A stretch of 59,409 nucleotides of DNA, taken from Paludibacteraceae bacterium. GTDB taxonomy: Bacteria > Bacteroidota > Bacteroidia > Bacteroidales > Paludibacteraceae. Made by a program: the position numbers and the translations under genes. Location: positions 1 through 59,409 of the forward strand of contig JAFVDD010000027.1 in assembly GCA_017478725.1 (NCBI GenBank), given 5' to 3'. The notes under the pieces are model-generated. The model had not been told where the DNA came from, ran no database searches, and saw only the letters and a program-made list of their open reading frames with translations. Below, piece by piece: positions 1 to 59,409 of the stretch (its first letter is position 1; the number at the start of each line of letters is the position of its first letter).

Positions 1-267
1 CCATGTGGAAAAGAGATTGTTATAGGCTATAAAGTACCCTAAATTGGTCTGGCAATACTGTACGATTTCCTCATCTTGTTCCTCCAGTTGCACCAATTCT
101 TCCGGCTTCATACCGCCCTCGGACAACATGAACGCTTCTTCCTTGTCGGAAAGGTATTTATAGAAGATGAAGCCGAGGATATAATCCTTGTACTCACTGG
201 CTTCGATTTTGGAACGCATCTTATTCGCCGAAGCCCAAATGCGTGCGGCAAGTTGTTGTTTATTCAT
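1..267 (-). CDS. hsdM: Type I restriction-modification methyltransferase subunit HsdM, N-terminal fragment
   Basis: The reading frame is open from an ATG at 267 to the left edge, 89 codons, so only the N-terminus is present. The peptide starts MNKQQLAARIWASANKMRS and continues with KDYILGFIFYKYLSDKEE, the hallmark of the HsdM N-terminal helical domain, which contacts the specificity subunit and precedes the SAM-binding methyltransferase domain. HsdM methylates adenine in the host recognition site and protects it from the HsdR nuclease. Its ATG overlaps the end of the upstream membrane-protein gene by 8 bases (ATGAATAA), so the two are probably translationally coupled. The hsdS and hsdR genes would lie beyond the left edge. 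Confidence 0.9.
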   Translation of the reverse strand, partial: MNKQQLAARIWASANKMRSKIEASEYKDYILGFIFYKYLSDKEEAFMLSEGGMKPEELVQLEEQDEEIVQYCQTNLGYFIAYNNLFSTW

Positions 268-1405
268 TGTTTGTGTTGTTTTTCTTAAAGATAATATCTG
301 CTTCTTGCATCTTGGCGTTTACAAATTTTCCAAAATCCTCAAAGTTATATTCTGACATTTTTTTCCATATCTCATGCCAAATGCCAATTAAATCAAGAGA
401 ATCATGCATAACGCGAAATAGAGGAGATAATTTAGAATTAACATCCTTTTCGCCATATCCCAATTTAACCATTTTTAAAACATAATTAATCCTATATTGA
501 AGGTGGCTTAGTATATCCATAGAATTTTTCACAATAGTACGAATACTATCGGTATAATCGTTAGAATTATGAATCGCTTCATCTAATCTATGGAGATTCC
601 AATATATAAATTGAGTCCTTTCTATGATATATTCATAATTGTCATTCATTAGAAAATCTCCGTATCTCAGTCCTAAAAGACATATCTCTAACTCAGATAA
701 AACTTTCTTTTCGTCGATTTCATCTTCCTCATATAAAACTCTGTTGATAAGATTATCTAATTTGTTTAATTTGTTAGGTGTAGATATATTGAAGCATCCT
801 GCCAAAAAAACTATTGCAAATAATATAAGCCCTGCTTTTACACTATTCACATCTATAAAATCATGTTCGCGAATAATAAAGATTCCCAATGTGATAATAA
901 GAAAAAGAAAGAATATTGTTCCAATAACGCCTCCGATACGATTGTTTTTCTCAGTCCTCAAAGACGGGATAAAAGAGAGGACAAAGACTGCTATGAGTTC
1001 TACCAACAATAAAGTGTTAAGTATTAATGAAACATAATATAAGCAACTTAGTATGCCACCGTCGAAAAAAGTTTTGTAAATAATGAAGAGAAGAAATTGA
1101 ACCAAGTATATTGCAAAACCAAAGACTAATCCTATTCTATCTGTAAATTCTAACTTCTTCCATGTTGGTCGGTGATTGTTTTTGAAAGCGGTAATAAAAC
1201 AGCCTACCAACATATATGCATTAAAGAATAGATAAGCAATCGCGATACTATATTTCCATGAAAAGGGGTGTAAGTCAAGAAGAATCCAAATCAATGAAGC
1301 AATAGCTCCAATAAGCGCCCAAGTTGTCCACCCAGGTCGCGTGTATATGCTCGTGAGTCTATTTCTCTCAGCATATAGAATATCTAATATATCTTTTTTT
1401 GTCAT
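260..1405 (-). CDS. Six-helix membrane protein of unknown function in the hsd operon
   Basis: A 381-residue protein I do not recognise. Hydrophobic stretches near residues 27-45, 51-72, 91-112, 116-145, 156-178 and 190-207 suggest about six membrane helices. They are followed by roughly 170 residues of charged, helix-prone, probably cytoplasmic sequence ending in KKNNTNNE. No nuclease, ATPase or toxin motif is visible. Its stop lies inside the start of hsdM (8-base overlap), and the AlbA-type gene lies 275 bases upstream on the same strand, so it looks like a cargo or accessory gene of the type I restriction locus. Base composition is visibly more AT-rich than in the housekeeping genes to the right, which fits horizontal acquisition. 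A phage-sensing or defence role is only a guess from context. Confidence 0.7.
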   Translation of the reverse strand: MTKKDILDILYAERNRLTSIYTRPGWTTWALIGAIASLIWILLDLHPFSWKYSIAIAYLFFNAYMLVGCFITAFKNNHRPTWKKLEFTDRIGLVFGFAIYLVQFLLFIIYKTFFDGGILSCLYYVSLILNTLLLVELIAVFVLSFIPSLRTEKNNRIGGVIGTIFFLFLIITLGIFIIREHDFIDVNSVKAGLILFAIVFLAGCFNISTPNKLNKLDNLINRVLYEEDEIDEKKVLSELEICLLGLRYGDFLMNDNYEYIIERTQFIYWNLHRLDEAIHNSNDYTDSIRTIVKNSMDILSHLQYRINYVLKMVKLGYGEKDVNSKLSPLFRVMHDSLDLIGIWHEIWKKMSEYNFEDFGKFVNAKMQEADIIFKKNNTNNE

Positions 1406-1449
1406 TCCTTTTATTATTCCAGATTTCGCTTCTGCGCGAATTGTTGTTT

Positions 1450-1530
1450 TTTTTCGAACGCTCTGTTCAAAAACAAAACGTTAGTTGTTCCTAGTGATTC
1501 TTAGTGATATTTAATCATTCTCGGGGGCAT
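1450..1530 (-). repeat. 81-bp dispersed repeat, copy 1
   Basis: Matches 57699-57779 without gaps at about 70 of 81 positions by eye. On the minus strand it consists of about four 10-bp units of the type AATCACTAAG, then AACGTTTT, then a GAAC...GTTC inverted repeat followed by an A-run. It lies between two same-strand genes, as does copy 2. It fills the gap between the AlbA-type gene and the membrane-protein gene. Confidence 0.85.
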
Positions 1531-1532
1531 TC

Positions 1533-1565
1533 TCTATGCATTTCCTATGCAACACCTATGCGCAT
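1533..1565. repeat. Three tandem 11-bp units (CCTATGCA type)
   Basis: The units are tctatgcattt, cctatgcaaca and cctatgcgcat, end to end. The array directly follows the 81-bp repeat in the intergenic gap. No gene or promoter function is visible. Confidence 0.75.
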
Positions 1566-1644
1566 CGGAGGAATCTCGTATCATACCCAACCTTATATAT
1601 ACAAAGTATATATCCCGTGATTTTAGAATTTACATTGCTCATCT

Positions 1645-1677
1645 CTCGGTGGTGACTCGGTGGTGAGTCGGTTGGTT
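1645..1677. repeat. Three tandem 11-bp units (CTCGGTGGTGA type)
   Basis: The units are ctcggtggtga twice and gtcggttggtt. The array ends three bases before the stop codon of the AlbA-type gene at 1681. It is the second 11-bp array in the same 275-bp gap. Confidence 0.8.
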
Positions 1678-1680
1678 CGC

Positions 1681-3096
1681 TTATTCAATTATCTCCCAAT
1701 AGCCACCGTAATCATTACCTCTACGAATAATGATATTTTGGGATTGCAAATACGCTAATTCTCGTTGTATGGTTCGAGGTGAGGTTCCAAGTTGCATGGC
1801 TATTGAACGAGCACTTGGAATCTCTACGCCATCCTCTACGACACCCTCTACGACATGGTCTATGACAAAACGACGAATTGTTTTCAGGATAAGCTGCTGT
1901 CTTTCAGTCAGTTTGTTTGCATATTTATCTACGACATCCGTACCTGTTTGTGAACCTATTTGACGGCCATCGGTCATCTTTAAATTCACATTATTCCGTT
2001 GGAAAGTCACCAAGACCCCACCTTGTTTGGATTCGATGGTAGGTTTGGGGAGCCCTGCCGCTTGGAAACCATCGCAGATCTTCTGCCAGCCACGTCCCCA
2101 CGACTCAATGAAACCTGCTTTATAAAAAGCAAACGCAAGGTTCTTATTGCGCGGATAGGAAGCATGGTTTGTCTCTATGTTCTCCGGCGTTACTTGTTCC
2201 GGCAGTTCGCCATAGTTCCAAATCTCTACATGGTGGTCCCACACACGCATCTGAATCTGCGGACCGAAATAGTCCTTGTGGCAAATAGCATTGTATATGA
2301 TCTCTCGCAAAGCGTCTTCCGGCACCTCTAATTGTTCAATCCGTTGCAGACCTTCATAATGAATGGGCATAGTGAGGAACTTCTCTTTGAGCATCCATAC
2401 CACGCGGTCTGCCATCTGAATGATACTGCCCTCAATCATTTCCTGAGATGTGAGGTCGGCTATATTAGAATGGAATCGGCCAATCTTGAACTCCGTGCCC
2501 GCAAAATAGCGCCGAGGATTCTTAGAGAATAATAGCAAAGCGGCATTCTTAAGGTGCTCCTGTTCATCCAATAAGCCTAAGTTTTGCAGCACCGTCTTTG
2601 TTGGAGCGTTGGCTTCAGACGAATTAATACGCCCGGCCTCAATACCTTTGCGCAAGAAATAGTCAATAGCCTCTCGGTCCAGATCGTCCACAGTGGCATG
2701 TTCATTGACCATATCATCCCAAGAGTTACCCATTTTCTTAAGCACGAAGTTTTGCAAACCGGCACCGTTCAGTTCCTGTAACGTACTGCCGGAGCGGACA
2801 TAATATTTGCCCTTGTAACTAATAGGCACATAGCTTGGTGCAACGGCAATCTCAATGTAGTCTTTGCCATCTTTATTGAGCACATACACATCGGCAACGA
2901 TACCGAGGAAAGAGACCACCTTGTTAGGGATGTCCTCGGATAACTTGTGGGCATTCTCCACGCCACACACTTCGCCTTTATCGTTGACGCCGATGTACAG
3001 TTTGCCGCCTTGCGCATTGGCAAAGCCGCACAGCCATTTGACGTGCTCATCGCGCCAAGATTCTTTGTACTCGATATTTTGATTTTCGTTGTTCAT
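1681..3096 (-). CDS. AlbA_2/Schlafen-type ATP-binding protein with C-terminal winged helix
   Basis: A 471-residue protein. Residues about 1-120 form an AlbA_2 (Schlafen-like, divergent AAA_4) domain: IEYKESW, WLCGFANAQGGKLYIGV and the KYYVRSGSTLQEL segment are typical. A HATPase_c_4-like region follows (LREIIYNAICHKDY and ESWGRGWQKICDGF, about 260-350). The last 75 residues look like a winged helix (SIAMQLGTSPRTIQRELAYL). Such proteins are common next to type I restriction-modification genes; they are thought to be regulators or defence ATPases, but the exact role is unknown. A well-formed promoter lies upstream. The linker before the winged helix is encoded by a 12-bp tandem repeat. Confidence 0.85.
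   Translation of the reverse strand: MNNENQNIEYKESWRDEHVKWLCGFANAQGGKLYIGVNDKGEVCGVENAHKLSEDIPNKVVSFLGIVADVYVLNKDGKDYIEIAVAPSYVPISYKGKYYVRSGSTLQELNGAGLQNFVLKKMGNSWDDMVNEHATVDDLDREAIDYFLRKGIEAGRINSSEANAPTKTVLQNLGLLDEQEHLKNAALLLFSKNPRRYFAGTEFKIGRFHSNIADLTSQEMIEGSIIQMADRVVWMLKEKFLTMPIHYEGLQRIEQLEVPEDALREIIYNAICHKDYFGPQIQMRVWDHHVEIWNYGELPEQVTPENIETNHASYPRNKNLAFAFYKAGFIESWGRGWQKICDGFQAAGLPKPTIESKQGGVLVTFQRNNVNLKMTDGRQIGSQTGTDVVDKYANKLTERQQLILKTIRRFVIDHVVEGVVEDGVEIPSARSIAMQLGTSPRTIQRELAYLQSQNIIIRRGNDYGGYWEIIE
1822..1869 (-). repeat. In-frame 12-bp tandem repeat in the AlbA-type gene
   Basis: Four consecutive 12-bp units on the plus strand: ctctacgccatc, ctctacgacacc, ctctacgacatg, gtctatgacaaa. 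A related piece lies near 1928. They encode the tetrapeptide-like linker VIDH-VVEG-VVED-GVEI ahead of the winged helix, so copy-number change would keep the frame. Confidence 0.8.
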
Positions 3097-3165
3097 ATGC
3101 GTTGTGTGTCAGCGTATTGTGAGCACATAGTGGGCATAGAATGCCCCATTATACAATTTCGGGCG

Positions 3166-3197
3166 CAAAATTACTAAATTTATTTGACACATGCAAA
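3166..3197 (-). promoter_or_regulatory. Bacteroidota-type promoter of the AlbA-type gene/hsd operon
   Basis: On the minus strand a TTTG (3197-3194) is followed after 20 bases by TAATTTTG (3173-3166). This matches the -33 TTTG and -7 TAnnTTTG boxes of the Bacteroidota primary sigma factor. It lies about 70 bases upstream of the start at 3096. Confidence 0.75.
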
Positions 3198-3212
3198 TAA
3201 AATCAAAGATTT

Positions 3213-3560
3213 TTATTCGAAGGGATGGGATTGTTTGTATTCGTAGAGCAGGGAGTTGAATTTCCATGCGTGGGCGGTGGGGTAGGTCTTGCCGTTTGGG
3301 GCAAGATGAAGGGCAGATTCGTAGTCTGCGTTCATCTGTGCGGTGAGTGCGGGATCGGACTCGATGGCATGAAGTTCGCGGTGGGCATAGGCGAAAGCCG
3401 CTGAGTTCCATTTCTGGCGCGGAGACTGGTTCTGCTGGTAGGTCTCTTCGCGGTCGCGATAGAACTGTTTGCCGTTGCGGATGTAGAAATAGCCGGCGTC
3501 CGCGCGTTTGAACTTGCCGCGGATGATGTCAACGCCGGAAGACGTTTTAATTTCAGACAT
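3213..3560 (-). CDS. Small conserved-looking hypothetical protein
   Basis: A 115-residue soluble, aromatic-rich and charged protein beginning MSEIKTSSGVDIIRGKF and including GYFYIRNGKQFYRDREETY. No signal peptide or membrane helix is seen and I do not recognise a family. Codon use resembles the neighbours, and the reading frame is the only good one in the interval, so it is probably real. It is the last gene of the run that includes the superoxide dismutase and esterase, about 105 bases downstream of the former, and it ends just before the promoter of the restriction locus. Confidence 0.6.
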   Translation of the reverse strand: MSEIKTSSGVDIIRGKFKRADAGYFYIRNGKQFYRDREETYQQNQSPRQKWNSAAFAYAHRELHAIESDPALTAQMNADYESALHLAPNGKTYPTAHAWKFNSLLYEYKQSHPFE

Positions 3561-3604
3561 AATAGAGGGTGTTTGTGGTTTTTTCGTTCAAGTGACGTTA
3601 TAGT

Positions 3605-3637
3605 TGACCGTCGGCTCACCGTCGGCTGACCGTCGGG
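3605..3637. repeat. Three tandem 11-bp units (TGACCGTCGGC type)
   Basis: The units are tgaccgtcggc, tcaccgtcggc and tgaccgtcggg, in the 105-bp gap between the small hypothetical gene and the superoxide dismutase gene. The unit length equals that of the arrays at 1533, 1645 and 43870, but the sequence differs. Confidence 0.8.
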
Positions 3638-3665
3638 ATAATCCCGAAAATCCAAGCTATTGGCG

Positions 3666-4253
3666 TCAGGATTGGTAGCGGCGGTTGATTTCCTGCCAGT
3701 TGATGAGGGGCCAGAGGGCTTGGAGGTGGGCGGCGCGCCGGTTTTGGTAGTCGAGATAATAGGCATGCTCCCATACATCCATCGTCAGCAGCGGTTTGAA
3801 ACCTTTGGTAAGCGGATTGCCGGCGTTAGGTTCCTGCATAATGACGAGTTTGCCGTCTGGGTCCGCTGCCAGCCATACCCATCCCGAGCCGAACAGCGTG
3901 GCGCCCTTCTGCTCGAACTCCGCTTTGAATGCCTCGAGCGAACCGAAATCGCGAATGACGGCTCTGGTGATTTCCAAGCCGTTAAGTGCAGATTCTTCCG
4001 ATTTCATCGGCATAAACTGCAAAAAATAGAGGTTATGGTTGAGGATCTGTCCGGCGTTGTTGAAGATGCCGCCTTGGGCTTTGCAAACAATCTCTTCCAG
4101 GGGCATTGACTCATACTCGGTTCCGGCAATGAGTTTGTTGAGGTTATCCACGTAGGTCTGCAGGTGCTTGCCGTAGTGAAAACCGATGGTTTCGCGGCTG
4201 ATAGCCGGCTCCAGCGACTCCGGAGCATAGGGTAAGTTAATCAGTTGAAACAT
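3666..4253 (-). CDS. sodB: Superoxide dismutase, Fe/Mn family
   Basis: A 195-residue cytoplasmic enzyme that converts superoxide to oxygen and hydrogen peroxide. FHYGKHLQTYVDNLN carries the first metal-ligand histidine, NHNLYFLQF the second, and DVWEHAYYLDYQNRR the last Asp and His. The start was set at the ATG at 4253 (MFQLINLPYAPESLEP, the normal family start). An upstream in-frame ATG at 4319 would add 22 residues and run into the esterase gene. Metal preference (Fe, Mn or either) cannot be read with certainty; the GGIFNNAGQ segment resembles the Bacteroidales enzymes that can use either. It follows the esterase gene by 8 bases. Confidence 0.95.
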   Translation of the reverse strand: MFQLINLPYAPESLEPAISRETIGFHYGKHLQTYVDNLNKLIAGTEYESMPLEEIVCKAQGGIFNNAGQILNHNLYFLQFMPMKSEESALNGLEITRAVIRDFGSLEAFKAEFEQKGATLFGSGWVWLAADPDGKLVIMQEPNAGNPLTKGFKPLLTMDVWEHAYYLDYQNRRAAHLQALWPLINWQEINRRYQS

Positions 4254-4261
4254 AGGATGAT

Positions 4262-5053
4262 TTATGATTTGAATATTTTGGTCAGGAAGCGGCAGAGGTA
4301 GTCCTGCCAGTTGTCCCATGTATGTCCTCCGGCGGACTCGTAATAGGTATATTCGAGGTGGTTAGTCTCCAGCCAGCGGCGGTATTGTACGTTGAAATCG
4401 TAGAGAAAATCCTCTTTGCCGATGCCAATCCAGTAGAGCGTAGTGGTCTGAATTTGTTCGCGCACTTCGTTCTCCCAGTTGTAGTACATCTCGTTGGGCG
4501 CCGTAGGGAGGATAGCCGCCGAGAACAGTCCCACATAGGCAAACTGTCCGTGCAGATGGTGTGAGACATGCAGGGTATGAAATCCGCCCATCGAGAGGCC
4601 TGCAATCGCCCTGAGTGACGGATCATTGCTGATACGGTATTTGGCTTCCGCCTCCGCCATAAACGCCTCAAACCGTCGCTCCCACTCGCCGTTCATAGCG
4701 TTCGCCCGTTCCTCATCCGCAGTAGGTCGGTGCGGACAGTTGTCCGGCATAATGACCACCATCTCTTTGACTTGTCCGGCGCGGAGGAGCGAATCCATGA
4801 TCTCCACTAATCTGCCCTTGGCAGTCCAGTCCTCCTCGATGCCGTACATGCCGTGGTGGAGGTAGAGAACGGGGTATAAGGGCGAATGTTCGGGTGAGGG
4901 GTAGTCAGCGGGCAGATAGACGCAGCAAGGGACATCGCAGATCGTGTCACGCACTACCGTTCCTGCGTGCAGAGAGTCCGTGTTTTGAGGTTTGCAGCCG
5001 TTCAGTAATCCTGCTGTGAGGATAGCCGCTGTCCAATAAAGAAAGTGTTTCAT
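4262..5053 (-). CDS. Esterase D/feruloyl-esterase-like lipoprotein
   Basis: A 263-residue alpha/beta hydrolase. The N-terminus MKHFLYWTAAILTAGLLNGC is a lipoprotein signal with the lipobox LLNGC, so the protein is anchored in a membrane facing the periplasm or outside. The nucleophile elbow GLSMGGF (around residue 153), PVLYLHHGMYG (oxyanion region) and a late GGHTWDNW with the catalytic His fit the putative-esterase family, which includes acetyl-xylan and feruloyl esterases. The substrate cannot be told from sequence. It lies between sufS (30 bases upstream) and the superoxide dismutase gene. Confidence 0.85.
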   Translation of the reverse strand: MKHFLYWTAAILTAGLLNGCKPQNTDSLHAGTVVRDTICDVPCCVYLPADYPSPEHSPLYPVLYLHHGMYGIEEDWTAKGRLVEIMDSLLRAGQVKEMVVIMPDNCPHRPTADEERANAMNGEWERRFEAFMAEAEAKYRISNDPSLRAIAGLSMGGFHTLHVSHHLHGQFAYVGLFSAAILPTAPNEMYYNWENEVREQIQTTTLYWIGIGKEDFLYDFNVQYRRWLETNHLEYTYYESAGGHTWDNWQDYLCRFLTKIFKS

Positions 5054-5082
5054 AGTGATGGAAAATGAATAGTTGGTGCTGT

Positions 5083-6321
5083 TTATGCCAGTATTGTGAT
5101 AGCTTTTTTGAGGGCGGCGATGAAAGCGTCGATGTCGGAACGGTCGTTGTACAGACCGAAAGACACACGTACGGTGCCCGGTACGCCGAGTTCGTCAATC
5201 AGCGGTTCGGCACAGTGATGCCCCGTGCGGACAGCCACTCCCTGCTGGTCCAGCAGCGCGCCGATATCGAAAGGATGTATTAGTTGCTGCTGATGGCTGA
5301 TTTCTGATTTCTGATGGCTATATACATTGAAGCTGATGACGCCGGCTTTGGGCAGGGAGGGGGCATAGATACGGACATCTGGAATGGCGGCGAGCTGCTG
5401 CTCACAGTAGTCGGTTAAGTCACGCTCATGCGCCTCAATAGCCTCTAAACCAACCGATTGCATGTACTCGATAGCTTTGGATAAAGCATAACTGCCCACA
5501 AAATTAGGTGTGCCTGCTTCGAACTTATAGGGCAGGTCGTTGTAGGTTGTGCCTGACCAGCGGACATGGTTGATCATCTCTCCCCCACCCTCGTGCGGCG
5601 GCAACCGGTCGAGCCACTCGCGTTTGCCATAGAGCACGCCGATGCCGGTAGGGCCATACATCTTATGTCCCGAGAACGCCAGAAAATCGCAATCCAGCGC
5701 CTGTACATCCACCCGCATATGCGGAACCGACTGGGCGCCGTCAATGCATACCGGCACGCCATGGGCATGCGCAATTCGTACGATTTCATCGACAGGATTG
5801 ATGATTCCCAGCACATTGCTCACCTGTGCCACGGAGACCAGTTTGGTTTTGTCGTTCAGAAGGCTCCTAAACGCCTCTATATCGAGCGTCAGGTCATCGC
5901 GCAGGGGAATATGCCGCAGAACGGCTTTTTTGCGCTCACAGAGCATTTGCCACGGCACAATATTGGAATGGTGTTCCACGGCAGAGACGATGATTTCATC
6001 GCCCTCATGGATGCACGCTTCGCCGAAACTGAACGCGAGTGCGTTGAGGCTGTCGGTTGTACCTTTGGTAAACACGATTTCATCGGAACTTTTCGCATGG
6101 ATGAAGTCGGCAACGGTTTGTCGCGCTTCCTCATGGTGGCGCGTAGCCACTTGGCTCAGATGATGCACGCCGCGGTGGATATTGCTGTTCCAGTGAGTAT
6201 ATGCCTCAGTGATAGCGTCCAGGACGGCTTGCGGCTTCTGGCTCGTAGCCGCATTGTCGAGGTACACCAACGGACGTTTATGCACTGTTTCGCTCAATAT
6301 GGGAAAATCGGATCTGTTCAT
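5083..6321 (-). CDS. sufS: Cysteine desulfurase SufS
   Basis: A 412-residue PLP enzyme that takes sulfur from cysteine for iron-sulfur cluster assembly. Visible features: VYLDNAATSQKP at the N-terminus, AVEHHSNIVPWQ (PLP stacking His), the PLP lysine in FSGHKMYGPTGIGVLYG, and the active cysteine in RTGHHCAEPL, typical of the SufS (group II) class rather than IscS. No sufBCD or sufE lies nearby, so the partner genes must be elsewhere. An unusual loop (SHQKSEISHQQQ, residues about 334-346) is encoded by a 7-bp tandem repeat and sits between the C-terminal domain strands where other SufS proteins have a short turn. Confidence 0.93.
   Translation of the reverse strand: MNRSDFPILSETVHKRPLVYLDNAATSQKPQAVLDAITEAYTHWNSNIHRGVHHLSQVATRHHEEARQTVADFIHAKSSDEIVFTKGTTDSLNALAFSFGEACIHEGDEIIVSAVEHHSNIVPWQMLCERKKAVLRHIPLRDDLTLDIEAFRSLLNDKTKLVSVAQVSNVLGIINPVDEIVRIAHAHGVPVCIDGAQSVPHMRVDVQALDCDFLAFSGHKMYGPTGIGVLYGKREWLDRLPPHEGGGEMINHVRWSGTTYNDLPYKFEAGTPNFVGSYALSKAIEYMQSVGLEAIEAHERDLTDYCEQQLAAIPDVRIYAPSLPKAGVISFNVYSHQKSEISHQQQLIHPFDIGALLDQQGVAVRTGHHCAEPLIDELGVPGTVRVSFGLYNDRSDIDAFIAALKKAITILA
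5284..5318 (-). repeat. In-frame heptamer repeat inside sufS
   Basis: On the minus strand the units read GCCATCA, GAAATCA, GAAATCA, GCCATCA, then GCAGCAA. The repeat adds about 12 residues (SHQKSEISHQQQ) to a region that is a short turn in typical SufS proteins. Confidence 0.8.
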
Positions 6322-6361
6322 AAATGATACGGGTTGTATAGGATAGCAGGTTGCTGCAAGG

Positions 6362-7783
6362 TTATCGTTCGAAGAGACGTAATAGTCTCATTTTCAGGTC
6401 GCCGGCTTTGCCGGAGTAGGGATGTTCGCGGAGGGAGAGGTTGAACCAACGGCTGCCGCGGAGGACAGTCTGCGGATGGGTGAACTCGCGGAAACCCCAC
6501 TCGCCGTGGTAGGCTCCCATGCCCGAGTGGCCGGTGCCGTTGAAAGGCACGCCCTTGACCATCATATGGATGCAGACCTCGTTGATACATCCGCCGCCGA
6601 ACTGCTGCGTCTGCATGACGCGGTTCGCCCAGCGGATATTGCGGGTGAAGAGGTACATCGCCAGCGGATGTTCGCGGTCGGCGATACCGTCCATGAGTGC
6701 ATCGACTTCGGCGTCACGGAACGGCACGACCGGCAGCAGCGGACAGAAGAGTTCGTGCTGCACGATTTGTTCGTTGAAATCGACAGGATATATGATTGTC
6801 GGGGCATATTTGCAGGCGGCTTTATCCCCCACTCCGCCGAAGATAATCCGGTCACGGTACTCATCTGCCAGACGGGCACATTTGTCGTAGGCGGCAGGGG
6901 TGATGAGTTTGGGATATTCGGGGTTCGTCTCGGCATGTTCGCCTATCTGCGCAATGAAAGCGGCTTTGAGTTCGGCGAGGAAGGGTTCAGCCACCTCTTC
7001 CGCTACGGCTATCTGATTGATATTGATGCATATCTGCCCGGCGTTGGTGAGCTTGAAGAAGGCAATCTTGCGTGCGGCATCCTTGAGGTCGGCATCGGCG
7101 CGTACGACACACCAGTTGCCTGTCTCGCCGCCCAGTTCGAGTGCCACGGGCGTGAGGTTCTTTGCCGCCTCGGCGAGCACATGTTTGCCTACGGCAGGCG
7201 AGCCGGTATAGAAAATCTTGTCGAACCGCTGCGCCAGACACATGTCCGCCACATCATGTCCGCCGTCGATGAGCGTGATATACTCCGGCGGAAAGACCTC
7301 GGCAAAGAAGCGTTTGAGCACCGCCGTCGAGGCAGCGGACTTGGAGGAGGACTTGATGACGACCGTGTTGCCGCCGCACATAGCCGCCGCGACGACACCG
7401 ATGGTGAGCAATATAGGAAAATTGAAAGGACTGATGACGAGCGAGACGCCGTAAGGCATCTTATAGACCTTGGTGACAAGGGAGGGGAAGCACATTAGTC
7501 CGCTGAAATGGCGTTCGGGACGTGCCCATCTCTTCAACCCCGACAGCATCTCGTTGATCTCAACGATGATAGGTCCGACATCGCACAGATAGGCTTCCAA
7601 GGGGCTGCGTCCGAGGTCTTCGGTCAGGGCTTGTACAAACTCGTCCTGATGGTCAATAACCGCCTGTTTGAGGCGCTTGAGTTGGGCGATACGCCAAGAG
7701 ACGGGCAGGGTAGTGCCGGTACGGAAGAAACGGCGCTGGGCGGCTACGATATCCGCGATACGTTCGGTGGTAAATTCAGGCAT
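6362..7783 (-). CDS. NAD(P)-dependent aldehyde dehydrogenase (class 3-like)
   Basis: A 473-residue soluble enzyme that oxidises aldehydes to acids, or works in reverse metabolic balance with the neighbouring alcohol dehydrogenase. Motifs: SPFNFPILLTIGVVAAAMCGGN (cofactor domain), FYTGSPAVGKHV, ELGGETGNWCVV carrying the general-base Glu, and NAGQICININQIAVAEE with the catalytic cysteine (residue about 245). The ELGG motif is followed by ETGNW rather than the usual KSPCIV, a mild departure. The length and short C-terminus fit the class 3 (membrane-lipid aldehyde) branch. It lies 23 bases after the Fe alcohol dehydrogenase gene. Confidence 0.9.
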   Translation of the reverse strand: MPEFTTERIADIVAAQRRFFRTGTTLPVSWRIAQLKRLKQAVIDHQDEFVQALTEDLGRSPLEAYLCDVGPIIVEINEMLSGLKRWARPERHFSGLMCFPSLVTKVYKMPYGVSLVISPFNFPILLTIGVVAAAMCGGNTVVIKSSSKSAASTAVLKRFFAEVFPPEYITLIDGGHDVADMCLAQRFDKIFYTGSPAVGKHVLAEAAKNLTPVALELGGETGNWCVVRADADLKDAARKIAFFKLTNAGQICININQIAVAEEVAEPFLAELKAAFIAQIGEHAETNPEYPKLITPAAYDKCARLADEYRDRIIFGGVGDKAACKYAPTIIYPVDFNEQIVQHELFCPLLPVVPFRDAEVDALMDGIADREHPLAMYLFTRNIRWANRVMQTQQFGGGCINEVCIHMMVKGVPFNGTGHSGMGAYHGEWGFREFTHPQTVLRGSRWFNLSLREHPYSGKAGDLKMRLLRLFER

Positions 7784-7806
7784 AAGGGTATTTACAATTT
7801 AGCGAT

Positions 7807-8979
7807 TTACAATAGGGTTATTTGCTCCAGCACATGGCGGATATCCTTGTTGGAGAACGTGACGGGTGCGGAATAATTGATGGAATCGGCGGCAATCATA
7901 TGAATGAGCGCCTCATGGTCGCACGCCCGAACGGGCGAGGCTATTTGGTCCATGCCCACCTCGTGCATCAGGTCGCGCACGGCTTGCAGGAAATCCTTTA
8001 CGCCGCAGTAGTCCGCCATCATGGCATACTTGTCCTTGCACGCCTCTTTCTGGAACTCCAGCACCGGCATTAGCATCAGCGAAATCGCTTGTCCGTGCGG
8101 CATATGGTACAACGAACCGATGCTATGGGCGAACGCATGGACATAACCGGCGAGTTGGGTATTGATGGCATTGCCGCCGTACATGGCCGCGCGGCACATA
8201 GCAAGGCGCGCCTCGGTATTTTCCGGTTCTTTCAGTACTTTCGGCAGGTTCTTCAGAATGAGCTTAACGCCTTCAAGCGACATCTTCATGTTCTCTTCGT
8301 CGGGTTTGACATCGCCCAAGACGCCTTCGATACAATGGCTCAGCGCATCCATGCCGCAGGCGGCAGTGACAGTACGGGGTGCGCGGATGGTCAGTTCGCT
8401 ATCCAGGATGACGTGGGTCACGTTGAGTCCGATGAGAACGGTGGAACCTTTAGCCCCCTTGTCGTTGCTGACGACGGCTCCGACGGTGATCTCTGCACCT
8501 GTGCCGGCAGTAGAAGGAACCATGATGAGCGGCAGCGTCTTGCCCGGCACCGGCAGGAACTTAAGCAGCAACGCCTCAACCGGCAGATGCGGCATCTTGA
8601 CCCCTGCGGCAATCATCTTGCAACTATCCATGACCGAACCGCCACCCAGCGCAATAATAGCTTCTGCGTGCGTATCGAGAGCCTGCCTGCGGCCGGCTTC
8701 GATGATAGCCGGATTAGGCTCTGAGTGAATATCGCTGAAGACGGAATATCCTATGCCTGTGGCTTCGAGCGAGGCTGTGACCGCCTGGTCGTAGCCCATC
8801 GAGCGGAGCGTAGTATCGGTAACCACCAGCACCTGCTGATAACCGCAGTCGCGGCATATAGTGCCTGCCTCGCGACGCGCACTGTGCCCCTCGCGGACTT
8901 CCGGTTCGGGCAGCGGCACGGCATGGATAACCTTGCCCGGCAGGCGGTGGATAGTTTTGCGGAAGATATATGTTTCCAT
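7807..8979 (-). CDS. Iron-containing alcohol dehydrogenase
   Basis: A 390-residue group III dehydrogenase that interconverts alcohols and aldehydes with NAD(P)H. AIIALGGGSVMDSCKMIAAG is the nucleotide-binding GGGS motif; MVPSTAGTGAEITVGAVV and HAFAHSIGSLYHMPHGQA carry the metal-binding His residues. The start was placed at the ATG at 8979 (METYIFRKTIHRLPGK) because the longer frame to 9120 would overlap gldB and add 47 residues of unlikely sequence. With the following aldehyde dehydrogenase it forms a two-step alcohol-aldehyde-acid module. Spacing to gldB is 13 bases. The substrate is unknown. Confidence 0.9.
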   Translation of the reverse strand: METYIFRKTIHRLPGKVIHAVPLPEPEVREGHSARREAGTICRDCGYQQVLVVTDTTLRSMGYDQAVTASLEATGIGYSVFSDIHSEPNPAIIEAGRRQALDTHAEAIIALGGGSVMDSCKMIAAGVKMPHLPVEALLLKFLPVPGKTLPLIMVPSTAGTGAEITVGAVVSNDKGAKGSTVLIGLNVTHVILDSELTIRAPRTVTAACGMDALSHCIEGVLGDVKPDEENMKMSLEGVKLILKNLPKVLKEPENTEARLAMCRAAMYGGNAINTQLAGYVHAFAHSIGSLYHMPHGQAISLMLMPVLEFQKEACKDKYAMMADYCGVKDFLQAVRDLMHEVGMDQIASPVRACDHEALIHMIAADSINYSAPVTFSNKDIRHVLEQITLL

Positions 8980-8992
8980 AAGCTCAGGGAGA

Positions 8993-10003
8993 TCAGGGTT
9001 TGTAATAACTTTCTTCAAGGATTTTTTGTGCGTCGGGTTCGGCCATGAGCTCTTGCAGCGTGACGGATGGGTTATGTTCCATATAGTTCTCCGCAATCCG
9101 CCAACCGAGCCAAATACCAAGTCTTCCGGGCGCGTCTTGGGAAATCTCGGAGGTAAAGGGTCCGTCGTTCAGGTAACTTGTGAGGACAAGGCTCTCTGTT
9201 TTGAAGAGGTCGCGTTTATCCATGACGAGATGCCATATAGCCCGTTCGTTGCGGACACACCAGTCCCACTGCTCTTTGGTCCAACCCATCACTTCGTAAG
9301 GCGGCAGGTCATCGAAGATTTGTGCGGTGAGATACATGATTTTGCCGCGATAAAGCATCTGGTCCAAGAGCCGGCTTTTGGCGGAGGTGTAGGGTAGGGT
9401 GCGGAAGAGGAAAGCGGAGATGACATCCACGGGGATGCACTCGGGCCGCATGGTTTGTTTCTGGTAGTCATAGACGACGCGGTTGTAATACTCATAATCC
9501 GAACCGAGGTACATGTCTGCGCCGATACCGATAAGGTCGTCATCGAAGAAAACGGGCGTCTGGAAGCCCGAGATAAAGAGGTAAAGGGTAGGGATGTCCG
9601 TCTCGGGATAGAGCCACAGAATACGTGTGAAAGCCTGCGAAAGGGATTTTTCCAGAGGGGTGATGTCCGCAAAGATTTCTTGTTCGCGTGCGTTGGTGGC
9701 TTTGAAGCCAAAAACCGTATCATTCAGAAACTGAGGCAGTTGCTGCTCCAGATAGGCTGTGTCGGCGGACGGGATACCGAGTATATCTTCCACCCAAAGG
9801 GTCATGAAGACGGGGTACTCGTCGTAGAGAACGCGGATGTCTTGGGCTACAGCAGCCTCGGAGACGTTCATCAGCGCATTGTCGAAACGGATGATTTGCA
9901 CGTGCTGCGGCTGAAGGTCGCTGTCCTTGGGAAAATAGGAACGGTTGCGGGTGCAGGCGGAGAGAGCGAGCACGCAGGCGATGAACAGGAGTATTCTTTT
10001 CAT
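8993..10003 (-). CDS. gldB: Gliding-motility lipoprotein GldB-like
   Basis: A 336-residue protein with the lipoprotein signal [17 protein letters not shown]. The body matches the GldB family: [10 protein letters not shown] near the N-terminus, [31 protein letters not shown] in the middle, and [14 protein letters not shown] near the end. GldB is needed for gliding in Flavobacterium and is also kept in non-gliding Bacteroidales, where its role is unclear. The gene overlaps lolD by 4 bases (ATGA), so the two are translated together. gldH lies about 18 kb away in a different operon. Confidence 0.9.
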
Positions 10004-10650
10004 AGGATTTGTCCGTCTTTGATTTCGATGATACGGTCGGAGATAGCCGCCAGTTCTTTGTCGTGGGTGACCAGCAGGATAGTCTGACCGTACTGTTTGC
10101 GCAGGTGCAGCAGCAGGTCGGAAAGTTCGCGTTTGTTCTTCTCGTCGAGGCTGCCTGTAGGTTCGTCGGCCAGGATGATAGTGGGATTCATCATCAGCGC
10201 CCTGGCTGCGGCTACACGCTGTTTCTCGCCGCCGGAGAGTTGGTTGGGCTTATGGTTCATACGTTCAGCCAGCCCGAGTTCGGTAAGCAGTTTCTCAGCG
10301 CGAGGCTTGTAGGTGCTCTCTTTCTCGCGGGCAATCATCGCAGGGATGCAGACGTTCTCCAGCGCTGTGAACTCCGGCAGCAGCTGGTGGAACTGGAAAA
10401 TAAATCCGATATGACGGTTGCGGAACGACGCCAGCTCGCGATCTTTCATGGCGAACACATCAGTGCCGTCGATAAGCACGCGGCCGGAGGTAGGTCTATC
10501 CAGCGTACCGATGATCTGGAGCAGGGTAGTCTTGCCGGCACCGGATTTGCCTATGATAGCGACAATCTCGCCTTTCTTCACGCTGAGATTGACACCCTTC
10601 AACACCTCTAACGTGCCGAAAGATTTGCAGATATTTTGTACTTCAATCAT
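10000..10650 (-). CDS. lolD: ABC transporter ATP-binding protein, LolD family
   Basis: A 216-residue ATPase with Walker [12 protein letters not shown]-loop [10 protein letters not shown], signature [15 protein letters not shown], Walker [13 protein letters not shown] and a switch His in LLVTHDKEL. Sequence and length fit the LolD/FtsE/MacB group, best LolD, which drives release of lipoproteins from the inner membrane with LolC/E. The membrane subunits are not in this window. It is the first gene of its operon, preceded by a clear promoter at 10681-10712, and overlaps gldB, itself a lipoprotein, by 4 bases. Confidence 0.9.
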
Positions 10651-10680
10651 AATAGTTAGTATGTGCGCTTATTCGGAGTG

Positions 10681-10712
10681 CAAAGTTACAACAAAAAATC
10701 CGAATATGCAAA
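10681..10712 (-). promoter_or_regulatory. Promoter of the lolD operon
   Basis: On the minus strand TTTG (10712-10709, followed by CATATT) is separated by 20 bases from TAACTTTG (10688-10681). This is a full match to the Bacteroidota -33/-7 consensus, about 31 bases upstream of the lolD start. It lies just past the stop of the S41 peptidase gene, so lolD onwards is an independent unit. Confidence 0.8.
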
Positions 10713-10719
10713 TTAAATA

Positions 10720-11724
10720 TCACCAGCCCGTGTTGATTTGGCGGATGGCTTCCTCAATGATATCATCCCGGTCGGAGGAAGTGAGTGACACCGGGATATG
10801 CGGCGTAATGCCGTTCTCAATATCCTTTTTATCGCGGTCGTACATGCGCACGCTGGAGAAGCGCACCATCCATCCGTTGGGCAGTTCGTAACTCATCGGC
10901 ATACCTCCTCCGCCTCCGCTTATGCCGCCTGCAATGCGCGCGTTGGGTGCATATTGCATTATATTGACGAACATGTTGGCAGCCGAATAGGTCCGCCGAT
11001 TGCAAAGAACGACGACGGGTCTCTGCCACTTGGACAGCACCATAGATGCGTCGGCTGTAAGCGGCTCGAAATCAGAGAAATCAGCGTGGTCTGTTCCATT
11101 CTTATGGCGCCAGTAACCGATGGTGGTGTTTTCGGAGAAAAAGGGTGAGGAGAGACGGTAGGCGTTGGTGAGATCGCCGCCTCCGTTATTGCGCACATCG
11201 ATGATGAGTCCCTTGCAGTTCTCAAACGCCCGAAAGACCCAATAGAGGTTGCCGGCAGAGAAAGCATTGGAGAAACTGGAATAATAGATGTAACCTATAT
11301 TGCCGTTGTCGATCGTGCAATAATAAAGGCCTCCGGCAATGCGGTAGTTGTTCAGATAGCGGGCCTGGAGGCGGGCGTCGTAATCAGACGGAAAAGTGTC
11401 GAACCACGCCGTGTTATAGGAGCGGTCGAACGCCGAATAGAGATTGACATGCCCGTCGTGGAGCGAATCGAGCATAGCTGCGCAGAGGTCGAACAAGGCT
11501 ATCTGGTCGTTCTTGGGAAGTGTTTGTGCACGAGCTATGTACTCGTCGTGAATGGCAGCCCAGTTGCATCCTTTCTCCTCCACATAGCAGTAGCGCGTGT
11601 CGATAATCTGCCATAGCGCCTCGATATTATCCACAGGGTCAGTGGAATAACTCATCTCCTCCCTGCCATGACAGGAGAAGAGGGCGAGCGCTAACAGAAC
11701 GGGCAGCAGGTATTTCGTTTTCAT
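10720..11724 (-). CDS. S41-family peptidase lipoprotein
   Basis: A 334-residue protein with the lipoprotein signal MKTKYLLPVLLALALFSC. The tail-specific protease fold is shown by GLIIDVRNNGGGDLTNAYRL and the catalytic Ser in VVVLCNRRTYSAANMFVNI, followed by the GISGGGGGMPMSYELPNGW loop. There is no obvious PDZ domain, as in many small S41 proteins of Bacteroidota. The start at 11724 gives the signal peptide and overlaps the upstream gene by 4 bases (ATGA). The substrate and cellular role are unknown; location is expected at the periplasmic face. Confidence 0.88.
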   Translation of the reverse strand: MKTKYLLPVLLALALFSCHGREEMSYSTDPVDNIEALWQIIDTRYCYVEEKGCNWAAIHDEYIARAQTLPKNDQIALFDLCAAMLDSLHDGHVNLYSAFDRSYNTAWFDTFPSDYDARLQARYLNNYRIAGGLYYCTIDNGNIGYIYYSSFSNAFSAGNLYWVFRAFENCKGLIIDVRNNGGGDLTNAYRLSSPFFSENTTIGYWRHKNGTDHADFSDFEPLTADASMVLSKWQRPVVVLCNRRTYSAANMFVNIMQYAPNARIAGGISGGGGGMPMSYELPNGWMVRFSSVRMYDRDKKDIENGITPHIPVSLTSSDRDDIIEEAIRQINTGW

Positions 11725-12590
11725 AGGCGTGCGTTGGGATAAAGGCGGTATTTCCAGATACATGCAATAACAAGGCCGACGGTGTTTTGTGAGAAATGCA
11801 GGTCAGCCGTTCCATAGTCGTTCAGCAGGTGCGTGGCACCGATGCGCCAAGTGGAGTGGGAAAACTGCATGTCAAGCGTCAGTTCATGCTTAAGGGAATG
11901 GTGGTTCCAATGGCCGGAGCAGCGTGCCATGCCCGGTACGCCTTCCGTGATCTCGTAGTATGACTGCCAGTAATGAGGCAGGTAATCAAAACCAAGGAGG
12001 TTGGTGCGAACCAGATAGTTGAGCCGGTAGCTGGTTTTGTTTCCATAGAACGACCAACTGATACCGCTCATTGCCATCAGATCAACGGCAATATCAAACG
12101 AGAGAGGTTTGTTGACATTGCCATTCAGGTCGCGTGCCGCAAAGCCGGCTTCGAGGTATGGTCCCAAATGCAGTTTGAGGCGGTTGTCCAACCACTGCCA
12201 GCAGTAGAAAGCACCCCATCCGGCTGCAATCTGTAAGCCGTAGAAAGAGTTGGAACGGGCTGTGTTGGTATAAGTGGCGGCCGCGATATCCACGCGTCCC
12301 ACATGTCCCCAGCCAGCCGGTCTGCCGGCCCCGCTGAGTCCGGTTTTAGAACGGAACGACTGCCACCACTCGTTGCCCAGCCCTACCTGCCAGCCATGGA
12401 AAGCGAGCGGGCTGAGGTAGGTATCCAGTTGGCGACTGTAGCCTGCGCGCAGTTTGAGCACGTTGGTATGCTCATGGCCATAGGAGGCGGGAGCGTTTTC
12501 GTGTATAACCGCTTCCTGTGCGTGGGCCTGTAGTGAGACGGCGATTGCCGAGCAGAGCCAAAGAACAAGTATGTACGTGCGAATCTTCAT
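11721..12590 (-). CDS. Secreted beta-barrel-like protein of unknown function (DUF3316-like)
   Basis: A 289-residue protein with a signal peptide (MKIRTYILVLWLCSAIAVSLQAHA, cleavage after AHA). The rest alternates aromatic and polar residues in strand-like segments (LKLRAGYSRQLDTYLSPLAF, FYGLQIAAGWGAFYCWQWL) and ends close to a strand, so an outer-membrane barrel is likely. I associate it loosely with the DUF3316 family; the function is not known. It lies 18 bases after tsaE and overlaps the S41 peptidase gene, which suggests joint expression. Confidence 0.7.
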   Translation of the reverse strand: MKIRTYILVLWLCSAIAVSLQAHAQEAVIHENAPASYGHEHTNVLKLRAGYSRQLDTYLSPLAFHGWQVGLGNEWWQSFRSKTGLSGAGRPAGWGHVGRVDIAAATYTNTARSNSFYGLQIAAGWGAFYCWQWLDNRLKLHLGPYLEAGFAARDLNGNVNKPLSFDIAVDLMAMSGISWSFYGNKTSYRLNYLVRTNLLGFDYLPHYWQSYYEITEGVPGMARCSGHWNHHSLKHELTLDMQFSHSTWRIGATHLLNDYGTADLHFSQNTVGLVIACIWKYRLYPNARL

Positions 12591-12608
12591 TAGTATGGTT
12601 AGAGGGCA

Positions 12609-13109
12609 TCAGGGCTTCTCTATCGTCAGTTGTCTATCGCCGTTTGGCTCAGGAACGATCTTAACATATACAGTGTCCTCCGGAAGCAAAGCAGCAATCA
12701 TCTGCGGCCACTCGATGAAACAGTAGTTGCCGGAAAAGAGATAGTCTTCGGCTCCGAAATCAACAGCCTCGCGGATGTCTTTCAGCCGATAGCAGTCGAA
12801 ATGATAGACTTCGCCGCGATAGGGTTGTTCCACATCATACACATTGACGATGGCGAAAGTAGGCGAGTTGACGACATCGTCGGTACCCATCGCCTCACAG
12901 AGTGATTTGATGAAAGTGGTCTTACCAGCCCCCATCTGTCCGTCAAAAGCAAACACCCTATGAGGTTCGCATTCATTTAAAATCTCCAACGGGCTCACTT
13001 CTTCGCCTTGCGTGTTCAGAAGGACCAATCGCTCTTCTGCATCATTCTGATGGCTGGCGGCTGAAATGCGACAGTTTTTTGATGCCTTTTTTATCGTATA
13101 AATACTCAT
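12609..13109 (-). CDS. tsaE: tRNA threonylcarbamoyladenosine biosynthesis ATPase TsaE
   Basis: A 166-residue P-loop ATPase that helps TsaB/TsaD place the t6A modification at A37 of ANN-reading tRNAs. FAFDGQMGAGKTTFIKSLCEAMG is Walker A, VVNSPTFAIVNVY the switch, and FDCYRLKDIREAVDFGAEDYL plus FIEWPQMI are diagnostic. The partner tsaC is also in the window (41253-41876). The N-terminus is longer than usual and contains RISAASHQNDAEERL, encoded by a heptamer-type repeat (13048-13068), where typical TsaE proteins have a short strand. Confidence 0.93.
   Translation of the reverse strand: MSIYTIKKASKNCRISAASHQNDAEERLVLLNTQGEEVSPLEILNECEPHRVFAFDGQMGAGKTTFIKSLCEAMGTDDVVNSPTFAIVNVYDVEQPYRGEVYHFDCYRLKDIREAVDFGAEDYLFSGNYCFIEWPQMIAALLPEDTVYVKIVPEPNGDRQLTIEKP
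13048..13068 (-). repeat. In-frame heptamer-type repeat inside tsaE
   Basis: On the minus strand the units read CATTTCA, GCCGCCA and GCCATCA. They encode ISAASHQ near residues 14-20. The third unit is identical to units in sufS and parE. Confidence 0.6.
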
Positions 13110-13131
13110 GGTCGTGACAAATATTCAATTC

Positions 13132-14952
13132 TCAGGACGTTATTTTTGACTGAAAATGCTCGTAAAGTGCTGATCCTCTGGTATTTCCGAGTAATTCAAT
13201 CCATTCTTCTTTTTTAGCCGAACCAGCGCGTTTCACAGAGCCGAAATGACGGAGTATTTTCTGCTTTGTAACAGGTCCAACTCCCTGAATATCATCTAAT
13301 TGGCTATGAATTTGTGCTTTGCTCCGCTTGGATTTATGATAGCTGATGGCAAAACGATGGACTTCATCCTGGATATTCGTCAGCATCCGGAAGACCTCGC
13401 TCGTCACCGGCATACTGATCTCTGCCGGAGGAAATCCATACAGCAGTGTCTGTGTGCGGTGCTTGTCGTTTTTCTTCAGTCCGGCAATAGGGATCTGCAA
13501 ACCCAACTGATCCTCTACAGCCTCGCGGATAGCGTGCATCTGTCCGACACCGCCATCGGCGATGATGAGGTCGGGGAGCTGTGCGCCCTCATCCATGAGA
13601 TGCTGATACCTTCTCCTTACCACCTCACGCATACTGGCGTAGTCATCTGCTCCTTCAACGGTTTTGATTTCAAACCGCTTGTAATCACTTTTGCTGGGTT
13701 TGGCCATCCTATAGACCACGCATCCTGCCACAGCGTTGGTGCCTTGTATATTAGAGTTGTCGAAACAGTCAATCCATCGGGGCAGAGTAGGGAGAGCCAT
13801 CATTTTTTGCATCTCGGTCAATATCCTCACACCGCGTTGTTCGGGGTTGAGTTTGTCGTCTTGTTTGAGACGGTCCATCTTGTACTGCCGTACGTTCTGC
13901 ATAGCCAGATCAAGGAGTTTTTTCCGGTCGCCGGAGAGGGCTATATGTACATGCATTGTCTCGTCAAAAACATCCGGTATGAACGGAACAATCACCTCTT
14001 TGGTATGACTTTCCAAGCGCTCCCGTAATTCCATCATACCCATCGCCAGCAGTTCCTCTTTCTCCTCATCCATCTTCCTGCGGTACTCTATGGTCTGCCC
14101 CTGTACGATGCAGCCGTTGTGCACATGCAGCATGGAGATATACACCCGGTCGTCTTGCTCGTCATAACCAAACACATCTATATCTCCGGCATGTGTATTG
14201 GTGATGATGGTTTTGCTTTTGAATTGCTCCAGAAGTTCAATCTTATGCTTGATCTCAGCCGCCTCCTCAAACTTAAGTTCCGCAGATTTCATCGCCATTT
14301 CTTCCTCTAACTGCTTTCCTATCTCATGTGCATCACCTTTGATGAGTTTGCGTGCTTGGTCTATCCATTCTGCATAGTGCTCACTGCCAGGACGCATCTC
14401 GCAGATGCCGCAACAGTTATGAAGGTGGTATTTGAGACAGACTCGCACTTTGTTTTTCTCGATGGAATCGGGCGTAAGTGGAATATTGCATGTTCGGATA
14501 GGGTAAAGTTTGTGGATTAGTTCCAGTACGGTATCTACTGTATAACCGAAGGTGTACGGACCGTAGTATTCCCCTGTACGCTTGTTGATGGTGCGTGTTT
14601 TGAAGATGCGCGGATAAGGTTCTCGGGTAATGCAGATAGAGGGATAAGATTTTCCGTCCTTGAGGAGAATGTTGTAGTGCGGCTGGTATTGCTTAATCAG
14701 GTTGTTCTCCAGCAGAAAAGCATCCTGCTCGCTATCTACGACTACGTAACGGATATCCGCTATATGAGCAACAAGTTGACGGGTTTTGGAGGATTGATGA
14801 TCTTTGTTGAAATAGCTATTGACACGCCGATGCAGGTTTTTGGCTTTACCCACATAAATTATCTGCCCGTCCTTGTCAAAGTACTGGTACACTCCCGGAT
14901 TCTCGGGAATCCGTTTTAACAGCAATGCTATATGGTCATCCTTTGTTGTCAT
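13132..14952 (-). CDS. uvrC: Excinuclease ABC subunit C
   Basis: A 606-residue nucleotide-excision-repair nuclease that makes both cuts around DNA lesions. The GIY-YIG domain is at residues about 14-95 (PGVYQYFDKDGQIIYVGKAK), the UVR motif near 205-240 (EEAAEIKHKIELLEQF), the RNase H-like second nuclease near 390-540 (DCFDNSNIQGTNAVAGCVVY, DLIIADGGVGQM), and helix-hairpin-helix motifs at the C-terminus (LDDIQGVGPVTKQKILRHFG). Length is normal for the family. It follows apt by 32 bases and precedes tsaE by 22. Confidence 0.97.
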   Translation of the reverse strand: MTTKDDHIALLLKRIPENPGVYQYFDKDGQIIYVGKAKNLHRRVNSYFNKDHQSSKTRQLVAHIADIRYVVVDSEQDAFLLENNLIKQYQPHYNILLKDGKSYPSICITREPYPRIFKTRTINKRTGEYYGPYTFGYTVDTVLELIHKLYPIRTCNIPLTPDSIEKNKVRVCLKYHLHNCCGICEMRPGSEHYAEWIDQARKLIKGDAHEIGKQLEEEMAMKSAELKFEEAAEIKHKIELLEQFKSKTIITNTHAGDIDVFGYDEQDDRVYISMLHVHNGCIVQGQTIEYRRKMDEEKEELLAMGMMELRERLESHTKEVIVPFIPDVFDETMHVHIALSGDRKKLLDLAMQNVRQYKMDRLKQDDKLNPEQRGVRILTEMQKMMALPTLPRWIDCFDNSNIQGTNAVAGCVVYRMAKPSKSDYKRFEIKTVEGADDYASMREVVRRRYQHLMDEGAQLPDLIIADGGVGQMHAIREAVEDQLGLQIPIAGLKKNDKHRTQTLLYGFPPAEISMPVTSEVFRMLTNIQDEVHRFAISYHKSKRSKAQIHSQLDDIQGVGPVTKQKILRHFGSVKRAGSAKKEEWIELLGNTRGSALYEHFQSKITS

Positions 14953-14984
14953 TCAGCATTTCGTCCTGTTTTCGTCTTCTCCTT

Positions 14985-15524
14985 TTACTCGTCAACCTCT
15001 ATACTCAGCAGGCAGTCCAGCCCGTCGGATTCTCCTTTGAGAAGCTCACGTCCGTTTAATCCATCCAATTCAATGATACAGCTGACGTACACTTTTTTTA
15101 CATGGAGTTTCCTGACCAGTTCGATGGCTGCTTTCATGGATCCGCCGGTAGCCAGAATGTCATCGTGAATGAGAACGATGTCGTTTTCGCTCAATGCGTC
15201 CTTGTGAATCTGGATAGTATCGTCTCCGTATTCTTTTTTGTATGTTACCGAGATTGTCTCGGCAGGCAGTTTGTTTTGCTTGCGAATAGGCACGAAGCCT
15301 GCGTTTAGTTCAATAGCAAGTGCCGGAGCCAGAATAAAACCTCTGGACTCGATGCCTACCACCTGAGTTATACCTAGATTCTTGTAGCGATTGGCCATCT
15401 CGTCTCTCATCCACTTTAAGCACTCTGGTTTTGCCAGTGCGGTAGTGATGTCTTTGAACTGAATACCGGGGAGGGGGAAATCCGGTACGTTTCGGATAGA
15501 TTGAATAACTTGTTGTGCTGTCAT
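14985..15524 (-). CDS. apt: Adenine phosphoribosyltransferase
   Basis: A 179-residue purine-salvage enzyme joining adenine and PRPP to form AMP. Motifs: SIRNVPDFPLPGIQFKDITT at the N-terminus, GIESRGFILAPALA, and the PRPP loop VLIHDDILATGGSMKAAIEL. Full length for the family. It is followed by uvrC at 32 bases; the 92-bp gap to mnmG upstream holds a parS-like site. Confidence 0.96.
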   Translation of the reverse strand: MTAQQVIQSIRNVPDFPLPGIQFKDITTALAKPECLKWMRDEMANRYKNLGITQVVGIESRGFILAPALAIELNAGFVPIRKQNKLPAETISVTYKKEYGDDTIQIHKDALSENDIVLIHDDILATGGSMKAAIELVRKLHVKKVYVSCIIELDGLNGRELLKGESDGLDCLLSIEVDE

Positions 15525-15563
15525 AAACCTATTATATTATTTTTTCTATTAATCATTCACGGA

Positions 15564-15579
15564 TGTTCCACGTGAAACA
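15564..15579. promoter_or_regulatory. parS-like centromere site (ParB/Spo0J binding)
   Basis: The 16-mer TGTTCCACGTGAAACA fits the widespread bacterial parS consensus TGTTNCACGTGAAACA at every defined position. It lies in the non-coding gap between mnmG and apt. parS sites normally cluster near the replication origin and nucleate ParB for chromosome segregation; parA/parB are not in this window. Confidence 0.8.
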
Positions 15580-15616
15580 TTACATGTTAGTTTGTTTACA
15601 AACTAAATTTGTGTAT

Positions 15617-17482
15617 TTATCTTCCCATGAGTACCAATAATACACTGATATCATTGGGGCTGACTCCCGGAATACGTTGAGCTTCTCCTATTGAACGCGG
15701 ACGAATGCGTGAGAGTTTCTGCCGGGCTTCGGTGCTCAGGCTTTGAACGCCGTTGTAGTCGAATGTATCAGGTATGCGGATTTGTTCGAGGCGTTGTAGC
15801 TTGGCAGCTTCTGTCTGTTCGCGTTTTATATAGCCGACATACTTGATTTGGATCTCGCAACTTTCCACGTATTCATCGGGTATATTTGCCATCTTTGCTT
15901 TCAGCTCCGGCAGAGCTTCGGCCAATGTGTGAATGCTCACTTGCGGACGAAGAACCAGATCGCTAATTTTGCAACCCTCATGCAACGGTGTGCTTCCGAT
16001 AGATTCAAGCCAGCTGTCTATGTCGCCTTTGTGCACAGATGCTTGCTGCATATATCCGATGAAATCGGCGCAAATTGTTTGTTTTTGTTTGAGCAGATTA
16101 TAGCGAGAGGCATCGGCCAGACCCATTTCATAACTGCGGGCGGTGAGACGTTCGTCGGCATTGTCCTGCCTTAGGAGAATGCGGTATTCGGCACGGGATG
16201 TGAACATACGGTACGGTTCGTCCACTCCCTTGTTGACCAAATCATCAATCAGCACACCTATATAACTTTCGTCCCTGCCCATGGTGAACGATGTGCCTCC
16301 GTGGATATTGATATGCGCATTGACACCTGCTACAAGTCCTTGTCCCGCTGCCTCCTCATAACCTGTGGTTCCGTTGATTTGTCCCGCAAAGAAGAGGTTC
16401 TTGACCAGCTTGGTTTCCAGGGTGTGATGGAGCTGAGTAGGGTCGAAAAAATCATACTCGATGGCATAGCCCGGGCGGTATAACACAACGTCCTCAAGAC
16501 CTTTGATGGTCTTGAGTCCCGCCCACTGCACATGCCATGGCAGAGAACTAGAGAAACCATTGACGTAATACTCATTGCTATCCACTCCTTCCGGTTCGAG
16601 AAATATCTGGTGGGCTTCTTTGTCAGCAAAGGTGACGATTTTGGTTTCTATACTCGGGCAGTAGCGTGGGCCGATGCTCTTGATTTGTCCGTTGAAAAGG
16701 GGAGAATCTGCAAGCCCTGCACGTAGTGTTTCGTGGGTTTGAGGGTTGGTATATGTAATCCAGCACGGCATCTGTTTGAGTTCGCGATGCACGGTATCCA
16801 GATAGCTGAACTGATGCCAGTCGTTGTCACCATCCTGACGGATAAGTTCGTCGAAGTGTATGGAGTGGGCATCTATGCGTGCGGGAGTACCTGTTTTCAT
16901 TCTATCAGAGCGGAAACCGAGTGAAACCAGTTGTTCGGTTATGCCATGAGAGGCGGGTTCGGAGGTGCGTCCACCGGGTATTTGCGTCTTGCCGCAGTGC
17001 ATGAGTCCGTTGAGGAATGTGCCGTTGGTAAGGACTACCGCTTCTGCCTGCATAATGATGCCTAGAGCGGTCTTTACGCCGCAAACCTTATTATCTTTGA
17101 TAATAAGTGATGTCACTATATCCTGCCATAGATAGAGATTATCCGTATGAGAGAGCACTTTTACCCATTCCTCAATAAACCGCTTGCGGTCGGACTGACT
17201 GCGTGGCGACCACATAGCGGGTCCTTTGCTTTGGTTGAGCAAACGGAACTGTATAGCGCTGCGGTCGGTGACGATACCCATCTGTCCTCCGAGCGCATCA
17301 AGCTCGCGTACAATCTGTCCCTTGGCAATACCTCCCACGGCCGGATTGCAGCTCATTTGCGCAATCTTGTTCATATCCATCGTGATGAGCAGTGTACGAC
17401 TTCCCATCCTGGCGGCAGCGCTGGCCGCCTCACATCCGGCATGACCGGCTCCTACTACTATGACATCGTATTTGAATTCCAT
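15617..17482 (-). CDS. mnmG: tRNA uridine-5-carboxymethylaminomethyl modification enzyme MnmG
   Basis: A 621-residue FAD protein that, with MnmE, modifies wobble U34 of tRNAs. [22 protein letters not shown] is the FAD-binding Rossmann motif; [27 protein letters not shown] and [19 protein letters not shown] are family signatures; [22 protein letters not shown] and the helical C-terminus complete the fold. Length is normal. mnmE is not present here. The gene (often called gidA) lies near the origin in many bacteria, consistent with the parS site just downstream. It follows yraN by 27 bases. Confidence 0.97.
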
Positions 17483-17509
17483 TCGATGAAATCGACTATA
17501 TCTGTTGGT

Positions 17510-17959
17510 TTATTTTTTCTTTCCTATAGTATGATTGCGATGGCTCCATCGCCATTGTCCGGTATAACTGCCGGAGTGAATAGTTCGCAATCGCGGTGTG
17601 AATGCATTTTCCAGATGGCAGCGATACGTAATCTCCTGTGTTCCGGGACTGATAAGCAGACCTATGATGTCAAACCGCGGGTTCTTCTCAGTCCTGTGAT
17701 ATTTGATATAAGCATTGGCGGCTGCCACCATACGCTGTCTCTTAGCCTCGTCCACATACTGCTCGGGCATCACTCCGCCATAAGCGGAAGTGCGGGCTTT
17801 GACCTCGGTAAAGACTATCTCCTTTCGGTTTTCGGCTATGATATCCACCTCCAAATGCCCCATACGCCAATTGCGGGCGATGATGCGGAAGCCTTTGTCT
17901 TCCAGCATCTTAGCAGCCTCCTGCTCTCCTAATATGGCTATCGGGTTGGTAACAAACAT
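17510..17959 (-). CDS. YraN-family (UPF0102) putative endonuclease-fold protein
   Basis: A 149-residue protein. GEQEAAKMLEDKGFRIIARNWRMGHLEVDIIAENRKEIVFTEVKAR carries the restriction-endonuclease-like Glu/Asp/ExK pattern of UPF0102; RQRMVAAANAYIKYH follows. Cellular function is not established; a nuclease role in DNA processing is inferred from the fold. The C-terminus after LENAFTP is about 27 residues longer than I expect for the family and is basic (ending HTIGKKK). Located 6 bases after rodA. Confidence 0.85.
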   Translation of the reverse strand: MFVTNPIAILGEQEAAKMLEDKGFRIIARNWRMGHLEVDIIAENRKEIVFTEVKARTSAYGGVMPEQYVDEAKRQRMVAAANAYIKYHRTEKNPRFDIIGLLISPGTQEITYRCHLENAFTPRLRTIHSGSYTGQWRWSHRNHTIGKKK

Positions 17960-17965
17960 CCGTTT

Positions 17966-19429
17966 TTAGTTCAGTTGTTCTGTGCGGGCTGCATCCAGCC
18001 TCAGCAAAATAAACAGTAGCAGTGTGAATCCCCACAGCGAACTCCCCCCATAGCTGAAGAACGGCAGCGGTATGCCGATTACAGGCATCAGCCCCAAGAC
18101 CATGCCCACATTGATAGTGAGATGGAAAAGGAAGATGCCGGCTACTGCATAGGCGTAGATACGGTTGAAGACACTGCGTTGCCGTTCGGCGATAGTTATC
18201 AGGCGCAGGATAAAATACAAATATACCAGCAGCACTGCTACAGAGCCCAGGAATCCCCATTCCTCTCCCACAGTGCAGAAGATGAAATCCGTGTCTTGCT
18301 CCGGCACAAACTGCAGTTTGGTTTGCGTACCGCGCAGGTAGCCTTTGCCTAAGAATCGTCCGGAGCCGATGGCTATACGTGCCTGATTGACGTTGTAGCC
18401 TGCGCCTGCCGGATCCTCCTTCATGCCGAGAAGAACCTCTATACGGATACGCTGGTGCGGCTGCAGCACTTTCTGAAAGACAAAATCGCAAGCCTGGGTG
18501 TAACCGATGCACAGAAGGCAGAAGAGCGCTACGATAATCAATTGGTATTTGCGCCAATAGGCACTCACTATCAGTGCGTAAACCGCCAATGCGATGACTA
18601 CGCCTATTGATATCCAATTGAATGGCATGGACCATACTATATTAAGCAGCATACAGATGCTATAGACACCCAGCACGCTACTGATGAGTATCAGCACCTG
18701 AAAGCGCACGTAGTGTTCTTTGCAGATGAAATATATCTCAATGGCGGTCAGGAGCAGCATGCAACTGAGGATACCTACGCTGCCGGTGCCGAACGGGAGG
18801 GGCGTCCCTCCCCAGCGGATACTGGTGACAAAGAGTGCTACGGCTGCCAGTCCTACCCATAATACATAGCCGCTCATGCCTTGGCGATAGAATACAAGCA
18901 GGAAGGCTGCAAACACAAGCGCGGAGCCGGTCTCGCGCTGCAGTACCATGATGACAAGTGCCGGTATGCCAATGATGAGAAAAGGTACGATGAGATCGCG
19001 CCAAGAGCGCATTCTGTAGTCATATTGCCCCATATATTTGGCTATGGTGAGAGCAACAACACATTTGGCAAACTCAGCGGGTTGCAGACTGACGGGACCG
19101 AGCGATATCCAGCTGTAAGAACCCTTGACGTTATGCGCGAGAAACGGTGTGGCCAACAGGAGAAGCAGCATAAGTCCGTAGGCTATATAAGCGAGTGTAT
19201 CGTAGGTTTTATAATCAATGAGCAAGAGTACTACACCAAGAACGACAGAGCCTATGATCCACGCAAACTGTTTTCCGGCGCGGTTGGAGAAATCAAAGAT
19301 GCTTGTCTGGTCGGGTGTGTAGCTGGCGCCATAGATGTTCAGCCAACCGAACACCACCAGTATGAGAAACAGACCAATGGTCTGCCAATCGAGATTAGTC
19401 CATATGTTACCATTTCTTGACGCTCTCAT
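17966..19429 (-). CDS. rodA: Rod-shape SEDS peptidoglycan polymerase RodA
   Basis: A 487-residue multi-pass membrane protein of the SEDS family that polymerises lipid II glycan strands for side-wall growth. Recognisable parts: WISLGPVSLQPAEFAKCVVALTIAKY, the loop VNQARIAIGSGRFLGKGYLRGTQT, QDTDFIFCTVGEEWGFLGS and GMVLGLMPVIGIPLPFFSYGGSS. It starts inside the end of the PBP2 gene (23-base overlap), so enzyme and partner are translationally linked. The extra hydrophobic region between helices (around residues 200-310) is longer than in E. coli RodA, as is common in Bacteroidota. Confidence 0.95.
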   Translation of the reverse strand: MRASRNGNIWTNLDWQTIGLFLILVVFGWLNIYGASYTPDQTSIFDFSNRAGKQFAWIIGSVVLGVVLLLIDYKTYDTLAYIAYGLMLLLLLATPFLAHNVKGSYSWISLGPVSLQPAEFAKCVVALTIAKYMGQYDYRMRSWRDLIVPFLIIGIPALVIMVLQRETGSALVFAAFLLVFYRQGMSGYVLWVGLAAVALFVTSIRWGGTPLPFGTGSVGILSCMLLLTAIEIYFICKEHYVRFQVLILISSVLGVYSICMLLNIVWSMPFNWISIGVVIALAVYALIVSAYWRKYQLIIVALFCLLCIGYTQACDFVFQKVLQPHQRIRIEVLLGMKEDPAGAGYNVNQARIAIGSGRFLGKGYLRGTQTKLQFVPEQDTDFIFCTVGEEWGFLGSVAVLLVYLYFILRLITIAERQRSVFNRIYAYAVAGIFLFHLTINVGMVLGLMPVIGIPLPFFSYGGSSLWGFTLLLFILLRLDAARTEQLN

Positions 19430-21245
19430 TGAGTACAGAATCGCTAATTTTTTTCTTTAATCCGGTGCGTTTGATATCGCCAGTGAGGTATTGCTCGAAC
19501 ATGAGGCTTGCCACAGGGCATGCCCAAGTAGCGCCAAAGCCGGCGTTCTCGACCACTACAGCTACCGCTATCTGCGGATTGTTGACAGGCGCAAAACCAA
19601 TGAAGATGGCGTGGTCTTTGCCGTGCGGGTTTTGCGCCGTACCCGTTTTGCCGGCAGTAGCGATACTATCTATCTGATACCACCGTCCTGTGCCGTACTG
19701 CATCACCCGGTGCATGCCTTCTTTGACTACGGCGAAATGTTGTGGGTTGATATCCAGTGTGTGGCGGTGCAGTAGCATAGAGTCGTTACGGTTGAGGTGT
19801 GGGGTGATGAAATAACCCTCATTGGCGATAGCAGCAGCCTGATTGGCGAGTTGCAAAGGCGTGACGAGTATTTCGCCTTGGCCTATACTGAGCGAACGGA
19901 CGGTGATTGCTTTCCACCCACGCTCCCCATAGATGCGGTTGAAGAACTGTGTGCTCGGGATGGTACCTGTGGATTGTTCGCTGAGGTCGGTGTCTGTGAA
20001 CCTCTGTCCCAGACCAAAGGCCATAACTGCATCACGCCACAAGTCGTATCTTTTCTTAAACGGTTCATTGTCTGTACCATATCCGTCTTTTTGCATCAAG
20101 TCACGGAAAGCGCACCAGAAATAGGGGTTGCAGCTCTGTTCGATAGCTTTGTCCAGAGCCACAGGAGAACCGTGATGGTGAGTACATTTGATGGGTTTGC
20201 TCTCCGGGCCGGAGCATGGATAGAGAGTGTTGGGTGTGATAGCTTTTTGCTGGAGGCAGACGAGTGCCTGAATGGTTTTGAAAGTAGAGCCGGGAGGATA
20301 AGTAGCTTGGGTGGCGCGGTTGTAAAGCGGCTTCGTTTCGTCCTGCTGCAGCATGGTGTAGTTTGTGCTTCTCGCTTTGCCGACCAGCTGCTGCGGATCC
20401 CATGTAGGACTGGACGCCAATGCGAGTATTTCGCCGGTCTTTGGTTCAATTGCCACAACGCTGCCAATCTTGCCTGATAACAATTCTTCTGCCAGAAGTT
20501 GCAAACGGATGTCTAATGTGGTTTGCAGATCGGTTCCAGCCTGTGCAGGCAGGTCGAGTTCACCGTCATGATAACTGCCCTGGATACGTCCTTTGGAGTC
20601 GCGCATTAGCACTTCCACCCCTTTTTTGCCACGCAGTTGCAGTTCGTAGGTACGTTCCAGTCCGTCACGTCCGGAATAATCTCCCCGTGTATAATAGGAA
20701 TCCCTGTCAATATCGTTCTGGTTGACCTCGCCAACAGATCCGAGGACATGCGCTGCGGCTTTGTAGGTATAGTCGCGCAAGGTCCGTTTGCGTATCTGTA
20801 CGCCTGGGAAAGAGAAAAGTGATTCCTGCAGGGTGGCGATGTCTTCTTTTTTTAGTTGACTGATAAACACCTGTGGAGTCCAGCGTGAATAGCCGCGGTT
20901 CTTACGCTTGTCTTTGATTTCGGAGATTCGTTGATTGAACTCCTCGCGGGTGATATTCAAGCAGTTACAGAAACGAGCTGTATCCCAGTTCTGATCCATC
21001 TCGCGCATGACGACAGTTACCTCATAGATAGGCTGGTTGAACACCAAGAGTTCGCCATTACGGTCGTAGATGAGTCCACGGGACGGGTAGATAGTCTGAC
21101 GGACAAGTGCGTTATTATCCGCCTGGTCTTTAGTGGATTGGTCAATGATCTGCAGGTAGAACAACCGGGTAATATACACCAATACCACTACAACGGCTAT
21201 ACCGCTGATGACAAACCGGCGTCTATAGTATTGGTCGTTAATCAT
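19407..21245 (-). CDS. mrdA: Penicillin-binding protein 2 (transpeptidase, elongasome)
   Basis: A 612-residue class B PBP that crosslinks peptidoglycan together with RodA. One N-terminal helix (VISGIAVVVVLVYITRLFYL) anchors it; the PBP dimerisation domain includes PSRGLIYDRNGELLVFNQPIY. Transpeptidase motifs: catalytic Ser in YPPGSTFKTIQAL (SxxK), SxN in EQSCNPYFWCAF, and KTG in ATAGKTGTAQNP. The start overlaps mreD by 4 bases (ATGA). It is part of the mreBCD-mrdA-rodA shape operon. Confidence 0.96.
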   Translation of the reverse strand: MINDQYYRRRFVISGIAVVVVLVYITRLFYLQIIDQSTKDQADNNALVRQTIYPSRGLIYDRNGELLVFNQPIYEVTVVMREMDQNWDTARFCNCLNITREEFNQRISEIKDKRKNRGYSRWTPQVFISQLKKEDIATLQESLFSFPGVQIRKRTLRDYTYKAAAHVLGSVGEVNQNDIDRDSYYTRGDYSGRDGLERTYELQLRGKKGVEVLMRDSKGRIQGSYHDGELDLPAQAGTDLQTTLDIRLQLLAEELLSGKIGSVVAIEPKTGEILALASSPTWDPQQLVGKARSTNYTMLQQDETKPLYNRATQATYPPGSTFKTIQALVCLQQKAITPNTLYPCSGPESKPIKCTHHHGSPVALDKAIEQSCNPYFWCAFRDLMQKDGYGTDNEPFKKRYDLWRDAVMAFGLGQRFTDTDLSEQSTGTIPSTQFFNRIYGERGWKAITVRSLSIGQGEILVTPLQLANQAAAIANEGYFITPHLNRNDSMLLHRHTLDINPQHFAVVKEGMHRVMQYGTGRWYQIDSIATAGKTGTAQNPHGKDHAIFIGFAPVNNPQIAVAVVVENAGFGATWACPVASLMFEQYLTGDIKRTGLKKKISDSVLNESVKKW

Positions 21246-21736
21246 CTATATTTTACAAAGTTATACCCCAGTATCAATGCTATTGAAACCAAACTGCTGA
21301 CGGCTGTTTCAACCAGTGCGAAACCGATATGTGTCCAACTCCACGAAGCCAGCAGGAACACGGTCATATGATGGATAACCACGAGAAGGGAAGTGTATTT
21401 GGCCATTGCGTCTATTCCCAGAGTGTGTGTGCTGATTTCCGCGTTGAGGCGCTCTATGTCGTTCACCATCTGACCGAGCATAAACGGCCGCAACAACATG
21501 ATGAGAGTACATGCCGCCATATGAATGCCAAGAGAGTTGCAGAACACGTCCATGATGAGTCCTGCAACCGCTCCGAGCAACAGATCCACGCTGTGCGGCA
21601 GTGTGGCGGGCATCATCAGCAGGCAGAGGATGTACACATAGGGGTGACAAACACCAGCCAACTGCAAACGGTTGAACAGCAGCACCTGCAAGAACATGAC
21701 CACTATGTAGCGTCCTATTTGTTTAGTCCAGTCCAT
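21242..21736 (-). CDS. mreD: Rod shape-determining protein MreD
   Basis: A 164-residue very hydrophobic protein with about five membrane helices (MFLQVLLFNRLQLAGVCHPYVYILCLLMMPATLP, LLLGAVAGLIMDVFCNSLGIHMAACTLIMLLRPF). Family recognition rests on the position between mreC and PBP2 and on the MDxxxNSLGxH motif. MreD connects MreC and the peptidoglycan synthases at the inner membrane. Overlaps mreC by 14 bases and the PBP2 gene by 4. Confidence 0.92.
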   Translation of the reverse strand: MDWTKQIGRYIVVMFLQVLLFNRLQLAGVCHPYVYILCLLMMPATLPHSVDLLLGAVAGLIMDVFCNSLGIHMAACTLIMLLRPFMLGQMVNDIERLNAEISTHTLGIDAMAKYTSLLVVIHHMTVFLLASWSWTHIGFALVETAVSSLVSIALILGYNFVKYR

Positions 21737-22502
21737 GATTCAGTTCCTCTATCTCAGAGCGGTTGTTGTTGCTGATCAGTTCCACATATTTCAATCGGTT
21801 GTAATCCGTGCTGAGTTGCACCTGTATCGTGTAATAGGAGTCACCGGGATTACGCTTGCAGTCGGTGATGACACCAACTGGAATACCTTCCGGGAATGCC
21901 GGACTGAGTCCGCTGGTAACAATAGTGTCGCCGACAGCCACCTCCACATGCGTAGCTATGTCTGCAAGGCGTGCATACCGATTGTTTTTGCCATCCCATT
22001 CCAGAGTACCGATATAGTCGTTTTTTGCAAACCTGCAGCTGAGCCTGCTGGCAGTATTGATGAGAGGCTGCACAATGCTGTAGTGCTCGCCAACAGTGCG
22101 TATGATTCCAACAACTCCGTCCGCGTTTCGCACCCCCATTCCATGGTAAACACTGTCGCGAGCACCGCGGTTGACAGTGAGGTAGTTACGCTGCTTGTCG
22201 TTTGTCATTTGCACGACCTTGGCAGAATGATAGACAGCGTTGAAACTGCTGTCACCCGCCAACAGGTTTCTGAGTCGGGCATTTTCTTCCGCCAGATGGG
22301 CATTTACCTGTCGAAGGGTGATATAACTACCGATTTCATCGGCTGTTTCGTATTCCCATGCCACTAACCTGTTGGCGGTAGATAGCATGCTGCTGCGGGG
22401 ATAGGGATTGTAGTAAGCAATAAGCAAAAAAGCAACAACTTCCAGGAATAGGAATACCAGGAAGTTGCTGTAACGAGCCAATATCTTGAGCAGCGTTTGC
22501 AT
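21723..22502 (-). CDS. mreC: Rod shape-determining protein MreC
   Basis: A 259-residue protein with one N-terminal helix (FLVFLFLEVVAFLLIAY), a coiled-coil stretch (LRQVNAHLAEENARLRNLL) and the periplasmic beta domains with GVVGIIRTVGEHYSIVQPLIN and GDTIVTSGLSPAFPEGIPVG. It links the cytoplasmic MreB filament to the cell-wall machinery in the periplasm. 15 bases separate it from mreB. Confidence 0.95.
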   Translation of the reverse strand: MQTLLKILARYSNFLVFLFLEVVAFLLIAYYNPYPRSSMLSTANRLVAWEYETADEIGSYITLRQVNAHLAEENARLRNLLAGDSSFNAVYHSAKVVQMTNDKQRNYLTVNRGARDSVYHGMGVRNADGVVGIIRTVGEHYSIVQPLINTASRLSCRFAKNDYIGTLEWDGKNNRYARLADIATHVEVAVGDTIVTSGLSPAFPEGIPVGVITDCKRNPGDSYYTIQVQLSTDYNRLKYVELISNNNRSEIEELNHGLD

Positions 22503-22517
22503 GCTTGTCTATCCTGA

Positions 22518-23537
22518 TTAGCGAATCAGGAAGCCGAAGTTTTGTACATTCTTGAGAGCCACGCCTGTTCCACGTGCCACAGAGTGGAGCGGATCATCCG
22601 CAACATGGAAGGGGATAGTAATCTTGTCGGTCAAGCGCTTAGCCAGTCCGTGGAGCAATGCGCCGCCACCTGTAAGATAGATGCCGCGTTTGACGATATC
22701 GGAGTACAACTCAGGCGGAGTAGATTCGAGTGCCTGCAGGATAGCGCCTTCGATCTTAGAAACGCTCTTCTCCAGACAGTGTGCAATCTCCTGATAGGAG
22801 ATAGGTACCGAAATCGGCAGTGCAGTCACTTTGTTAGGACCCACCACAATGAAATCCTCTGGTGCATCCTCCAGTTCGGGCAGTGCAGAACCTACCTGAA
22901 TCTTGATACGCTCGGCAGTAGGTTCATCAATACGGAGGTTGTGCATTCTGCCCATATATTCGATGATATCCTGGTTGAAATCATCACCGGCAATTTTGAT
23001 GGATTTGTTGCTGACGATACCTCCGAGCGAGATAACGGCAATCTCGGTGGTACCGCCACCGATGTCAACAATCATGCAGCCATCCGGGCTCTCGACATCC
23101 AAGCCGATACCGATAGCCGCCGCCATCGGTTCGTAAATCATATAGATATCGCGTCCTCCGGCGTGCTCTGAACTGTCGCGCACGGCACGAATCTCTACTT
23201 CGGTAGAACCGGAGGGGATACATACGACCATCCGGATAGAGGGCGTGAAGAGCCGTGACTGTTTAGGAATCATCTTGATCATGCCGCGTATCATCATCTC
23301 GCAGGCATAGAAATCAGCGATTACACCATCGCGCAAGGGGCGGATAGTGCGAATGAGGCTGCCTCCCTTGCCAATCATCTGTTGCGCTTTGCGTCCAACA
23401 GCCACCATCTTGTTGTCCGCCATAGAAATAGCCACTACAGACGGTTCATCCACCACCACTTTGTCATCGCAGATGATGATGGTGTTCGCAGTGCCGAGGT
23501 CGATGGCAATCTCCTGAGTAAAAGAAAAAAGTCCCAT
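22518..23537 (-). CDS. mreB: Rod shape-determining actin homologue MreB
   Basis: A 339-residue actin-like ATPase that forms membrane-bound filaments guiding side-wall synthesis. Phosphate-1 motif IAIDLGTANTIIICDD, phosphate-2 CMIVDIGGGTTEIAVISLGG, and adenosine motif GIYLTGGGALLHGLAKRL are clear; the RPLRDGVIADF segment is typical. First gene of a shape operon that runs mreB-mreC-mreD-mrdA-rodA and possibly on into yraN and mnmG. A promoter is visible at 23612-23643. Confidence 0.98.
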   Translation of the reverse strand: MGLFSFTQEIAIDLGTANTIIICDDKVVVDEPSVVAISMADNKMVAVGRKAQQMIGKGGSLIRTIRPLRDGVIADFYACEMMIRGMIKMIPKQSRLFTPSIRMVVCIPSGSTEVEIRAVRDSSEHAGGRDIYMIYEPMAAAIGIGLDVESPDGCMIVDIGGGTTEIAVISLGGIVSNKSIKIAGDDFNQDIIEYMGRMHNLRIDEPTAERIKIQVGSALPELEDAPEDFIVVGPNKVTALPISVPISYQEIAHCLEKSVSKIEGAILQALESTPPELYSDIVKRGIYLTGGGALLHGLAKRLTDKITIPFHVADDPLHSVARGTGVALKNVQNFGFLIR

Positions 23538-23544
23538 AAATATA

Positions 23545-23580
23545 TTTACAATTTAGTCATTTACTGAGCCGTTTAGCCAC
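23545..23580. repeat. ATTTAC/ATTTAG heptamer-type repeat in the mreB leader
   Basis: Plus strand reads ATTTACA, ATTTAGT, CATTTACTGAGCC, GTTTAGC between the mreB start and its promoter, so it would be part of the mreB leader RNA. The same word family recurs at 7792-7815 and 41221-41255. Confidence 0.6.
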
Positions 23581-23611
23581 ACATAATTTATGCAAATTAT
23601 GAAAAATTGTG

Positions 23612-23643
23612 CAAAGATACAACTTTTTTTTTACATATGCAAG
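23612..23643 (-). promoter_or_regulatory. Promoter of the mreB operon
   Basis: Minus strand: CTTG (23643-23640, followed by CATATG), 20 bases, then TATCTTTG (23619-23612). The -33 box has one departure from TTTG. It lies about 75 bases upstream of the mreB start. Confidence 0.72.
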
Positions 23644-23683
23644 CGCGCGCGTAATTTTATAAAGAAAAAAAGCGACGGGTAAA

Positions 23684-23720
23684 GAAAAAAAAAGAGTGAC
23701 GATTTTTTGTCGTCACTCTT
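23684..23720 (-). terminator. Rho-independent terminator of tRNA-Asn
   Basis: An 11-bp perfect stem (23692-23702 with 23710-23720; arm AAGAGTGACGA) closes a 7-base loop, and on the minus strand a T-rich run follows. It begins one base after the tRNA 3' end and separates the tRNA from the mreB operon. Confidence 0.9.
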
Positions 23721-23721
23721 G

Positions 23722-23795
23722 CGCTCCCTCTAGGACTTGAACCTAGGACCCCCTGATTAACAGTCAGATGCTCTAACCGACTGAGCTAAGGAAGC
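23722..23795 (-). tRNA. tRNA-Asn (anticodon GUU)
   Basis: A 74-base cloverleaf on the minus strand. The 7-bp acceptor stem pairs GCTTCCT with AGGGAGC (one G-T pair), D-loop AGCTCAGTCGGTTAGAGC, anticodon loop CTGTTAA closed by CTGA/TCAG-type pairing, T-arm with GGTTCAAGTCC. The anticodon GTT reads asparagine codons. No CCA is encoded. It has its own promoter and terminator, so it is a single-gene unit. Confidence 0.97.
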
Positions 23796-23841
23796 GTGTG
23801 TTTTTTGCAGTCGAAAAGTAGTTCCTTTTCAAAAGCGGGTG

Positions 23842-23873
23842 CAAAATTACTGCTTTTTTTTTATATATGCAAG
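23842..23873 (-). promoter_or_regulatory. Promoter of tRNA-Asn
   Basis: Minus strand: CTTG (23873-23870, followed by CATATA), 20 bases, then TAATTTTG (23849-23842). The tRNA 5' end lies 47 bases beyond the -7 box, so a short leader would be removed by RNase P. Confidence 0.75.
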
Positions 23874-23893
23874 TTTTTTTGAAAAAAAATTCG

Positions 23894-23901
23894 TATCTTT
23901 G
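23894..23901 (+). promoter_or_regulatory. Candidate -7 box of the pfkB-trmB operon
   Basis: TATCTTTG on the plus strand matches the -7 consensus and lies 48 bases before the pfkB start. No TTTG is found at the usual 20-base distance; a TTTG at 23878-23881 is only 12 bases away. The call is therefore weak. Confidence 0.4.
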
Positions 23902-23949
23902 CAAAGTTTTTTAATAAATGACCCTATTTTCTGCAAAATTGCAACCAAA

Positions 23950-24954
23950 ATGAAGAAGGTATTAGGTTTAGGAAACGCATTGACGGACATCCTGTTGCAG
24001 GTCAGCGAGGATGATTTACGTGAGCTTGGATTCCCAAAGGGCAGTATGAATCTGATTAGCATGAAACAGGCTGAGGCGATTCAATTCCGTTTTGCTTCGG
24101 TAAGAAAGCGTATGGTAGCCGGCGGCTCGGCAAGCAACGCCATCAACTGTATAGCTGCGTTGGGCGGCAAAGCAGCGTTTATCGGCAAGATTGGCAACGA
24201 TGAAGTGGGCGATTTCTACCGCGAAGATTTGATTAAGAATGGCGTGAAGCCGATCCTTTTCCTCTCGCAGACGGCTATGTCAGGGTGCTCGATAGTGCTA
24301 ATAACACCTGACGGCGAGCGTACGTTTGCTACATATCTGGGTGCAGCTGCCGAGTTGTGCGCCGATGATATCCAGAAAGATGCGTTCACGGGATTTGATA
24401 TTTTTCACATCGAAGGCTATCTGGTGCAGAACCATGATTTGATAGAGAAAGCTATCCGTCTGGCAAAAGAGGCGGGTTGTATGGTATCGCTGGATCTGGC
24501 TTCATACAACGTGGTGAACGAAAACCATGCTTTCCTAAAAGGGTTGATCAAGCAATATGTGGATATCGTGTTTGCCAACGAAGATGAGAGTTTCGCCTAT
24601 ACCCATCTTAATCCCGAGGAGTCGGTACAGACACTGGCCGAGCAGTGCGATATAGCCGTAGTCAAAGTAGGGAAGAACGGATCGTATGTACAGCGTGGCA
24701 GCAAACGCCATCATATAGGTGCCATCACTACCAGTTGCACGGACTCGACGGGTGCCGGCGATTTGTTCGCCGGCGGATTTCTGCACGCGTTGAGCGACGG
24801 ATTTGATTTGCGCCGCTGCGCGGAAATAGGCACGATAGCAGCAGGCCGTGTGGTAGAGATTGTAGGTACCAAACTGAGTGAAGAGACTTGGGAGGAAATC
24901 CGCCGAATCTGCGCGTTGTATAGAGGATTCTTGCAGAAATACGATAAAGAGTAA
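23950..24954 (+). CDS. PfkB-family carbohydrate/adenosine kinase
   Basis: A 334-residue ribokinase-fold sugar or nucleoside kinase. VVAGGSASNAINCIAALGG is the substrate-side PfkB motif; DSTGAGDLFAGGFLHAL is the C-terminal signature with the catalytic Asp (second D of the motif). GERTFATYLGAAAEL resembles the adenosine-kinase-like group common in Bacteroidales. The start was set at ATG 23950 (MKKVLGLGNALTDILLQV); a longer frame from 23839 would add an AT-rich leader peptide across the promoter. First gene of a seven-gene plus-strand run to trmB. Confidence 0.9.
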   Translation: MKKVLGLGNALTDILLQVSEDDLRELGFPKGSMNLISMKQAEAIQFRFASVRKRMVAGGSASNAINCIAALGGKAAFIGKIGNDEVGDFYREDLIKNGVKPILFLSQTAMSGCSIVLITPDGERTFATYLGAAAELCADDIQKDAFTGFDIFHIEGYLVQNHDLIEKAIRLAKEAGCMVSLDLASYNVVNENHAFLKGLIKQYVDIVFANEDESFAYTHLNPEESVQTLAEQCDIAVVKVGKNGSYVQRGSKRHHIGAITTSCTDSTGAGDLFAGGFLHALSDGFDLRRCAEIGTIAAGRVVEIVGTKLSEETWEEIRRICALYRGFLQKYDKE

Positions 24955-24973
24955 TTAAAATTACGCATGACGA

Positions 24974-25693
24974 ATGAAATATATTATTAAACCTTTTTAT
25001 ATTCTGTACCAGTATCTGGTAGCATGGCCGATACTGGTGGTATTGACGATTTTTACAGCCATTTTTACCATATGTTTTGTGCGTTGGCGTAATGCGGAGT
25101 TTGTGCATAAAGAGCAGCAGTTCTGGTCGCGTGCGTTCTTTTGGCTGATGCTTTTGCCCGTGTCGGTGGATGGTGCGGAGCACATACAGAAAGGACAGAG
25201 TTATGTGTTTGTTGCCAACCATCAATCGATGTTTGATGTATGGCTGGTATATGGTTGGTTGCCGGTGATTTTCAAATGGCTGATGAAAGCGGAGTTGCGC
25301 AAAGTGCCGTTTGTAGGTACCGCCTGCAAGGCCGCCGGGCACATATTTGTGGAGCGGCGCAATGCCAAAGCTTCTCTGGAGAGTCTGAAGGAAGTGGAGA
25401 AACAACTGTCAAACGGCGTATGCACCGTGATTTTCCCGGAAGGCACACGTAGTCTGAATGGTGAGGTGGGCCGGTTCAAACGCGGTGCGTTCCAAATAGC
25501 TTTGGAACTGGGTTTGCCGGTAATACCGCTTTCGCTGGACGGCTGTTTTGAAGTATTGCCAAAAGGCAAACCGTTTGTGAGCTGGCACCCCGTGAGCATG
25601 CATATCGGCGAACCGATTGACCTCAAGCAATTTGAGGACCCCAATGAGGCGATTGAAGCTGTGAGAAAGGCAGTTATAGAAGGAAGAAAATAA
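24974..25693 (+). CDS. plsC: 1-acyl-sn-glycerol-3-phosphate acyltransferase
   Basis: A 239-residue membrane-associated acyltransferase that makes phosphatidic acid. One or two N-terminal hydrophobic segments (YILYQYLVAWPILVVLTIF), the catalytic NHQSMFDVW (HX4D), the substrate motif FPEGTRSLNGEVGRFKRGAF and the VIPLSLDG block are all present. It lies 19 bases after the pfkB gene. Confidence 0.95.
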   Translation: MKYIIKPFYILYQYLVAWPILVVLTIFTAIFTICFVRWRNAEFVHKEQQFWSRAFFWLMLLPVSVDGAEHIQKGQSYVFVANHQSMFDVWLVYGWLPVIFKWLMKAELRKVPFVGTACKAAGHIFVERRNAKASLESLKEVEKQLSNGVCTVIFPEGTRSLNGEVGRFKRGAFQIALELGLPVIPLSLDGCFEVLPKGKPFVSWHPVSMHIGEPIDLKQFEDPNEAIEAVRKAVIEGRK

Positions 25694-25718
25694 AATTAAC
25701 CCATAACCAGTAAATATC

Positions 25719-26156
25719 ATGTATTCCGATCCGAAAGATTGTCTCTATTGCCAAAACAATGAGACCTTACACAATTTGATGATAGAGATTGCGCATCTGC
25801 GTGTCTCTCGTGCTTTTGTATTCAAGGAGCAGACTTACCACGGCCGTTGCCTGGTGGCATATGACGGTCATGTAAACGACCTGAACGAGTTGAGCGATGA
25901 GCAACGCAATCTGTTTATGGCGGATGTGGCGGATGTGACACGCGCGATGCAAAAACTCTTCAAACCCGAAAAAATCAACTACGGTGCTTATTCCGACAAA
26001 CTGAGTCACTTGCATTTTCATCTGGCTCCGAAATATGTGGATGGACCGGATTACGGTGGAACGTTCCAGATGAATCCCGGCAAAGTGTATCTGAGCGACG
26101 CTGAATACCAAGAGATGGTGGAGTCGATGCGTAAGGAATTAAAAATTAAGAATTAA
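25719..26156 (+). CDS. HIT-family nucleotide-binding protein
   Basis: A 145-residue protein. The histidine triad appears as LSHLHFHLAPKY; the N-terminal CLYC and GRCLVAYDGHVNDLNELSDEQ fit the HIT fold. Such proteins hydrolyse or transfer nucleotide phosphoramidates and dinucleotides; the substrate is unknown. The last residues KELKIKN and the stop codon are encoded by an AATTAAG-type tandem repeat (26138-26158), so the tail was probably set by that repeat. Confidence 0.9.
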   Translation: MYSDPKDCLYCQNNETLHNLMIEIAHLRVSRAFVFKEQTYHGRCLVAYDGHVNDLNELSDEQRNLFMADVADVTRAMQKLFKPEKINYGAYSDKLSHLHFHLAPKYVDGPDYGGTFQMNPGKVYLSDAEYQEMVESMRKELKIKN

Positions 26157-26158
26157 GA
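26138..26158 (+). repeat. AATTAAA/AATTAAG heptamer repeat at the HIT gene end
   Basis: The units are AATTAAA, AATTAAG and AATTAAG. They encode the C-terminal LKIKN and the TAA stop of the HIT protein and reach to within ten bases of the holB start. Confidence 0.75.
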
Positions 26159-26167
26159 AATACCGAT

Positions 26168-27334
26168 TTGCTTTTTCGTGAGATCATAGGACAAGAAGAG
26201 GTCAAGCAACAACTACGGCAGTCTGTGCGTGATGGACGGATTCCCCATGCGCAGTTGTTTACCGGCGTATCAGGAATAGGTAAGTTGCAGTTGGCATTGG
26301 CGTACGCGCAGTACATCAATTGTCCCCATCGCACGGCTGAAGACAGTTGTGGCGAGTGCCCGACATGCCGCCAATATCAAAACCTGCAACACCCGGATTT
26401 GCATTTTGCTTTTCCTATTGTCAAGACAGATGGAGGAGATACTTGTGATGCGTTTATGGAGCCATGGCGCCGCATCATCCTGGAGCAGAGATATTTTGAT
26501 TTGGACGACTGGTACAAGACACTTGGAGTAGAGACCAAACAAGGCATGATTTACGAGAAAGAGAGTTCGGAGATACTACGCAAACTTAGTCTCAAACCTT
26601 TTGGCGACGGGTTCAAGGTGATGATTATCTGGCAGCCTGAAAAAATGAACACTACGTGCGCTAACAAGTTGCTCAAGATATTGGAGGAACCTCCCGAGCG
26701 TACACTCTTTATCATGGTGAGTGAGCATCCCGAGCAGTTGCTTAGTACAATCCAGTCGCGCGTTCAGACTATCCGTATTCCGCGGTTGAAGGATAGGGAG
26801 ATAGCCGAAGCCTTGGCAGCGCGTCATCGCATAAGCATAGCTGATGCGGAGGATATTGCACGTATAGCCAATGGCAGTTATCTGCAAGCACTGAAAAAAT
26901 CCGATGAAACCGAGGAAAACAAGCAGGAGCTGCGCGATTTCATAGCTCTATTCAGAGATGCGTACACAGTCGGAGTACTGAAAGATCCGAAAATGAAATT
27001 CGAGTCGCTGAAGCGTCTGCGTCAGTGGAGTATGGATATGGCGGACAGCAAAGTAGGCAGGGAGAAACAGAAACATTTTCTGCAGTACGCCCAGAATCAG
27101 GTACGTGAGAACTATATTCGCAATTTAGGTCATAATGAATTGAACTACCAGATGTCCGACGAGCGTGATTTTTCCGTCAAGTTCGCGCCTTTTATCCACA
27201 ACGGTAACGTGGAACAGATTATGCTTGAGCTGGAGAAAGCCGAGCGGCAGATAGAGCAGAACGGCAACGCCAAAGTGATATTCTTCGACCTGTGTCTGCA
27301 AATGATAATATTGATAAAAAAACCGAAAGAATGA
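26168..27334 (+). CDS. holB: DNA polymerase III, delta-prime subunit
   Basis: A 388-residue clamp-loader subunit. LFREIIGQEEVKQQLRQSV, IPHAQLFTGVSGIGKLQLALAYAQYINC and the zinc-type cluster CPHRTAEDSCGECPTCRQY are typical; NKLLKILEEPPERTLFIMVSE and LLSTIQSRVQTIRI include the SRC-like sensor region. The P-loop reads GVSGIGKLQ, a degenerate Walker A as expected for a non-hydrolysing delta-prime. The start appears to be a TTG at 26168, since no ATG lies near the conserved N-terminus. The end overlaps ricT by 4 bases (ATGA). Confidence 0.93.
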   Translation: MLFREIIGQEEVKQQLRQSVRDGRIPHAQLFTGVSGIGKLQLALAYAQYINCPHRTAEDSCGECPTCRQYQNLQHPDLHFAFPIVKTDGGDTCDAFMEPWRRIILEQRYFDLDDWYKTLGVETKQGMIYEKESSEILRKLSLKPFGDGFKVMIIWQPEKMNTTCANKLLKILEEPPERTLFIMVSEHPEQLLSTIQSRVQTIRIPRLKDREIAEALAARHRISIADAEDIARIANGSYLQALKKSDETEENKQELRDFIALFRDAYTVGVLKDPKMKFESLKRLRQWSMDMADSKVGREKQKHFLQYAQNQVRENYIRNLGHNELNYQMSDERDFSVKFAPFIHNGNVEQIMLELEKAERQIEQNGNAKVIFFDLCLQMIILIKKPKE

Positions 27335-28416
27335 AAAAATATACAATAGGAAATCTGCATGAGCAATTGGGAGCATCGGCTACCAAGCGCAATTCGGCGC
27401 ATATGTTGCCTGTGAGTGACTGGCTCAGCGATCTGCCGGAAAATACACAATTGACCGACCTGATAGAGGTTCAGTTCAAACAGACCCGCAAAGGTTATTT
27501 CCACAACAGTCAGCATCTGGCTTTGGAAAAAGGTGTCAAGGTGGTAGTGGAAGCCACAACTGGTCAGGATTTGGGAGAGGTGGTACTGACCGGTAAACTT
27601 GTGGAACTTCAGATGAAAAAGAACAAGATTGACACCTCGCGCTACGAGGTACGCAATGTGATGCGGATTGCCACCGAGGAAGATTTGAATCGTGCTGCGC
27701 AAGCTCATGCACGCGAGCAGGAGACGATGATTAAGGCACGTCAGTTGGCCAAATCGCTCGGGTTGGAAATGAAGATAGGGGATGTGGAGTATCAGGGAGA
27801 CGGTACCAAAGCTATTTTCTATTACATTGCCGACGGTCGTGTAGATTTCCGTCAGCTGATCAAAGTATATGCAGAGACATTCCGTATCCGTGTGGAAATG
27901 AAGCAGATAGGTGCGCGTCAAGAGGCAGGTCGTATAGGTGGTACGGGTCCATGTGGCCGCGAGTTGTGCTGCTCGACATGGATGATCAATTTCTCGTCGG
28001 TAGGAACAGGGGCCGCCCGCATTCAGAATATATCTCCCAATCCGCAGAAACTGGCAGGCATGTGCGCCAAGTTGAAATGTTGTTTGAATTACGAGGTGCC
28101 GGTTTATGAGGATGCATCCAAGCATCTGCCATCGCGCAATACGCAGTTGGAAACCAAGGATGCAACGTGGTTCCTTTTTTCTACTGATCCGTTGGCCGGC
28201 AAAGTGACCTATTCGTCAGACCAGCACATGGCAGCCAATCTGCAGACTATTTCGGTCCACCGTGCACATGAAATCATTGCAATGAACAGTCGCGGTGAAA
28301 AACCGGCGGCTCTGGATTCCACGGAGGTACAGGCTGCTATCGGCTACGAGACAGGCCATGGCGATGTCACGCGTTTTGACCGGAAAAAGAAGCACTATCA
28401 TTCCAATAAAAGATGA
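27331..28416 (+). CDS. ricT: PSP1/RicT-family protein
   Basis: A 361-residue soluble protein with a PSP1 C-terminal domain: VEMKQIGARQEAGRIGGTGPCGRELCCSTW and CAKLKCCLNYEVPVYEDASK. The cysteines are those that bind an iron-sulfur cluster in the RicAFT complex of Bacillus. In Bacteroidota the gene regularly sits between holB and gldH, as here; its role there is not settled. The start was placed at ATG 27331 rather than an upstream GTG inside holB. It overlaps gldH by 4 bases. Confidence 0.9.
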   Translation: MKKYTIGNLHEQLGASATKRNSAHMLPVSDWLSDLPENTQLTDLIEVQFKQTRKGYFHNSQHLALEKGVKVVVEATTGQDLGEVVLTGKLVELQMKKNKIDTSRYEVRNVMRIATEEDLNRAAQAHAREQETMIKARQLAKSLGLEMKIGDVEYQGDGTKAIFYYIADGRVDFRQLIKVYAETFRIRVEMKQIGARQEAGRIGGTGPCGRELCCSTWMINFSSVGTGAARIQNISPNPQKLAGMCAKLKCCLNYEVPVYEDASKHLPSRNTQLETKDATWFLFSTDPLAGKVTYSSDQHMAANLQTISVHRAHEIIAMNSRGEKPAALDSTEVQAAIGYETGHGDVTRFDRKKKHYHSNKR

Positions 28417-28880
28417 AAAGAGTACTCTATCTGATCTCGGTAATCCTCTCGGCAACCATCTTCACGGCTTGCAGTCATAACACCGTATATAGCGAGTTTA
28501 TTCCGATTCCATCGGGAGAATGGGGCGAAAATGCTTTGCAGCACTTCGATTTTACGGTCATGGATAAAGAGGCGGGATATGATATCTTGCTCTATATTCG
28601 TCACACGGAGCGCTATCCGTATCAGAACATGTGGCTGTTTGTTCGTGGCAACCCGCTGCATTATAGTGACACGATTGAGTTCTACCTCGCTGATGACAGG
28701 GGACGATGGCTGGGAGACAAACACCACGGTTTTATAGAAATGCCCGTCTTACTGGAGTCCGATTATCATTTTCCGGATACAGGAAAGTATTATTTCGCAG
28801 TACAGCATGGAATGCGTGACTCGCTTCTCCGCGGTGTGACGGATGTAGGAATAGAGATCAAACGCAATGGGAAAGAATAA
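28413..28880 (+). CDS. gldH: Gliding-motility lipoprotein GldH
   Basis: A 155-residue lipoprotein (signal MKRVLYLISVILSATIFTAC). HFDFTVMDKEAGYDILLYIRHTERYPYQNMWLFV and the FPDTGKYYFAVQHGMR segment match GldH, which in Flavobacterium is required for gliding; non-motile Bacteroidales keep it, so a cell-envelope role is inferred. It overlaps trmB by 14 bases. Confidence 0.92.
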   Translation: MKRVLYLISVILSATIFTACSHNTVYSEFIPIPSGEWGENALQHFDFTVMDKEAGYDILLYIRHTERYPYQNMWLFVRGNPLHYSDTIEFYLADDRGRWLGDKHHGFIEMPVLLESDYHFPDTGKYYFAVQHGMRDSLLRGVTDVGIEIKRNGKE

Positions 28881-29655
28881 ACTCAAGAAATTTGCCGAAA
28901 TGGAGACATTCAGCAATGTCTTTCAATGCGGAGCACGTGATATGAACCGTATGCAGACAGCTCAAGCTGACGGTTCGCCTGTGAAGCATGAGATGGCAGG
29001 CTGCTGGGGTGAGCGGTATTTCAAGAACACCAATCCAATCGTGCTGGAACTTGGCTGTGGCAGAGGAGAATACACGGTAGGCTTGGCAATGCGTTACCCG
29101 CACAAGAATTTCATCGGCGTGGATATCAAAGGAGCGCGTATGTGGGCAGGAGCGAAGGAGGCCGAACTGAAAGGGCTGAGGAATGTGGCTTTTCTGCGCA
29201 CCAATATAGAGGTAATCACTTCGTTTTTTGCTGCAGGAGAGGTAGATGAGATTTGGATCACGTTCTGCGATCCACAGATGAAAAAAGCCACCAAACGACT
29301 GACAAGTACATGGTTTATGCAGCGCTACCAACAGATCATGAAACCGATAGGGGTTATTCATCTGAAAACCGATAGTCCATTCCTCTACCGTTACACCACG
29401 GAAATGCTGCGGCTAAATCCTTATCCGCTGTTGTGCAGCACTGCGGATTTGTACGGTGAAACCGAAGAAAACGAGCGATTGCAGGACGCTCGTGCCTTGC
29501 AGACGCATTATGAAAAACAATGGCTTGACCGTGGTTTGACTATCAAATATTTGGAATGGCAGCTCACACCGCTAAGTCAATTGGAAGAGCCGACTATAGA
29601 AATAGAGAAAGATACTTATCGTAGTTACGGACGCAATTACAACAGTCCGCAATAA
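28867..29655 (+). CDS. trmB: tRNA (guanine-N7)-methyltransferase
   Basis: A 262-residue SAM enzyme making m7G46 in tRNA. Motif I VLELGCGRGEYTVGLAMRYP, the acidic FIGVDIKGARMW, TFCDPQMKKATKRLTS (the usual PDPWPKKRH region in its Bacteroidota form) and HLKTDSPFLYRYT identify it. It ends the plus-strand operon directly before a bidirectional terminator. Confidence 0.95.
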   Translation: MGKNKLKKFAEMETFSNVFQCGARDMNRMQTAQADGSPVKHEMAGCWGERYFKNTNPIVLELGCGRGEYTVGLAMRYPHKNFIGVDIKGARMWAGAKEAELKGLRNVAFLRTNIEVITSFFAAGEVDEIWITFCDPQMKKATKRLTSTWFMQRYQQIMKPIGVIHLKTDSPFLYRYTTEMLRLNPYPLLCSTADLYGETEENERLQDARALQTHYEKQWLDRGLTIKYLEWQLTPLSQLEEPTIEIEKDTYRSYGRNYNSPQ

Positions 29656-29679
29656 AAAAGCGCCGACGGCGCTTTTTTA
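29653..29679. terminator. Bidirectional rho-independent terminator between trmB and the nucleoside kinase
   Basis: AAAAAAGCGCC and GGCGCTTTTTT form a perfect inverted repeat around GAC, with a T-run in either direction. It serves the convergent trmB and nucleoside kinase genes and ends next to the kinase stop codon. Confidence 0.92.
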
Positions 29680-29680
29680 T

Positions 29681-30664
29681 TTATCCCACATTGAACTGAG
29701 AACCTCCGATAAACTCGCGCAGAAGCGATGTGCGGGGAACCAAATCGGTCTCCAGCGGTTCAAAGAATTTGAGGAAGAACTGCAATTGTTTTGCCATTTC
29801 ATATTCGGGAGCTGTGGCGGGAACTGTTTGCAGGGCACGCTCTACATTCACTTTGATTGCCGGCAGTTCATACACCATACTGGTGTCGAATTGGGCATTT
29901 GCTTCTTGGCGGAAAGGTTCGATCCATTTTGTTTCGCCAGCGCGCACCGATGGCCAGAGTGCGATGGTGTCCAATGGCGAGTGTCCGCGAGTGCGCAGGT
30001 CGCGGCTTATACGGCGTAGCAATCGGTTGACTGAAGTAGGAATCCATCGCTCTCCGTCCAGCGAGATCGGACTCATCGGCGCTGCAAAAACCTTATATTT
30101 CCCCTCTGCAGGAATATGCTCCGTCAGTAGCGGGTTGAGTGCATGAATCCCCTCTATGACCAGGATATTTGTCTGCTTTAATTGTAGTTGTTCACCGTTA
30201 TATTCGCGTTTGGAGGTCAAAAAATTAAATGTGGGAAGATCTACTTGTTTGCCGGTAATCAGTCCTTGCAAGTCATTGTTCAAGAGTTCCAGATCCAAAG
30301 CATACACACTCTCGTAATCGGGTTTGCCGTTTTCGTCCAACGGCGTACGACCGGACTCTACAAACCAGTTGTCCAGCGATAGCGCCACCGGTTGCCGACC
30401 ACAATCCAAAAGCTGCAGGCACAGGCGATGCGATGTGCTGGTTTTCCCGCTGGAGGAAGGTCCTGCCAATAGTACTATGCGTATTTCCGGTCGGGCGCAG
30501 ATGTCTGTTGCAATACGCTTCAACTGTTCGTCGTGCCATGCTTCGCCATTGGCTACCAATTGTGCTCCGTGTCCGGATTCAATCTGCTCGTTGATATACG
30601 CCACAGTATGCCGCAAACGCGCGGTTTCATCGGGATAATTAAAAGTAATATATGGTTTTGTCAT
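29681..30664 (-). CDS. Uridine kinase-like nucleoside kinase (short form)
   Basis: A 327-residue P-loop kinase: VLLAGPSSSGKTSTSHRLCLQL is Walker A, SLDNWFVESGRTPLDENGKPDY the substrate motif, ILVIEGIHALNPLLTEHI Walker B. It matches the C-terminal part of the about 550-residue Bacteroides nucleoside kinase, but the N-terminal TGS/threonyl-tRNA-synthetase-like half is missing. Start taken as ATG 30664 (MTKPYITFNYPDE); an ATG at 30682 is also possible. Located 18 bases after priA. Confidence 0.85.
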   Translation of the reverse strand: MTKPYITFNYPDETARLRHTVAYINEQIESGHGAQLVANGEAWHDEQLKRIATDICARPEIRIVLLAGPSSSGKTSTSHRLCLQLLDCGRQPVALSLDNWFVESGRTPLDENGKPDYESVYALDLELLNNDLQGLITGKQVDLPTFNFLTSKREYNGEQLQLKQTNILVIEGIHALNPLLTEHIPAEGKYKVFAAPMSPISLDGERWIPTSVNRLLRRISRDLRTRGHSPLDTIALWPSVRAGETKWIEPFRQEANAQFDTSMVYELPAIKVNVERALQTVPATAPEYEMAKQLQFFLKFFEPLETDLVPRTSLLREFIGGSQFNVG

Positions 30665-30682
30665 AACTATGTTCGTTAACAA

Positions 30683-32692
30683 TTAGATAGGGTCAACATC
30701 TATTATAATTTGTACTCCTTTGGCGTCTTTGTGGGAATATGTGTAATCCACGGCCTCCCTAAGGCGTTGTTTGGCGCCATTGAGACTGGCTCCTTGCTCG
30801 ATACGGAGGATAATATGGCGTATATGGTAGGCTTGTAGTCTGGCAACGGACGGCACAACTACTGCAGAAACACGGTTGCCGAAGATGAGTGTCAGGCGTT
30901 GTTGCAGGACTTGCGCTGCTGCTTCCACGCGAAGGGTATCGTGATGCCGTAGCTGGATGCATATCAGCCTGTGAAAAGGGGGATAACTGAACAGCCTGCG
31001 TTCACCTAATTGCGAGCGATAGAGTTGTTCGTAATCATGTGTTTGTACCAGACTATAGAGCCTGTTGGCGGCATCGAAGGTTTGTATCAGCACTTTGCCT
31101 TGTTTGCCGCTACGGCCACTCCGCCCTGCCACCTGTTCTAACATCTGGTAGGCTCGTTCATATGCCCGAAAATCCGGTTGGTTCAGTAGTGGGTCGGCGT
31201 TCACAACTCCCACCAGTTGTACGTCATCAAAATGGAGTCCTTTGGTTACCATTTGGGTCCCGATGAGGATGTCGCACTCGTGTTTGGCAAAGGCATTGAT
31301 GATGTCCTGGTAGGCAGTTTTATTGCGCGTGGTATCCAGATCCATCCGCAGAATCCGTGCTTCAGGAAAGAGTTGTTGCACCTCGTCCTCAATACGCTCG
31401 GTACCTACTCCCTGTACTCTCAGCTCGCTTCCGCAATGAGGGCATACAGTAGGGACTACTGTCCGATAGCCGCAATAATGACACCGCAGTTCATGCGCTT
31501 GCATATGCAGAGTGAGAGGTACATCGCATTGGATGCACCGTGGTACTTGGCCGCATTGCGAACATTGCAACATAGGGGCATAGCCACGTCGATTCTGAAA
31601 AAGGATAACCTGTTTTCCCTCAGTCAGAGTCCGCCGGATGGAATCAACAAGCGGGTCGCTCAGATGTCCGTACATCTCTTTGCGTTTGTATTGCTGTTTG
31701 AGGTCAATGAGCTGTACATCAGGCAGTTGTATACCTGCATAGCGTTCGCTTAACCGGGTTAGGCCATAGACACCTTTCTCTGCCATATAATAGCTTTCAA
31801 TGGATGGAGTGGCACTACCTAATACCACATGAGAGTCGTGTATTTTTGCCAGCATCAGTGCAGCCGTGCGTGCGTGGTATCGCGGTGCCGGCTCTGTTTG
31901 CTTGTAGCTTGTCTCATGTTCCTCATCCACAATCACCAGACCTAACTGCGGTATGGGAAGGAATATCGCACTTCTGACTCCGATAACTACATGTGGTTCA
32001 TTCTTCGCGGCTGCGTGGTATAATTCCTCGCGTTCGGCATCGGTGAAACGGCTGTGATAGACGATAAGTTTATTGCCGAAGATGCGTTGCAGGCGACTGG
32101 TCAGTTGGGTGGTAAGGGCTATTTCTGGAACCAGATATAACACATTTTGTCCTGCTTGCAGCTGTTTCTCAATCAGTTGGATATAGATTTCTGTTTTGCC
32201 GCTGCTCGTGACACCGTGCAGCAGTACAATGGGTTTGCCGGAAATCCATAATCCCTCGGTTTCATCGATACATTTTTGTTGTGCCGCTGTCAATGGGTGT
32301 TGCGGTTCAATAGGACCTTGATAGGGATCCGGATGCACGCGTTTGCGTTTGGGAGGATTGAGGAGTCGTTTGTCCAAACCGTTAGGCAGCGCCGCACTCA
32401 TCACCTCGCCCAGCGTACACATATAATAGTTGCTCATCCATTCCCATAAGGCCAGTTGTTGCAGGCCCACTATCGGTGCATCGTTGATAACAGACAAAAT
32501 AGGCCGTATTCTTGCTTGCCATTCCGGATCTACCGCTTCGCTATGCTCGCGTAACACCACGCCGCGTACCTCTTTTTTCATCACCGGTACTACCACCCGT
32601 GTACCGGGGGCCGGCATAGCCAAATCATCCGGGAGGCTATAGGTGTAGCAATCCCGGATGGCGAGAGGTAATATGACGTCTATATATCGCAA
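30683..32692 (-). CDS. priA: Primosomal replication restart helicase PriA
   Basis: About 669 residues; restarts collapsed replication forks by loading the helicase. The DNA-binding N-domain (YIDVILPLAIRDCYTYSLPD), helicase motif I LLHGVTSSGKTEIYIQL, DEAH-type box VIVDEEHETSYKQ, zinc-binding cysteines (CSQCGQVPRCIQCDVPL, CHYCGYR, CPHCG) and motif VI QVAGRSGR are present. The start is uncertain: no ATG lies at the conserved N-terminus. A TTG at 32692, one base after the tdk stop, fits best. An ATG at 32755 would overlap tdk by 62 bases and add 21 poorly conserved residues. Confidence 0.93.
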   Translation of the reverse strand: MRYIDVILPLAIRDCYTYSLPDDLAMPAPGTRVVVPVMKKEVRGVVLREHSEAVDPEWQARIRPILSVINDAPIVGLQQLALWEWMSNYYMCTLGEVMSAALPNGLDKRLLNPPKRKRVHPDPYQGPIEPQHPLTAAQQKCIDETEGLWISGKPIVLLHGVTSSGKTEIYIQLIEKQLQAGQNVLYLVPEIALTTQLTSRLQRIFGNKLIVYHSRFTDAEREELYHAAAKNEPHVVIGVRSAIFLPIPQLGLVIVDEEHETSYKQTEPAPRYHARTAALMLAKIHDSHVVLGSATPSIESYYMAEKGVYGLTRLSERYAGIQLPDVQLIDLKQQYKRKEMYGHLSDPLVDSIRRTLTEGKQVILFQNRRGYAPMLQCSQCGQVPRCIQCDVPLTLHMQAHELRCHYCGYRTVVPTVCPHCGSELRVQGVGTERIEDEVQQLFPEARILRMDLDTTRNKTAYQDIINAFAKHECDILIGTQMVTKGLHFDDVQLVGVVNADPLLNQPDFRAYERAYQMLEQVAGRSGRSGKQGKVLIQTFDAANRLYSLVQTHDYEQLYRSQLGERRLFSYPPFHRLICIQLRHHDTLRVEAAAQVLQQRLTLIFGNRVSAVVVPSVARLQAYHIRHIILRIEQGASLNGAKQRLREAVDYTYSHKDAKGVQIIIDVDPI

Positions 32693-32693
32693 A

Positions 32694-33290
32694 TTACTCT
32701 TTGGTTGCTTCGGCTGCAAGTGCTTTGTTGTAGCAAGCACGGCAGAGAGGTTCATAACTTTCCGTCTCGCCCAGCAGCACTCGTTTTTCGCTTTGTACCA
32801 GGCGGTGGCTCACATATGCCAAATCGCCGCAATGAACACATATGGCATGTGTCTTGTACACATCGTCGGCAATGGCCATCAGCGCTGGGATAGGACCAAA
32901 AGGCACACCCCGGAAATCCATATCCAGACCGGCTACGATGACGCGGATCCCACGGTTGGCCAGTTGTTGGCATACATCTACGATGCCCATATCGAAAAAC
33001 TGAGCTTCGTCAATACCTACCACATCAATATCATTAGCCAGCAGCAGGATATTCTGACTGCTGTCCACAGGGGTGGATTGAATAACATTGCGGTCGTGAC
33101 TTACGACATCCGCCTCGCTGTAGCGCACATCAATAGCGGGTTTGAAAATCTCTACGCGCAGCTTGGCAAACTTGGCGCGTTTCATGCGGCGGATGAGTTC
33201 TTCGGTTTTGCCGGAGAACATGGAGCCGCATACTACTTCGATGGAGCCTCGACGCAGGCTCGGACCTTTGGTGTCACGTTCGGAAAACAT
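32694..33290 (-). CDS. tdk: Thymidine kinase
   Basis: A 198-residue type II thymidine kinase of the salvage pathway. [24 protein letters not shown] is the P-loop, [13 protein letters not shown] the Walker B/Glu base, [13 protein letters not shown] the lasso region, and CVHCG...CRACY the structural zinc cysteines. It begins 12 bases after recJ ends. Confidence 0.96.
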
Positions 33291-33302
33291 ATCTTGGAAT
33301 CT

Positions 33303-35018
33303 TTAGTTATTCAGTTTGATATCCTGTGCATTCATTTGAAGAGTGCTTTTGCCGCGGAAAACATTTTCCTCCAGATAGAAACAAATATCCACGCTCTTGC
33401 CGTTCTGCAGATGCCCGGCTTTATCTCCCTCGCCGAAAGCCACGCCGTCTATAGCCGCCACACGGTCGGTGACGTCCAGATGCAGATGACGTCCGTTGCT
33501 CACGGCTCGTGTGTTCCGGTTGTTGATGAGGTTGCGGCTCATGAACAGGGGACGCTCGTTACCGGGACCGAATGGTTCCAGGCACTGCAAAATCTTATAC
33601 AGCTTCCAGTTCATGTCGCTCAGTTCCACCTCGGCGTCAATCTCCAGTGTCGGCATCATTTGTTCGGGAGTGATATGTGCTGCCACATAGGCTTCAAAAC
33701 GCTCTTTGAACTCCGGCAGATCGCTCAGGTGCATGCTCAAGCCTGCAGCAAACTTGTGTCCGCCGAAGTTGGTCAGCAGGTCGCGGCAGGAGTCGATAGC
33801 CGTGTAGATATCAAAATCACTTACGCTTCGGGCACTACCGCTTATGATATCGTCATCGCCTTTGGTGAGCACTATAGTGGGGCGGTACCAACTCTCCGTC
33901 AGCCGGCTGGCTGCAATCCCCACCACACCTTTGTGCCAGTCGGGGGAATAGACCACAGTTGTATGTTTCTCTGCATTCATAGGGTCAGCCGCCAACTGCT
34001 CCAGGGCTTCGTCTGTCGTCTGTGTGTCTTTTTCGCGGCGATCCTGGTTGTAGGCATTGATATCTTGGGCAAACTGTTGTGCCTCCGCCTCGTCGTCGGT
34101 AATCAGCAGCCGCACGGCTTCGGCGCCGCTTTTGATGCGTCCGGCGGCATTGATACGAGGACCGATTTTATATACCAGATCGCTGATGGTTACCGGTTTT
34201 TCTCCCATTCCGGCAACCTGCATGATAGCTTTTACACCTACAGACGGATAGGCATTCAGCGCCCTTAGGCCGTAAAAAGCCAATACACGGTTTTCGCCTG
34301 TAACAGGGACAATATCGCTGGCGATACTCATGGCCAGTAGCGGCAGCAAACGGTATATCTCTTGTTTGTCGATATTTTTGCGTTGGGCATAGGCTTGCAC
34401 CAGTTTGAATCCTACGCCGCAACCGCTCAGCTCTTTGTATGGATAAGGACAGTCGTTGCGTTTCATATTCAGAACCGCAACAGCCTTGGGGATTTCTTCT
34501 CCCGGTGTATGATGGTCGCAAATGATAAAATCTATATCAAGGCTGTTGGCGTAGGCTATCTTATCTACGGCTTTGATGCCGCAATCCAGTGCAATAACCA
34601 GCCCGCATCCCTCGCGTTTGGCGGTGTCAATACCTTCTTTGGAGATGCCATAACCTTCCCGGTAGCGATCGGGAATATAATAGATCAGGTTGTCAGTACG
34701 GGTGCGCAGAAACGAATACATCAAAGCCACAGCCGTTGTTCCGTCCACGTCGTAATCGCCATATACCATGATCCGCTCATGACGGTCAATAGCTTGCTCC
34801 AGACGGTTGACAGCGGCACTCATGTCACGCATGAGGAACGGATCGTGCAGGCTGTCCAGCGTAGGGCGGATATACGCCCGTGCTTCAGTGGCTGTGCGGA
34901 TACCGCGGCTTGCCAATATACGTCCGGCAAGCGGACTGATATCCAGATCGCCTGACAAACGTTCTGCAGCCGACTGCTCGTCAGCTGTCAATTGTTTTAT
35001 TTTCCAAACACTCTCCAC
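33303..35018 (-). CDS. recJ: Single-stranded-DNA-specific exonuclease RecJ
   Basis: A 571-residue 5'-3' exonuclease used in recombination and repair. DHH motifs: MVYGDYDVDGTTAVALMYSF, ALDCGIKAV, FIICDHHTPG; DHHA1 motifs: GSARSVSDFDIYTAID and FGGHKFAAGLSM; OB domain at the C-terminus. The length fits the family. First gene of a recJ-tdk-priA-kinase run; the upstream gap of about 50 bases ends at the amidase gene. Confidence 0.96.
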   Translation of the reverse strand: MESVWKIKQLTADEQSAAERLSGDLDISPLAGRILASRGIRTATEARAYIRPTLDSLHDPFLMRDMSAAVNRLEQAIDRHERIMVYGDYDVDGTTAVALMYSFLRTRTDNLIYYIPDRYREGYGISKEGIDTAKREGCGLVIALDCGIKAVDKIAYANSLDIDFIICDHHTPGEEIPKAVAVLNMKRNDCPYPYKELSGCGVGFKLVQAYAQRKNIDKQEIYRLLPLLAMSIASDIVPVTGENRVLAFYGLRALNAYPSVGVKAIMQVAGMGEKPVTISDLVYKIGPRINAAGRIKSGAEAVRLLITDDEAEAQQFAQDINAYNQDRREKDTQTTDEALEQLAADPMNAEKHTTVVYSPDWHKGVVGIAASRLTESWYRPTIVLTKGDDDIISGSARSVSDFDIYTAIDSCRDLLTNFGGHKFAAGLSMHLSDLPEFKERFEAYVAAHITPEQMMPTLEIDAEVELSDMNWKLYKILQCLEPFGPGNERPLFMSRNLINNRNTRAVSNGRHLHLDVTDRVAAIDGVAFGEGDKAGHLQNGKSVDICFYLEENVFRGKSTLQMNAQDIKLNN

Positions 35019-35067
35019 GTAATTCTTATCTCGCGTTCGCTCGAACGATTATTGCCGCGCAATTTTC

Positions 35068-35880
35068 TTAATTCGTAATTTCATAATCATCCGCATCCTG
35101 CCATTGAGGTAGCACCTCGCGGAAATGCCATAACTTCTCCAGCGGAAAATCTACGATACGTGTTCCTTCCTCGCCGTCGGAAAAACCTGCCAGATCATTG
35201 AGCCATGTGTCATAGGCGGCCGAATGACCGTTGTACGCTATCTGCAGACCGTCGGTGCCTACCAGATTGACACCTACCGCATAGCAGTGGTTTTCCGCGC
35301 CGCGGGCTGCCAGCATGGTGTCCCAGTATTTGATGCGCGCCGTAGGCCAGCAGCCTACTACAACCAGAATGTCATACAGGTTGTTTTTATCCTGCCTGAG
35401 CCAGACAGGGAAGCGCAAATCATAGCATATGGCCAGCCTTATTTTCGCGCCGCGGAACTCCCATACTTCGCGTTGGTTGCCCGGAGAAAGGAACTCCGCT
35501 TCTCCGCCGTGTTTGTATAAATGGCGCTTGTCTATAAAGAGCGGCTCCGCGTGGGGGCGGAACATAAACCCGCGGTTGCGCAGTTCCCTCGTCCCTTGTT
35601 CTGTTGCAGATGGTTCGTTCTCCTGTTGTAGGTTTACAATCAGGCTGCCCATGATAGCCAGATCGTATTCGTCCGCCATGCGCTGCAGCGACTGGCATGT
35701 CTCGCCACCCCATGGCTCTGCTAAATCCGGACGGTCGGTGCAAAAACCTGTGCTGAACATCTCCGGTACAACGGCTATGTCCGCCTTGCCGCGGATGGCG
35801 CGCAAACGTTCGTCCAGCAGGAGGGTATTAGCCTGCGGGTCTGCCCATACAACGGGGTATTGCAACAATGCTATTCTCAC
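35068..35880 (-). CDS. Nitrilase-superfamily omega-amidase
   Basis: A 270-residue carbon-nitrogen hydrolase, YafV/Nit2-like, which hydrolyses alpha-ketoglutaramate-type amides. The catalytic triad appears as Glu in [11 protein letters not shown], Lys in [13 protein letters not shown] and Cys in [15 protein letters not shown]. It starts with GTG at 35880, overlapping the floA stop by 4 bases (GTGA). An insert ([13 protein letters not shown]) sits where homologues have a short turn and looks repeat-derived. The stop codon lies in an AATTA-type repeat. Confidence 0.9.
35581..35608 (-). repeat. Candidate heptamer repeat inside the amidase gene
   Basis: Plus strand units cagttcc, ctcgtcc, cttgttc and tgttgca; on the minus strand ACAAGGG/ACGAGGG-like words. 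They encode the turn ATEQGTREL. The units are more degenerate than in the other arrays, so this is tentative. Confidence 0.4.
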
Positions 35881-36851
35881 TTCTTTTTCTTCTCCCCTCC
35901 GCTGGCTATCTGCTCGCGCATTTGTGTGTCAGCCTGGATATTTTGCATTTTGTAGTAATCCATAATGCCCAGATTGCCGTTGCGGAAGGCCTCTGCCATG
36001 GCTTGAGGAACCAGTGCCTCTGCCTCAATCACTTTCGCACGGGCTTCCTGTGCCTTCGCTTTCATCTCCTGCTCGCTGGCAATGGCCATAGCGCGACGCT
36101 CTTCGGCTTTCGCCTGGGCAATGTTTTTGTCTGCGTTGGCCTGATCCATCTGCAGTTGGGCTCCGATGTTCTTGCCTACGTCAATATCCGCGATATCAAT
36201 ACTCAGAATCTCAAACGCCGTACCGTCGTCCAGACCTTTGGAAAGCACCAGTTTGCTGATAGAATCAGGGTTTTCGAGCACCTGTTTGTGGCTCTCGGCG
36301 CTACCGATGGAGCTGACGATACCCTCGCCTACACGTGCCAATATGGTGTCCTCTCCGGCGCCGCCCACCAGTTGTTTGATGTTTGCGCGTACGGTCACAC
36401 GGGCCTTGGCAATCAACTGAATACCGTCTTTGGCTACTGCCGTTACCGGAGGCGTGTCAATTACTTTCGGATTGACGCTCATCTGAACGGCTTCAAATAC
36501 GTCGCGTCCTGCCAGGTCGATGGCGGTAGCCATCTGGAAGGGCAGTGTGATACCTGCTTTGCTGGCAGAAACCAGAGCATGTACAACGCGCTCGATATGA
36601 CCGCCGGCCAGGTAGTGCGCCTCCAAACCATCGCGTTTGACATCGGTCAGACCGGCCTTGTGGGCCTCAATCATGCAATTGACAATCTTGGTGGGAGGTA
36701 CTTTGCGGATACGCATCAGAAAGAGTTGCACCAGACTGATACGAACGCCACTCACTGCGGCGTTGATCCACAGCATAAACGGCACATAGTAGAAAAAAAT
36801 ACAGAGCGCGATAAAAATCAGCGTTCCAAGCACAATCATAATAGGATCCAT
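35877..36851 (-). CDS. floA: Flotillin-like protein FloA
   Basis: A 324-residue SPFH protein organising membrane microdomains. One N-terminal hydrophobic hairpin ([32 protein letters not shown]), the SPFH core ([57 protein letters not shown]) and a coiled coil rich in Glu/Ala ([21 protein letters not shown]). It follows nfeD, the usual partner, by 90 bases and overlaps the amidase gene. Confidence 0.95.
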
Positions 36852-36941
36852 AATAGCATTGTTTTTGAGTAAATATTGAGTAAATGATTTTTCGACCCAA
36901 GAGTAGGTGATTAGTGCGTTATGACGCCTACATCATACGGA

Positions 36942-37271
36942 CTAAGCACCGGCTTCTTCTTCCTTTTCCTCTTTTTTGAGTTTGTTGTTGGCAAGTTCCA
37001 CTTTGCCGTCAATCTTGGTGTCCAACGCCATCTTGTCCAGCGTACGGCTGCGCAAAAATGCCCAGACAGCGAGTACACTGAGCAACACGGAGGCGCCCAG
37101 CACGATGCGGCCGGCAACCAGACTGATTTTCAAATAAGCCACCAGTACTGCCCCGATCAGGCAGCCCATACCGCTCACGCCTGCTATGCCGAAACCCGGC
37201 AATAGAAACAACTCCGCTACTAATAGCGCGACGCCCGCGAGCACTAATAATACGACTAAAAAAATGTTCAT
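36942..37271 (-). CDS. NfeD-family membrane protein lacking the OB-fold domain
   Basis: A 109-residue protein with the NfeD membrane region: three or four helices (MNIFLVVLLVLAGVALLVAELFLLPGFGIAG and following GxxG-rich helices). Typical NfeD partners of FloA continue after TLDKMAL with a soluble OB-fold of about 50-60 residues; here the protein ends in a charged tail, KLKKEEKEEEAGA. The 90 bases to floA are too few to encode the missing domain in any frame. First gene of the nfeD-floA-amidase unit, with a promoter at 37321-37352. Confidence 0.82.
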   Translation of the reverse strand: MNIFLVVLLVLAGVALLVAELFLLPGFGIAGVSGMGCLIGAVLVAYLKISLVAGRIVLGASVLLSVLAVWAFLRSRTLDKMALDTKIDGKVELANNKLKKEEKEEEAGA

Positions 37272-37320
37272 GCAAGCCCTTTCGATAAAAAAATTACAAA
37301 TATTTTTTTCAATTCGGGTG

Positions 37321-37352
37321 CAAAGATAATAAATATCTTTGATATATGCAAG
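37321..37352 (-). promoter_or_regulatory. Promoter of the nfeD-floA unit
   Basis: Minus strand: CTTG (37352-37349, followed by CATATA), 20 bases, then TATCTTTG (37328-37321). It lies 50 bases upstream of nfeD. The -7 box is one arm of a palindrome CAAAGATA-N5-TATCTTTG (37321-37341). Confidence 0.72.
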
Positions 37353-37365
37353 TAAATAAAAAAAA

Positions 37366-37397
37366 TTTGCACAAATAATTTTTTTATACTACTTTTG
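37366..37397 (+). promoter_or_regulatory. Promoter of topA
   Basis: TTTG (37366-37369, followed by CACAAA), 20 bases, then TACTTTTG (37390-37397). A full consensus match, 39 bases before the topA start and divergent from the nfeD promoter. Confidence 0.8.
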
Positions 37398-37436
37398 CGG
37401 CAGTTTTTTGAGACGTACACCTTATTATATAGTACA

Positions 37437-39749
37437 ATGAGCAAAAATTTAGTGATAGTTGAGTCTCCGGCCAAAGCCAAGACAATCGAGAAGTTTCTCG
37501 GTAGCGATTACCATGTGTTGAGCAGCCAGGGGCATATACGCGACATCGAACCGCTGGGGAAGAACTCAATGGGTATTGATTTCGAGCATGGATACAAACC
37601 CAATTATGTAGTGGATCCGCACAAGGAGCATTTGGTGGAGCAATTGCAAAAAGAAGTCAAGAAATCCGACACAGTGTGGCTCGCGTCTGATGAAGACCGC
37701 GAGGGAGAAGCTATAGCATGGCATCTGAAGGAAGTATTGCACCTCAACTCCGACAATACCAAACGCATTGTGTTTCATGAGATTACCAAACCGGCTATCC
37801 AGCAGGCTATTCTGGAGCCGCGCGATATAGATTATAATCTGGTGAATGCCCAGCAGGCGCGCCGCGTCCTGGATAGAATTGTGGGATTTGAGCTGTCACC
37901 GGTGCTCTGGCGCAAAGTGACAACCGGTCTGTCGGCGGGACGGGTGCAGTCGGTGGCTGTGCGACTGATTGTAGAGAAAGAGCGGGAAATAGAATCATTC
38001 CGAACAAGTTCGCAATATCGTATTTTTGCCGATTTCATCGGTACAAATCCCGGTGATGCGTCCGTTCTGCGTTGCGAACTGAACCATCGTTTTGCACACA
38101 AGAACGATGCGCAGGATTTTCTCCTTGCAATCAACAATGCGCGTTTTCACGTCAGCAGCGTGGAGCGTAAGCCGCTCAAACACATGCCGGCTCCTCCCTT
38201 CACTACCTCCACGCTCCAGCAGGAAGCTGCGCGCAAACTGCATTTCACGGTTTCCAAAACAATGCGTCTGGCGCAATCGCTCTACGAGAGCGGACGAATC
38301 ACGTACATGCGTACCGACAGCGTCAATCTCTCGTCGCTTGCGATTGGAACCGCCAAAAAAGTGATAGCAGAGCAGTTTGGCGAAAACTATGTCCGCACAC
38401 GCCAGTTCCATACTTCCACCAAAGGGGCACAGGAGGCGCACGAAGCTATCCGGCCTACTTATATCGAGACGGAGCACGCGGGTGCCAACCGCGACGAGCA
38501 GCGTCTGTACGAACTCATTTGGAAACGTACGGTTGCCAGCCAGATGGCAGAGGCGGAAGTAGAGAAAACCCAGGTAGAAGTGGGAATTACCGGTACGCCT
38601 TACCGTTTTGTGGCAACCGGTGAGGTGATTACTTTTGACGGCTTCACACGCGTCTATGTGCAATCTACGGATGATCAGGAGGAAGAGAACCGTATTTTGC
38701 CGTCTATGTCTATCCGCGAAGCGCTCAAACTGCAAGAAGCGCAGGCTATCCAGACATACAACAAACCGCCTTATCGTTTCAATGAGGCGACGTTGGTCAA
38801 ACGGATGGAGGAACTCGGCATCGGACGTCCTTCCACGTATGCAACAATCATTGAGACCATCCAGCATGTCAAATATGTGGAGCGGGGATCGGTAGCCGGC
38901 ATTAAACGTGACACGGCTATACTGACCTTGAAAAACGGACAAATCAGCGAGCGTAAGAAACAGGAATTGTACGGAGCGGAAACACAGCGTCTGCTGCCTA
39001 CCGACCTCGGACGCATAACGAATGATTTTCTGGTAGCCCATTTCCCCAATATCCTCAGTTATGATTTCACAGCTCATGAGGAGCAGCAGTTTGACCGGAT
39101 AGCTGAAGGGAAAGCCGACTGGGTGGAGACTGTAGATGCCTTCTATAAAGAGTTCCACCCGTCAATCTCCTCGATTCCAACGGGAAAAGTGGAAGGAAGA
39201 TTGCTGGGCAATGATCCGGAAACAGGATTGCCAGTGATTGCCAAAATCAGCAAAATAGGTCCTTGTGTGCAGATGGGCGATGCTACAGTAGAGAAACCTA
39301 AGTTCGCGAGTCTGAAAAAGGAACAATCGATTTTCTCCATTACACTGGACGAGGCATTGGAACTGTTCAAGACTTCCTTGCCTTATACATTAGGCGTGCA
39401 TGAGGGCAAAGAAATCGTAGTAGGGGAAGGCAAGTTCGGGCCTTATGTGCGCTACGACGGCGCATTTGTCTCTATCCCTCGTACGATTGACCCGTTAGCG
39501 ATTACGATGGCTCAGGCGATTGAACTCATACAAGCCAAACAGCAATCGGCTACACCGATACATGATTTTGGGGAGATTAAAGTCATCAACGGCCGCTACG
39601 GAGTGTATATCCAAGCCCCGAACGGCAACTACCGTATTCCTAAATCAGTAGATGCCGCCTTGTTGACAGAAGAAGGTGTAAAAGAAATCATGGCGCATAG
39701 CGAGCCTATGGTTTCTGCCAAGACATTCAAGCATAGCAAGCGCGGGTAA
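37437..39749 (+). CDS. topA: DNA topoisomerase I
   Basis: A 770-residue type IA topoisomerase relaxing negative supercoils. TOPRIM: NLVIVESPAKAKTIEKFLG and WLASDEDREGEAIAWHL; catalytic Tyr in SGRITYMRTDSVNLS; EEAHEAIRPT-like QEAHEAIRPTYIE; GIGRPSTYATIIETIQ. No C-terminal four-Cys zinc fingers; instead several topoisomerase C-terminal repeats (FGPYVRYDGAFVSIP, YGVYIQAPNGNYRIP). The start was set at ATG 37437 (MSKNLVIVES); the longer frame would cross the promoter. Confidence 0.97.
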   Translation: MSKNLVIVESPAKAKTIEKFLGSDYHVLSSQGHIRDIEPLGKNSMGIDFEHGYKPNYVVDPHKEHLVEQLQKEVKKSDTVWLASDEDREGEAIAWHLKEVLHLNSDNTKRIVFHEITKPAIQQAILEPRDIDYNLVNAQQARRVLDRIVGFELSPVLWRKVTTGLSAGRVQSVAVRLIVEKEREIESFRTSSQYRIFADFIGTNPGDASVLRCELNHRFAHKNDAQDFLLAINNARFHVSSVERKPLKHMPAPPFTTSTLQQEAARKLHFTVSKTMRLAQSLYESGRITYMRTDSVNLSSLAIGTAKKVIAEQFGENYVRTRQFHTSTKGAQEAHEAIRPTYIETEHAGANRDEQRLYELIWKRTVASQMAEAEVEKTQVEVGITGTPYRFVATGEVITFDGFTRVYVQSTDDQEEENRILPSMSIREALKLQEAQAIQTYNKPPYRFNEATLVKRMEELGIGRPSTYATIIETIQHVKYVERGSVAGIKRDTAILTLKNGQISERKKQELYGAETQRLLPTDLGRITNDFLVAHFPNILSYDFTAHEEQQFDRIAEGKADWVETVDAFYKEFHPSISSIPTGKVEGRLLGNDPETGLPVIAKISKIGPCVQMGDATVEKPKFASLKKEQSIFSITLDEALELFKTSLPYTLGVHEGKEIVVGEGKFGPYVRYDGAFVSIPRTIDPLAITMAQAIELIQAKQQSATPIHDFGEIKVINGRYGVYIQAPNGNYRIPKSVDAALLTEEGVKEIMAHSEPMVSAKTFKHSKRG

Positions 39750-39773
39750 ACAAATAATAGCATAGAGTGCGTG

Positions 39774-39953
39774 TCAGGCATTCAGCTCGTTTTCAAGTGC
39801 AGTGATTTCTGCTTTGCACTCTTTGAGCAAACCGGCAGCTTCGGCTGCCAGTTTTTTGTATTCATCCATACTAATAGCCTCCGCCTGTTCCAGCCTGCTG
39901 ACAATCGCTTCAACCCGTGCGATGTTCTCGTCGTATTTATTTGCCTTTGCCAT
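39774..39953 (-). CDS. xseB: Exodeoxyribonuclease VII small subunit-like protein
   Basis: A 59-residue, all-helical protein (MAKANKYDENIARVEAIVSR, then DEYKKLAAEAAGLLKECK) matching XseB in size and heptad pattern; its job would be to partner XseA in degrading single-stranded DNA. The start is ATG 39953; an ATG at 39965 is also possible. It overlaps the end of the sugar transferase gene by 17 bases. xseA is not in the window, so the call rests on similarity alone. Confidence 0.75.
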   Translation of the reverse strand: MAKANKYDENIARVEAIVSRLEQAEAISMDEYKKLAAEAAGLLKECKAEITALENELNA

Positions 39954-41217
39954 CCAGAATAACACCTATCGTAAAGAATAGAATTTTCAAATCCAGAAGC
40001 AGGCTCATGTTTTCTACATAAACGATGTCACTATTGAGCCGTTCTATCATTTTCTCCATGGTGTCGGTATAGCCTACGCGGATAGGTCCCCAGCTGGTCA
40101 AACCCGGGCGGACTTTGTATAGCAGGCAGTAATACGGCGCTTCCGCCATAATCTGTTCGATGAAATACGGCCGTTCGGGGCGCGGACCGACGATAGACAT
40201 GTCCCCGCGGAGGATATTCCATAATTGCGGCAGTTCGTCCAGACGGTATTTGCGCAGCCAATGACCGACAGGCGTGATACGAGGGTCGTGGTCGGCTGTT
40301 ATTTGAGGAATGCCGTCTGCTTCGGCTTGGTTAATCATTGTGCGGAACTTGTAGATTTGGAACGGCCGTCCGTACAAGCCGATACGCTCCTGGCTATATA
40401 TTGCCGGACCTTTGGACGAACACCATACCATAATAGCTATTGCGAGCAGGAGGGGCGATAGCAGAATAAGTCCCACGAAGGAGAGAACGATGTCGCTGGC
40501 ACGCTTGATACACACCTCCGAATCGGTCATGTGCTGCTCGGTAATACGGATGAGTGAAGGGCGGTCGATAAATCCGATACGTGCGGCACCGGTGAGCATA
40601 TCGTACACGCGGGGCACCATGCTTATCTCGCAGGATAAAGGATAGAGCTGGGCTATCAGCTCATATAGCTTACGGTCGGAGTAATCGCCGGGCAAGTCCA
40701 GAATGACTTCGTCCTGTTCACCGGCGCGGAGACGCAGGGCTTCTTCTTGTGAGTGCACCACTTGTGTCCTTACTATGCCTAATTTGCGCGAGAGTAACGT
40801 GATGGTCAGACGAGGAATATAACTCAGCGTGAACTGCAATGAGAACAATGCTGCCAGCGAAACCATGTAGCGTTGGTAGGTGGTGGAATCAGAGACAGGG
40901 TCGTCAATGATGATGGCAAAGAAGAAGATGAGTGAGATGATTATTGCAGAGGCAAGTGTACGCAGAAACTCCCGCCATAGCGGTTTCTGGAAAGGCCTCA
41001 GATAGTAGCCTGAGAGATAGTATATGGATAAACACACCAGAGGATATACAATCAGCGGCAGCCAGAAACTGAACGCCGGAACCAGCACGTCTTCCAGCAA
41101 CGCAACATGCCCCTCGTAAACCATCCAGCGGAAGCCTAAGAAACACAGCCAAACCAGCTCACTGCTGATGAGGTCGGCTGTCAAGTATGTCAGTTGTTGC
41201 TTTCTTCTCAGGGTCAT
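39937..41217 (-). CDS. Polyprenyl-phosphate sugar-1-phosphate transferase (WcaJ-like)
   Basis: A 426-residue enzyme that starts exopolysaccharide or glycan-lipid synthesis by moving a sugar-1-phosphate to undecaprenyl phosphate. About four N-terminal helices (LISSELVWLCFLGFRWMVY through LRTLASAIIISLIFFFAIII), a CoA-binding-like middle region and the catalytic domain: DIVLSFVGLILLSPLLLAIA, the IYSQERIGLYGRPFQIYKFRTM block, RLDELPQLWNILRGDMSIVGPRPERP, and KVRPGLTSWGPIRVGYTDT. No other glycan genes are adjacent. Confidence 0.9.
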   Translation of the reverse strand: MTLRRKQQLTYLTADLISSELVWLCFLGFRWMVYEGHVALLEDVLVPAFSFWLPLIVYPLVCLSIYYLSGYYLRPFQKPLWREFLRTLASAIIISLIFFFAIIIDDPVSDSTTYQRYMVSLAALFSLQFTLSYIPRLTITLLSRKLGIVRTQVVHSQEEALRLRAGEQDEVILDLPGDYSDRKLYELIAQLYPLSCEISMVPRVYDMLTGAARIGFIDRPSLIRITEQHMTDSEVCIKRASDIVLSFVGLILLSPLLLAIAIMVWCSSKGPAIYSQERIGLYGRPFQIYKFRTMINQAEADGIPQITADHDPRITPVGHWLRKYRLDELPQLWNILRGDMSIVGPRPERPYFIEQIMAEAPYYCLLYKVRPGLTSWGPIRVGYTDTMEKMIERLNSDIVYVENMSLLLDLKILFFTIGVILDGKGK

Positions 41218-41220
41218 GGC

Positions 41221-41255
41221 ATTTACCGTTTAGTCATTTACCATTTAGTCATTTA
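41221..41255. repeat. ATTTACC/GTTTAGTC tandem repeat between tsaC and the sugar transferase gene
   Basis: Two 15-base units (ATTTACC plus an xTTTAGTC word) and a partial third fill the gap. The tsaC stop codon (TAA on the minus strand, 41253-41255) lies in the last unit. Confidence 0.75.
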
Positions 41256-41876
41256 TTGGCGGATGATGACGAAAGTGTCATTGCTGTTCACTTTGATAAT
41301 ACTGCTTGGTTCGTGAGGCGTCTCATCCTCCCTGCGGAAACGGCAGACGTAGTCCACACCTTCCAAGATAGCAGGTTCTATCTCGTGAAAAAACCGTGCG
41401 GTAGGGTGTCCGCTGATATTGGCAGAGGTGGATACCAGCGGTCGTTTCAGTTGGGCGCAAAGAGCCTGACTAAACGGTTCGTCGGTTATCCGGATACCGA
41501 TACTGCTATCCTCTGCAATCAGGTTCGGCGCCAAATGCCGCGCATTGGGATAGATGATGGTCAGCGGCTTTCCGGACTCCTCTGAATGCTGACGGCGGAC
41601 ATCTAACGGCTGAATGCCCAACAGCATCTCCGCAGTAGGAGGCACATCTGCATAGTAATTCAGTTTGGCGGCTGAGTCCAGCAGAACGAGCATGGATTTG
41701 CTGTCCGCGCGTTGCTTGAGGGCATATATCTTGCTGACAGCCTCCGCATTGGTGGCGTCGCAGCCGATTCCCCACACCGTATCGGTAGGGTAGGCTATGA
41801 TTCCTCCTTCGCGCAACACAGCCAGAGCTGCCTGCAAATCTTGTTTTTCGTATCGGTTATCCACGTTCAATTTCAA
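41253..41876 (-). CDS. tsaC: L-threonylcarbamoyladenylate synthase
   Basis: A 207-residue Sua5/YciO/YrdC-domain enzyme making the threonylcarbamoyl-AMP used for t6A in tRNA. The nucleotide pocket motifs GGIIAYPTDTVWGIGCDATN, IYALKQRADSKSMLVLLDS and RPLVSTSANISGHPTA are clear. It is the single-domain (TsaC) form without the Sua5 extension. It works in the same pathway as tsaE at 12609-13109. Preceded by a promoter at 41887-41918. Confidence 0.94.
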   Translation of the reverse strand: MKLNVDNRYEKQDLQAALAVLREGGIIAYPTDTVWGIGCDATNAEAVSKIYALKQRADSKSMLVLLDSAAKLNYYADVPPTAEMLLGIQPLDVRRQHSEESGKPLTIIYPNARHLAPNLIAEDSSIGIRITDEPFSQALCAQLKRPLVSTSANISGHPTARFFHEIEPAILEGVDYVCRFRREDETPHEPSSIIKVNSNDTFVIIRQ

Positions 41877-41886
41877 ATTGCGGCCG

Positions 41887-41918
41887 CAAAGGTAGTAAAA
41901 AAAGCCGACTTTGCCAAA
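41887..41918 (-). promoter_or_regulatory. Promoter of tsaC
   Basis: Minus strand: TTTG (41918-41915), 20 bases, TACCTTTG (41894-41887). It lies about 11 bases from the start codon, which implies an almost leaderless transcript. It is divergent from the pckA promoter. Confidence 0.75.
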
Positions 41919-41964
41919 TGGATTTCACAAATTTAAGAATTTTTCTTAAAAAAAGCACCTCTCA

Positions 41965-41996
41965 TTTGCGTAATTGCAAATTTTGTAGTAATTTTG
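41965..41996 (+). promoter_or_regulatory. Promoter of pckA
   Basis: TTTG (41965-41968, followed by CGTAAT), 20 bases, TAATTTTG (41989-41996). The leader to the ATG at 42071 is about 65 bases long. Confidence 0.82.
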
Positions 41997-42070
41997 TACT
42001 CGATTTATTAGCGGTACGCCGCTGAAACGACATCCAACAACGTCAAACTAATTCAAACAAAATAAACAAC

Positions 42071-43675
42071 ATGAAAGCATTAGATCTTACCAAGTATGGT
42101 ATCCAGGGCGCAACCGTTATCGCCCACAACCCTTCCTACGAGTATCTGTTCGCAGAGGAGACCAAGCCCGAACTGACCGGCTATGACAAAGGCCAGCTGA
42201 CCGAGCTCGGCGCAGTAAATGTAATGACCGGTATCTACACCGGCCGTTCGCCTAAGGACAAATACATCGTGGATGACGCACAGAGCCATGACAACGTATG
42301 GTGGACCACCGAGGGCTACAAGAACGACAACCACCCCATGAGCGAAGAAGTATGGGCCAAGGTGAAAGAGCTGGCTATCAAAGAGCTGAGCAACAAGAAC
42401 CTCTACGTAGTGGACGCTTTCTGCGGCGCTAACAAAGAGACCCGTCTGGCTGTACGCTTCATCGTAGAGGTAGCATGGCAGGCACACTTCGTTAAGAACA
42501 TGTTCATCCAGCCGACCGAGGAGGAGCTGAAAGACTTTGAGCCGAACTTCGTGATCTACAACGCTTCGAAAGCCAAAGTGGAGAACTACAAAGAGCTGGG
42601 TCTGAACAGCGAGACCTGCGTGGCATTCAACACCACCAGCCGCGAGCAGGTGATCATCAACACCTGGTATGGCGGCGAGATGAAGAAAGGTATGTTCTCG
42701 ATGCAGAACTACTATCTGCCGCTCCGCGGCATCGCTTCGATGCACTGCTCCGCCAACACCGACATGGAGGGCAAGAACACCGCTATCTTCTTCGGTCTCT
42801 CCGGTACCGGCAAGACTACTCTTTCTACCGACCCGAAACGTCTGCTGATCGGCGATGACGAGCACGGATGGGATGACAAGGGTGTGTTCAACCTGGAGGG
42901 CGGCTGCTATGCCAAGGTGATCAACCTCGACAAAGAGTCCGAGCCCGATATCTACAACGCTATCCGTCGCGACGCACTGCTGGAGAACGTAACCGTTGAC
43001 GAGAACGGCAAGATTGATTTCGCTGACAAGAGCGTGACTGAGAACACCCACGTCAGCTATCCGATCAACCATATCGAGAAGATCGTTAAACCGATCAGCG
43101 CCGGTCCGGCTGCCAAGAACGTCATCTTCCTCTCCGCTGACGCCTTCGGCGTACTGCCTCCTGTATCTATTCTGACTCCGGAGCAGACGAAGTACTACTT
43201 CCTGAGCGGCTTCACCGCAAAACTCGCAGGTACAGAGCGCGGCATCACCGAGCCGACTCCGACCTTCTCGGCTTGCTTCGGACAGGCGTTCCTTGAGTTG
43301 CACCCGACCAAATATGCTGAGGAGCTGGTGAAGAAAATGGAGAAATCCGGCGCGAAGGCATACCTCGTCAACACCGGCTGGAACGGTACGGGCAAACGTA
43401 TCTCTATCCGCGACACCCGTGGTATCATCGATGCTATCCTCGGCGGTGACATCCTGACTGCACCGACCAAGAAGATCCCGTACTTCAACTTTGAGGTTCC
43501 GACAGCTCTGCCGGGCGTAGATCCCGCTATCCTCGATCCGCGCGACACCTACAAAGATGCCGCAGAATGGGAGGTTAAGGCCAAAGACCTGGCTGCACGC
43601 TTTATCAAGAACTTCGACAAGTACACCACCAACGAGGCAGGCAAAGCACTGGTTGCTGCCGGCCCGCAACTCTAA
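42071..43675 (+). CDS. pckA: Phosphoenolpyruvate carboxykinase (ATP)
   Basis: A 534-residue enzyme interconverting oxaloacetate and PEP; in Bacteroidales it works mainly in the CO2-fixing direction on the way to succinate. [13 protein letters not shown], the P-loop [17 protein letters not shown], and [26 protein letters not shown] (kinase-2 and metal site) are clear. Codon use is strongly biased to CTG, GAG, AAC, ATC and GAC compared with the neighbours, a sign of very high expression. A long leader, a clean promoter and a strong terminator make it a single-gene unit. Confidence 0.98.
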
Positions 43676-43721
43676 GTCGTATCAGTCAGCTGTCGGTTAA
43701 ATACCGGATTCAGCTGCCATA

Positions 43722-43760
43722 AAAGTGCCCGCATATTCCGTGCGGGCACTTTCTTTTTTT
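43722..43760 (+). terminator. Rho-independent terminator of pckA
   Basis: A 12-bp perfect stem (43722-43733 with 43741-43752; arm AAAGTGCCCGCA) closes a 7-base loop and is followed by CTTTTTTT. Confidence 0.93.
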
Positions 43761-43869
43761 CTTCAGCCATCAGACTTTCGTCATGCCGCCATGTCGCGCT
43801 TGTTCGTCATTTCCATAATCATCTTGTTTTCATTGGTTTATAAATAGGTTATCGGGGTAATATCGAGTG

Positions 43870-43902
43870 AATCTCGGACGCACATCGGAGGCAACTCGGA
43901 TA
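43870..43902. repeat. Three tandem 11-bp units (ATCTCGGACG type)
   Basis: The units are aatctcggacg, cacatcggagg and caactcggata. They belong to the non-coding stretch 43761-44261, which holds this array, the CCTTTCA array and the GCCTATATCT array. I see no gene or RNA there. Confidence 0.65.
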
Positions 43903-43912
43903 AAAACATTCG

Positions 43913-43980
43913 CCTTTCACCTTTACCTTTCACCTTTACCTTTCACCTTTCACTTTTCACCTTTTACCTTTCACCTTTCA
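43913..43980. repeat. CCTTTCA/CCTTTAC tandem array
   Basis: About ten alternating 6-7-base units (cctttca, ccttta) make up 68 bases of the pckA-parE spacer. Confidence 0.85.
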
Positions 43981-44009
43981 AAAACCGCCAGCCAGCCACT
44001 TTCCGCTTT

Positions 44010-44059
44010 GCCTATATCTGCCTAAATCTGCCTATTTCTGCCTGATTAGGCCTATATAA
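44010..44059. repeat. Five tandem 10-bp units (GCCTATATCT type)
   Basis: The units are gcctatatct, gcctaaatct, gcctatttct, gcctgattag and gcctatataa, without gaps. Non-coding. Confidence 0.85.
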
Positions 44060-44261
44060 TATATACTATGCAGCCAGTGGCAGGCTTTCTTTATATAGTT
44101 TTTTTTCTTTTTGCTTCTTTTTCTTTTATGCCCTTTTCTTTCATGCGTCTTTCAGGCACATAAGCGCCAGCTGATGCAGTCCTCGCCTTTGTAGCAGCGG
44201 GCGAAATCTCGCTGTTGTGTAAAGAAGTCAAAGATTAAAATGTACAAAAGCAACAAATAGA

Positions 44262-44293
44262 TTTGCGTATGTCGTTTTTTTTTTGTAATTTTG
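44262..44293 (+). promoter_or_regulatory. Promoter of parE
   Basis: TTTG (44262-44265, followed by CGTATG), 20 bases, TAATTTTG (44286-44293). The ATG is 24 bases from the -7 box, so the leader is very short. The 500 bases upstream are repeats. Confidence 0.82.
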
Positions 44294-44316
44294 CAGCGAA
44301 AATAGATTGGCGTACT

Positions 44317-46296
44317 ATGGCTGAACAAGACGAACTGAATAACAATGCCGTTTCATACGGCGATGAGAACATTATCCACCTTGATGATATGGAACACATC
44401 CGGCGTCGTCCGGGTATGTATATCGGCAAACTGGGTGACGGCAGTCACTCGGACGACGGAATCTATGTGCTCATCAAAGAGAGCATCGACAACTCGATTG
44501 ACGAGTTCCGAATGGGTGAAGGCAAAGTGATAGAGGTAGAGATCAGCAGTCAGCCAAGTCAGACCTGCGTCAGCGGTCAGGAAGCAGAAGCCGGTCATCA
44601 GATGGTACGCGTGCGTGACTACGGACGCGGTATTCCGTTGGGCAAGTTGGTGGATGTAGTGTCGATGCTCAACACAGGCGGCAAGTACGACAGCAAAGCC
44701 TTCAAGAAATCCGTGGGTTTGAATGGTGTGGGAACGAAAGCCGTGAACGCCTTGTCGAGCTATTTCTCCGTACAATCATTCCGCGAAGGCAAAATGCGCA
44801 AAGCGGAGTTCGCCCAAGGCAAACTGACGTCCGACACGGGTATTCAAGACTACAATGGCACCGAACGCCGAGGCACGATTATCGAGTTTGTGCCGGACAA
44901 CAGCAAAGGTCTGTTTGAGAACTATCATTTCCGCGATGACTATATCGAAGAACTGTTACGCAACTACGCCTATCTCAACACCGGTCTGACGCTGGTATAT
45001 ACAAGCCATCAGAATTCAGCCGTCAGAAGTCAGAAATTTGTCAGCAAAAACGGTCTCTTGGACCTGCTGACGGAGAATATGACCGTGGAGCCGCTTTATC
45101 CGATTATTCATCTGAAAGGCGAGGATATCGAGATAGCCCTGACCCATACCGACCAGAACAGTGACGAGTATTTCTCCTTTGTCAACGGTCAGCATACCAT
45201 ACAGGGCGGTACGCACCAGACGGCTTACCGTGAGGCGATAGGCCGCACTATCAAAGAGTTCTTCAACAAGAATCAAGACTTGGCGGACATCCGTAACGGC
45301 GTCGTCGGCGCCATTGCCATCAATGTGGAGGAGCCTGTGTTCGAGAGCCAGACAAAGGTCAAACTCGGATCGAAAGACATGAGTCCGACTGGCGGCGTGA
45401 GCGTCAACAAGTTCGTCAATGATTTCGTGAAGCAACAGCTGGACAACTACCTGCACAAACACCCCGAGATCACCGAGGTGATGCTGCAGAAGATACAGGA
45501 CAGCGAGAAAGAGCGCAAAGCCATAGCCGGTGTGACCAAAGCGGCACGCGAGAGGGCGAAAAAGAACCTGGTGAACAACCCCAAGCTCCGCGATTGCCAG
45601 ATTCACCTCAATGACCCCAAACCGGTCAAGTCCGCCAAAGATGCAGACGACGATTTGCGGCTGGAGAGCAGTATCTTTATTACGGAGGGTTTGTCGGCAT
45701 CGGGAAGTATCACCAAGAGCCGCGACGTTAGGACACAGGCGGTGTTCTCGCTACGAGGCAAACCGCTCAACAGCTACGGGCTCAGCAAATCCGTGGTGTA
45801 TGAGAACGAGGAATTCAATTGCCTGCAGTCGGCACTCAATATAGAGGATGGGCTGGATGAGCTCAGGTACAACAAAGTAATCATTGCCACCGATGCGGAT
45901 GTCGATGGTATGCATATACGTCTGCTGATGCTCACTTTCTTCCTGCAGTTCTTCCCCGATCTGGTGAAGAAAGGGCATGTATATATTCTGCAGACGCCGT
46001 TGTTCCGTGTGAAGGACAAGACCCAGACGCGCTATTGCTACAGCGAAGAGGAACGGCTGGCGGCTATCGAGGCTATCAAGACCCCGGAGATCACCCGATT
46101 CAAAGGATTGGGCGAGATATCGCCCGACGAGTTCAAGGGCTTTATAGGTGACGGTATTCGTCTGGATCAGGTCAAACTGCGCAAAGAGGACAGCGTGAAC
46201 GAGTTGCTGGCTTTCTATATGGGCAAGAACACCAACGAGCGTCAGAATTTCATCATTGACAATCTGGTGATAGAGGAAGACGCCGTGGAGGAGTAA
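44317..46296 (+). CDS. parE: DNA topoisomerase IV subunit B
   Basis: A 659-residue GHKL ATPase subunit that separates linked daughter chromosomes with Par[39 protein letters not shown] (shown in part; ATP lid and catalytic Glu), [52 protein letters not shown] and [12 protein letters not shown] identify it; ParE rather than GyrB by the IGKLGDG form. Two insertions, [18 protein letters not shown] (residues about 77-95) and HQNSAVRSQ (230-240), are encoded by repeat elements inside the ATPase domain. Start at ATG 44317. parC is not in the window. Confidence 0.95.
44549..44580 (+). repeat. In-frame GTCAGACCTGCGTCAGC element in parE
   Basis: Reads GTCAGCCAA, GTCAGACCTGC, GTCAGCG, GTCAG. The 17-base core at 44558-44574 is identical to that in the GH30 and phosphorylase genes. 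Encodes [11 protein letters not shown] before the conserved [10 protein letters not shown]. Confidence 0.88.
45005..45039 (+). repeat. In-frame heptamer repeat in parE
   Basis: Units GCCATCA, GAATTCA, GCCGTCA, GAAGTCA and GAAATTT. They encode [12 protein letters not shown] between LTLVY and [10 protein letters not shown], which are nearly adjacent in typical ParE. Confidence 0.82.
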
Positions 46297-46309
46297 TGGC
46301 GAAAGGCGC

Positions 46310-46726
46310 ATGTTACCGCTGATTTTATTCATAGTATTAGGCGTTGTAGTGCTGGTGCTGACGGAAATCCGTGAGCGCCGGAAAAAGGGCGCAGCACCGC
46401 TACTGAGCCGGCCTGAGGGGTGCTGCGGCGAGCATCTGGTATGTGAACGTGAGACGCTGTTGCAGACTAATGCCGAGCCGGAGTATTACGACGACGAAGA
46501 ACTGGATGCCCTGGCTGGTATCGCCCCTGAGGCATATACCGGAAGCCAGCACGACGCTATTGCGCAGGTATTCAACTCGCTGCAAGAGAGCGATGTACCG
46601 GGGTGGTGCCGTAGTTTGCAACTGCGGCATATAGAGTTGCCTGCTGATATCAGGGAGGAGGCATTACTGATTGTAAGAGAGCGGCGCGCCAATCAAGCAC
46701 CTATACCCCAAACCCTTAGCCATTAA
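46310..46726 (+). CDS. Small membrane-anchored protein of Bacteroidales (function unknown)
   Basis: A 138-residue protein with one N-terminal helix (MLPLILFIVLGVVVLVLTEI), then a cysteine motif GCCGEHLVCE, an acidic YYDDEELDALAG and WCRSLQLRHIELP near the end. I recall similar Bacteroidales proteins being labelled phospholipase, but no lipase motif is visible and the function is unknown. It lies 13 bases after parE and 18 before mrp. The C-terminus APIPQTLSH and stop run into an AACCATT repeat. Confidence 0.7.
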   Translation: MLPLILFIVLGVVVLVLTEIRERRKKGAAPLLSRPEGCCGEHLVCERETLLQTNAEPEYYDDEELDALAGIAPEAYTGSQHDAIAQVFNSLQESDVPGWCRSLQLRHIELPADIREEALLIVRERRANQAPIPQTLSH

Positions 46727-46741
46727 CCATTAACCATTATA
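46721..46741 (+). repeat. AACCATT heptamer repeat before mrp
   Basis: AGCCATT, AACCATT, AACCATT. The array carries the stop of the small membrane-protein gene and ends four bases before the GTG start of mrp. Confidence 0.75.
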
Positions 46742-46744
46742 ATC

Positions 46745-47815
46745 GTGTATCCCCAACAAATCATAGATGCATTGCGCCATGTGCGCTATCCGGGCACAGG
46801 CAGCGACCTGATAGAGAGCGGTATGCTGGAAGACGATATCCGCATATCGGGTTTCGAGGTGTCGTTTTCGCTCATTTTCCCCAAAGAGAATGACCCGTTC
46901 ATGAAATCGGTAATGAAAGCAGCCGAGGTGGCGTTGCAAACCTACGTTGATCCGAATATAGTTGCGAAGATTCATGTGAAGTTTGTCAAACAGCCGTCAG
47001 CTGTCAGCAAGGTCAGATCTGCGTCAGTTATCCATGCCAAGCATATGATAGCGATACACAGCGGCAAGGGCGGAGTAGGCAAATCGACCGTGACCGCCAA
47101 TTTGGCGGTGGCTTTGGCGGAGAAAGGCTATCGGGTAGGTTTGCTGGACGCAGATATACACGGCCCGTCTATCCCCAAGATGTTTCATTGCGAGGATGCT
47201 CGTCCGTATTCGGTAGAGGAAGACGGTCGCACGTTGATTGAGCCGATTGAGCAATACGGAGTCAAGATATTGTCAATAGGCTTTTTCGTCAATCCCGAGA
47301 GCGCGGTGATATGGCGGGGAGGCATGGCCGGCAATGCGCTCAAACAGCTGATAGAAGATGCTCATTGGGGAGAGTTGGATTATTTCCTGATTGACCTGCC
47401 TCCCGGCACGAGCGATATTCATCTGACATTGATAGCCGAGCTGCAGTTGACGGGTGCGATAGTGGTTACTACTCCGCAACCGGTGGCATTGGCAGACGCG
47501 CGCAAGGGGGTGGAGATGTTCCGCAACGAGAAAGTGAATGTACCTATTCTCGGGTTGGTGGAGAATATGGCATGGTTTACGCCTGCGGAGTTGCCTCAGA
47601 ACAAGTATTATATCTTTGGCAAGGACGGCGGCAAAGCGCTGGCAGAGGAACTGAATATCCCCTTGCTGGGACAGATTCCGCTGGTGCAATCCATCCGCGA
47701 GGGCGGCGACGAAGGCGTGCCTGTCGCGTTGCAGGCCGGACACCCTGCGGCCTTGGCGTTTGAGAAGATAGCCGGGCTGTTAATGAACTCGCCTACTAGT
47801 CAACTAGCTAACTAG
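46745..47815 (+). CDS. mrp: Mrp/ApbC-type iron-sulfur carrier P-loop ATPase
   Basis: A 356-residue protein with an N-terminal MIP18/DUF59 domain (IIDALRHVRYPGTGSDLIESGML) and the Mrp ATPase: deviant Walker A IAIHSGKGGVGKSTVTANLA, LLDADIHGPSIPKMF, and FLIDLPPGTSDIHLTL. It moves iron-sulfur clusters to target proteins. Starts with GTG at 46745. The linker between the domains (KQPSAVSKVRSASV, about residues 82-96) is encoded by a GTCAG-type repeat element. The C-terminus (SPTSQLAN) and stop are encoded by an ACTAG octamer repeat. Confidence 0.93.
   Translation: MYPQQIIDALRHVRYPGTGSDLIESGMLEDDIRISGFEVSFSLIFPKENDPFMKSVMKAAEVALQTYVDPNIVAKIHVKFVKQPSAVSKVRSASVIHAKHMIAIHSGKGGVGKSTVTANLAVALAEKGYRVGLLDADIHGPSIPKMFHCEDARPYSVEEDGRTLIEPIEQYGVKILSIGFFVNPESAVIWRGGMAGNALKQLIEDAHWGELDYFLIDLPPGTSDIHLTLIAELQLTGAIVVTTPQPVALADARKGVEMFRNEKVNVPILGLVENMAWFTPAELPQNKYYIFGKDGGKALAEELNIPLLGQIPLVQSIREGGDEGVPVALQAGHPAALAFEKIAGLLMNSPTSQLAN
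46996..47029 (+). repeat. In-frame GTCAG-type element in mrp
   Basis: Reads GTCAGCT, GTCAGCAAG, GTCAGATCTGC, GTCAGTT: the parE/GH30 core with one change (C to T). Here it is read in a different frame, giving VRSAS. Confidence 0.85.
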
Positions 47816-47829
47816 CCAACTAGTTAATA
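47796..47829 (+). repeat. ACTAGNNA octamer repeat at the mrp end
   Basis: ACTAGTCA, ACTAGCTA, ACTAGCCA and ACTAGTTA follow one another. The first units encode the tail of Mrp and its TAG stop; the array ends six bases before the MATE start codon. Confidence 0.85.
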
Positions 47830-47834
47830 AAACA

Positions 47835-49226
47835 ATGAATGCTACCACCGAACTGGGAACTGCTCCGGTGCACCATCTGCTCTGGAAGTACGCGTTGCCC
47901 GCCATCATCGCGATGACGGCCAGTTCGCTGTATAATATAGTGGATAGTATCTATATCGGCCACGGAGTAGGCGCATTGGCGTTAGGTGCGCTGACGGTAG
48001 CCAAACCGTTTATGGATATCTGTGCCGCGTTCGGCAGCCTGGTAGGCGTAGGTGCTTCATCGCTGCTGGCGATCTATTTGGGTGAACGCGATTATGAGAA
48101 AGCCAATCGTGTACTGGGCAATGTGATCGTGCTCAATATTATCCTGTCGGCTATCGTGATGATGGTGGGGCTGGTATGGATAGAGCCTATTCTGTATGCG
48201 TTCGGCGCAAGCGAGGCTACTATTGTCTATGCGCGTGAGTATATGGAAATAATATTGTACGGCAATATCCTGACTCATATTTATTTCGGCTTGAACAGTA
48301 TGCTTCGCTCAGCCGGTCATCCGCGGTTCTCGATGACGGCAACGATAGTGGCAGTAGGTATCAATATTGTGCTGGATCCGATCTTCATTTTCGGTTTCGG
48401 TATGGGAGTTCGCGGAGCGGCATTGGCTACGGTGATCAGCCAGGCCGTAGCTGTAGTATGGCAGCTGACTCGATTCATGGACAAGAGCGAATTAGTCCGA
48501 TTCCATCGGGGAATTTGGGTGCTGGATAGGAATATCACCAAGCGTGCATTGGCTATTGGCATGGCGCCGTTTTTATACAATATTGCCCATTGTTTTGTAG
48601 TAATCATCATCAACAACCAATTGAAGCGGTACGGCGGCGATTTAGCGATAGCGTCGTATGGTGTGATCAACCGTATGACGTTTGTGTTTGCCATGATGGT
48701 AATGGGCTTGAATCAGGGCATGCAGCCGATAGCGGGTTTCAACTACGGCGCCAAGCAGTACCACCGGATGCTCAGGTCGTTTTATCTGACCAGTCTGTAT
48801 GCCACTATCGTGATGGGAATGGTGTTTGTGTTAGGCGAGTGTATTCCCGAGCAGGTGACGAGGCTGTTCACGCATGACCCGGACTTGATAGCCGGTACGG
48901 TTACGCCGATGCGAATTATTTGCAGTTCGATGCTGGTAGTGGGATTTCAGATGGTGACGGGCAACCTGTTCACCTCGATCGGAATGGCGGGCAAATCGAT
49001 TTTTCTGAGCCTTACGAGGCAAGTGCTGTATCTGATACCTCTTCTGCTGGTTATCCCCTCGCTGTTTGCGGAGCCGTTGGACGGCGTATGGTGGTCGATA
49101 CCCATCAGCGATCTGATGGCTGCGGTGACAGCAGCAGTGATGTTGTGGATTCAGATCGGTCAGTTCCACCGCTTGATAAAAGAACAGGAGGCGTGGATCA
49201 CCTCCACACCTCCCGAGCCGGACTGA
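47835..49226 (+). CDS. MATE-family multidrug/toxin efflux transporter
   Basis: A 463-residue protein with twelve predicted helices, sodium- or proton-driven export of cationic compounds. Family features: PAIIAMTASSLYNIVDSIYIGHGVG, the loop YGNILTHIYFGLNSMLRSAGHPRFSM, and its second-half counterpart VMGLNQGMQPIAGFNYGAK. The substrate is unknown. It lies 19 bases after mrp and converges with the GH81 gene, 14 bases away, without a visible terminator. Confidence 0.92.
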   Translation: MNATTELGTAPVHHLLWKYALPAIIAMTASSLYNIVDSIYIGHGVGALALGALTVAKPFMDICAAFGSLVGVGASSLLAIYLGERDYEKANRVLGNVIVLNIILSAIVMMVGLVWIEPILYAFGASEATIVYAREYMEIILYGNILTHIYFGLNSMLRSAGHPRFSMTATIVAVGINIVLDPIFIFGFGMGVRGAALATVISQAVAVVWQLTRFMDKSELVRFHRGIWVLDRNITKRALAIGMAPFLYNIAHCFVVIIINNQLKRYGGDLAIASYGVINRMTFVFAMMVMGLNQGMQPIAGFNYGAKQYHRMLRSFYLTSLYATIVMGMVFVLGECIPEQVTRLFTHDPDLIAGTVTPMRIICSSMLVVGFQMVTGNLFTSIGMAGKSIFLSLTRQVLYLIPLLLVIPSLFAEPLDGVWWSIPISDLMAAVTAAVMLWIQIGQFHRLIKEQEAWITSTPPEPD

Positions 49227-49240
49227 TGACCGTTCAGCCG

Positions 49241-52200
49241 TCACTTTCGGGCGCGCATGAACACAACACCGCCAATAGTATAGACACTGCCGTCAAGCGA
49301 TATGCAGAGTTGCCCGTTCCGGATAAATTTGATAGCTTTCGGGCTATTGGTTTCCGCTTTGATTTCCGTTTCCGCGATAGCTGTCTCCGAATCGTTGCAC
49401 CGGCCGGAGCCATACACTTCCAATTCGTAGAGCGATGAGCCGTAGTTGGTTACTCTTTTGTGGCAAACCAACCGGACGTAGCGGGCACTATGATCAGCAA
49501 GGGGTATCACCACCTTGCCTCCGTTGCCGGTAGTGGTGGCATAGACAGACTCATACGTTTCTGCATCCGAACTAAGCAGTACTTCATAGGCGGTAGCATA
49601 AGCAGCCTCCCAATAGATACGCATCGAGTCCAATAGATAACATTGCGCCAAGTCCACTTCCAGCCACTCATCATCCTGGAACCTGCTCGACCAACGTGTA
49701 TCCATGTCGCCATCTACTGCTTTGGCGGCGGTTGTGCCATCGTTTTCGCTACCCGAAGCCGTGGCCGCTTTGCCCAGCGCCAGATTGACGTCGCTATAAG
49801 CCTTGACATGAGCCACTGCTGTAGCCGTCTGCGCGTAGCAATCGAAGGTGAGCGTGGTGTCGCCTACCTGTGTTGCGCGAAAATCAAAACGGCAGGTGTC
49901 GGTGGCTGTTCCGAACTGGTTGATCGGGCATACCACAAACAGCTGGGTGTCGCCGACAGGTATGGTCACTTCGGCCGGATAGACTACTACGGAATCCACT
50001 TGCTCGGTTTCCAATACAACAAAAGTAAGCGAAGCCGAACAGTCGCCTACTGTCCGCGTCTCGGTAAAAAGACCATAGTCGGGATAGGTAAGCCGCTCGT
50101 TGGTAGCAGAGAGCACTTCGCCATTGTAGTTATACGCAGTAGTGGTCAGGATGGTCGATTGCCCCTGATAGAGCACGGTATCGGATGCCGAAAGAGCCAC
50201 TGCGAACACATGGGCAGGATCACCGGAAACAGGGCGGCCGTAGGCTTCCAGTTCGTAAAGCGAAGTGCCGTAAGCAGTAGCACGCTGCATACCTGTGAGA
50301 CGGATATACCGGGCTCTTGTATTGGAGATTTGTGATTGGTAATGGGTAATTGGAACTTGCTCTACGCCCCCCGCAGAGGAGAGGGTGAGGGTACGCCAAG
50401 TGACCTTGTCATCACTCAACGCCAGTTCGTACTCAGACGCATAAGCTGTTTCCCAACGTAGTACAAGATGGTCGATATAGCATACCTGCTGCAAATCTAC
50501 CGTCACATATTCGCCGTCCTTGTGCGCCGAGCCCCAGCGGGTAGCAACATCGCCGTCGGTGAGATTAGAAGCTAAGCATCCTGCGTTCTCTTCTGAGGAG
50601 GCTGTCACCGGTTTATGGAGCGCCAGATTCGGGTACGGCAGATCCCACGCCAGCGGGTCTTTTTCTATCTCTTGTTGCTCGTCCTCGATAGTAGTTACCG
50701 TTTGCGTCCGGGTTGAGCCTATCAGCGTCAGTCCGTGCGGCACACTGACTGTCGTATCCACGGCACCGAAAAAATGCACCTTCAACGCCCCTGTACCTAC
50801 GTTATACACCGCATAGGTGTTCCGGCCGTTGACGGTGTCCGTATAAGCGCATGCCAGAGGATAGTTGGCATACACATCATACCGTTTTTCACCCAATGCT
50901 TTATGCGAATGGATAAGCCAATAGGTGATACCACCCGTGTCAGGGTTCTTCGCCAATGGTTTGCCCATGGCGTCCATTCTATCCCATACACGTGCAGCCG
51001 AGTCGGCGTCAAAGAGCGCCAGATACGACAAGCACACATTGCCCAAGCCCGATTCGTCGCCCAATCCTCCGGTGGCTGCTTCGTAATTGCCCACCTCCTT
51101 GGACGCATACATCTGTGTATAATCCCATCGCGTGAAGGAGAGGTCTTCGCAGAAATGGTTGGTGAGGATAGGTGAGATAGGCAACCATTGGATAGAGTGC
51201 ATCCACACAGGATCACCGCTGAACCAAGTCCACCAGCCTACGCCTTGCATGGTCAGGTTGCAGCAATAAGGGTGTTGGTATTTGGTGTAGTCAATATTCC
51301 GCCTTTTGCGGTCAAACCAGTACTCCGCTGCGGCGCGTGTCTCCAGCGTATAGCCCATGATTCCCGCTTCCAGCATCTCTTGGTCCTGTAGCGCCGCGCC
51401 TAACATCCATACGCCGCCCCAGCCTTGAATGGCTTCCGAGGTGGACTCTTGCCCGTTGCCGTTTCCTTCATTACCCAAACCGCCTGCGAACGAATGACCA
51501 CAATAGGGATCGAGTGTTCTGAACCACGGCTCATCCGCTGAACGCTCCCAGTTAGCATAATCGCGTGCTACCTCACGCGCCATCTGACCGTATTGTGCCC
51601 GAAAATCATCGTCTAAGAGACAAAGAATAGCCGAGGCATAAACGAAATAGCCGTAATGGAAATGATGGTCATTGAAGGTATCGGAGTCGTACGAAGTGTC
51701 AAAACCGATGAGTGCACCCCATCGCGGATAGCGGGCAAAATAGAACCGCTCTTCACCGGGGGTATAGGTGTACCAGTTGACGAGTGTCTCTTTCAGCCGT
51801 TGCTTCGCCATGCGGAAGGTAGCCGTGTCGCCCATCTGCAGTGCAAACGTCATGTAATGCGCCATCTGCGTCAGACCCTTGCCGCCCCAGTAGGTATCGC
51901 CGCCGAATGTGCCGCGTTTGGCATAGTCAGCGTTCAGTTCGGCCATGCGTTCCGCTGAGAACCCGTCCGCCCACTCCACCGGAGCCGGGAAGAAAGGCAG
52001 AAAACCATGCACGGGATAGGTGAAGGTTACATCCTGACATTCCCAAACACGCATCTGCCCGCGCGGAGTCATATAGGTAGGAAGATTCTGAGGCAATAGG
52101 GCTTCGCCTCTATATTCCGCATCGTAATAATGATGCGGCAGAAAACCCATCAGCACGGCTTGATCCACATGAAACGTAGTAGCGAGCGAAGAGGTGTTCG

Positions 52201-52936
52201 CATCGTAGTGATAATCCATCCGTGTCTTGCGCGGGATGCGGAAAGCGTACGGAGTAACAGCCTCAGCCTCCAAACCCTCTGTAAGCAAAGCGATGCTCAT
52301 TTGAGAGGTATTGGAGAAGACTGCATATTTGGTTGCATCGGGATTGGAAGCATTCATCGTGATTCCCTGTGCCTCGATCCATACGAGAGGCGAGCCGTGC
52401 ATACAAGTCACACGCACCCATGCTTCACCATCCTGCATGATAAACGACATGGCGAAATCCGACCAACTATCTATCAGCGTTTCGCGGAAGTCGGCTTTCT
52501 TGCCGGTAGCCGTGTTGGTAAAAGTGACCGTAAGCGGTGTATCCCATTTCATCTCGCAGCCCGTAGGTTCCCAATAAGTAGGATATCCTATGTTCAGTTC
52601 GCCGTCTTTGGCTTCCGCCCATCCAGGATAAAACCATATCTTGCCCGTCCATGTGTTCACCAATCCGTAAGTCCACCAGTCGTTGGTAGGCAAAGCCAAC
52701 GTACCTTGTTTCGAACCATTGGCAGTCCCTAAACGCGTTAATAATGAATCGGGTAAGTAGAGCCGGCGATGCTCCATCTGGTAAGCTTGGCTGCCCCAGT
52801 GCTCGGAGGTACGGCTCGCACTCAAAGGTGCGAACGAGGCATACGATCCTGCACCTACAGCCACAGGCTGCTGTGCGCACAAAAGAGTACTGACCGCTAT
52901 CGCGGACAGAGTACAGACTACAGACCGAAGATGCAT
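49241..52936 (-). CDS. Secreted GH81 endo-beta-1,3-glucanase with two F5/8C carbohydrate-binding domains
   Basis: A 1231-residue secreted enzyme (signal peptide MHLRSVVCTLSAIAVSTLLC). The catalytic region (about 30-720) has the GH81 pattern FNDHHFHYGYFVYASAIL (residue about 420, catalytic Asp) and GNGQESTSEAIQGWGGVWML (about 495, catalytic Glu). Two F5/8 type C (CBM32-like) domains follow (about 770-900 and 1050-1172), each NLALxKxxTAS...RWxS...YELEVYG. A final tail, KFIRNGQLCISLDGSVYTI, resembles the C-terminal sorting signals of type IX secretion. The first binding domain has a repeat-encoded insert absent from the second. Last gene of the beta-glucan operon. Confidence 0.88.
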   Translation of the reverse strand: MHLRSVVCTLSAIAVSTLLCAQQPVAVGAGSYASFAPLSASRTSEHWGSQAYQMEHRRLYLPDSLLTRLGTANGSKQGTLALPTNDWWTYGLVNTWTGKIWFYPGWAEAKDGELNIGYPTYWEPTGCEMKWDTPLTVTFTNTATGKKADFRETLIDSWSDFAMSFIMQDGEAWVRVTCMHGSPLVWIEAQGITMNASNPDATKYAVFSNTSQMSIALLTEGLEAEAVTPYAFRIPRKTRMDYHYDANTSSLATTFHVDQAVLMGFLPHHYYDAEYRGEALLPQNLPTYMTPRGQMRVWECQDVTFTYPVHGFLPFFPAPVEWADGFSAERMAELNADYAKRGTFGGDTYWGGKGLTQMAHYMTFALQMGDTATFRMAKQRLKETLVNWYTYTPGEERFYFARYPRWGALIGFDTSYDSDTFNDHHFHYGYFVYASAILCLLDDDFRAQYGQMAREVARDYANWERSADEPWFRTLDPYCGHSFAGGLGNEGNGNGQESTSEAIQGWGGVWMLGAALQDQEMLEAGIMGYTLETRAAAEYWFDRKRRNIDYTKYQHPYCCNLTMQGVGWWTWFSGDPVWMHSIQWLPISPILTNHFCEDLSFTRWDYTQMYASKEVGNYEAATGGLGDESGLGNVCLSYLALFDADSAARVWDRMDAMGKPLAKNPDTGGITYWLIHSHKALGEKRYDVYANYPLACAYTDTVNGRNTYAVYNVGTGALKVHFFGAVDTTVSVPHGLTLIGSTRTQTVTTIEDEQQEIEKDPLAWDLPYPNLALHKPVTASSEENAGCLASNLTDGDVATRWGSAHKDGEYVTVDLQQVCYIDHLVLRWETAYASEYELALSDDKVTWRTLTLSSAGGVEQVPITHYQSQISNTRARYIRLTGMQRATAYGTSLYELEAYGRPVSGDPAHVFAVALSASDTVLYQGQSTILTTTAYNYNGEVLSATNERLTYPDYGLFTETRTVGDCSASLTFVVLETEQVDSVVVYPAEVTIPVGDTQLFVVCPINQFGTATDTCRFDFRATQVGDTTLTFDCYAQTATAVAHVKAYSDVNLALGKAATASGSENDGTTAAKAVDGDMDTRWSSRFQDDEWLEVDLAQCYLLDSMRIYWEAAYATAYEVLLSSDAETYESVYATTTGNGGKVVIPLADHSARYVRLVCHKRVTNYGSSLYELEVYGSGRCNDSETAIAETEIKAETNSPKAIKFIRNGQLCISLDGSVYTIGGVVFMRARK
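50318..50352 (-). repeat. In-frame CAATTAC-type heptamer repeat in the first F5/8C domain
   Basis: Minus-strand units CAATTAC, CCATTAC, CAATCAC, AAATCTC and CAATACA. They encode ITHYQSQISNT, inserted before ARYIRL; the sister domain lacks it. Confidence 0.85.
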
Positions 52937-52940
52937 AGTG

Positions 52941-54581
52941 TTATAGTTTTACGATTATTGTTTCTATGCTGTTGGCCGGCATTTTCACTGTAGCCGCATA
53001 CTCGCCTATCTGCAATGGAAACTCCGTCGCTTCGCCGGTATTGAGTATGTTGACTGCTATCTCACCTTTCGCATTCTGCGTAGCGCAGAGGTGTATCTGA
53101 TCGCTGACGCAGGTCTGACCTGGCTGATTGCTGACACCTAACACTACATCACCGGGACGCATCGAGCGGCTGAACTGCTTGAGCACGTGGTAATAGGGTG
53201 TGAAATAGAGTATATCGTTGCGATAATCGACCATGAGCATGGCACCGCAGTGATTAAACACGTGGGTTGGTCCGCCGATAGAGTCGAGCACAGCGTTCCA
53301 GTCGATATAGCCGGTGAGCCAGTGGTTGAGTCCGTCGATGATATAGGAGGCATAGCGGTGGGTGACGGCATACTTGGGATGCCACTCGGGCCACCAGGGC
53401 GTGGAGTAAGCCCAGTCGGTAGCGTTGGGTTGCCACCAGAAGTTGTCGTTATTGAACCAGCAGCACTCTTTGTAGCCCTCGTAGTCGCTTACACCCGGCC
53501 ATCCGTCTCGTCCCAGATTGTCCACACATCCCTCGGTATGGAGGAGGCGTTTGTCAGGGTGCGCAGCGTGCAAGGAGTCCAGCACATCAGGGAAACAACT
53601 GACGGAGCTGCCGTACCAGTGCAGAGCCGTTCCGGCCGTGTAGGCGTTCGCCTGCTCATCGCCATAGACAGCGGCGGTATAAGGCGCAGCCTCAAAGGTG
53701 TTCTGGTCGAAACAGAGTATCTTGACGTCGCCGAAGCCGTTGGCCGCCATTTGCGGGCCAAGGTATTGCCCGATGATCTCAGCTTCCTGCGCCGGCGAGA
53801 CGTGCATGGACTCCCAGCTGCCGTCATTACCCATTGGTTCATTCTCCGGCGTGACAGCCCAGAACTCGATGCCTGCGTCGCGATAGGCCTGCAGGTACTT
53901 GATGTAGTATCGCGCAAAAGCGTCATAGTATTCCGGCAGCAAAGCTCCGCCGTAACGTTTTTTCTTGTCAAAGAACTGCTTGTTGTCCTTCATCCACGCC
54001 GGCGCCGTCCAAGGCGATGCTACTATTCGCCATTCCTTGTCGTTCTGCGAAGCTTTGACAGCCGCTATCTCGTGGATGCACTGCCACACATCAAACGTCT
54101 CGTCTTTGATTTGCGGATACTCGTCTTTGCTAAAACCGTCCTGATGCACCGCCATCGAGAAATGCTCCAATGCGTCATCGCCTGCCACATCATCATAGGA
54201 ATAGTGCCCCTTGACTGTAAAATCGCTCGACCCCACTACCGTGCGGCTCGCTGAGAAATTGGCACCGTTTTCGCCGTACATCTCCGTGAGTACCGCATGG
54301 CGTTGTTCGGGCGTGAGGCATGCCAGCACAAAGACCGAACTCTCGGTGATGGAGTTGCCGAAGCCGTCAATCGTCTGGCGTCGGTCGTTGAGGTCAACGA
54401 CATAGGCTGCATCTGACAGCTGACGGCTGGCACAGGTCTGACCTTTCTGGAATACGACAGCTTCTTTCTCGGCGCACTTGTCGCCTGCCTCGGAGGTGAG
54501 CCATACATGCGTGGAGGGCACTTTGGCGGTGCATGAACAAATGAGTACGCAACTCAGGATACTGATGACTGACTTTTTCAT
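52941..54581 (-). CDS. GH30-family beta-glucanase/glucosidase lipoprotein
   Basis: A 546-residue (beta/alpha)8 glycosidase with the lipoprotein signal MKKSVISILSCVLICSC. QTIDGFGNSITESSVFVL, ASPWTAPAWMKDN, the acid/base Glu in TPENEPMGND (about 245) and the nucleophile in LLHTEGCVDN (about 350) identify GH30; the C-terminal beta domain ends EYAATVKMPANSIETIIVKL. With GH81 next door, activity on beta-1,6 or beta-1,3 glucan is likely (inference). Two repeat elements insert KGQTCASRQLSDA near the N-terminus and NQPGQTCVSDQ in the beta domain. It overlaps the phosphorylase gene by one base (TAATG). Confidence 0.9.
   Translation of the reverse strand: MKKSVISILSCVLICSCTAKVPSTHVWLTSEAGDKCAEKEAVVFQKGQTCASRQLSDAAYVVDLNDRRQTIDGFGNSITESSVFVLACLTPEQRHAVLTEMYGENGANFSASRTVVGSSDFTVKGHYSYDDVAGDDALEHFSMAVHQDGFSKDEYPQIKDETFDVWQCIHEIAAVKASQNDKEWRIVASPWTAPAWMKDNKQFFDKKKRYGGALLPEYYDAFARYYIKYLQAYRDAGIEFWAVTPENEPMGNDGSWESMHVSPAQEAEIIGQYLGPQMAANGFGDVKILCFDQNTFEAAPYTAAVYGDEQANAYTAGTALHWYGSSVSCFPDVLDSLHAAHPDKRLLHTEGCVDNLGRDGWPGVSDYEGYKECCWFNNDNFWWQPNATDWAYSTPWWPEWHPKYAVTHRYASYIIDGLNHWLTGYIDWNAVLDSIGGPTHVFNHCGAMLMVDYRNDILYFTPYYHVLKQFSRSMRPGDVVLGVSNQPGQTCVSDQIHLCATQNAKGEIAVNILNTGEATEFPLQIGEYAATVKMPANSIETIIVKL
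53098..53135 (-). repeat. In-frame GTCAGACCTGCGTCAGC element, GH30 C-terminal region
   Basis: Minus strand: GTCAGCA, ATCAGCCAG, GTCAGACCTGC, GTCAGCG, ATC. Core at 53103-53119. Encodes SNQPGQTCVSDQ. Confidence 0.88.
54414..54445 (-). repeat. In-frame GTCAGACCTG-type element, GH30 N-terminal region
   Basis: Minus strand: AAG GTCAGACCTGT GCCAGCC GTCAGCT GTCAGA. Encodes KGQTCASRQLSDA just before the conserved start of the catalytic domain. Confidence 0.82.
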
Positions 54582-57500
54582 TATAGTTCTACGATTATTT
54601 GTTTGACCTCGCCGTCACGGGCGAAAATATGTTGACTTTGCTCTTTGCTCAGCGTTAAAGCTGACGCAGGTCTGACCTTGCTGAGGGCTGACTTCTTATA
54701 CACTACCTCCGTGCCGCAATAGGTGAATCGCAACTCGCCGTCGCGGAAATCGCCGTCTGTCAGCATCGTCGGGCAGAAACAGATCTGTCCGTCCTTCACG
54801 CTCACGCCCAACTCGAACCAGCGGTTCAATATATCTTCCTTCACCTGTCCGGTCATACCCGGCTGCTGTACGCCGGCCATGGACGGTGTATGTGAATAGG
54901 GGTCGAAGGGGAACGAGCCATACTCGTTCGGCTGTTTGTGGCTGCCAAGTCCCTCGCGGATGGCAAAATAGTGTTCGTGCAAACGATGCAAGGCTGACGA
55001 CTGACAGCTGACAGCGGAATGCTCTATCACTTCTCCTACAGCCAGCAGCAGTTTGCTTACCATGTGCCAGTAGATGCAGCCGAGTCCTTCGTATTTGTAG
55101 AACGTGCCGCTGCGGCCGGTGAAAGCATGGTGGTGGAAAACGGACTCATAGATATCCGCCAACTCGTCCGGCAGACCGGCTGCATTGCGGTACCGGGCGT
55201 TGAAATGATAGCCTCCTTGGTCGTCGCGCGTGAGGTAGCCTTCTTTCACCCATTCCTCCCCTTTTTCCGCTATCGCCGGGCAGTCGGGTATATTGTTCAT
55301 CTCCAGGAAAGCGGCTCTCCGTCTGTTGGGGTAGAGCATATAGCTGCGCTGGTCGTCGCGGTAGAGCGCCGATGCGCGCATAGCGTCCAGCAAACCGACG
55401 GCTTCTTCGGCACTCAGCAGTCCCGAACTGAGCACTGCCACTTGACCCTCAAGCATCTCATACAGGTGCGATACCTCGATACCGTTCTGCGTGAAGCGTA
55501 TCAGGTTGTATGCCTCATAGAGCCCGTCCTCGCGTTTGTTCATACGAATCGTCTCGTCTATCTTGTGCAGCGTAGCTGACAGGAAATCCTGCAGTTCCGC
55601 TATCTCCAGCGTCTCTGTGTTGCCGCTCAGTCCGGCATAGACTTTGGTGCGGTAGCGTTCGCCTATAGTGCCTACTATGTTCATGAACTGCCGCGGGTTG
55701 CCGTTGGTATAGGCATTGCGGATGCCCCGCAGCATCTCAAAGGTCTCCTCGCCGATAGTTACATCGGTGGTGATCAGCTGTTGCAAGAAGGCTACATAAC
55801 GGCGCATATAGCACAGCGTCACCATGGACGCGCCGTAGCCTACCAGCGCATTGTTGGCATCGTTCCATTCGGGACGCAGCGTGTTCATCCATATACCTGC
55901 TCCTGGGATGAAATTGCTCAGTTTGGCGAGCAGGGTGATCAGCAGCTTGTCCGCCATCGTGGTGTGCAGCACTTGGCCGTTTTGATCCAGCACCAGTTTG
56001 CCGTCTGCGCCCATCTCTTTCACCAGCTCCATCGCACGCTTGTGCGCCTCGTCGTCAAACCGGATACTGTTCTTCGGGTCGGCTACTATCTCCTGATAAC
56101 TCTTTATCCGGTAAGGCACGTTCGCAAACGCAAAAACACGCCGGTTGAGCAATGTTTTCAGCGCCTCGGGTGCATGGTTGTAACTCAGTTCCAACAGTTT
56201 CAGCAGGTAGATAATCTGATGGTCACCCCAATATCCGATATTACTCCACGGGTTCTCAGGCTCTATCACCTCCCAGTCGATACCCTTGTCGGTGATGCGG
56301 TAGGGGTTGTAGCCGTCAGCCGTCGTGGCATTGAGGAACTTGGCGATAATATGGTTGATATACAGCGGATAGGAGAAGGACAGTGCTTCCCAGTTCTGGA
56401 AGATGTCCCGCCAGTTGCCTTGATAAGCTACCACGGGCTTGCCCTCTTCGTCCTGCACGCGGATGTCAAACAGGTTCCACGGCCGCGAAGGATCGCCGTG
56501 GCGGCGACCGAACGTCAGCGGCAGGTACTCCATCTGATGTCTGATGTCATCCGCCTTCGTACATTGTACATCGTCCCTTCGTATTTCCTTCGGCGGGTAC
56601 TCCAGATAATATCCTCCACGCATGGTATTGAACAGCACATTGGCAAAATGGCGTGCGTCATTGGCCTCATCACCCGTGTGTTGCACGCCGTCGTTCTGCG
56701 CCACGATAGCCCGTAGCGTTTCGGTGGACTGGCGCATGGCCGCCTCTATCTGCTCTACTGCATCCGCTTGCCCCATAAACTGCATCAACCGGCGCACCTG
56801 TACGGCGTCCTGACTCACATCCGCTACGTTGTACCATGTACGCGAACTGCGAACCGCCAAATGCAGACGGGCATGTGCCAGAAAGGCACCGCGCACACCC
56901 TTCGATTCGCTTTGCGCCGCCAACTGATTGCCTTTGGCAAACGCGCTCAGCACCTGCGAGGAAACAAAGAACTGCGTTTCCTCAGGCAACCCGAGGGCAT
57001 ACACCGTATTGCATCTCAGCGACTCGCTCGGCTCGGCACGATCCACCAGAATAGCTTCCATCCGGAACAACGCCAAGCCGTTTCCTGCCAGCTCCGTCTT
57101 CTTGTAGCCGTCCACCAAGGTGGAAAATTCGTTCTGTGTCTTGCGCTCCACGCCTGCCGGCAGCACATTCTGCAATCCGTCCAAAACCTCTACATCTGTC
57201 TCGAAATTGCCTAAATTCTCCAATGTCGCCCTGCGTACCCAGCCGTGCTTGCCTGCCGGTGCCCAGATATAGGAGAAACGCAGTTTGAGCGTGTGGTTCT
57301 CCTCGCAGAAGACGATGCGGTTGCCTACGGTCGATTTGGCTATCCGGCGCGAGATCACAAAACTGTCCTGCTGTTGCTCCGAGAAAGGTCTCCATAGCAA
57401 CTCACCGTTCACCTGAAACGGCTCGCCCTTGACGCGGATGATTGTTTTCGGCCCTGTCGTCTCATAGTTCTCTGTGATCTTGTCGTCCGTGTAATAGGGA

Positions 57501-57673
57501 AAAAGTGCTTCGCCGGGGCTTCTGCGGCCTGCCGTCAGACCGCCCGTTGAACTCAGATACATCCATAAATCCGTGTCCGATGCCAGCGAGATGAAAAACG
57601 GCTGCATCTCATCATAGTTGGCGATCTCATAGAAACGCTCACCATTTATCGTGATAAATTGTCCTTGTACCAT
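54581..57673 (-). CDS. GH94/GH149/GH161-like glycoside phosphorylase
   Basis: A 1030-residue cytoplasmic protein (no signal peptide). It has an N-terminal beta-sandwich (MVQGQFITINGERFYEIANY) and a large alpha-barrel part with GNWRDIFQNWEALSFSYPLY, PWSNIGYWGDHQIIYLLKLL and the likely general-acid Asp in LRPEWNDANNALVGYG (about 602). This pattern fits the inverting phosphorylases of clan GH-Q; length and operon context favour a beta-1,3-glucan phosphorylase of the GH149 or GH161 kind over cellobiose phosphorylase, but I cannot settle the family by eye. It would split imported oligosaccharides with phosphate to glucose-1-phosphate. Two repeat insertions are present (about 886-893, 994-1004). 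Confidence 0.75.
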   Translation of the reverse strand: MVQGQFITINGERFYEIANYDEMQPFFISLASDTDLWMYLSSTGGLTAGRRSPGEALFPYYTDDKITENYETTGPKTIIRVKGEPFQVNGELLWRPFSEQQQDSFVISRRIAKSTVGNRIVFCEENHTLKLRFSYIWAPAGKHGWVRRATLENLGNFETDVEVLDGLQNVLPAGVERKTQNEFSTLVDGYKKTELAGNGLALFRMEAILVDRAEPSESLRCNTVYALGLPEETQFFVSSQVLSAFAKGNQLAAQSESKGVRGAFLAHARLHLAVRSSRTWYNVADVSQDAVQVRRLMQFMGQADAVEQIEAAMRQSTETLRAIVAQNDGVQHTGDEANDARHFANVLFNTMRGGYYLEYPPKEIRRDDVQCTKADDIRHQMEYLPLTFGRRHGDPSRPWNLFDIRVQDEEGKPVVAYQGNWRDIFQNWEALSFSYPLYINHIIAKFLNATTADGYNPYRITDKGIDWEVIEPENPWSNIGYWGDHQIIYLLKLLELSYNHAPEALKTLLNRRVFAFANVPYRIKSYQEIVADPKNSIRFDDEAHKRAMELVKEMGADGKLVLDQNGQVLHTTMADKLLITLLAKLSNFIPGAGIWMNTLRPEWNDANNALVGYGASMVTLCYMRRYVAFLQQLITTDVTIGEETFEMLRGIRNAYTNGNPRQFMNIVGTIGERYRTKVYAGLSGNTETLEIAELQDFLSATLHKIDETIRMNKREDGLYEAYNLIRFTQNGIEVSHLYEMLEGQVAVLSSGLLSAEEAVGLLDAMRASALYRDDQRSYMLYPNRRRAAFLEMNNIPDCPAIAEKGEEWVKEGYLTRDDQGGYHFNARYRNAAGLPDELADIYESVFHHHAFTGRSGTFYKYEGLGCIYWHMVSKLLLAVGEVIEHSAVSCQSSALHRLHEHYFAIREGLGSHKQPNEYGSFPFDPYSHTPSMAGVQQPGMTGQVKEDILNRWFELGVSVKDGQICFCPTMLTDGDFRDGELRFTYCGTEVVYKKSALSKVRPASALTLSKEQSQHIFARDGEVKQIIVEL
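54660..54692 (-). repeat. In-frame GTCAGACCTGCGTCAGC element, phosphorylase C-terminal region
   Basis: Minus strand: GTCAGCC, CTCAGCAAG, GTCAGACCTGC, GTCAGC. Encodes SALSKVRPASA, the same frame as in mrp. Confidence 0.88.
54995..55015 (-). repeat. In-frame GCTGTCA heptamer repeat in the phosphorylase gene
   Basis: Minus strand: GCTGTCA, GCTGTCA, GTCGTCA. Encodes SAVSCQSS in a loop. Confidence 0.75.
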
Positions 57674-57698
57674 ATATGATTGCTTTCTACTTTCGTCC

Positions 57699-57779
57699 TT
57701 TTTCGAACAATATGTTCAAATATAAAACGTTAGTTGTTCTTAGTGATTCTTAGTGATTTTTAGTGATTGTCAGGGGCAT
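57699..57779 (-). repeat. 81-bp dispersed repeat, copy 2
   Basis: Partner of 1450-1530, same orientation. On the minus strand four 10-bp units (AATCACTAAA, AATCACTAAG, AATCACTAAG, AACAACTAAC) are followed by GTTTT and a perfect GAACA-N3-TGTTC palindrome. It starts at the stop codon of the GPH symporter gene and fills the gap to the phosphorylase gene. Confidence 0.87.
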
Positions 57780-59233
57780 CATGAGATAATCTCAGACTCC
57801 CTTCGAGCTTCCAACTCAGTCTTCATTTGTTCCATTGTGGTCTTATCCAGATTATAGAACGCCAGGAAGATAGCGCACGAAGCGTACAGCGCGCCCGGAA
57901 CAATACCGAACATCCAATGGAAAGTGTTCATAATAAGCGGTGTATGCTGGATCTGGTCTATGGTCAGCACGTCGGCGTTATAACCGATATACGACATCAC
58001 AGCGCCAAAGAGCGCGGCACCGATTGACCAGCCTATCTTCTGCGCAAACACCGCCGCCGAGAGGCACAAACCAGTCGTTCTGCGTTGGAACTTCCACTCG
58101 CCGTAATCCGCTGCATCGGCTAACATCGTCCATAGCAGCGAGATAGCCGGCGCATAAGAGATCTTGCCCAAGCAGTTGAACACGTTGATGAGCACGAAAT
58201 TGGTTCCCGCGAAATACAGCAGGCAGAAGAAGAAACCGGACAACAGGGAGCAGACGATATAGAGTTGCTTCGCCCCGAACTTCTTCACCAGCGGTTTGGT
58301 CATCGGTATCGCAATAATGAGGGCTACCGTTCCGAGTATATTGAATATCTGGCTCTTGGACTCCGCGCCCAGGAAATACTTGAAATAATAAGTAGCCGAT
58401 ATATTCTGAATGGCAAACATGATGAACGAGACAATACCTACCAGCGTCAACACCACCCACGGGCGGTTCTTGAAGAGGTATTTGAAGTCGCGTCCCAGAT
58501 GTGCGTCCTGCCGTTTCGGCGGCGCAACACGTTCCTTTGTGGACGCAAATGCAATCAGGAACAAAATCACTCCGATACATCCGAAGATAGCTACCAGATA
58601 GCGGAAACCGATGGTATATGACGAACGGACAAGCGCACTGTTCGTTGCCGCCTCTTCCATGAAGGTCTTACGCGCAGCATCGTCGCTCATGATCGAATAA
58701 TCCATGCCTGTTGCGTGCGAACCGAGGTAATAGACAATATAGAGCGCAAAGCCCGATACAATCAACTGACCGATATTCGCTGCCACGAAACGGTAGGAAT
58801 TAAGCCCTGCGCGTTCGATCGAATCATCTGTCATCACCGCTCCTAACGAAGAATACGGGATATTCACAATCGCATACACGATACGCAGACCGATGAACAT
58901 CGGCAGGATATAGGCGATGAGCGCATTGCCTTGCAGCTCCGGACCGAAGAACGCCAGGAAGGCGAACAGCGCAAACGGCACGCAGCCGAACAGCAGGAAC
59001 GGGCGGAACTTGCCCCAGCGGGTGTTGGTCCTGTCTGCCCAGATACCTACGATCGGATCCATCACAGCATCCATGATTGTGCCTAAGATAGCAATCGCCG
59101 TGGACCATGCAGGGCTGATACCCAGCACATCGGTATAATAGAAAATCAACCAGAAGTTGACCAGATCCCACACAAAGTGCGATGCGGTATCTCCCAAACT
59201 ATACCCTAATTTCTCTCTAAAACTTAGTTTCAT
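57779..59233 (-). CDS. GPH-family sugar:cation symporter
   Basis: A 484-residue transporter with twelve helices of the glycoside-pentoside-hexuronide family (MFS superfamily). FREKLGYSLGDTASHFVWDLVNFWLIFYYTDVLG and DAVMDPIVGIWADRTNTRWGKFRPFLLFG (quoted in part) are diagnostic, as is the mid-protein FASTKERV. It is the first gene of the beta-glucan operon and would import the oligosaccharides released by the GH81 and GH30 enzymes for the cytoplasmic phosphorylase. I found no convincing -33/-7 promoter directly upstream on the minus strand. Confidence 0.93.
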   Translation of the reverse strand: MKLSFREKLGYSLGDTASHFVWDLVNFWLIFYYTDVLGISPAWSTAIAILGTIMDAVMDPIVGIWADRTNTRWGKFRPFLLFGCVPFALFAFLAFFGPELQGNALIAYILPMFIGLRIVYAIVNIPYSSLGAVMTDDSIERAGLNSYRFVAANIGQLIVSGFALYIVYYLGSHATGMDYSIMSDDAARKTFMEEAATNSALVRSSYTIGFRYLVAIFGCIGVILFLIAFASTKERVAPPKRQDAHLGRDFKYLFKNRPWVVLTLVGIVSFIMFAIQNISATYYFKYFLGAESKSQIFNILGTVALIIAIPMTKPLVKKFGAKQLYIVCSLLSGFFFCLLYFAGTNFVLINVFNCLGKISYAPAISLLWTMLADAADYGEWKFQRRTTGLCLSAAVFAQKIGWSIGAALFGAVMSYIGYNADVLTIDQIQHTPLIMNTFHWMFGIVPGALYASCAIFLAFYNLDKTTMEQMKTELEARRESEIIS

Positions 59234-59280
59234 ATATTGTCTTTGGTATTTGGTCTATTGGAGCTAAAAATGTTTTTTAT

Positions 59281-59312
59281 GTTGTATATTTAAAATATTA
59301 GTAGTATCTTTG
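59281..59312 (+). promoter_or_regulatory. Promoter reading out of the right edge
   Basis: GTTG (59281-59284, followed by TATATT), 20 bases, TATCTTTG (59305-59312). It would transcribe rightward into a gene outside the window. The remaining 97 bases contain no start of a long reading frame, so they are probably leader. Confidence 0.65.
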
Positions 59313-59350
59313 CACTCGATTTACATCTAAGGAATGGATTAAGGCCGATT

Positions 59351-59378
59351 TTTATGTGGTGCCAGACACCGTCATAAA
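59351..59378 (+). other. Stem-loop in the leader at the right edge
   Basis: TTTATG and GGTG pair with CACC and CATAAA around CCAGA, with a small internal bulge. It lies about 40 bases downstream of the -7 box and is not followed by a clear T-run, so it is not an obvious terminator. Confidence 0.4.
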
Positions 59379-59409
59379 CGTTTTGTCCCCATTTCTTATA
59401 CATCTAAAA

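Follow-up and report, generated by a model that had tools for sequence, protein, structure and literature searches.

The window, by which we mean the whole stretch of 59,409 nucleotides that was analysed, carries parE, mrp, a GH30 gene and a phosphorylase gene of family GH149 (NF058639). Each of these genes contains a short segment built from tandem words of seven bases (heptamers) and a common core. The core is the 13-bp piece AGGTCAGACCTGC, an odd palindrome (CAGGTC-A-GACCTG) that stands in register between heptamer words, here mostly RTCAGCN. Two patterns were used to search for it: the 17-mer GTCAGACCTGCGTCAGC, and the palindromic 12-mer AGGTCAGACCTG at the centre of that 17-mer. The features are:

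5289 to 5319, minus strand: coding heptamer array RTCAGNN (read as SHQKSEISHQQ) in a 412-aa ORF, from the array scan.
43909 to 43980, no strand assigned: non-coding heptamer array TTTCACC upstream of parE, 10.6 units by TRF.
44539 to 44604, plus strand: ParE beta-hairpin loop with heptamer words and the core (17-mer at 44558-44574; 12-mer with one change).
45001 to 45033, plus strand: second ParE insertion of NTCAGNN heptamers, 11 aa, a gain of 8 aa seen in this sequence alone among 30 genus sequences.
46711 to 46739, no strand assigned: heptamer array AACCATT just upstream of the mrp ORF, from the array scan.
46991 to 47028, plus strand: Mrp linker array, GTCAGC words followed by the core (one change in the 12-mer, two in the 17-mer).
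53096 to 53135, minus strand: GH30 site 2, GTCAGCA ATCAGCC AGGTCAGACCTGC GTCAGCG ATCAGA, a gain of 2 to 5 aa.
54413 to 54446, minus strand: GH30 site 1, an exact 12-mer core followed by GTCAGCT GTCAG, a gain of 7 aa relative to 11 of 14 relatives.
54660 to 54691, minus strand: C-terminal loop of the GH149 phosphorylase, TCAGCC CTCAGCA AGGTCAGACCTGC GTCAGC, with an exact 17-mer.
54994 to 55015, minus strand: second GH149 heptamer array (read as AVSCQSSA), in a loop whose length varies among relatives, from the array scan.

Allowing up to three mismatches, the 17-mer has five copies in the window where 0.15 are expected, and none of 100 shuffles reached five. Three copies are exact (44558-44574 on the plus strand, 53103-53119 and 54660-54676 on the minus strand) and two carry two changes (47012-47028, plus strand, in mrp; 54426-54442, minus strand, in GH30). 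A sequence-only reading of the window had named these five places, and all five are real; it had counted a single change in mrp where the 17-mer has two, and its shorter GH30 copy belongs at 54426-54442. In the window the 12-mer is exact only in the three minus-strand copies. The parE form is AAGTCAGACCTG and the mrp form AGGTCAGATCTG, each one change away from AGGTCAGACCTG. As that reading had proposed, the 17-mer has no stop codon in any sense frame (VRPAS, SDLRQ, QTCVS), while two antisense frames are stopped. It had also read SQTCVS in both parE and GH30, which has to be amended for GH30, whose copies read GQTCVS and GQTCAS.

The family extends beyond the window. Across the assembly of the same genome (2.16 Mb, 84% complete), a search of the kind the sequence-only reading had suggested returned 30 matches to the 17-mer at up to three mismatches, against 7 for the reversed pattern. 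The 12-mer has 14 exact copies against 0 for the reversed control, and 48 matches against 3 at one mismatch; the one-change form TGGTCAGACCTG alone occurs five times. Together with the window count, these numbers bear out the claim that a repeat family is present and is not a product of chance. On two contigs of this genome (C23:109076 and C52:56345; loci L037 and L044) the core comes directly after a T-run resembling an intrinsic terminator, and the joint TTTTTTTTGCCAGGTCAGACCTGCATCGGC is identical in both. A search of positions 43800-57700 against Rfam gave no match to a known structured RNA at gathering score.

We asked how the same protein positions look in relatives. For ParE the comparison covers 30 of 71 matching genomes, those with the best scores. 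In 18 of these 30 genus sequences (the sequence of the window is counted in the 30) a turn of 6 aa precedes VRVRDYG, against a loop of 22 aa in our genome; the loop is expanded in 12 of 30, to between 15 and 37 residues. The second ParE insertion stands opposite YNGKKF of the relatives. Expanded loops hold other short words: GTCRAAA (L081), GTCGAAA (L084 and L104), GGCGAAN (L087), GGACAAA (L088) and, in L082 and L083, a word of eight bases. In our array scan a segment counts if 12 or more of 14 positions match at the lag tested, or 11 or more in a loop; we chose both thresholds ourselves. At lag 7, 4 of 29 ParE loops pass (L105 was left out as a 334-aa artefact of pattern matching). Our own loop scores 9 of 14, under the threshold of 11, and the core interrupts its array. 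The loop of L106 holds a hairpin-like insert rather than heptamers.

A ParE tree built without the loop requires at least eight changes between expanded and short states (gain and loss undirected), four of them forced by well supported branches. The loop states are no more clustered than shuffled labels (90 of 500 shuffles were as low); 15 of 27 inner branches are weak. The parE genes of G059 (L082) and G018 (L083) share an identical run of 89 bp over the loop and just downstream of it, with 84.5% identity before the run, 88.6% after it and no identical run longer than 44 bp elsewhere. The ParE of G064 (L097), 96% identical to L082, has the short turn and no array. Hence a short patch covering the ParE loop seems, from this pattern of identity, to have been exchanged between species, in either direction.

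GH30 was compared over the best-scoring 15 of 40 genomes (the sequence of L165 is truncated). At site 1, the three relatives out of 14 that do not show the full gain of 7 aa are still shorter, by 3 to 6 aa. The gain at site 2 holds against 12 of the 13 relatives read there; the thirteenth (L166) has an insert of its own nearby. At ParE and at GH30 alike we looked for relatives without the repeat that nevertheless carry the inserted residues, which the sequence-only reading had named as the result that would make the segments ancestral protein, and found none among the sequences compared. That the copies are ancestral protein sequence or chance similarity is therefore refuted for ParE and GH30. 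As a general account it could draw on the 12-mer matches in relatives that lack repeat flanks (13 of the 33 inspected), but it also has to face the exact copies in our genome against none for the control, and we regard it as extremely improbable.

Mrp is a different case. The linker before its P-loop is present in 30 of 30 sequences (best-scoring 30 of 70 genomes), and our 22 aa lie inside the relatives' range of 20-29 aa. The mrp copy had been taken for an insertion as well; with no net gain, that claim falls, and a test by presence or absence does not apply to mrp because the linker exists in every sequence compared. What varies is the filling: 12 of 30 linkers pass the lag-7 test, and their words differ, while none of 506 control segments taken from these genes passes. 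Our linker reaches 10 of 14, below the threshold of 11. The linkers of L112, L120 and L139 carry hairpin-like inserts (for example CCCCCTCC...GGAGGGG) in place of heptamers. Such inserts in sister loops may belong to another element family that uses the same loops. An 8/16-bp repeat ACTAGCCAACTAGCTA (window 47795-47827) contains the stop codon of mrp, and the Mrp of L135 stops in a heptamer run, so repeats may also set C-terminal ends.

In the GH149 phosphorylase (best-scoring 15 of 36 genomes) our C-terminal loop is 2 aa longer than the modal loop of 13 aa, and four of nine modal loops are themselves heptamer arrays. The lag-7 test is passed by 6 of 15 loops against 1% of controls; ours scores 8 of 14, under the threshold of 11. 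Several relatives fill the loop with words but no core (an RTCAGCC array in L175, CCGTAAC in L173, CACCCTG in L178, GTCGAAA in L183), and in L179 and L180 it is a short turn. The core stands at the same site in our genome and in L154 (UBA3653), in differing frames. This pair, two species rather than a strain series, lies one 7-bp word apart before the core and 4 bp apart after it.

Further genes contain filled and empty versions of a loop. Going by motifs, we take them to be RluD-like, CBS-domain-like, exonuclease-like and MurD-like. The RluD-like protein of our genome (L031) is 23 residues longer than L197, the CBS-domain-like protein of G004 (L333) 12 residues longer than that of G015 (L266), and the exonuclease-like protein of G015 (L315) 7 residues longer than L304. 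In our alignment of the MurD-like protein the 13-bp core of G015 (L317) stands for one 7-bp unit of G002 (L281), which adds 6 bp and keeps the frame. For several other core-bearing genes there was no homologue among the loci retrieved. In the genes compared, the arrays sit where homologues vary in length or sequence.

To describe the core itself we aligned 42 exact 12-mers from six genomes, 14 from our own and 28 from others; some of them are orthologous pairs, and a few lack repeat flanks. What is conserved is RTCAGC(C/A) AGGTCAGACCTG C RTCAG, a unit of about 24 bp of which 13 are palindromic; in both directions information has dropped to near 0 at a distance of about 20 bp. The constancy of the core is partly by construction, because the copies were found by exact search, and one-change forms exist. 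Inside ORFs lie 22 sense copies (10, 8 and 4 in the three frames) and one antisense copy near an ORF edge; 19 lie outside ORFs. The sense bias of the genic copies (22 of 23) would be explained by a sense strand open in three frames and an antisense strand stopped in two. The sequence-only reading had placed all copies in frame on the coding strand, which is true of the five in the window; the family as a whole is not confined to genes.

The anatomy bears on two further explanations. In one, a small palindromic transposable element, of the MITE or Rickettsia-palindromic-element type, inserts into genes as a unit. In-frame genic copies in three frames, the empty sites in relatives and the palindromic core would all fit. 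But there are no constant flanks past the core and its neighbouring words, those words vary with the species, and in the MurD-like L317 the core replaces a heptamer unit. Where filled and empty loops could be paired, the flanks are too diverged to read a target duplication, and the only palindrome is the inner one of 13 bp. As for a transposase, we searched for the Y1_Tnp family, which matched in 0 of 8 genus genomes (incomplete assemblies) and in 9 of 12 outgroups; mobilisation by RAYT, as for REP sequences, was rejected on the same counts. Taken together, a palindromic element is very unlikely. In the other explanation the core is a functional site for protein binding or recombination whose places are selected. 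One observation speaks for it, that the core is common to two otherwise unrelated repeat modules. Yet more than half of the exact copies (23 of 42) are genic, with the 22 sense ones spread over all three frames, and no genome searched has more than 14 exact copies, so that we hold a functional site to be highly improbable.

The second of these modules came to light in the wider genus. The exact 12-mer occurs in 20 of 72 other genus members, which together hold 35 copies and never more than 5 in one genome; the control pattern occurs in 9, with 10 copies. Of 47 order outgroups, 7 have the 12-mer and 6 the control. The excess therefore lies in our genome and a few relatives. An exact scan of an 84,980-species collection with CAGCMAGGTCAGACCTGCRTCAG gave 17 stretches, all labelled Paludibacteraceae or Bacteroidales bacterium (records of our own genome were possibly excluded). 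They come from Paludibacteraceae RGIG5934, RGIG1110 and RGIG7921 (sheep, cattle and water-buffalo forestomach) and from Bacteroidales bacterium UBA3742 and UBA3653, five genomes that hold 28 exact 12-mers against 0 for the control. The match in RGIG7921 has the contig coordinates of the one in genus member G044, which suggests that the genus of the window belongs among these labelled genomes. We inspected 33 of the 35 genus matches: 10 have AANAGC flanks, one has RTCAGC on both sides and one on one side, 8 adjoin a hairpin module and 13 have no recognisable heptamers. Three of the matches without repeat flanks (L076, L324, L330) resemble, by eye, DNA coding for leucine-rich repeats.

The hairpin module is a second repeat family sharing the core. 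In several species the 12-mer comes after the hairpin-like sequence CACCGCTTTTTTACGCTGTCGGTG, with small variants (L069, L077, L243, L320, L322, L326, L328, L332), and in some loci TTTAACGTCAGTGAGTGACG follows. Because this intergenic module is unrelated to the arrays and holds no heptamers, the core may act in its own right. Copies in RGIG5934 and UBA3742 form a longer mosaic: a small inverted repeat GGTGCTTCCGAGCACTCCG often comes next, and after it, at some loci, GAATGCTGA words (L140, L143, L144, L153, L237, L248, L258, L259, L264).

The 7-bp period is a property of whole genomes. ORFs were called by a greedy method of our own, and the genomes are partly metagenome-assembled. Lag-7 arrays in coding sequence number 78 per Mb in our genome and 198, 74, 45 and 70 per Mb in G015, G002, G062 and G067 (220-259 kb each). 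Over 20 genus samples the density is 60 per Mb, and there are none in the 283 kb of coding sequence from 20 order outgroups (a sample of 315 kb in all, five genomes giving less than 12 kb each). Lags 5, 10 and 13 give 0 to 3 per Mb in genus coding sequence. Lag 8 is also raised in coding sequence (21 in our genome and 19 in the genus against 7 in the order), and lags 14 and 21 are raised in part because of lag 7. Outside ORFs, lag 11 is raised in the genus samples (25 segments in 20 stretches of 400 kb in total), distinct from the heptamers.

We then permuted synonymous codons within ORFs, keeping the protein (20 shuffles). In the order of genomes given above, the observed lag-7 counts of 19, 38, 14, 9 and 10 fell to means of 0.9, 1.5, 2.0, 0.7 and 0.7, and the largest count in any shuffle was 6. 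Codon permutation removes most lag-7 arrays, and the period is therefore a property of the DNA and not of the protein. As in known heptanucleotide repeats, a tandem 7-bp unit occurs above chance. The segments of the window, which we read as recent, belong to a family of degenerate tandem arrays with a 7-bp unit that runs through the genus, in coding and non-coding DNA alike.

Each genome uses several heptamer words, and the words differ between species. In our genome 9 of 164 pairs of arrays at separate loci share an identical coding word, against 9 of 1501 pairs between species; in G015 the figures are 46 of 797 and 16 of 2337. Pairs are not independent, and separate loci are those on different stretches or more than 1 kb apart. 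The excess within a genome is weak in G002 and G067 and missing in G062, which leaves two of five species in which separate loci of one genome clearly have more words in common than loci of different species do. Two word classes, defined after the data had been seen, illustrate this. Tandem RTCAGC words occur at 19 loci in our genome and at 1 in G015; tandem AANAGCY words occur at 0 and 23. Counted in 100-bp bins, the numbers are 22 and 1 for RTCAGC and 0 and 29 for AANAGCY (Fisher p ~1e-13). The core follows the local vocabulary. RTCAG-type or RTCGG-type words lie no more than 12 bp away from 12 of the 14 copies in our genome, and in G120 to G122 RTCAG words accompany nearly every copy. All 5 copies in G015 are flanked by AANAGC words, which also flank copies in G004, G035, G012 and G031 (with G015, 10 of 33 copies). 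The core is common across species, the flanking words are not.

Hence the claim that core and flanks are copies of one composite element cannot be kept: sister loops hold heptamers without a core, and the core changes its flanks with the species. The unit is a heptamer array plus a 13-bp core, which was not inserted whole.

Could slippage within each loop be enough? Arrays would then grow from the loop's own sequence, and shared words would reflect mutation bias or selection on residues. In most genomes heptanucleotides are reported to be the most abundant class of long simple repeats, and polymerase slippage has been proposed as their source (Mrazek 2007, as cited in the excerpts of PMC4679880 and PMC4692102); moreover, three of our five species show little or no sharing of words within the genome. 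Against this stand the species-specific words at separate loci in our genome and in G015, and a 13-bp core at many different sites in six genomes, which needs copying between loci. By itself slippage does not carry one word to several separate places, and we infer ectopic copying. An origin by local slippage only is quite unlikely.

Our preferred reading, to which we give a probability of about one half, is that heptamer arrays are born by slippage, spread and homogenised by short-patch copying and tolerated in loops, with the core hitchhiking. Replication slippage in steps of 7 bp would create the arrays and change their length. Array DNA would then be copied between loci, by ectopic short-patch conversion or by template switching at microhomology, with the heptamers themselves serving as homology. 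Such copying, sometimes between species, would homogenise each genome to its own words and carry the core along. Selection would retain those copies that stay in frame, have sense words free of stops and lie in loops tolerant of change. Slippage would account for the 7-bp period, and short-patch copying for words common to several loci and for a core dispersed over many different sites. Several observations go against this reading. Some species pairs keep an array unchanged, word sharing within a genome is weak or missing in three of five species, and our own ParE, Mrp and GH149 loops stay below the lag-7 threshold, as do most of the ParE loops compared. The core is also found apart from heptamers, in the hairpin module.

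A copying process may, more specifically, rewrite loops throughout the genome with the words of the species, keep the copies in concert and join them through the constant 13-bp core, be it through a dedicated enzyme or through unusually active short-patch conversion; we put this forward tentatively and think it rather doubtful. Narrower still is the idea of a dedicated machine, a template-directed polymerase or a recombinase recognising AGGTCAGACCTGC, that writes or copies arrays, the words reflecting its template. Exact cores beside different words in different species, the joining of the core to the module CACCGCTTTTTTACGCTGTCGGTG and one word common to many separate loci are what such a machine would leave behind. 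A single genome uses several words, however, and among the candidates checked (Y1_Tnp, RVT_1) no dedicated enzyme was identified. Besides the distribution of Y1_Tnp given above, RVT_1 matched in 5 of 8 genus and 5 of 12 outgroup genomes. A reverse transcriptase as driver was rejected because G067, G014 and G028 are without RVT_1, yet G067 has its 70 arrays per Mb. A dedicated machine is thus unlikely. Loss of mismatch repair was also tried and rejected, as MutS_V matched in 20 of 20 genomes.

Heptamer repeats in bacteria have so far been counted mostly outside genes, as far as the excerpts of PMC4679880 and PMC4692102 go. In the gut-bacterial genus of the window they occupy loops in one housekeeping protein after another, ParE and Mrp among them. 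The words vary by species, the 7-bp period stays, and a common core marks copying between loci. This offers a natural experiment on why the unit has seven bases, on how repeats are homogenised across a bacterial genome and on how new protein segments originate. It is also a practical warning, since heptamer-filled loops can mislead alignments. Among the matches listed in a search of the open-access literature, none describes heptamer arrays within loops of Bacteroidales proteins.

The heptamer repeats of Calothrix are named STRR. We know of no occupancy of coding loops and no shared core among them, and we set them apart here by description rather than by sequence. Three of their words are mentioned in the excerpt of PMC4692102, and like the repeats described here they form arrays of several words.

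The sequence-only reading had compared the family with the palindromic elements of Rickettsia. The comparison fits in outcome: in-frame insertion in unrelated genes, apparently tolerated by the protein, is described there (excerpt of PMC10969869), and we find in-frame insertions absent from homologues, though not at mrp. It fails in anatomy, as those elements are palindromic units of about 150 bp, and we find no such unit with constant ends but a 13-bp core and heptamers without a fixed outer boundary.

Closer relatives are the dispersed heptanucleotide repeats. Those of the TAACTGA type are found in Beggiatoaceae, Cyanobacteria and five Bacteroidetes, with two sets in Paludibacter propionicigenes; their copies are mostly intergenic, and copies in ORFs lie mainly at protein ends or in hypothetical proteins (PMC4679880, in excerpt). 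They share with our arrays the tandem 7-bp unit, the dispersal, the often short length, the presence of some copies in ORFs and a proposed origin by slippage. They differ in following one word with others mixed in, according to the same excerpt, whereas we see many species-specific words, internal loops of conserved proteins and a common 13-bp core. The GGGNATC heptamers of Xanthomonas and Nostoc are likewise dispersed and variable in copy number, but they are G-rich, form quadruplexes and are under-represented in coding DNA (PMC4692102, in excerpt). Heptamer repeats are thus already known; coding arrays with species-specific words and one common core look new.
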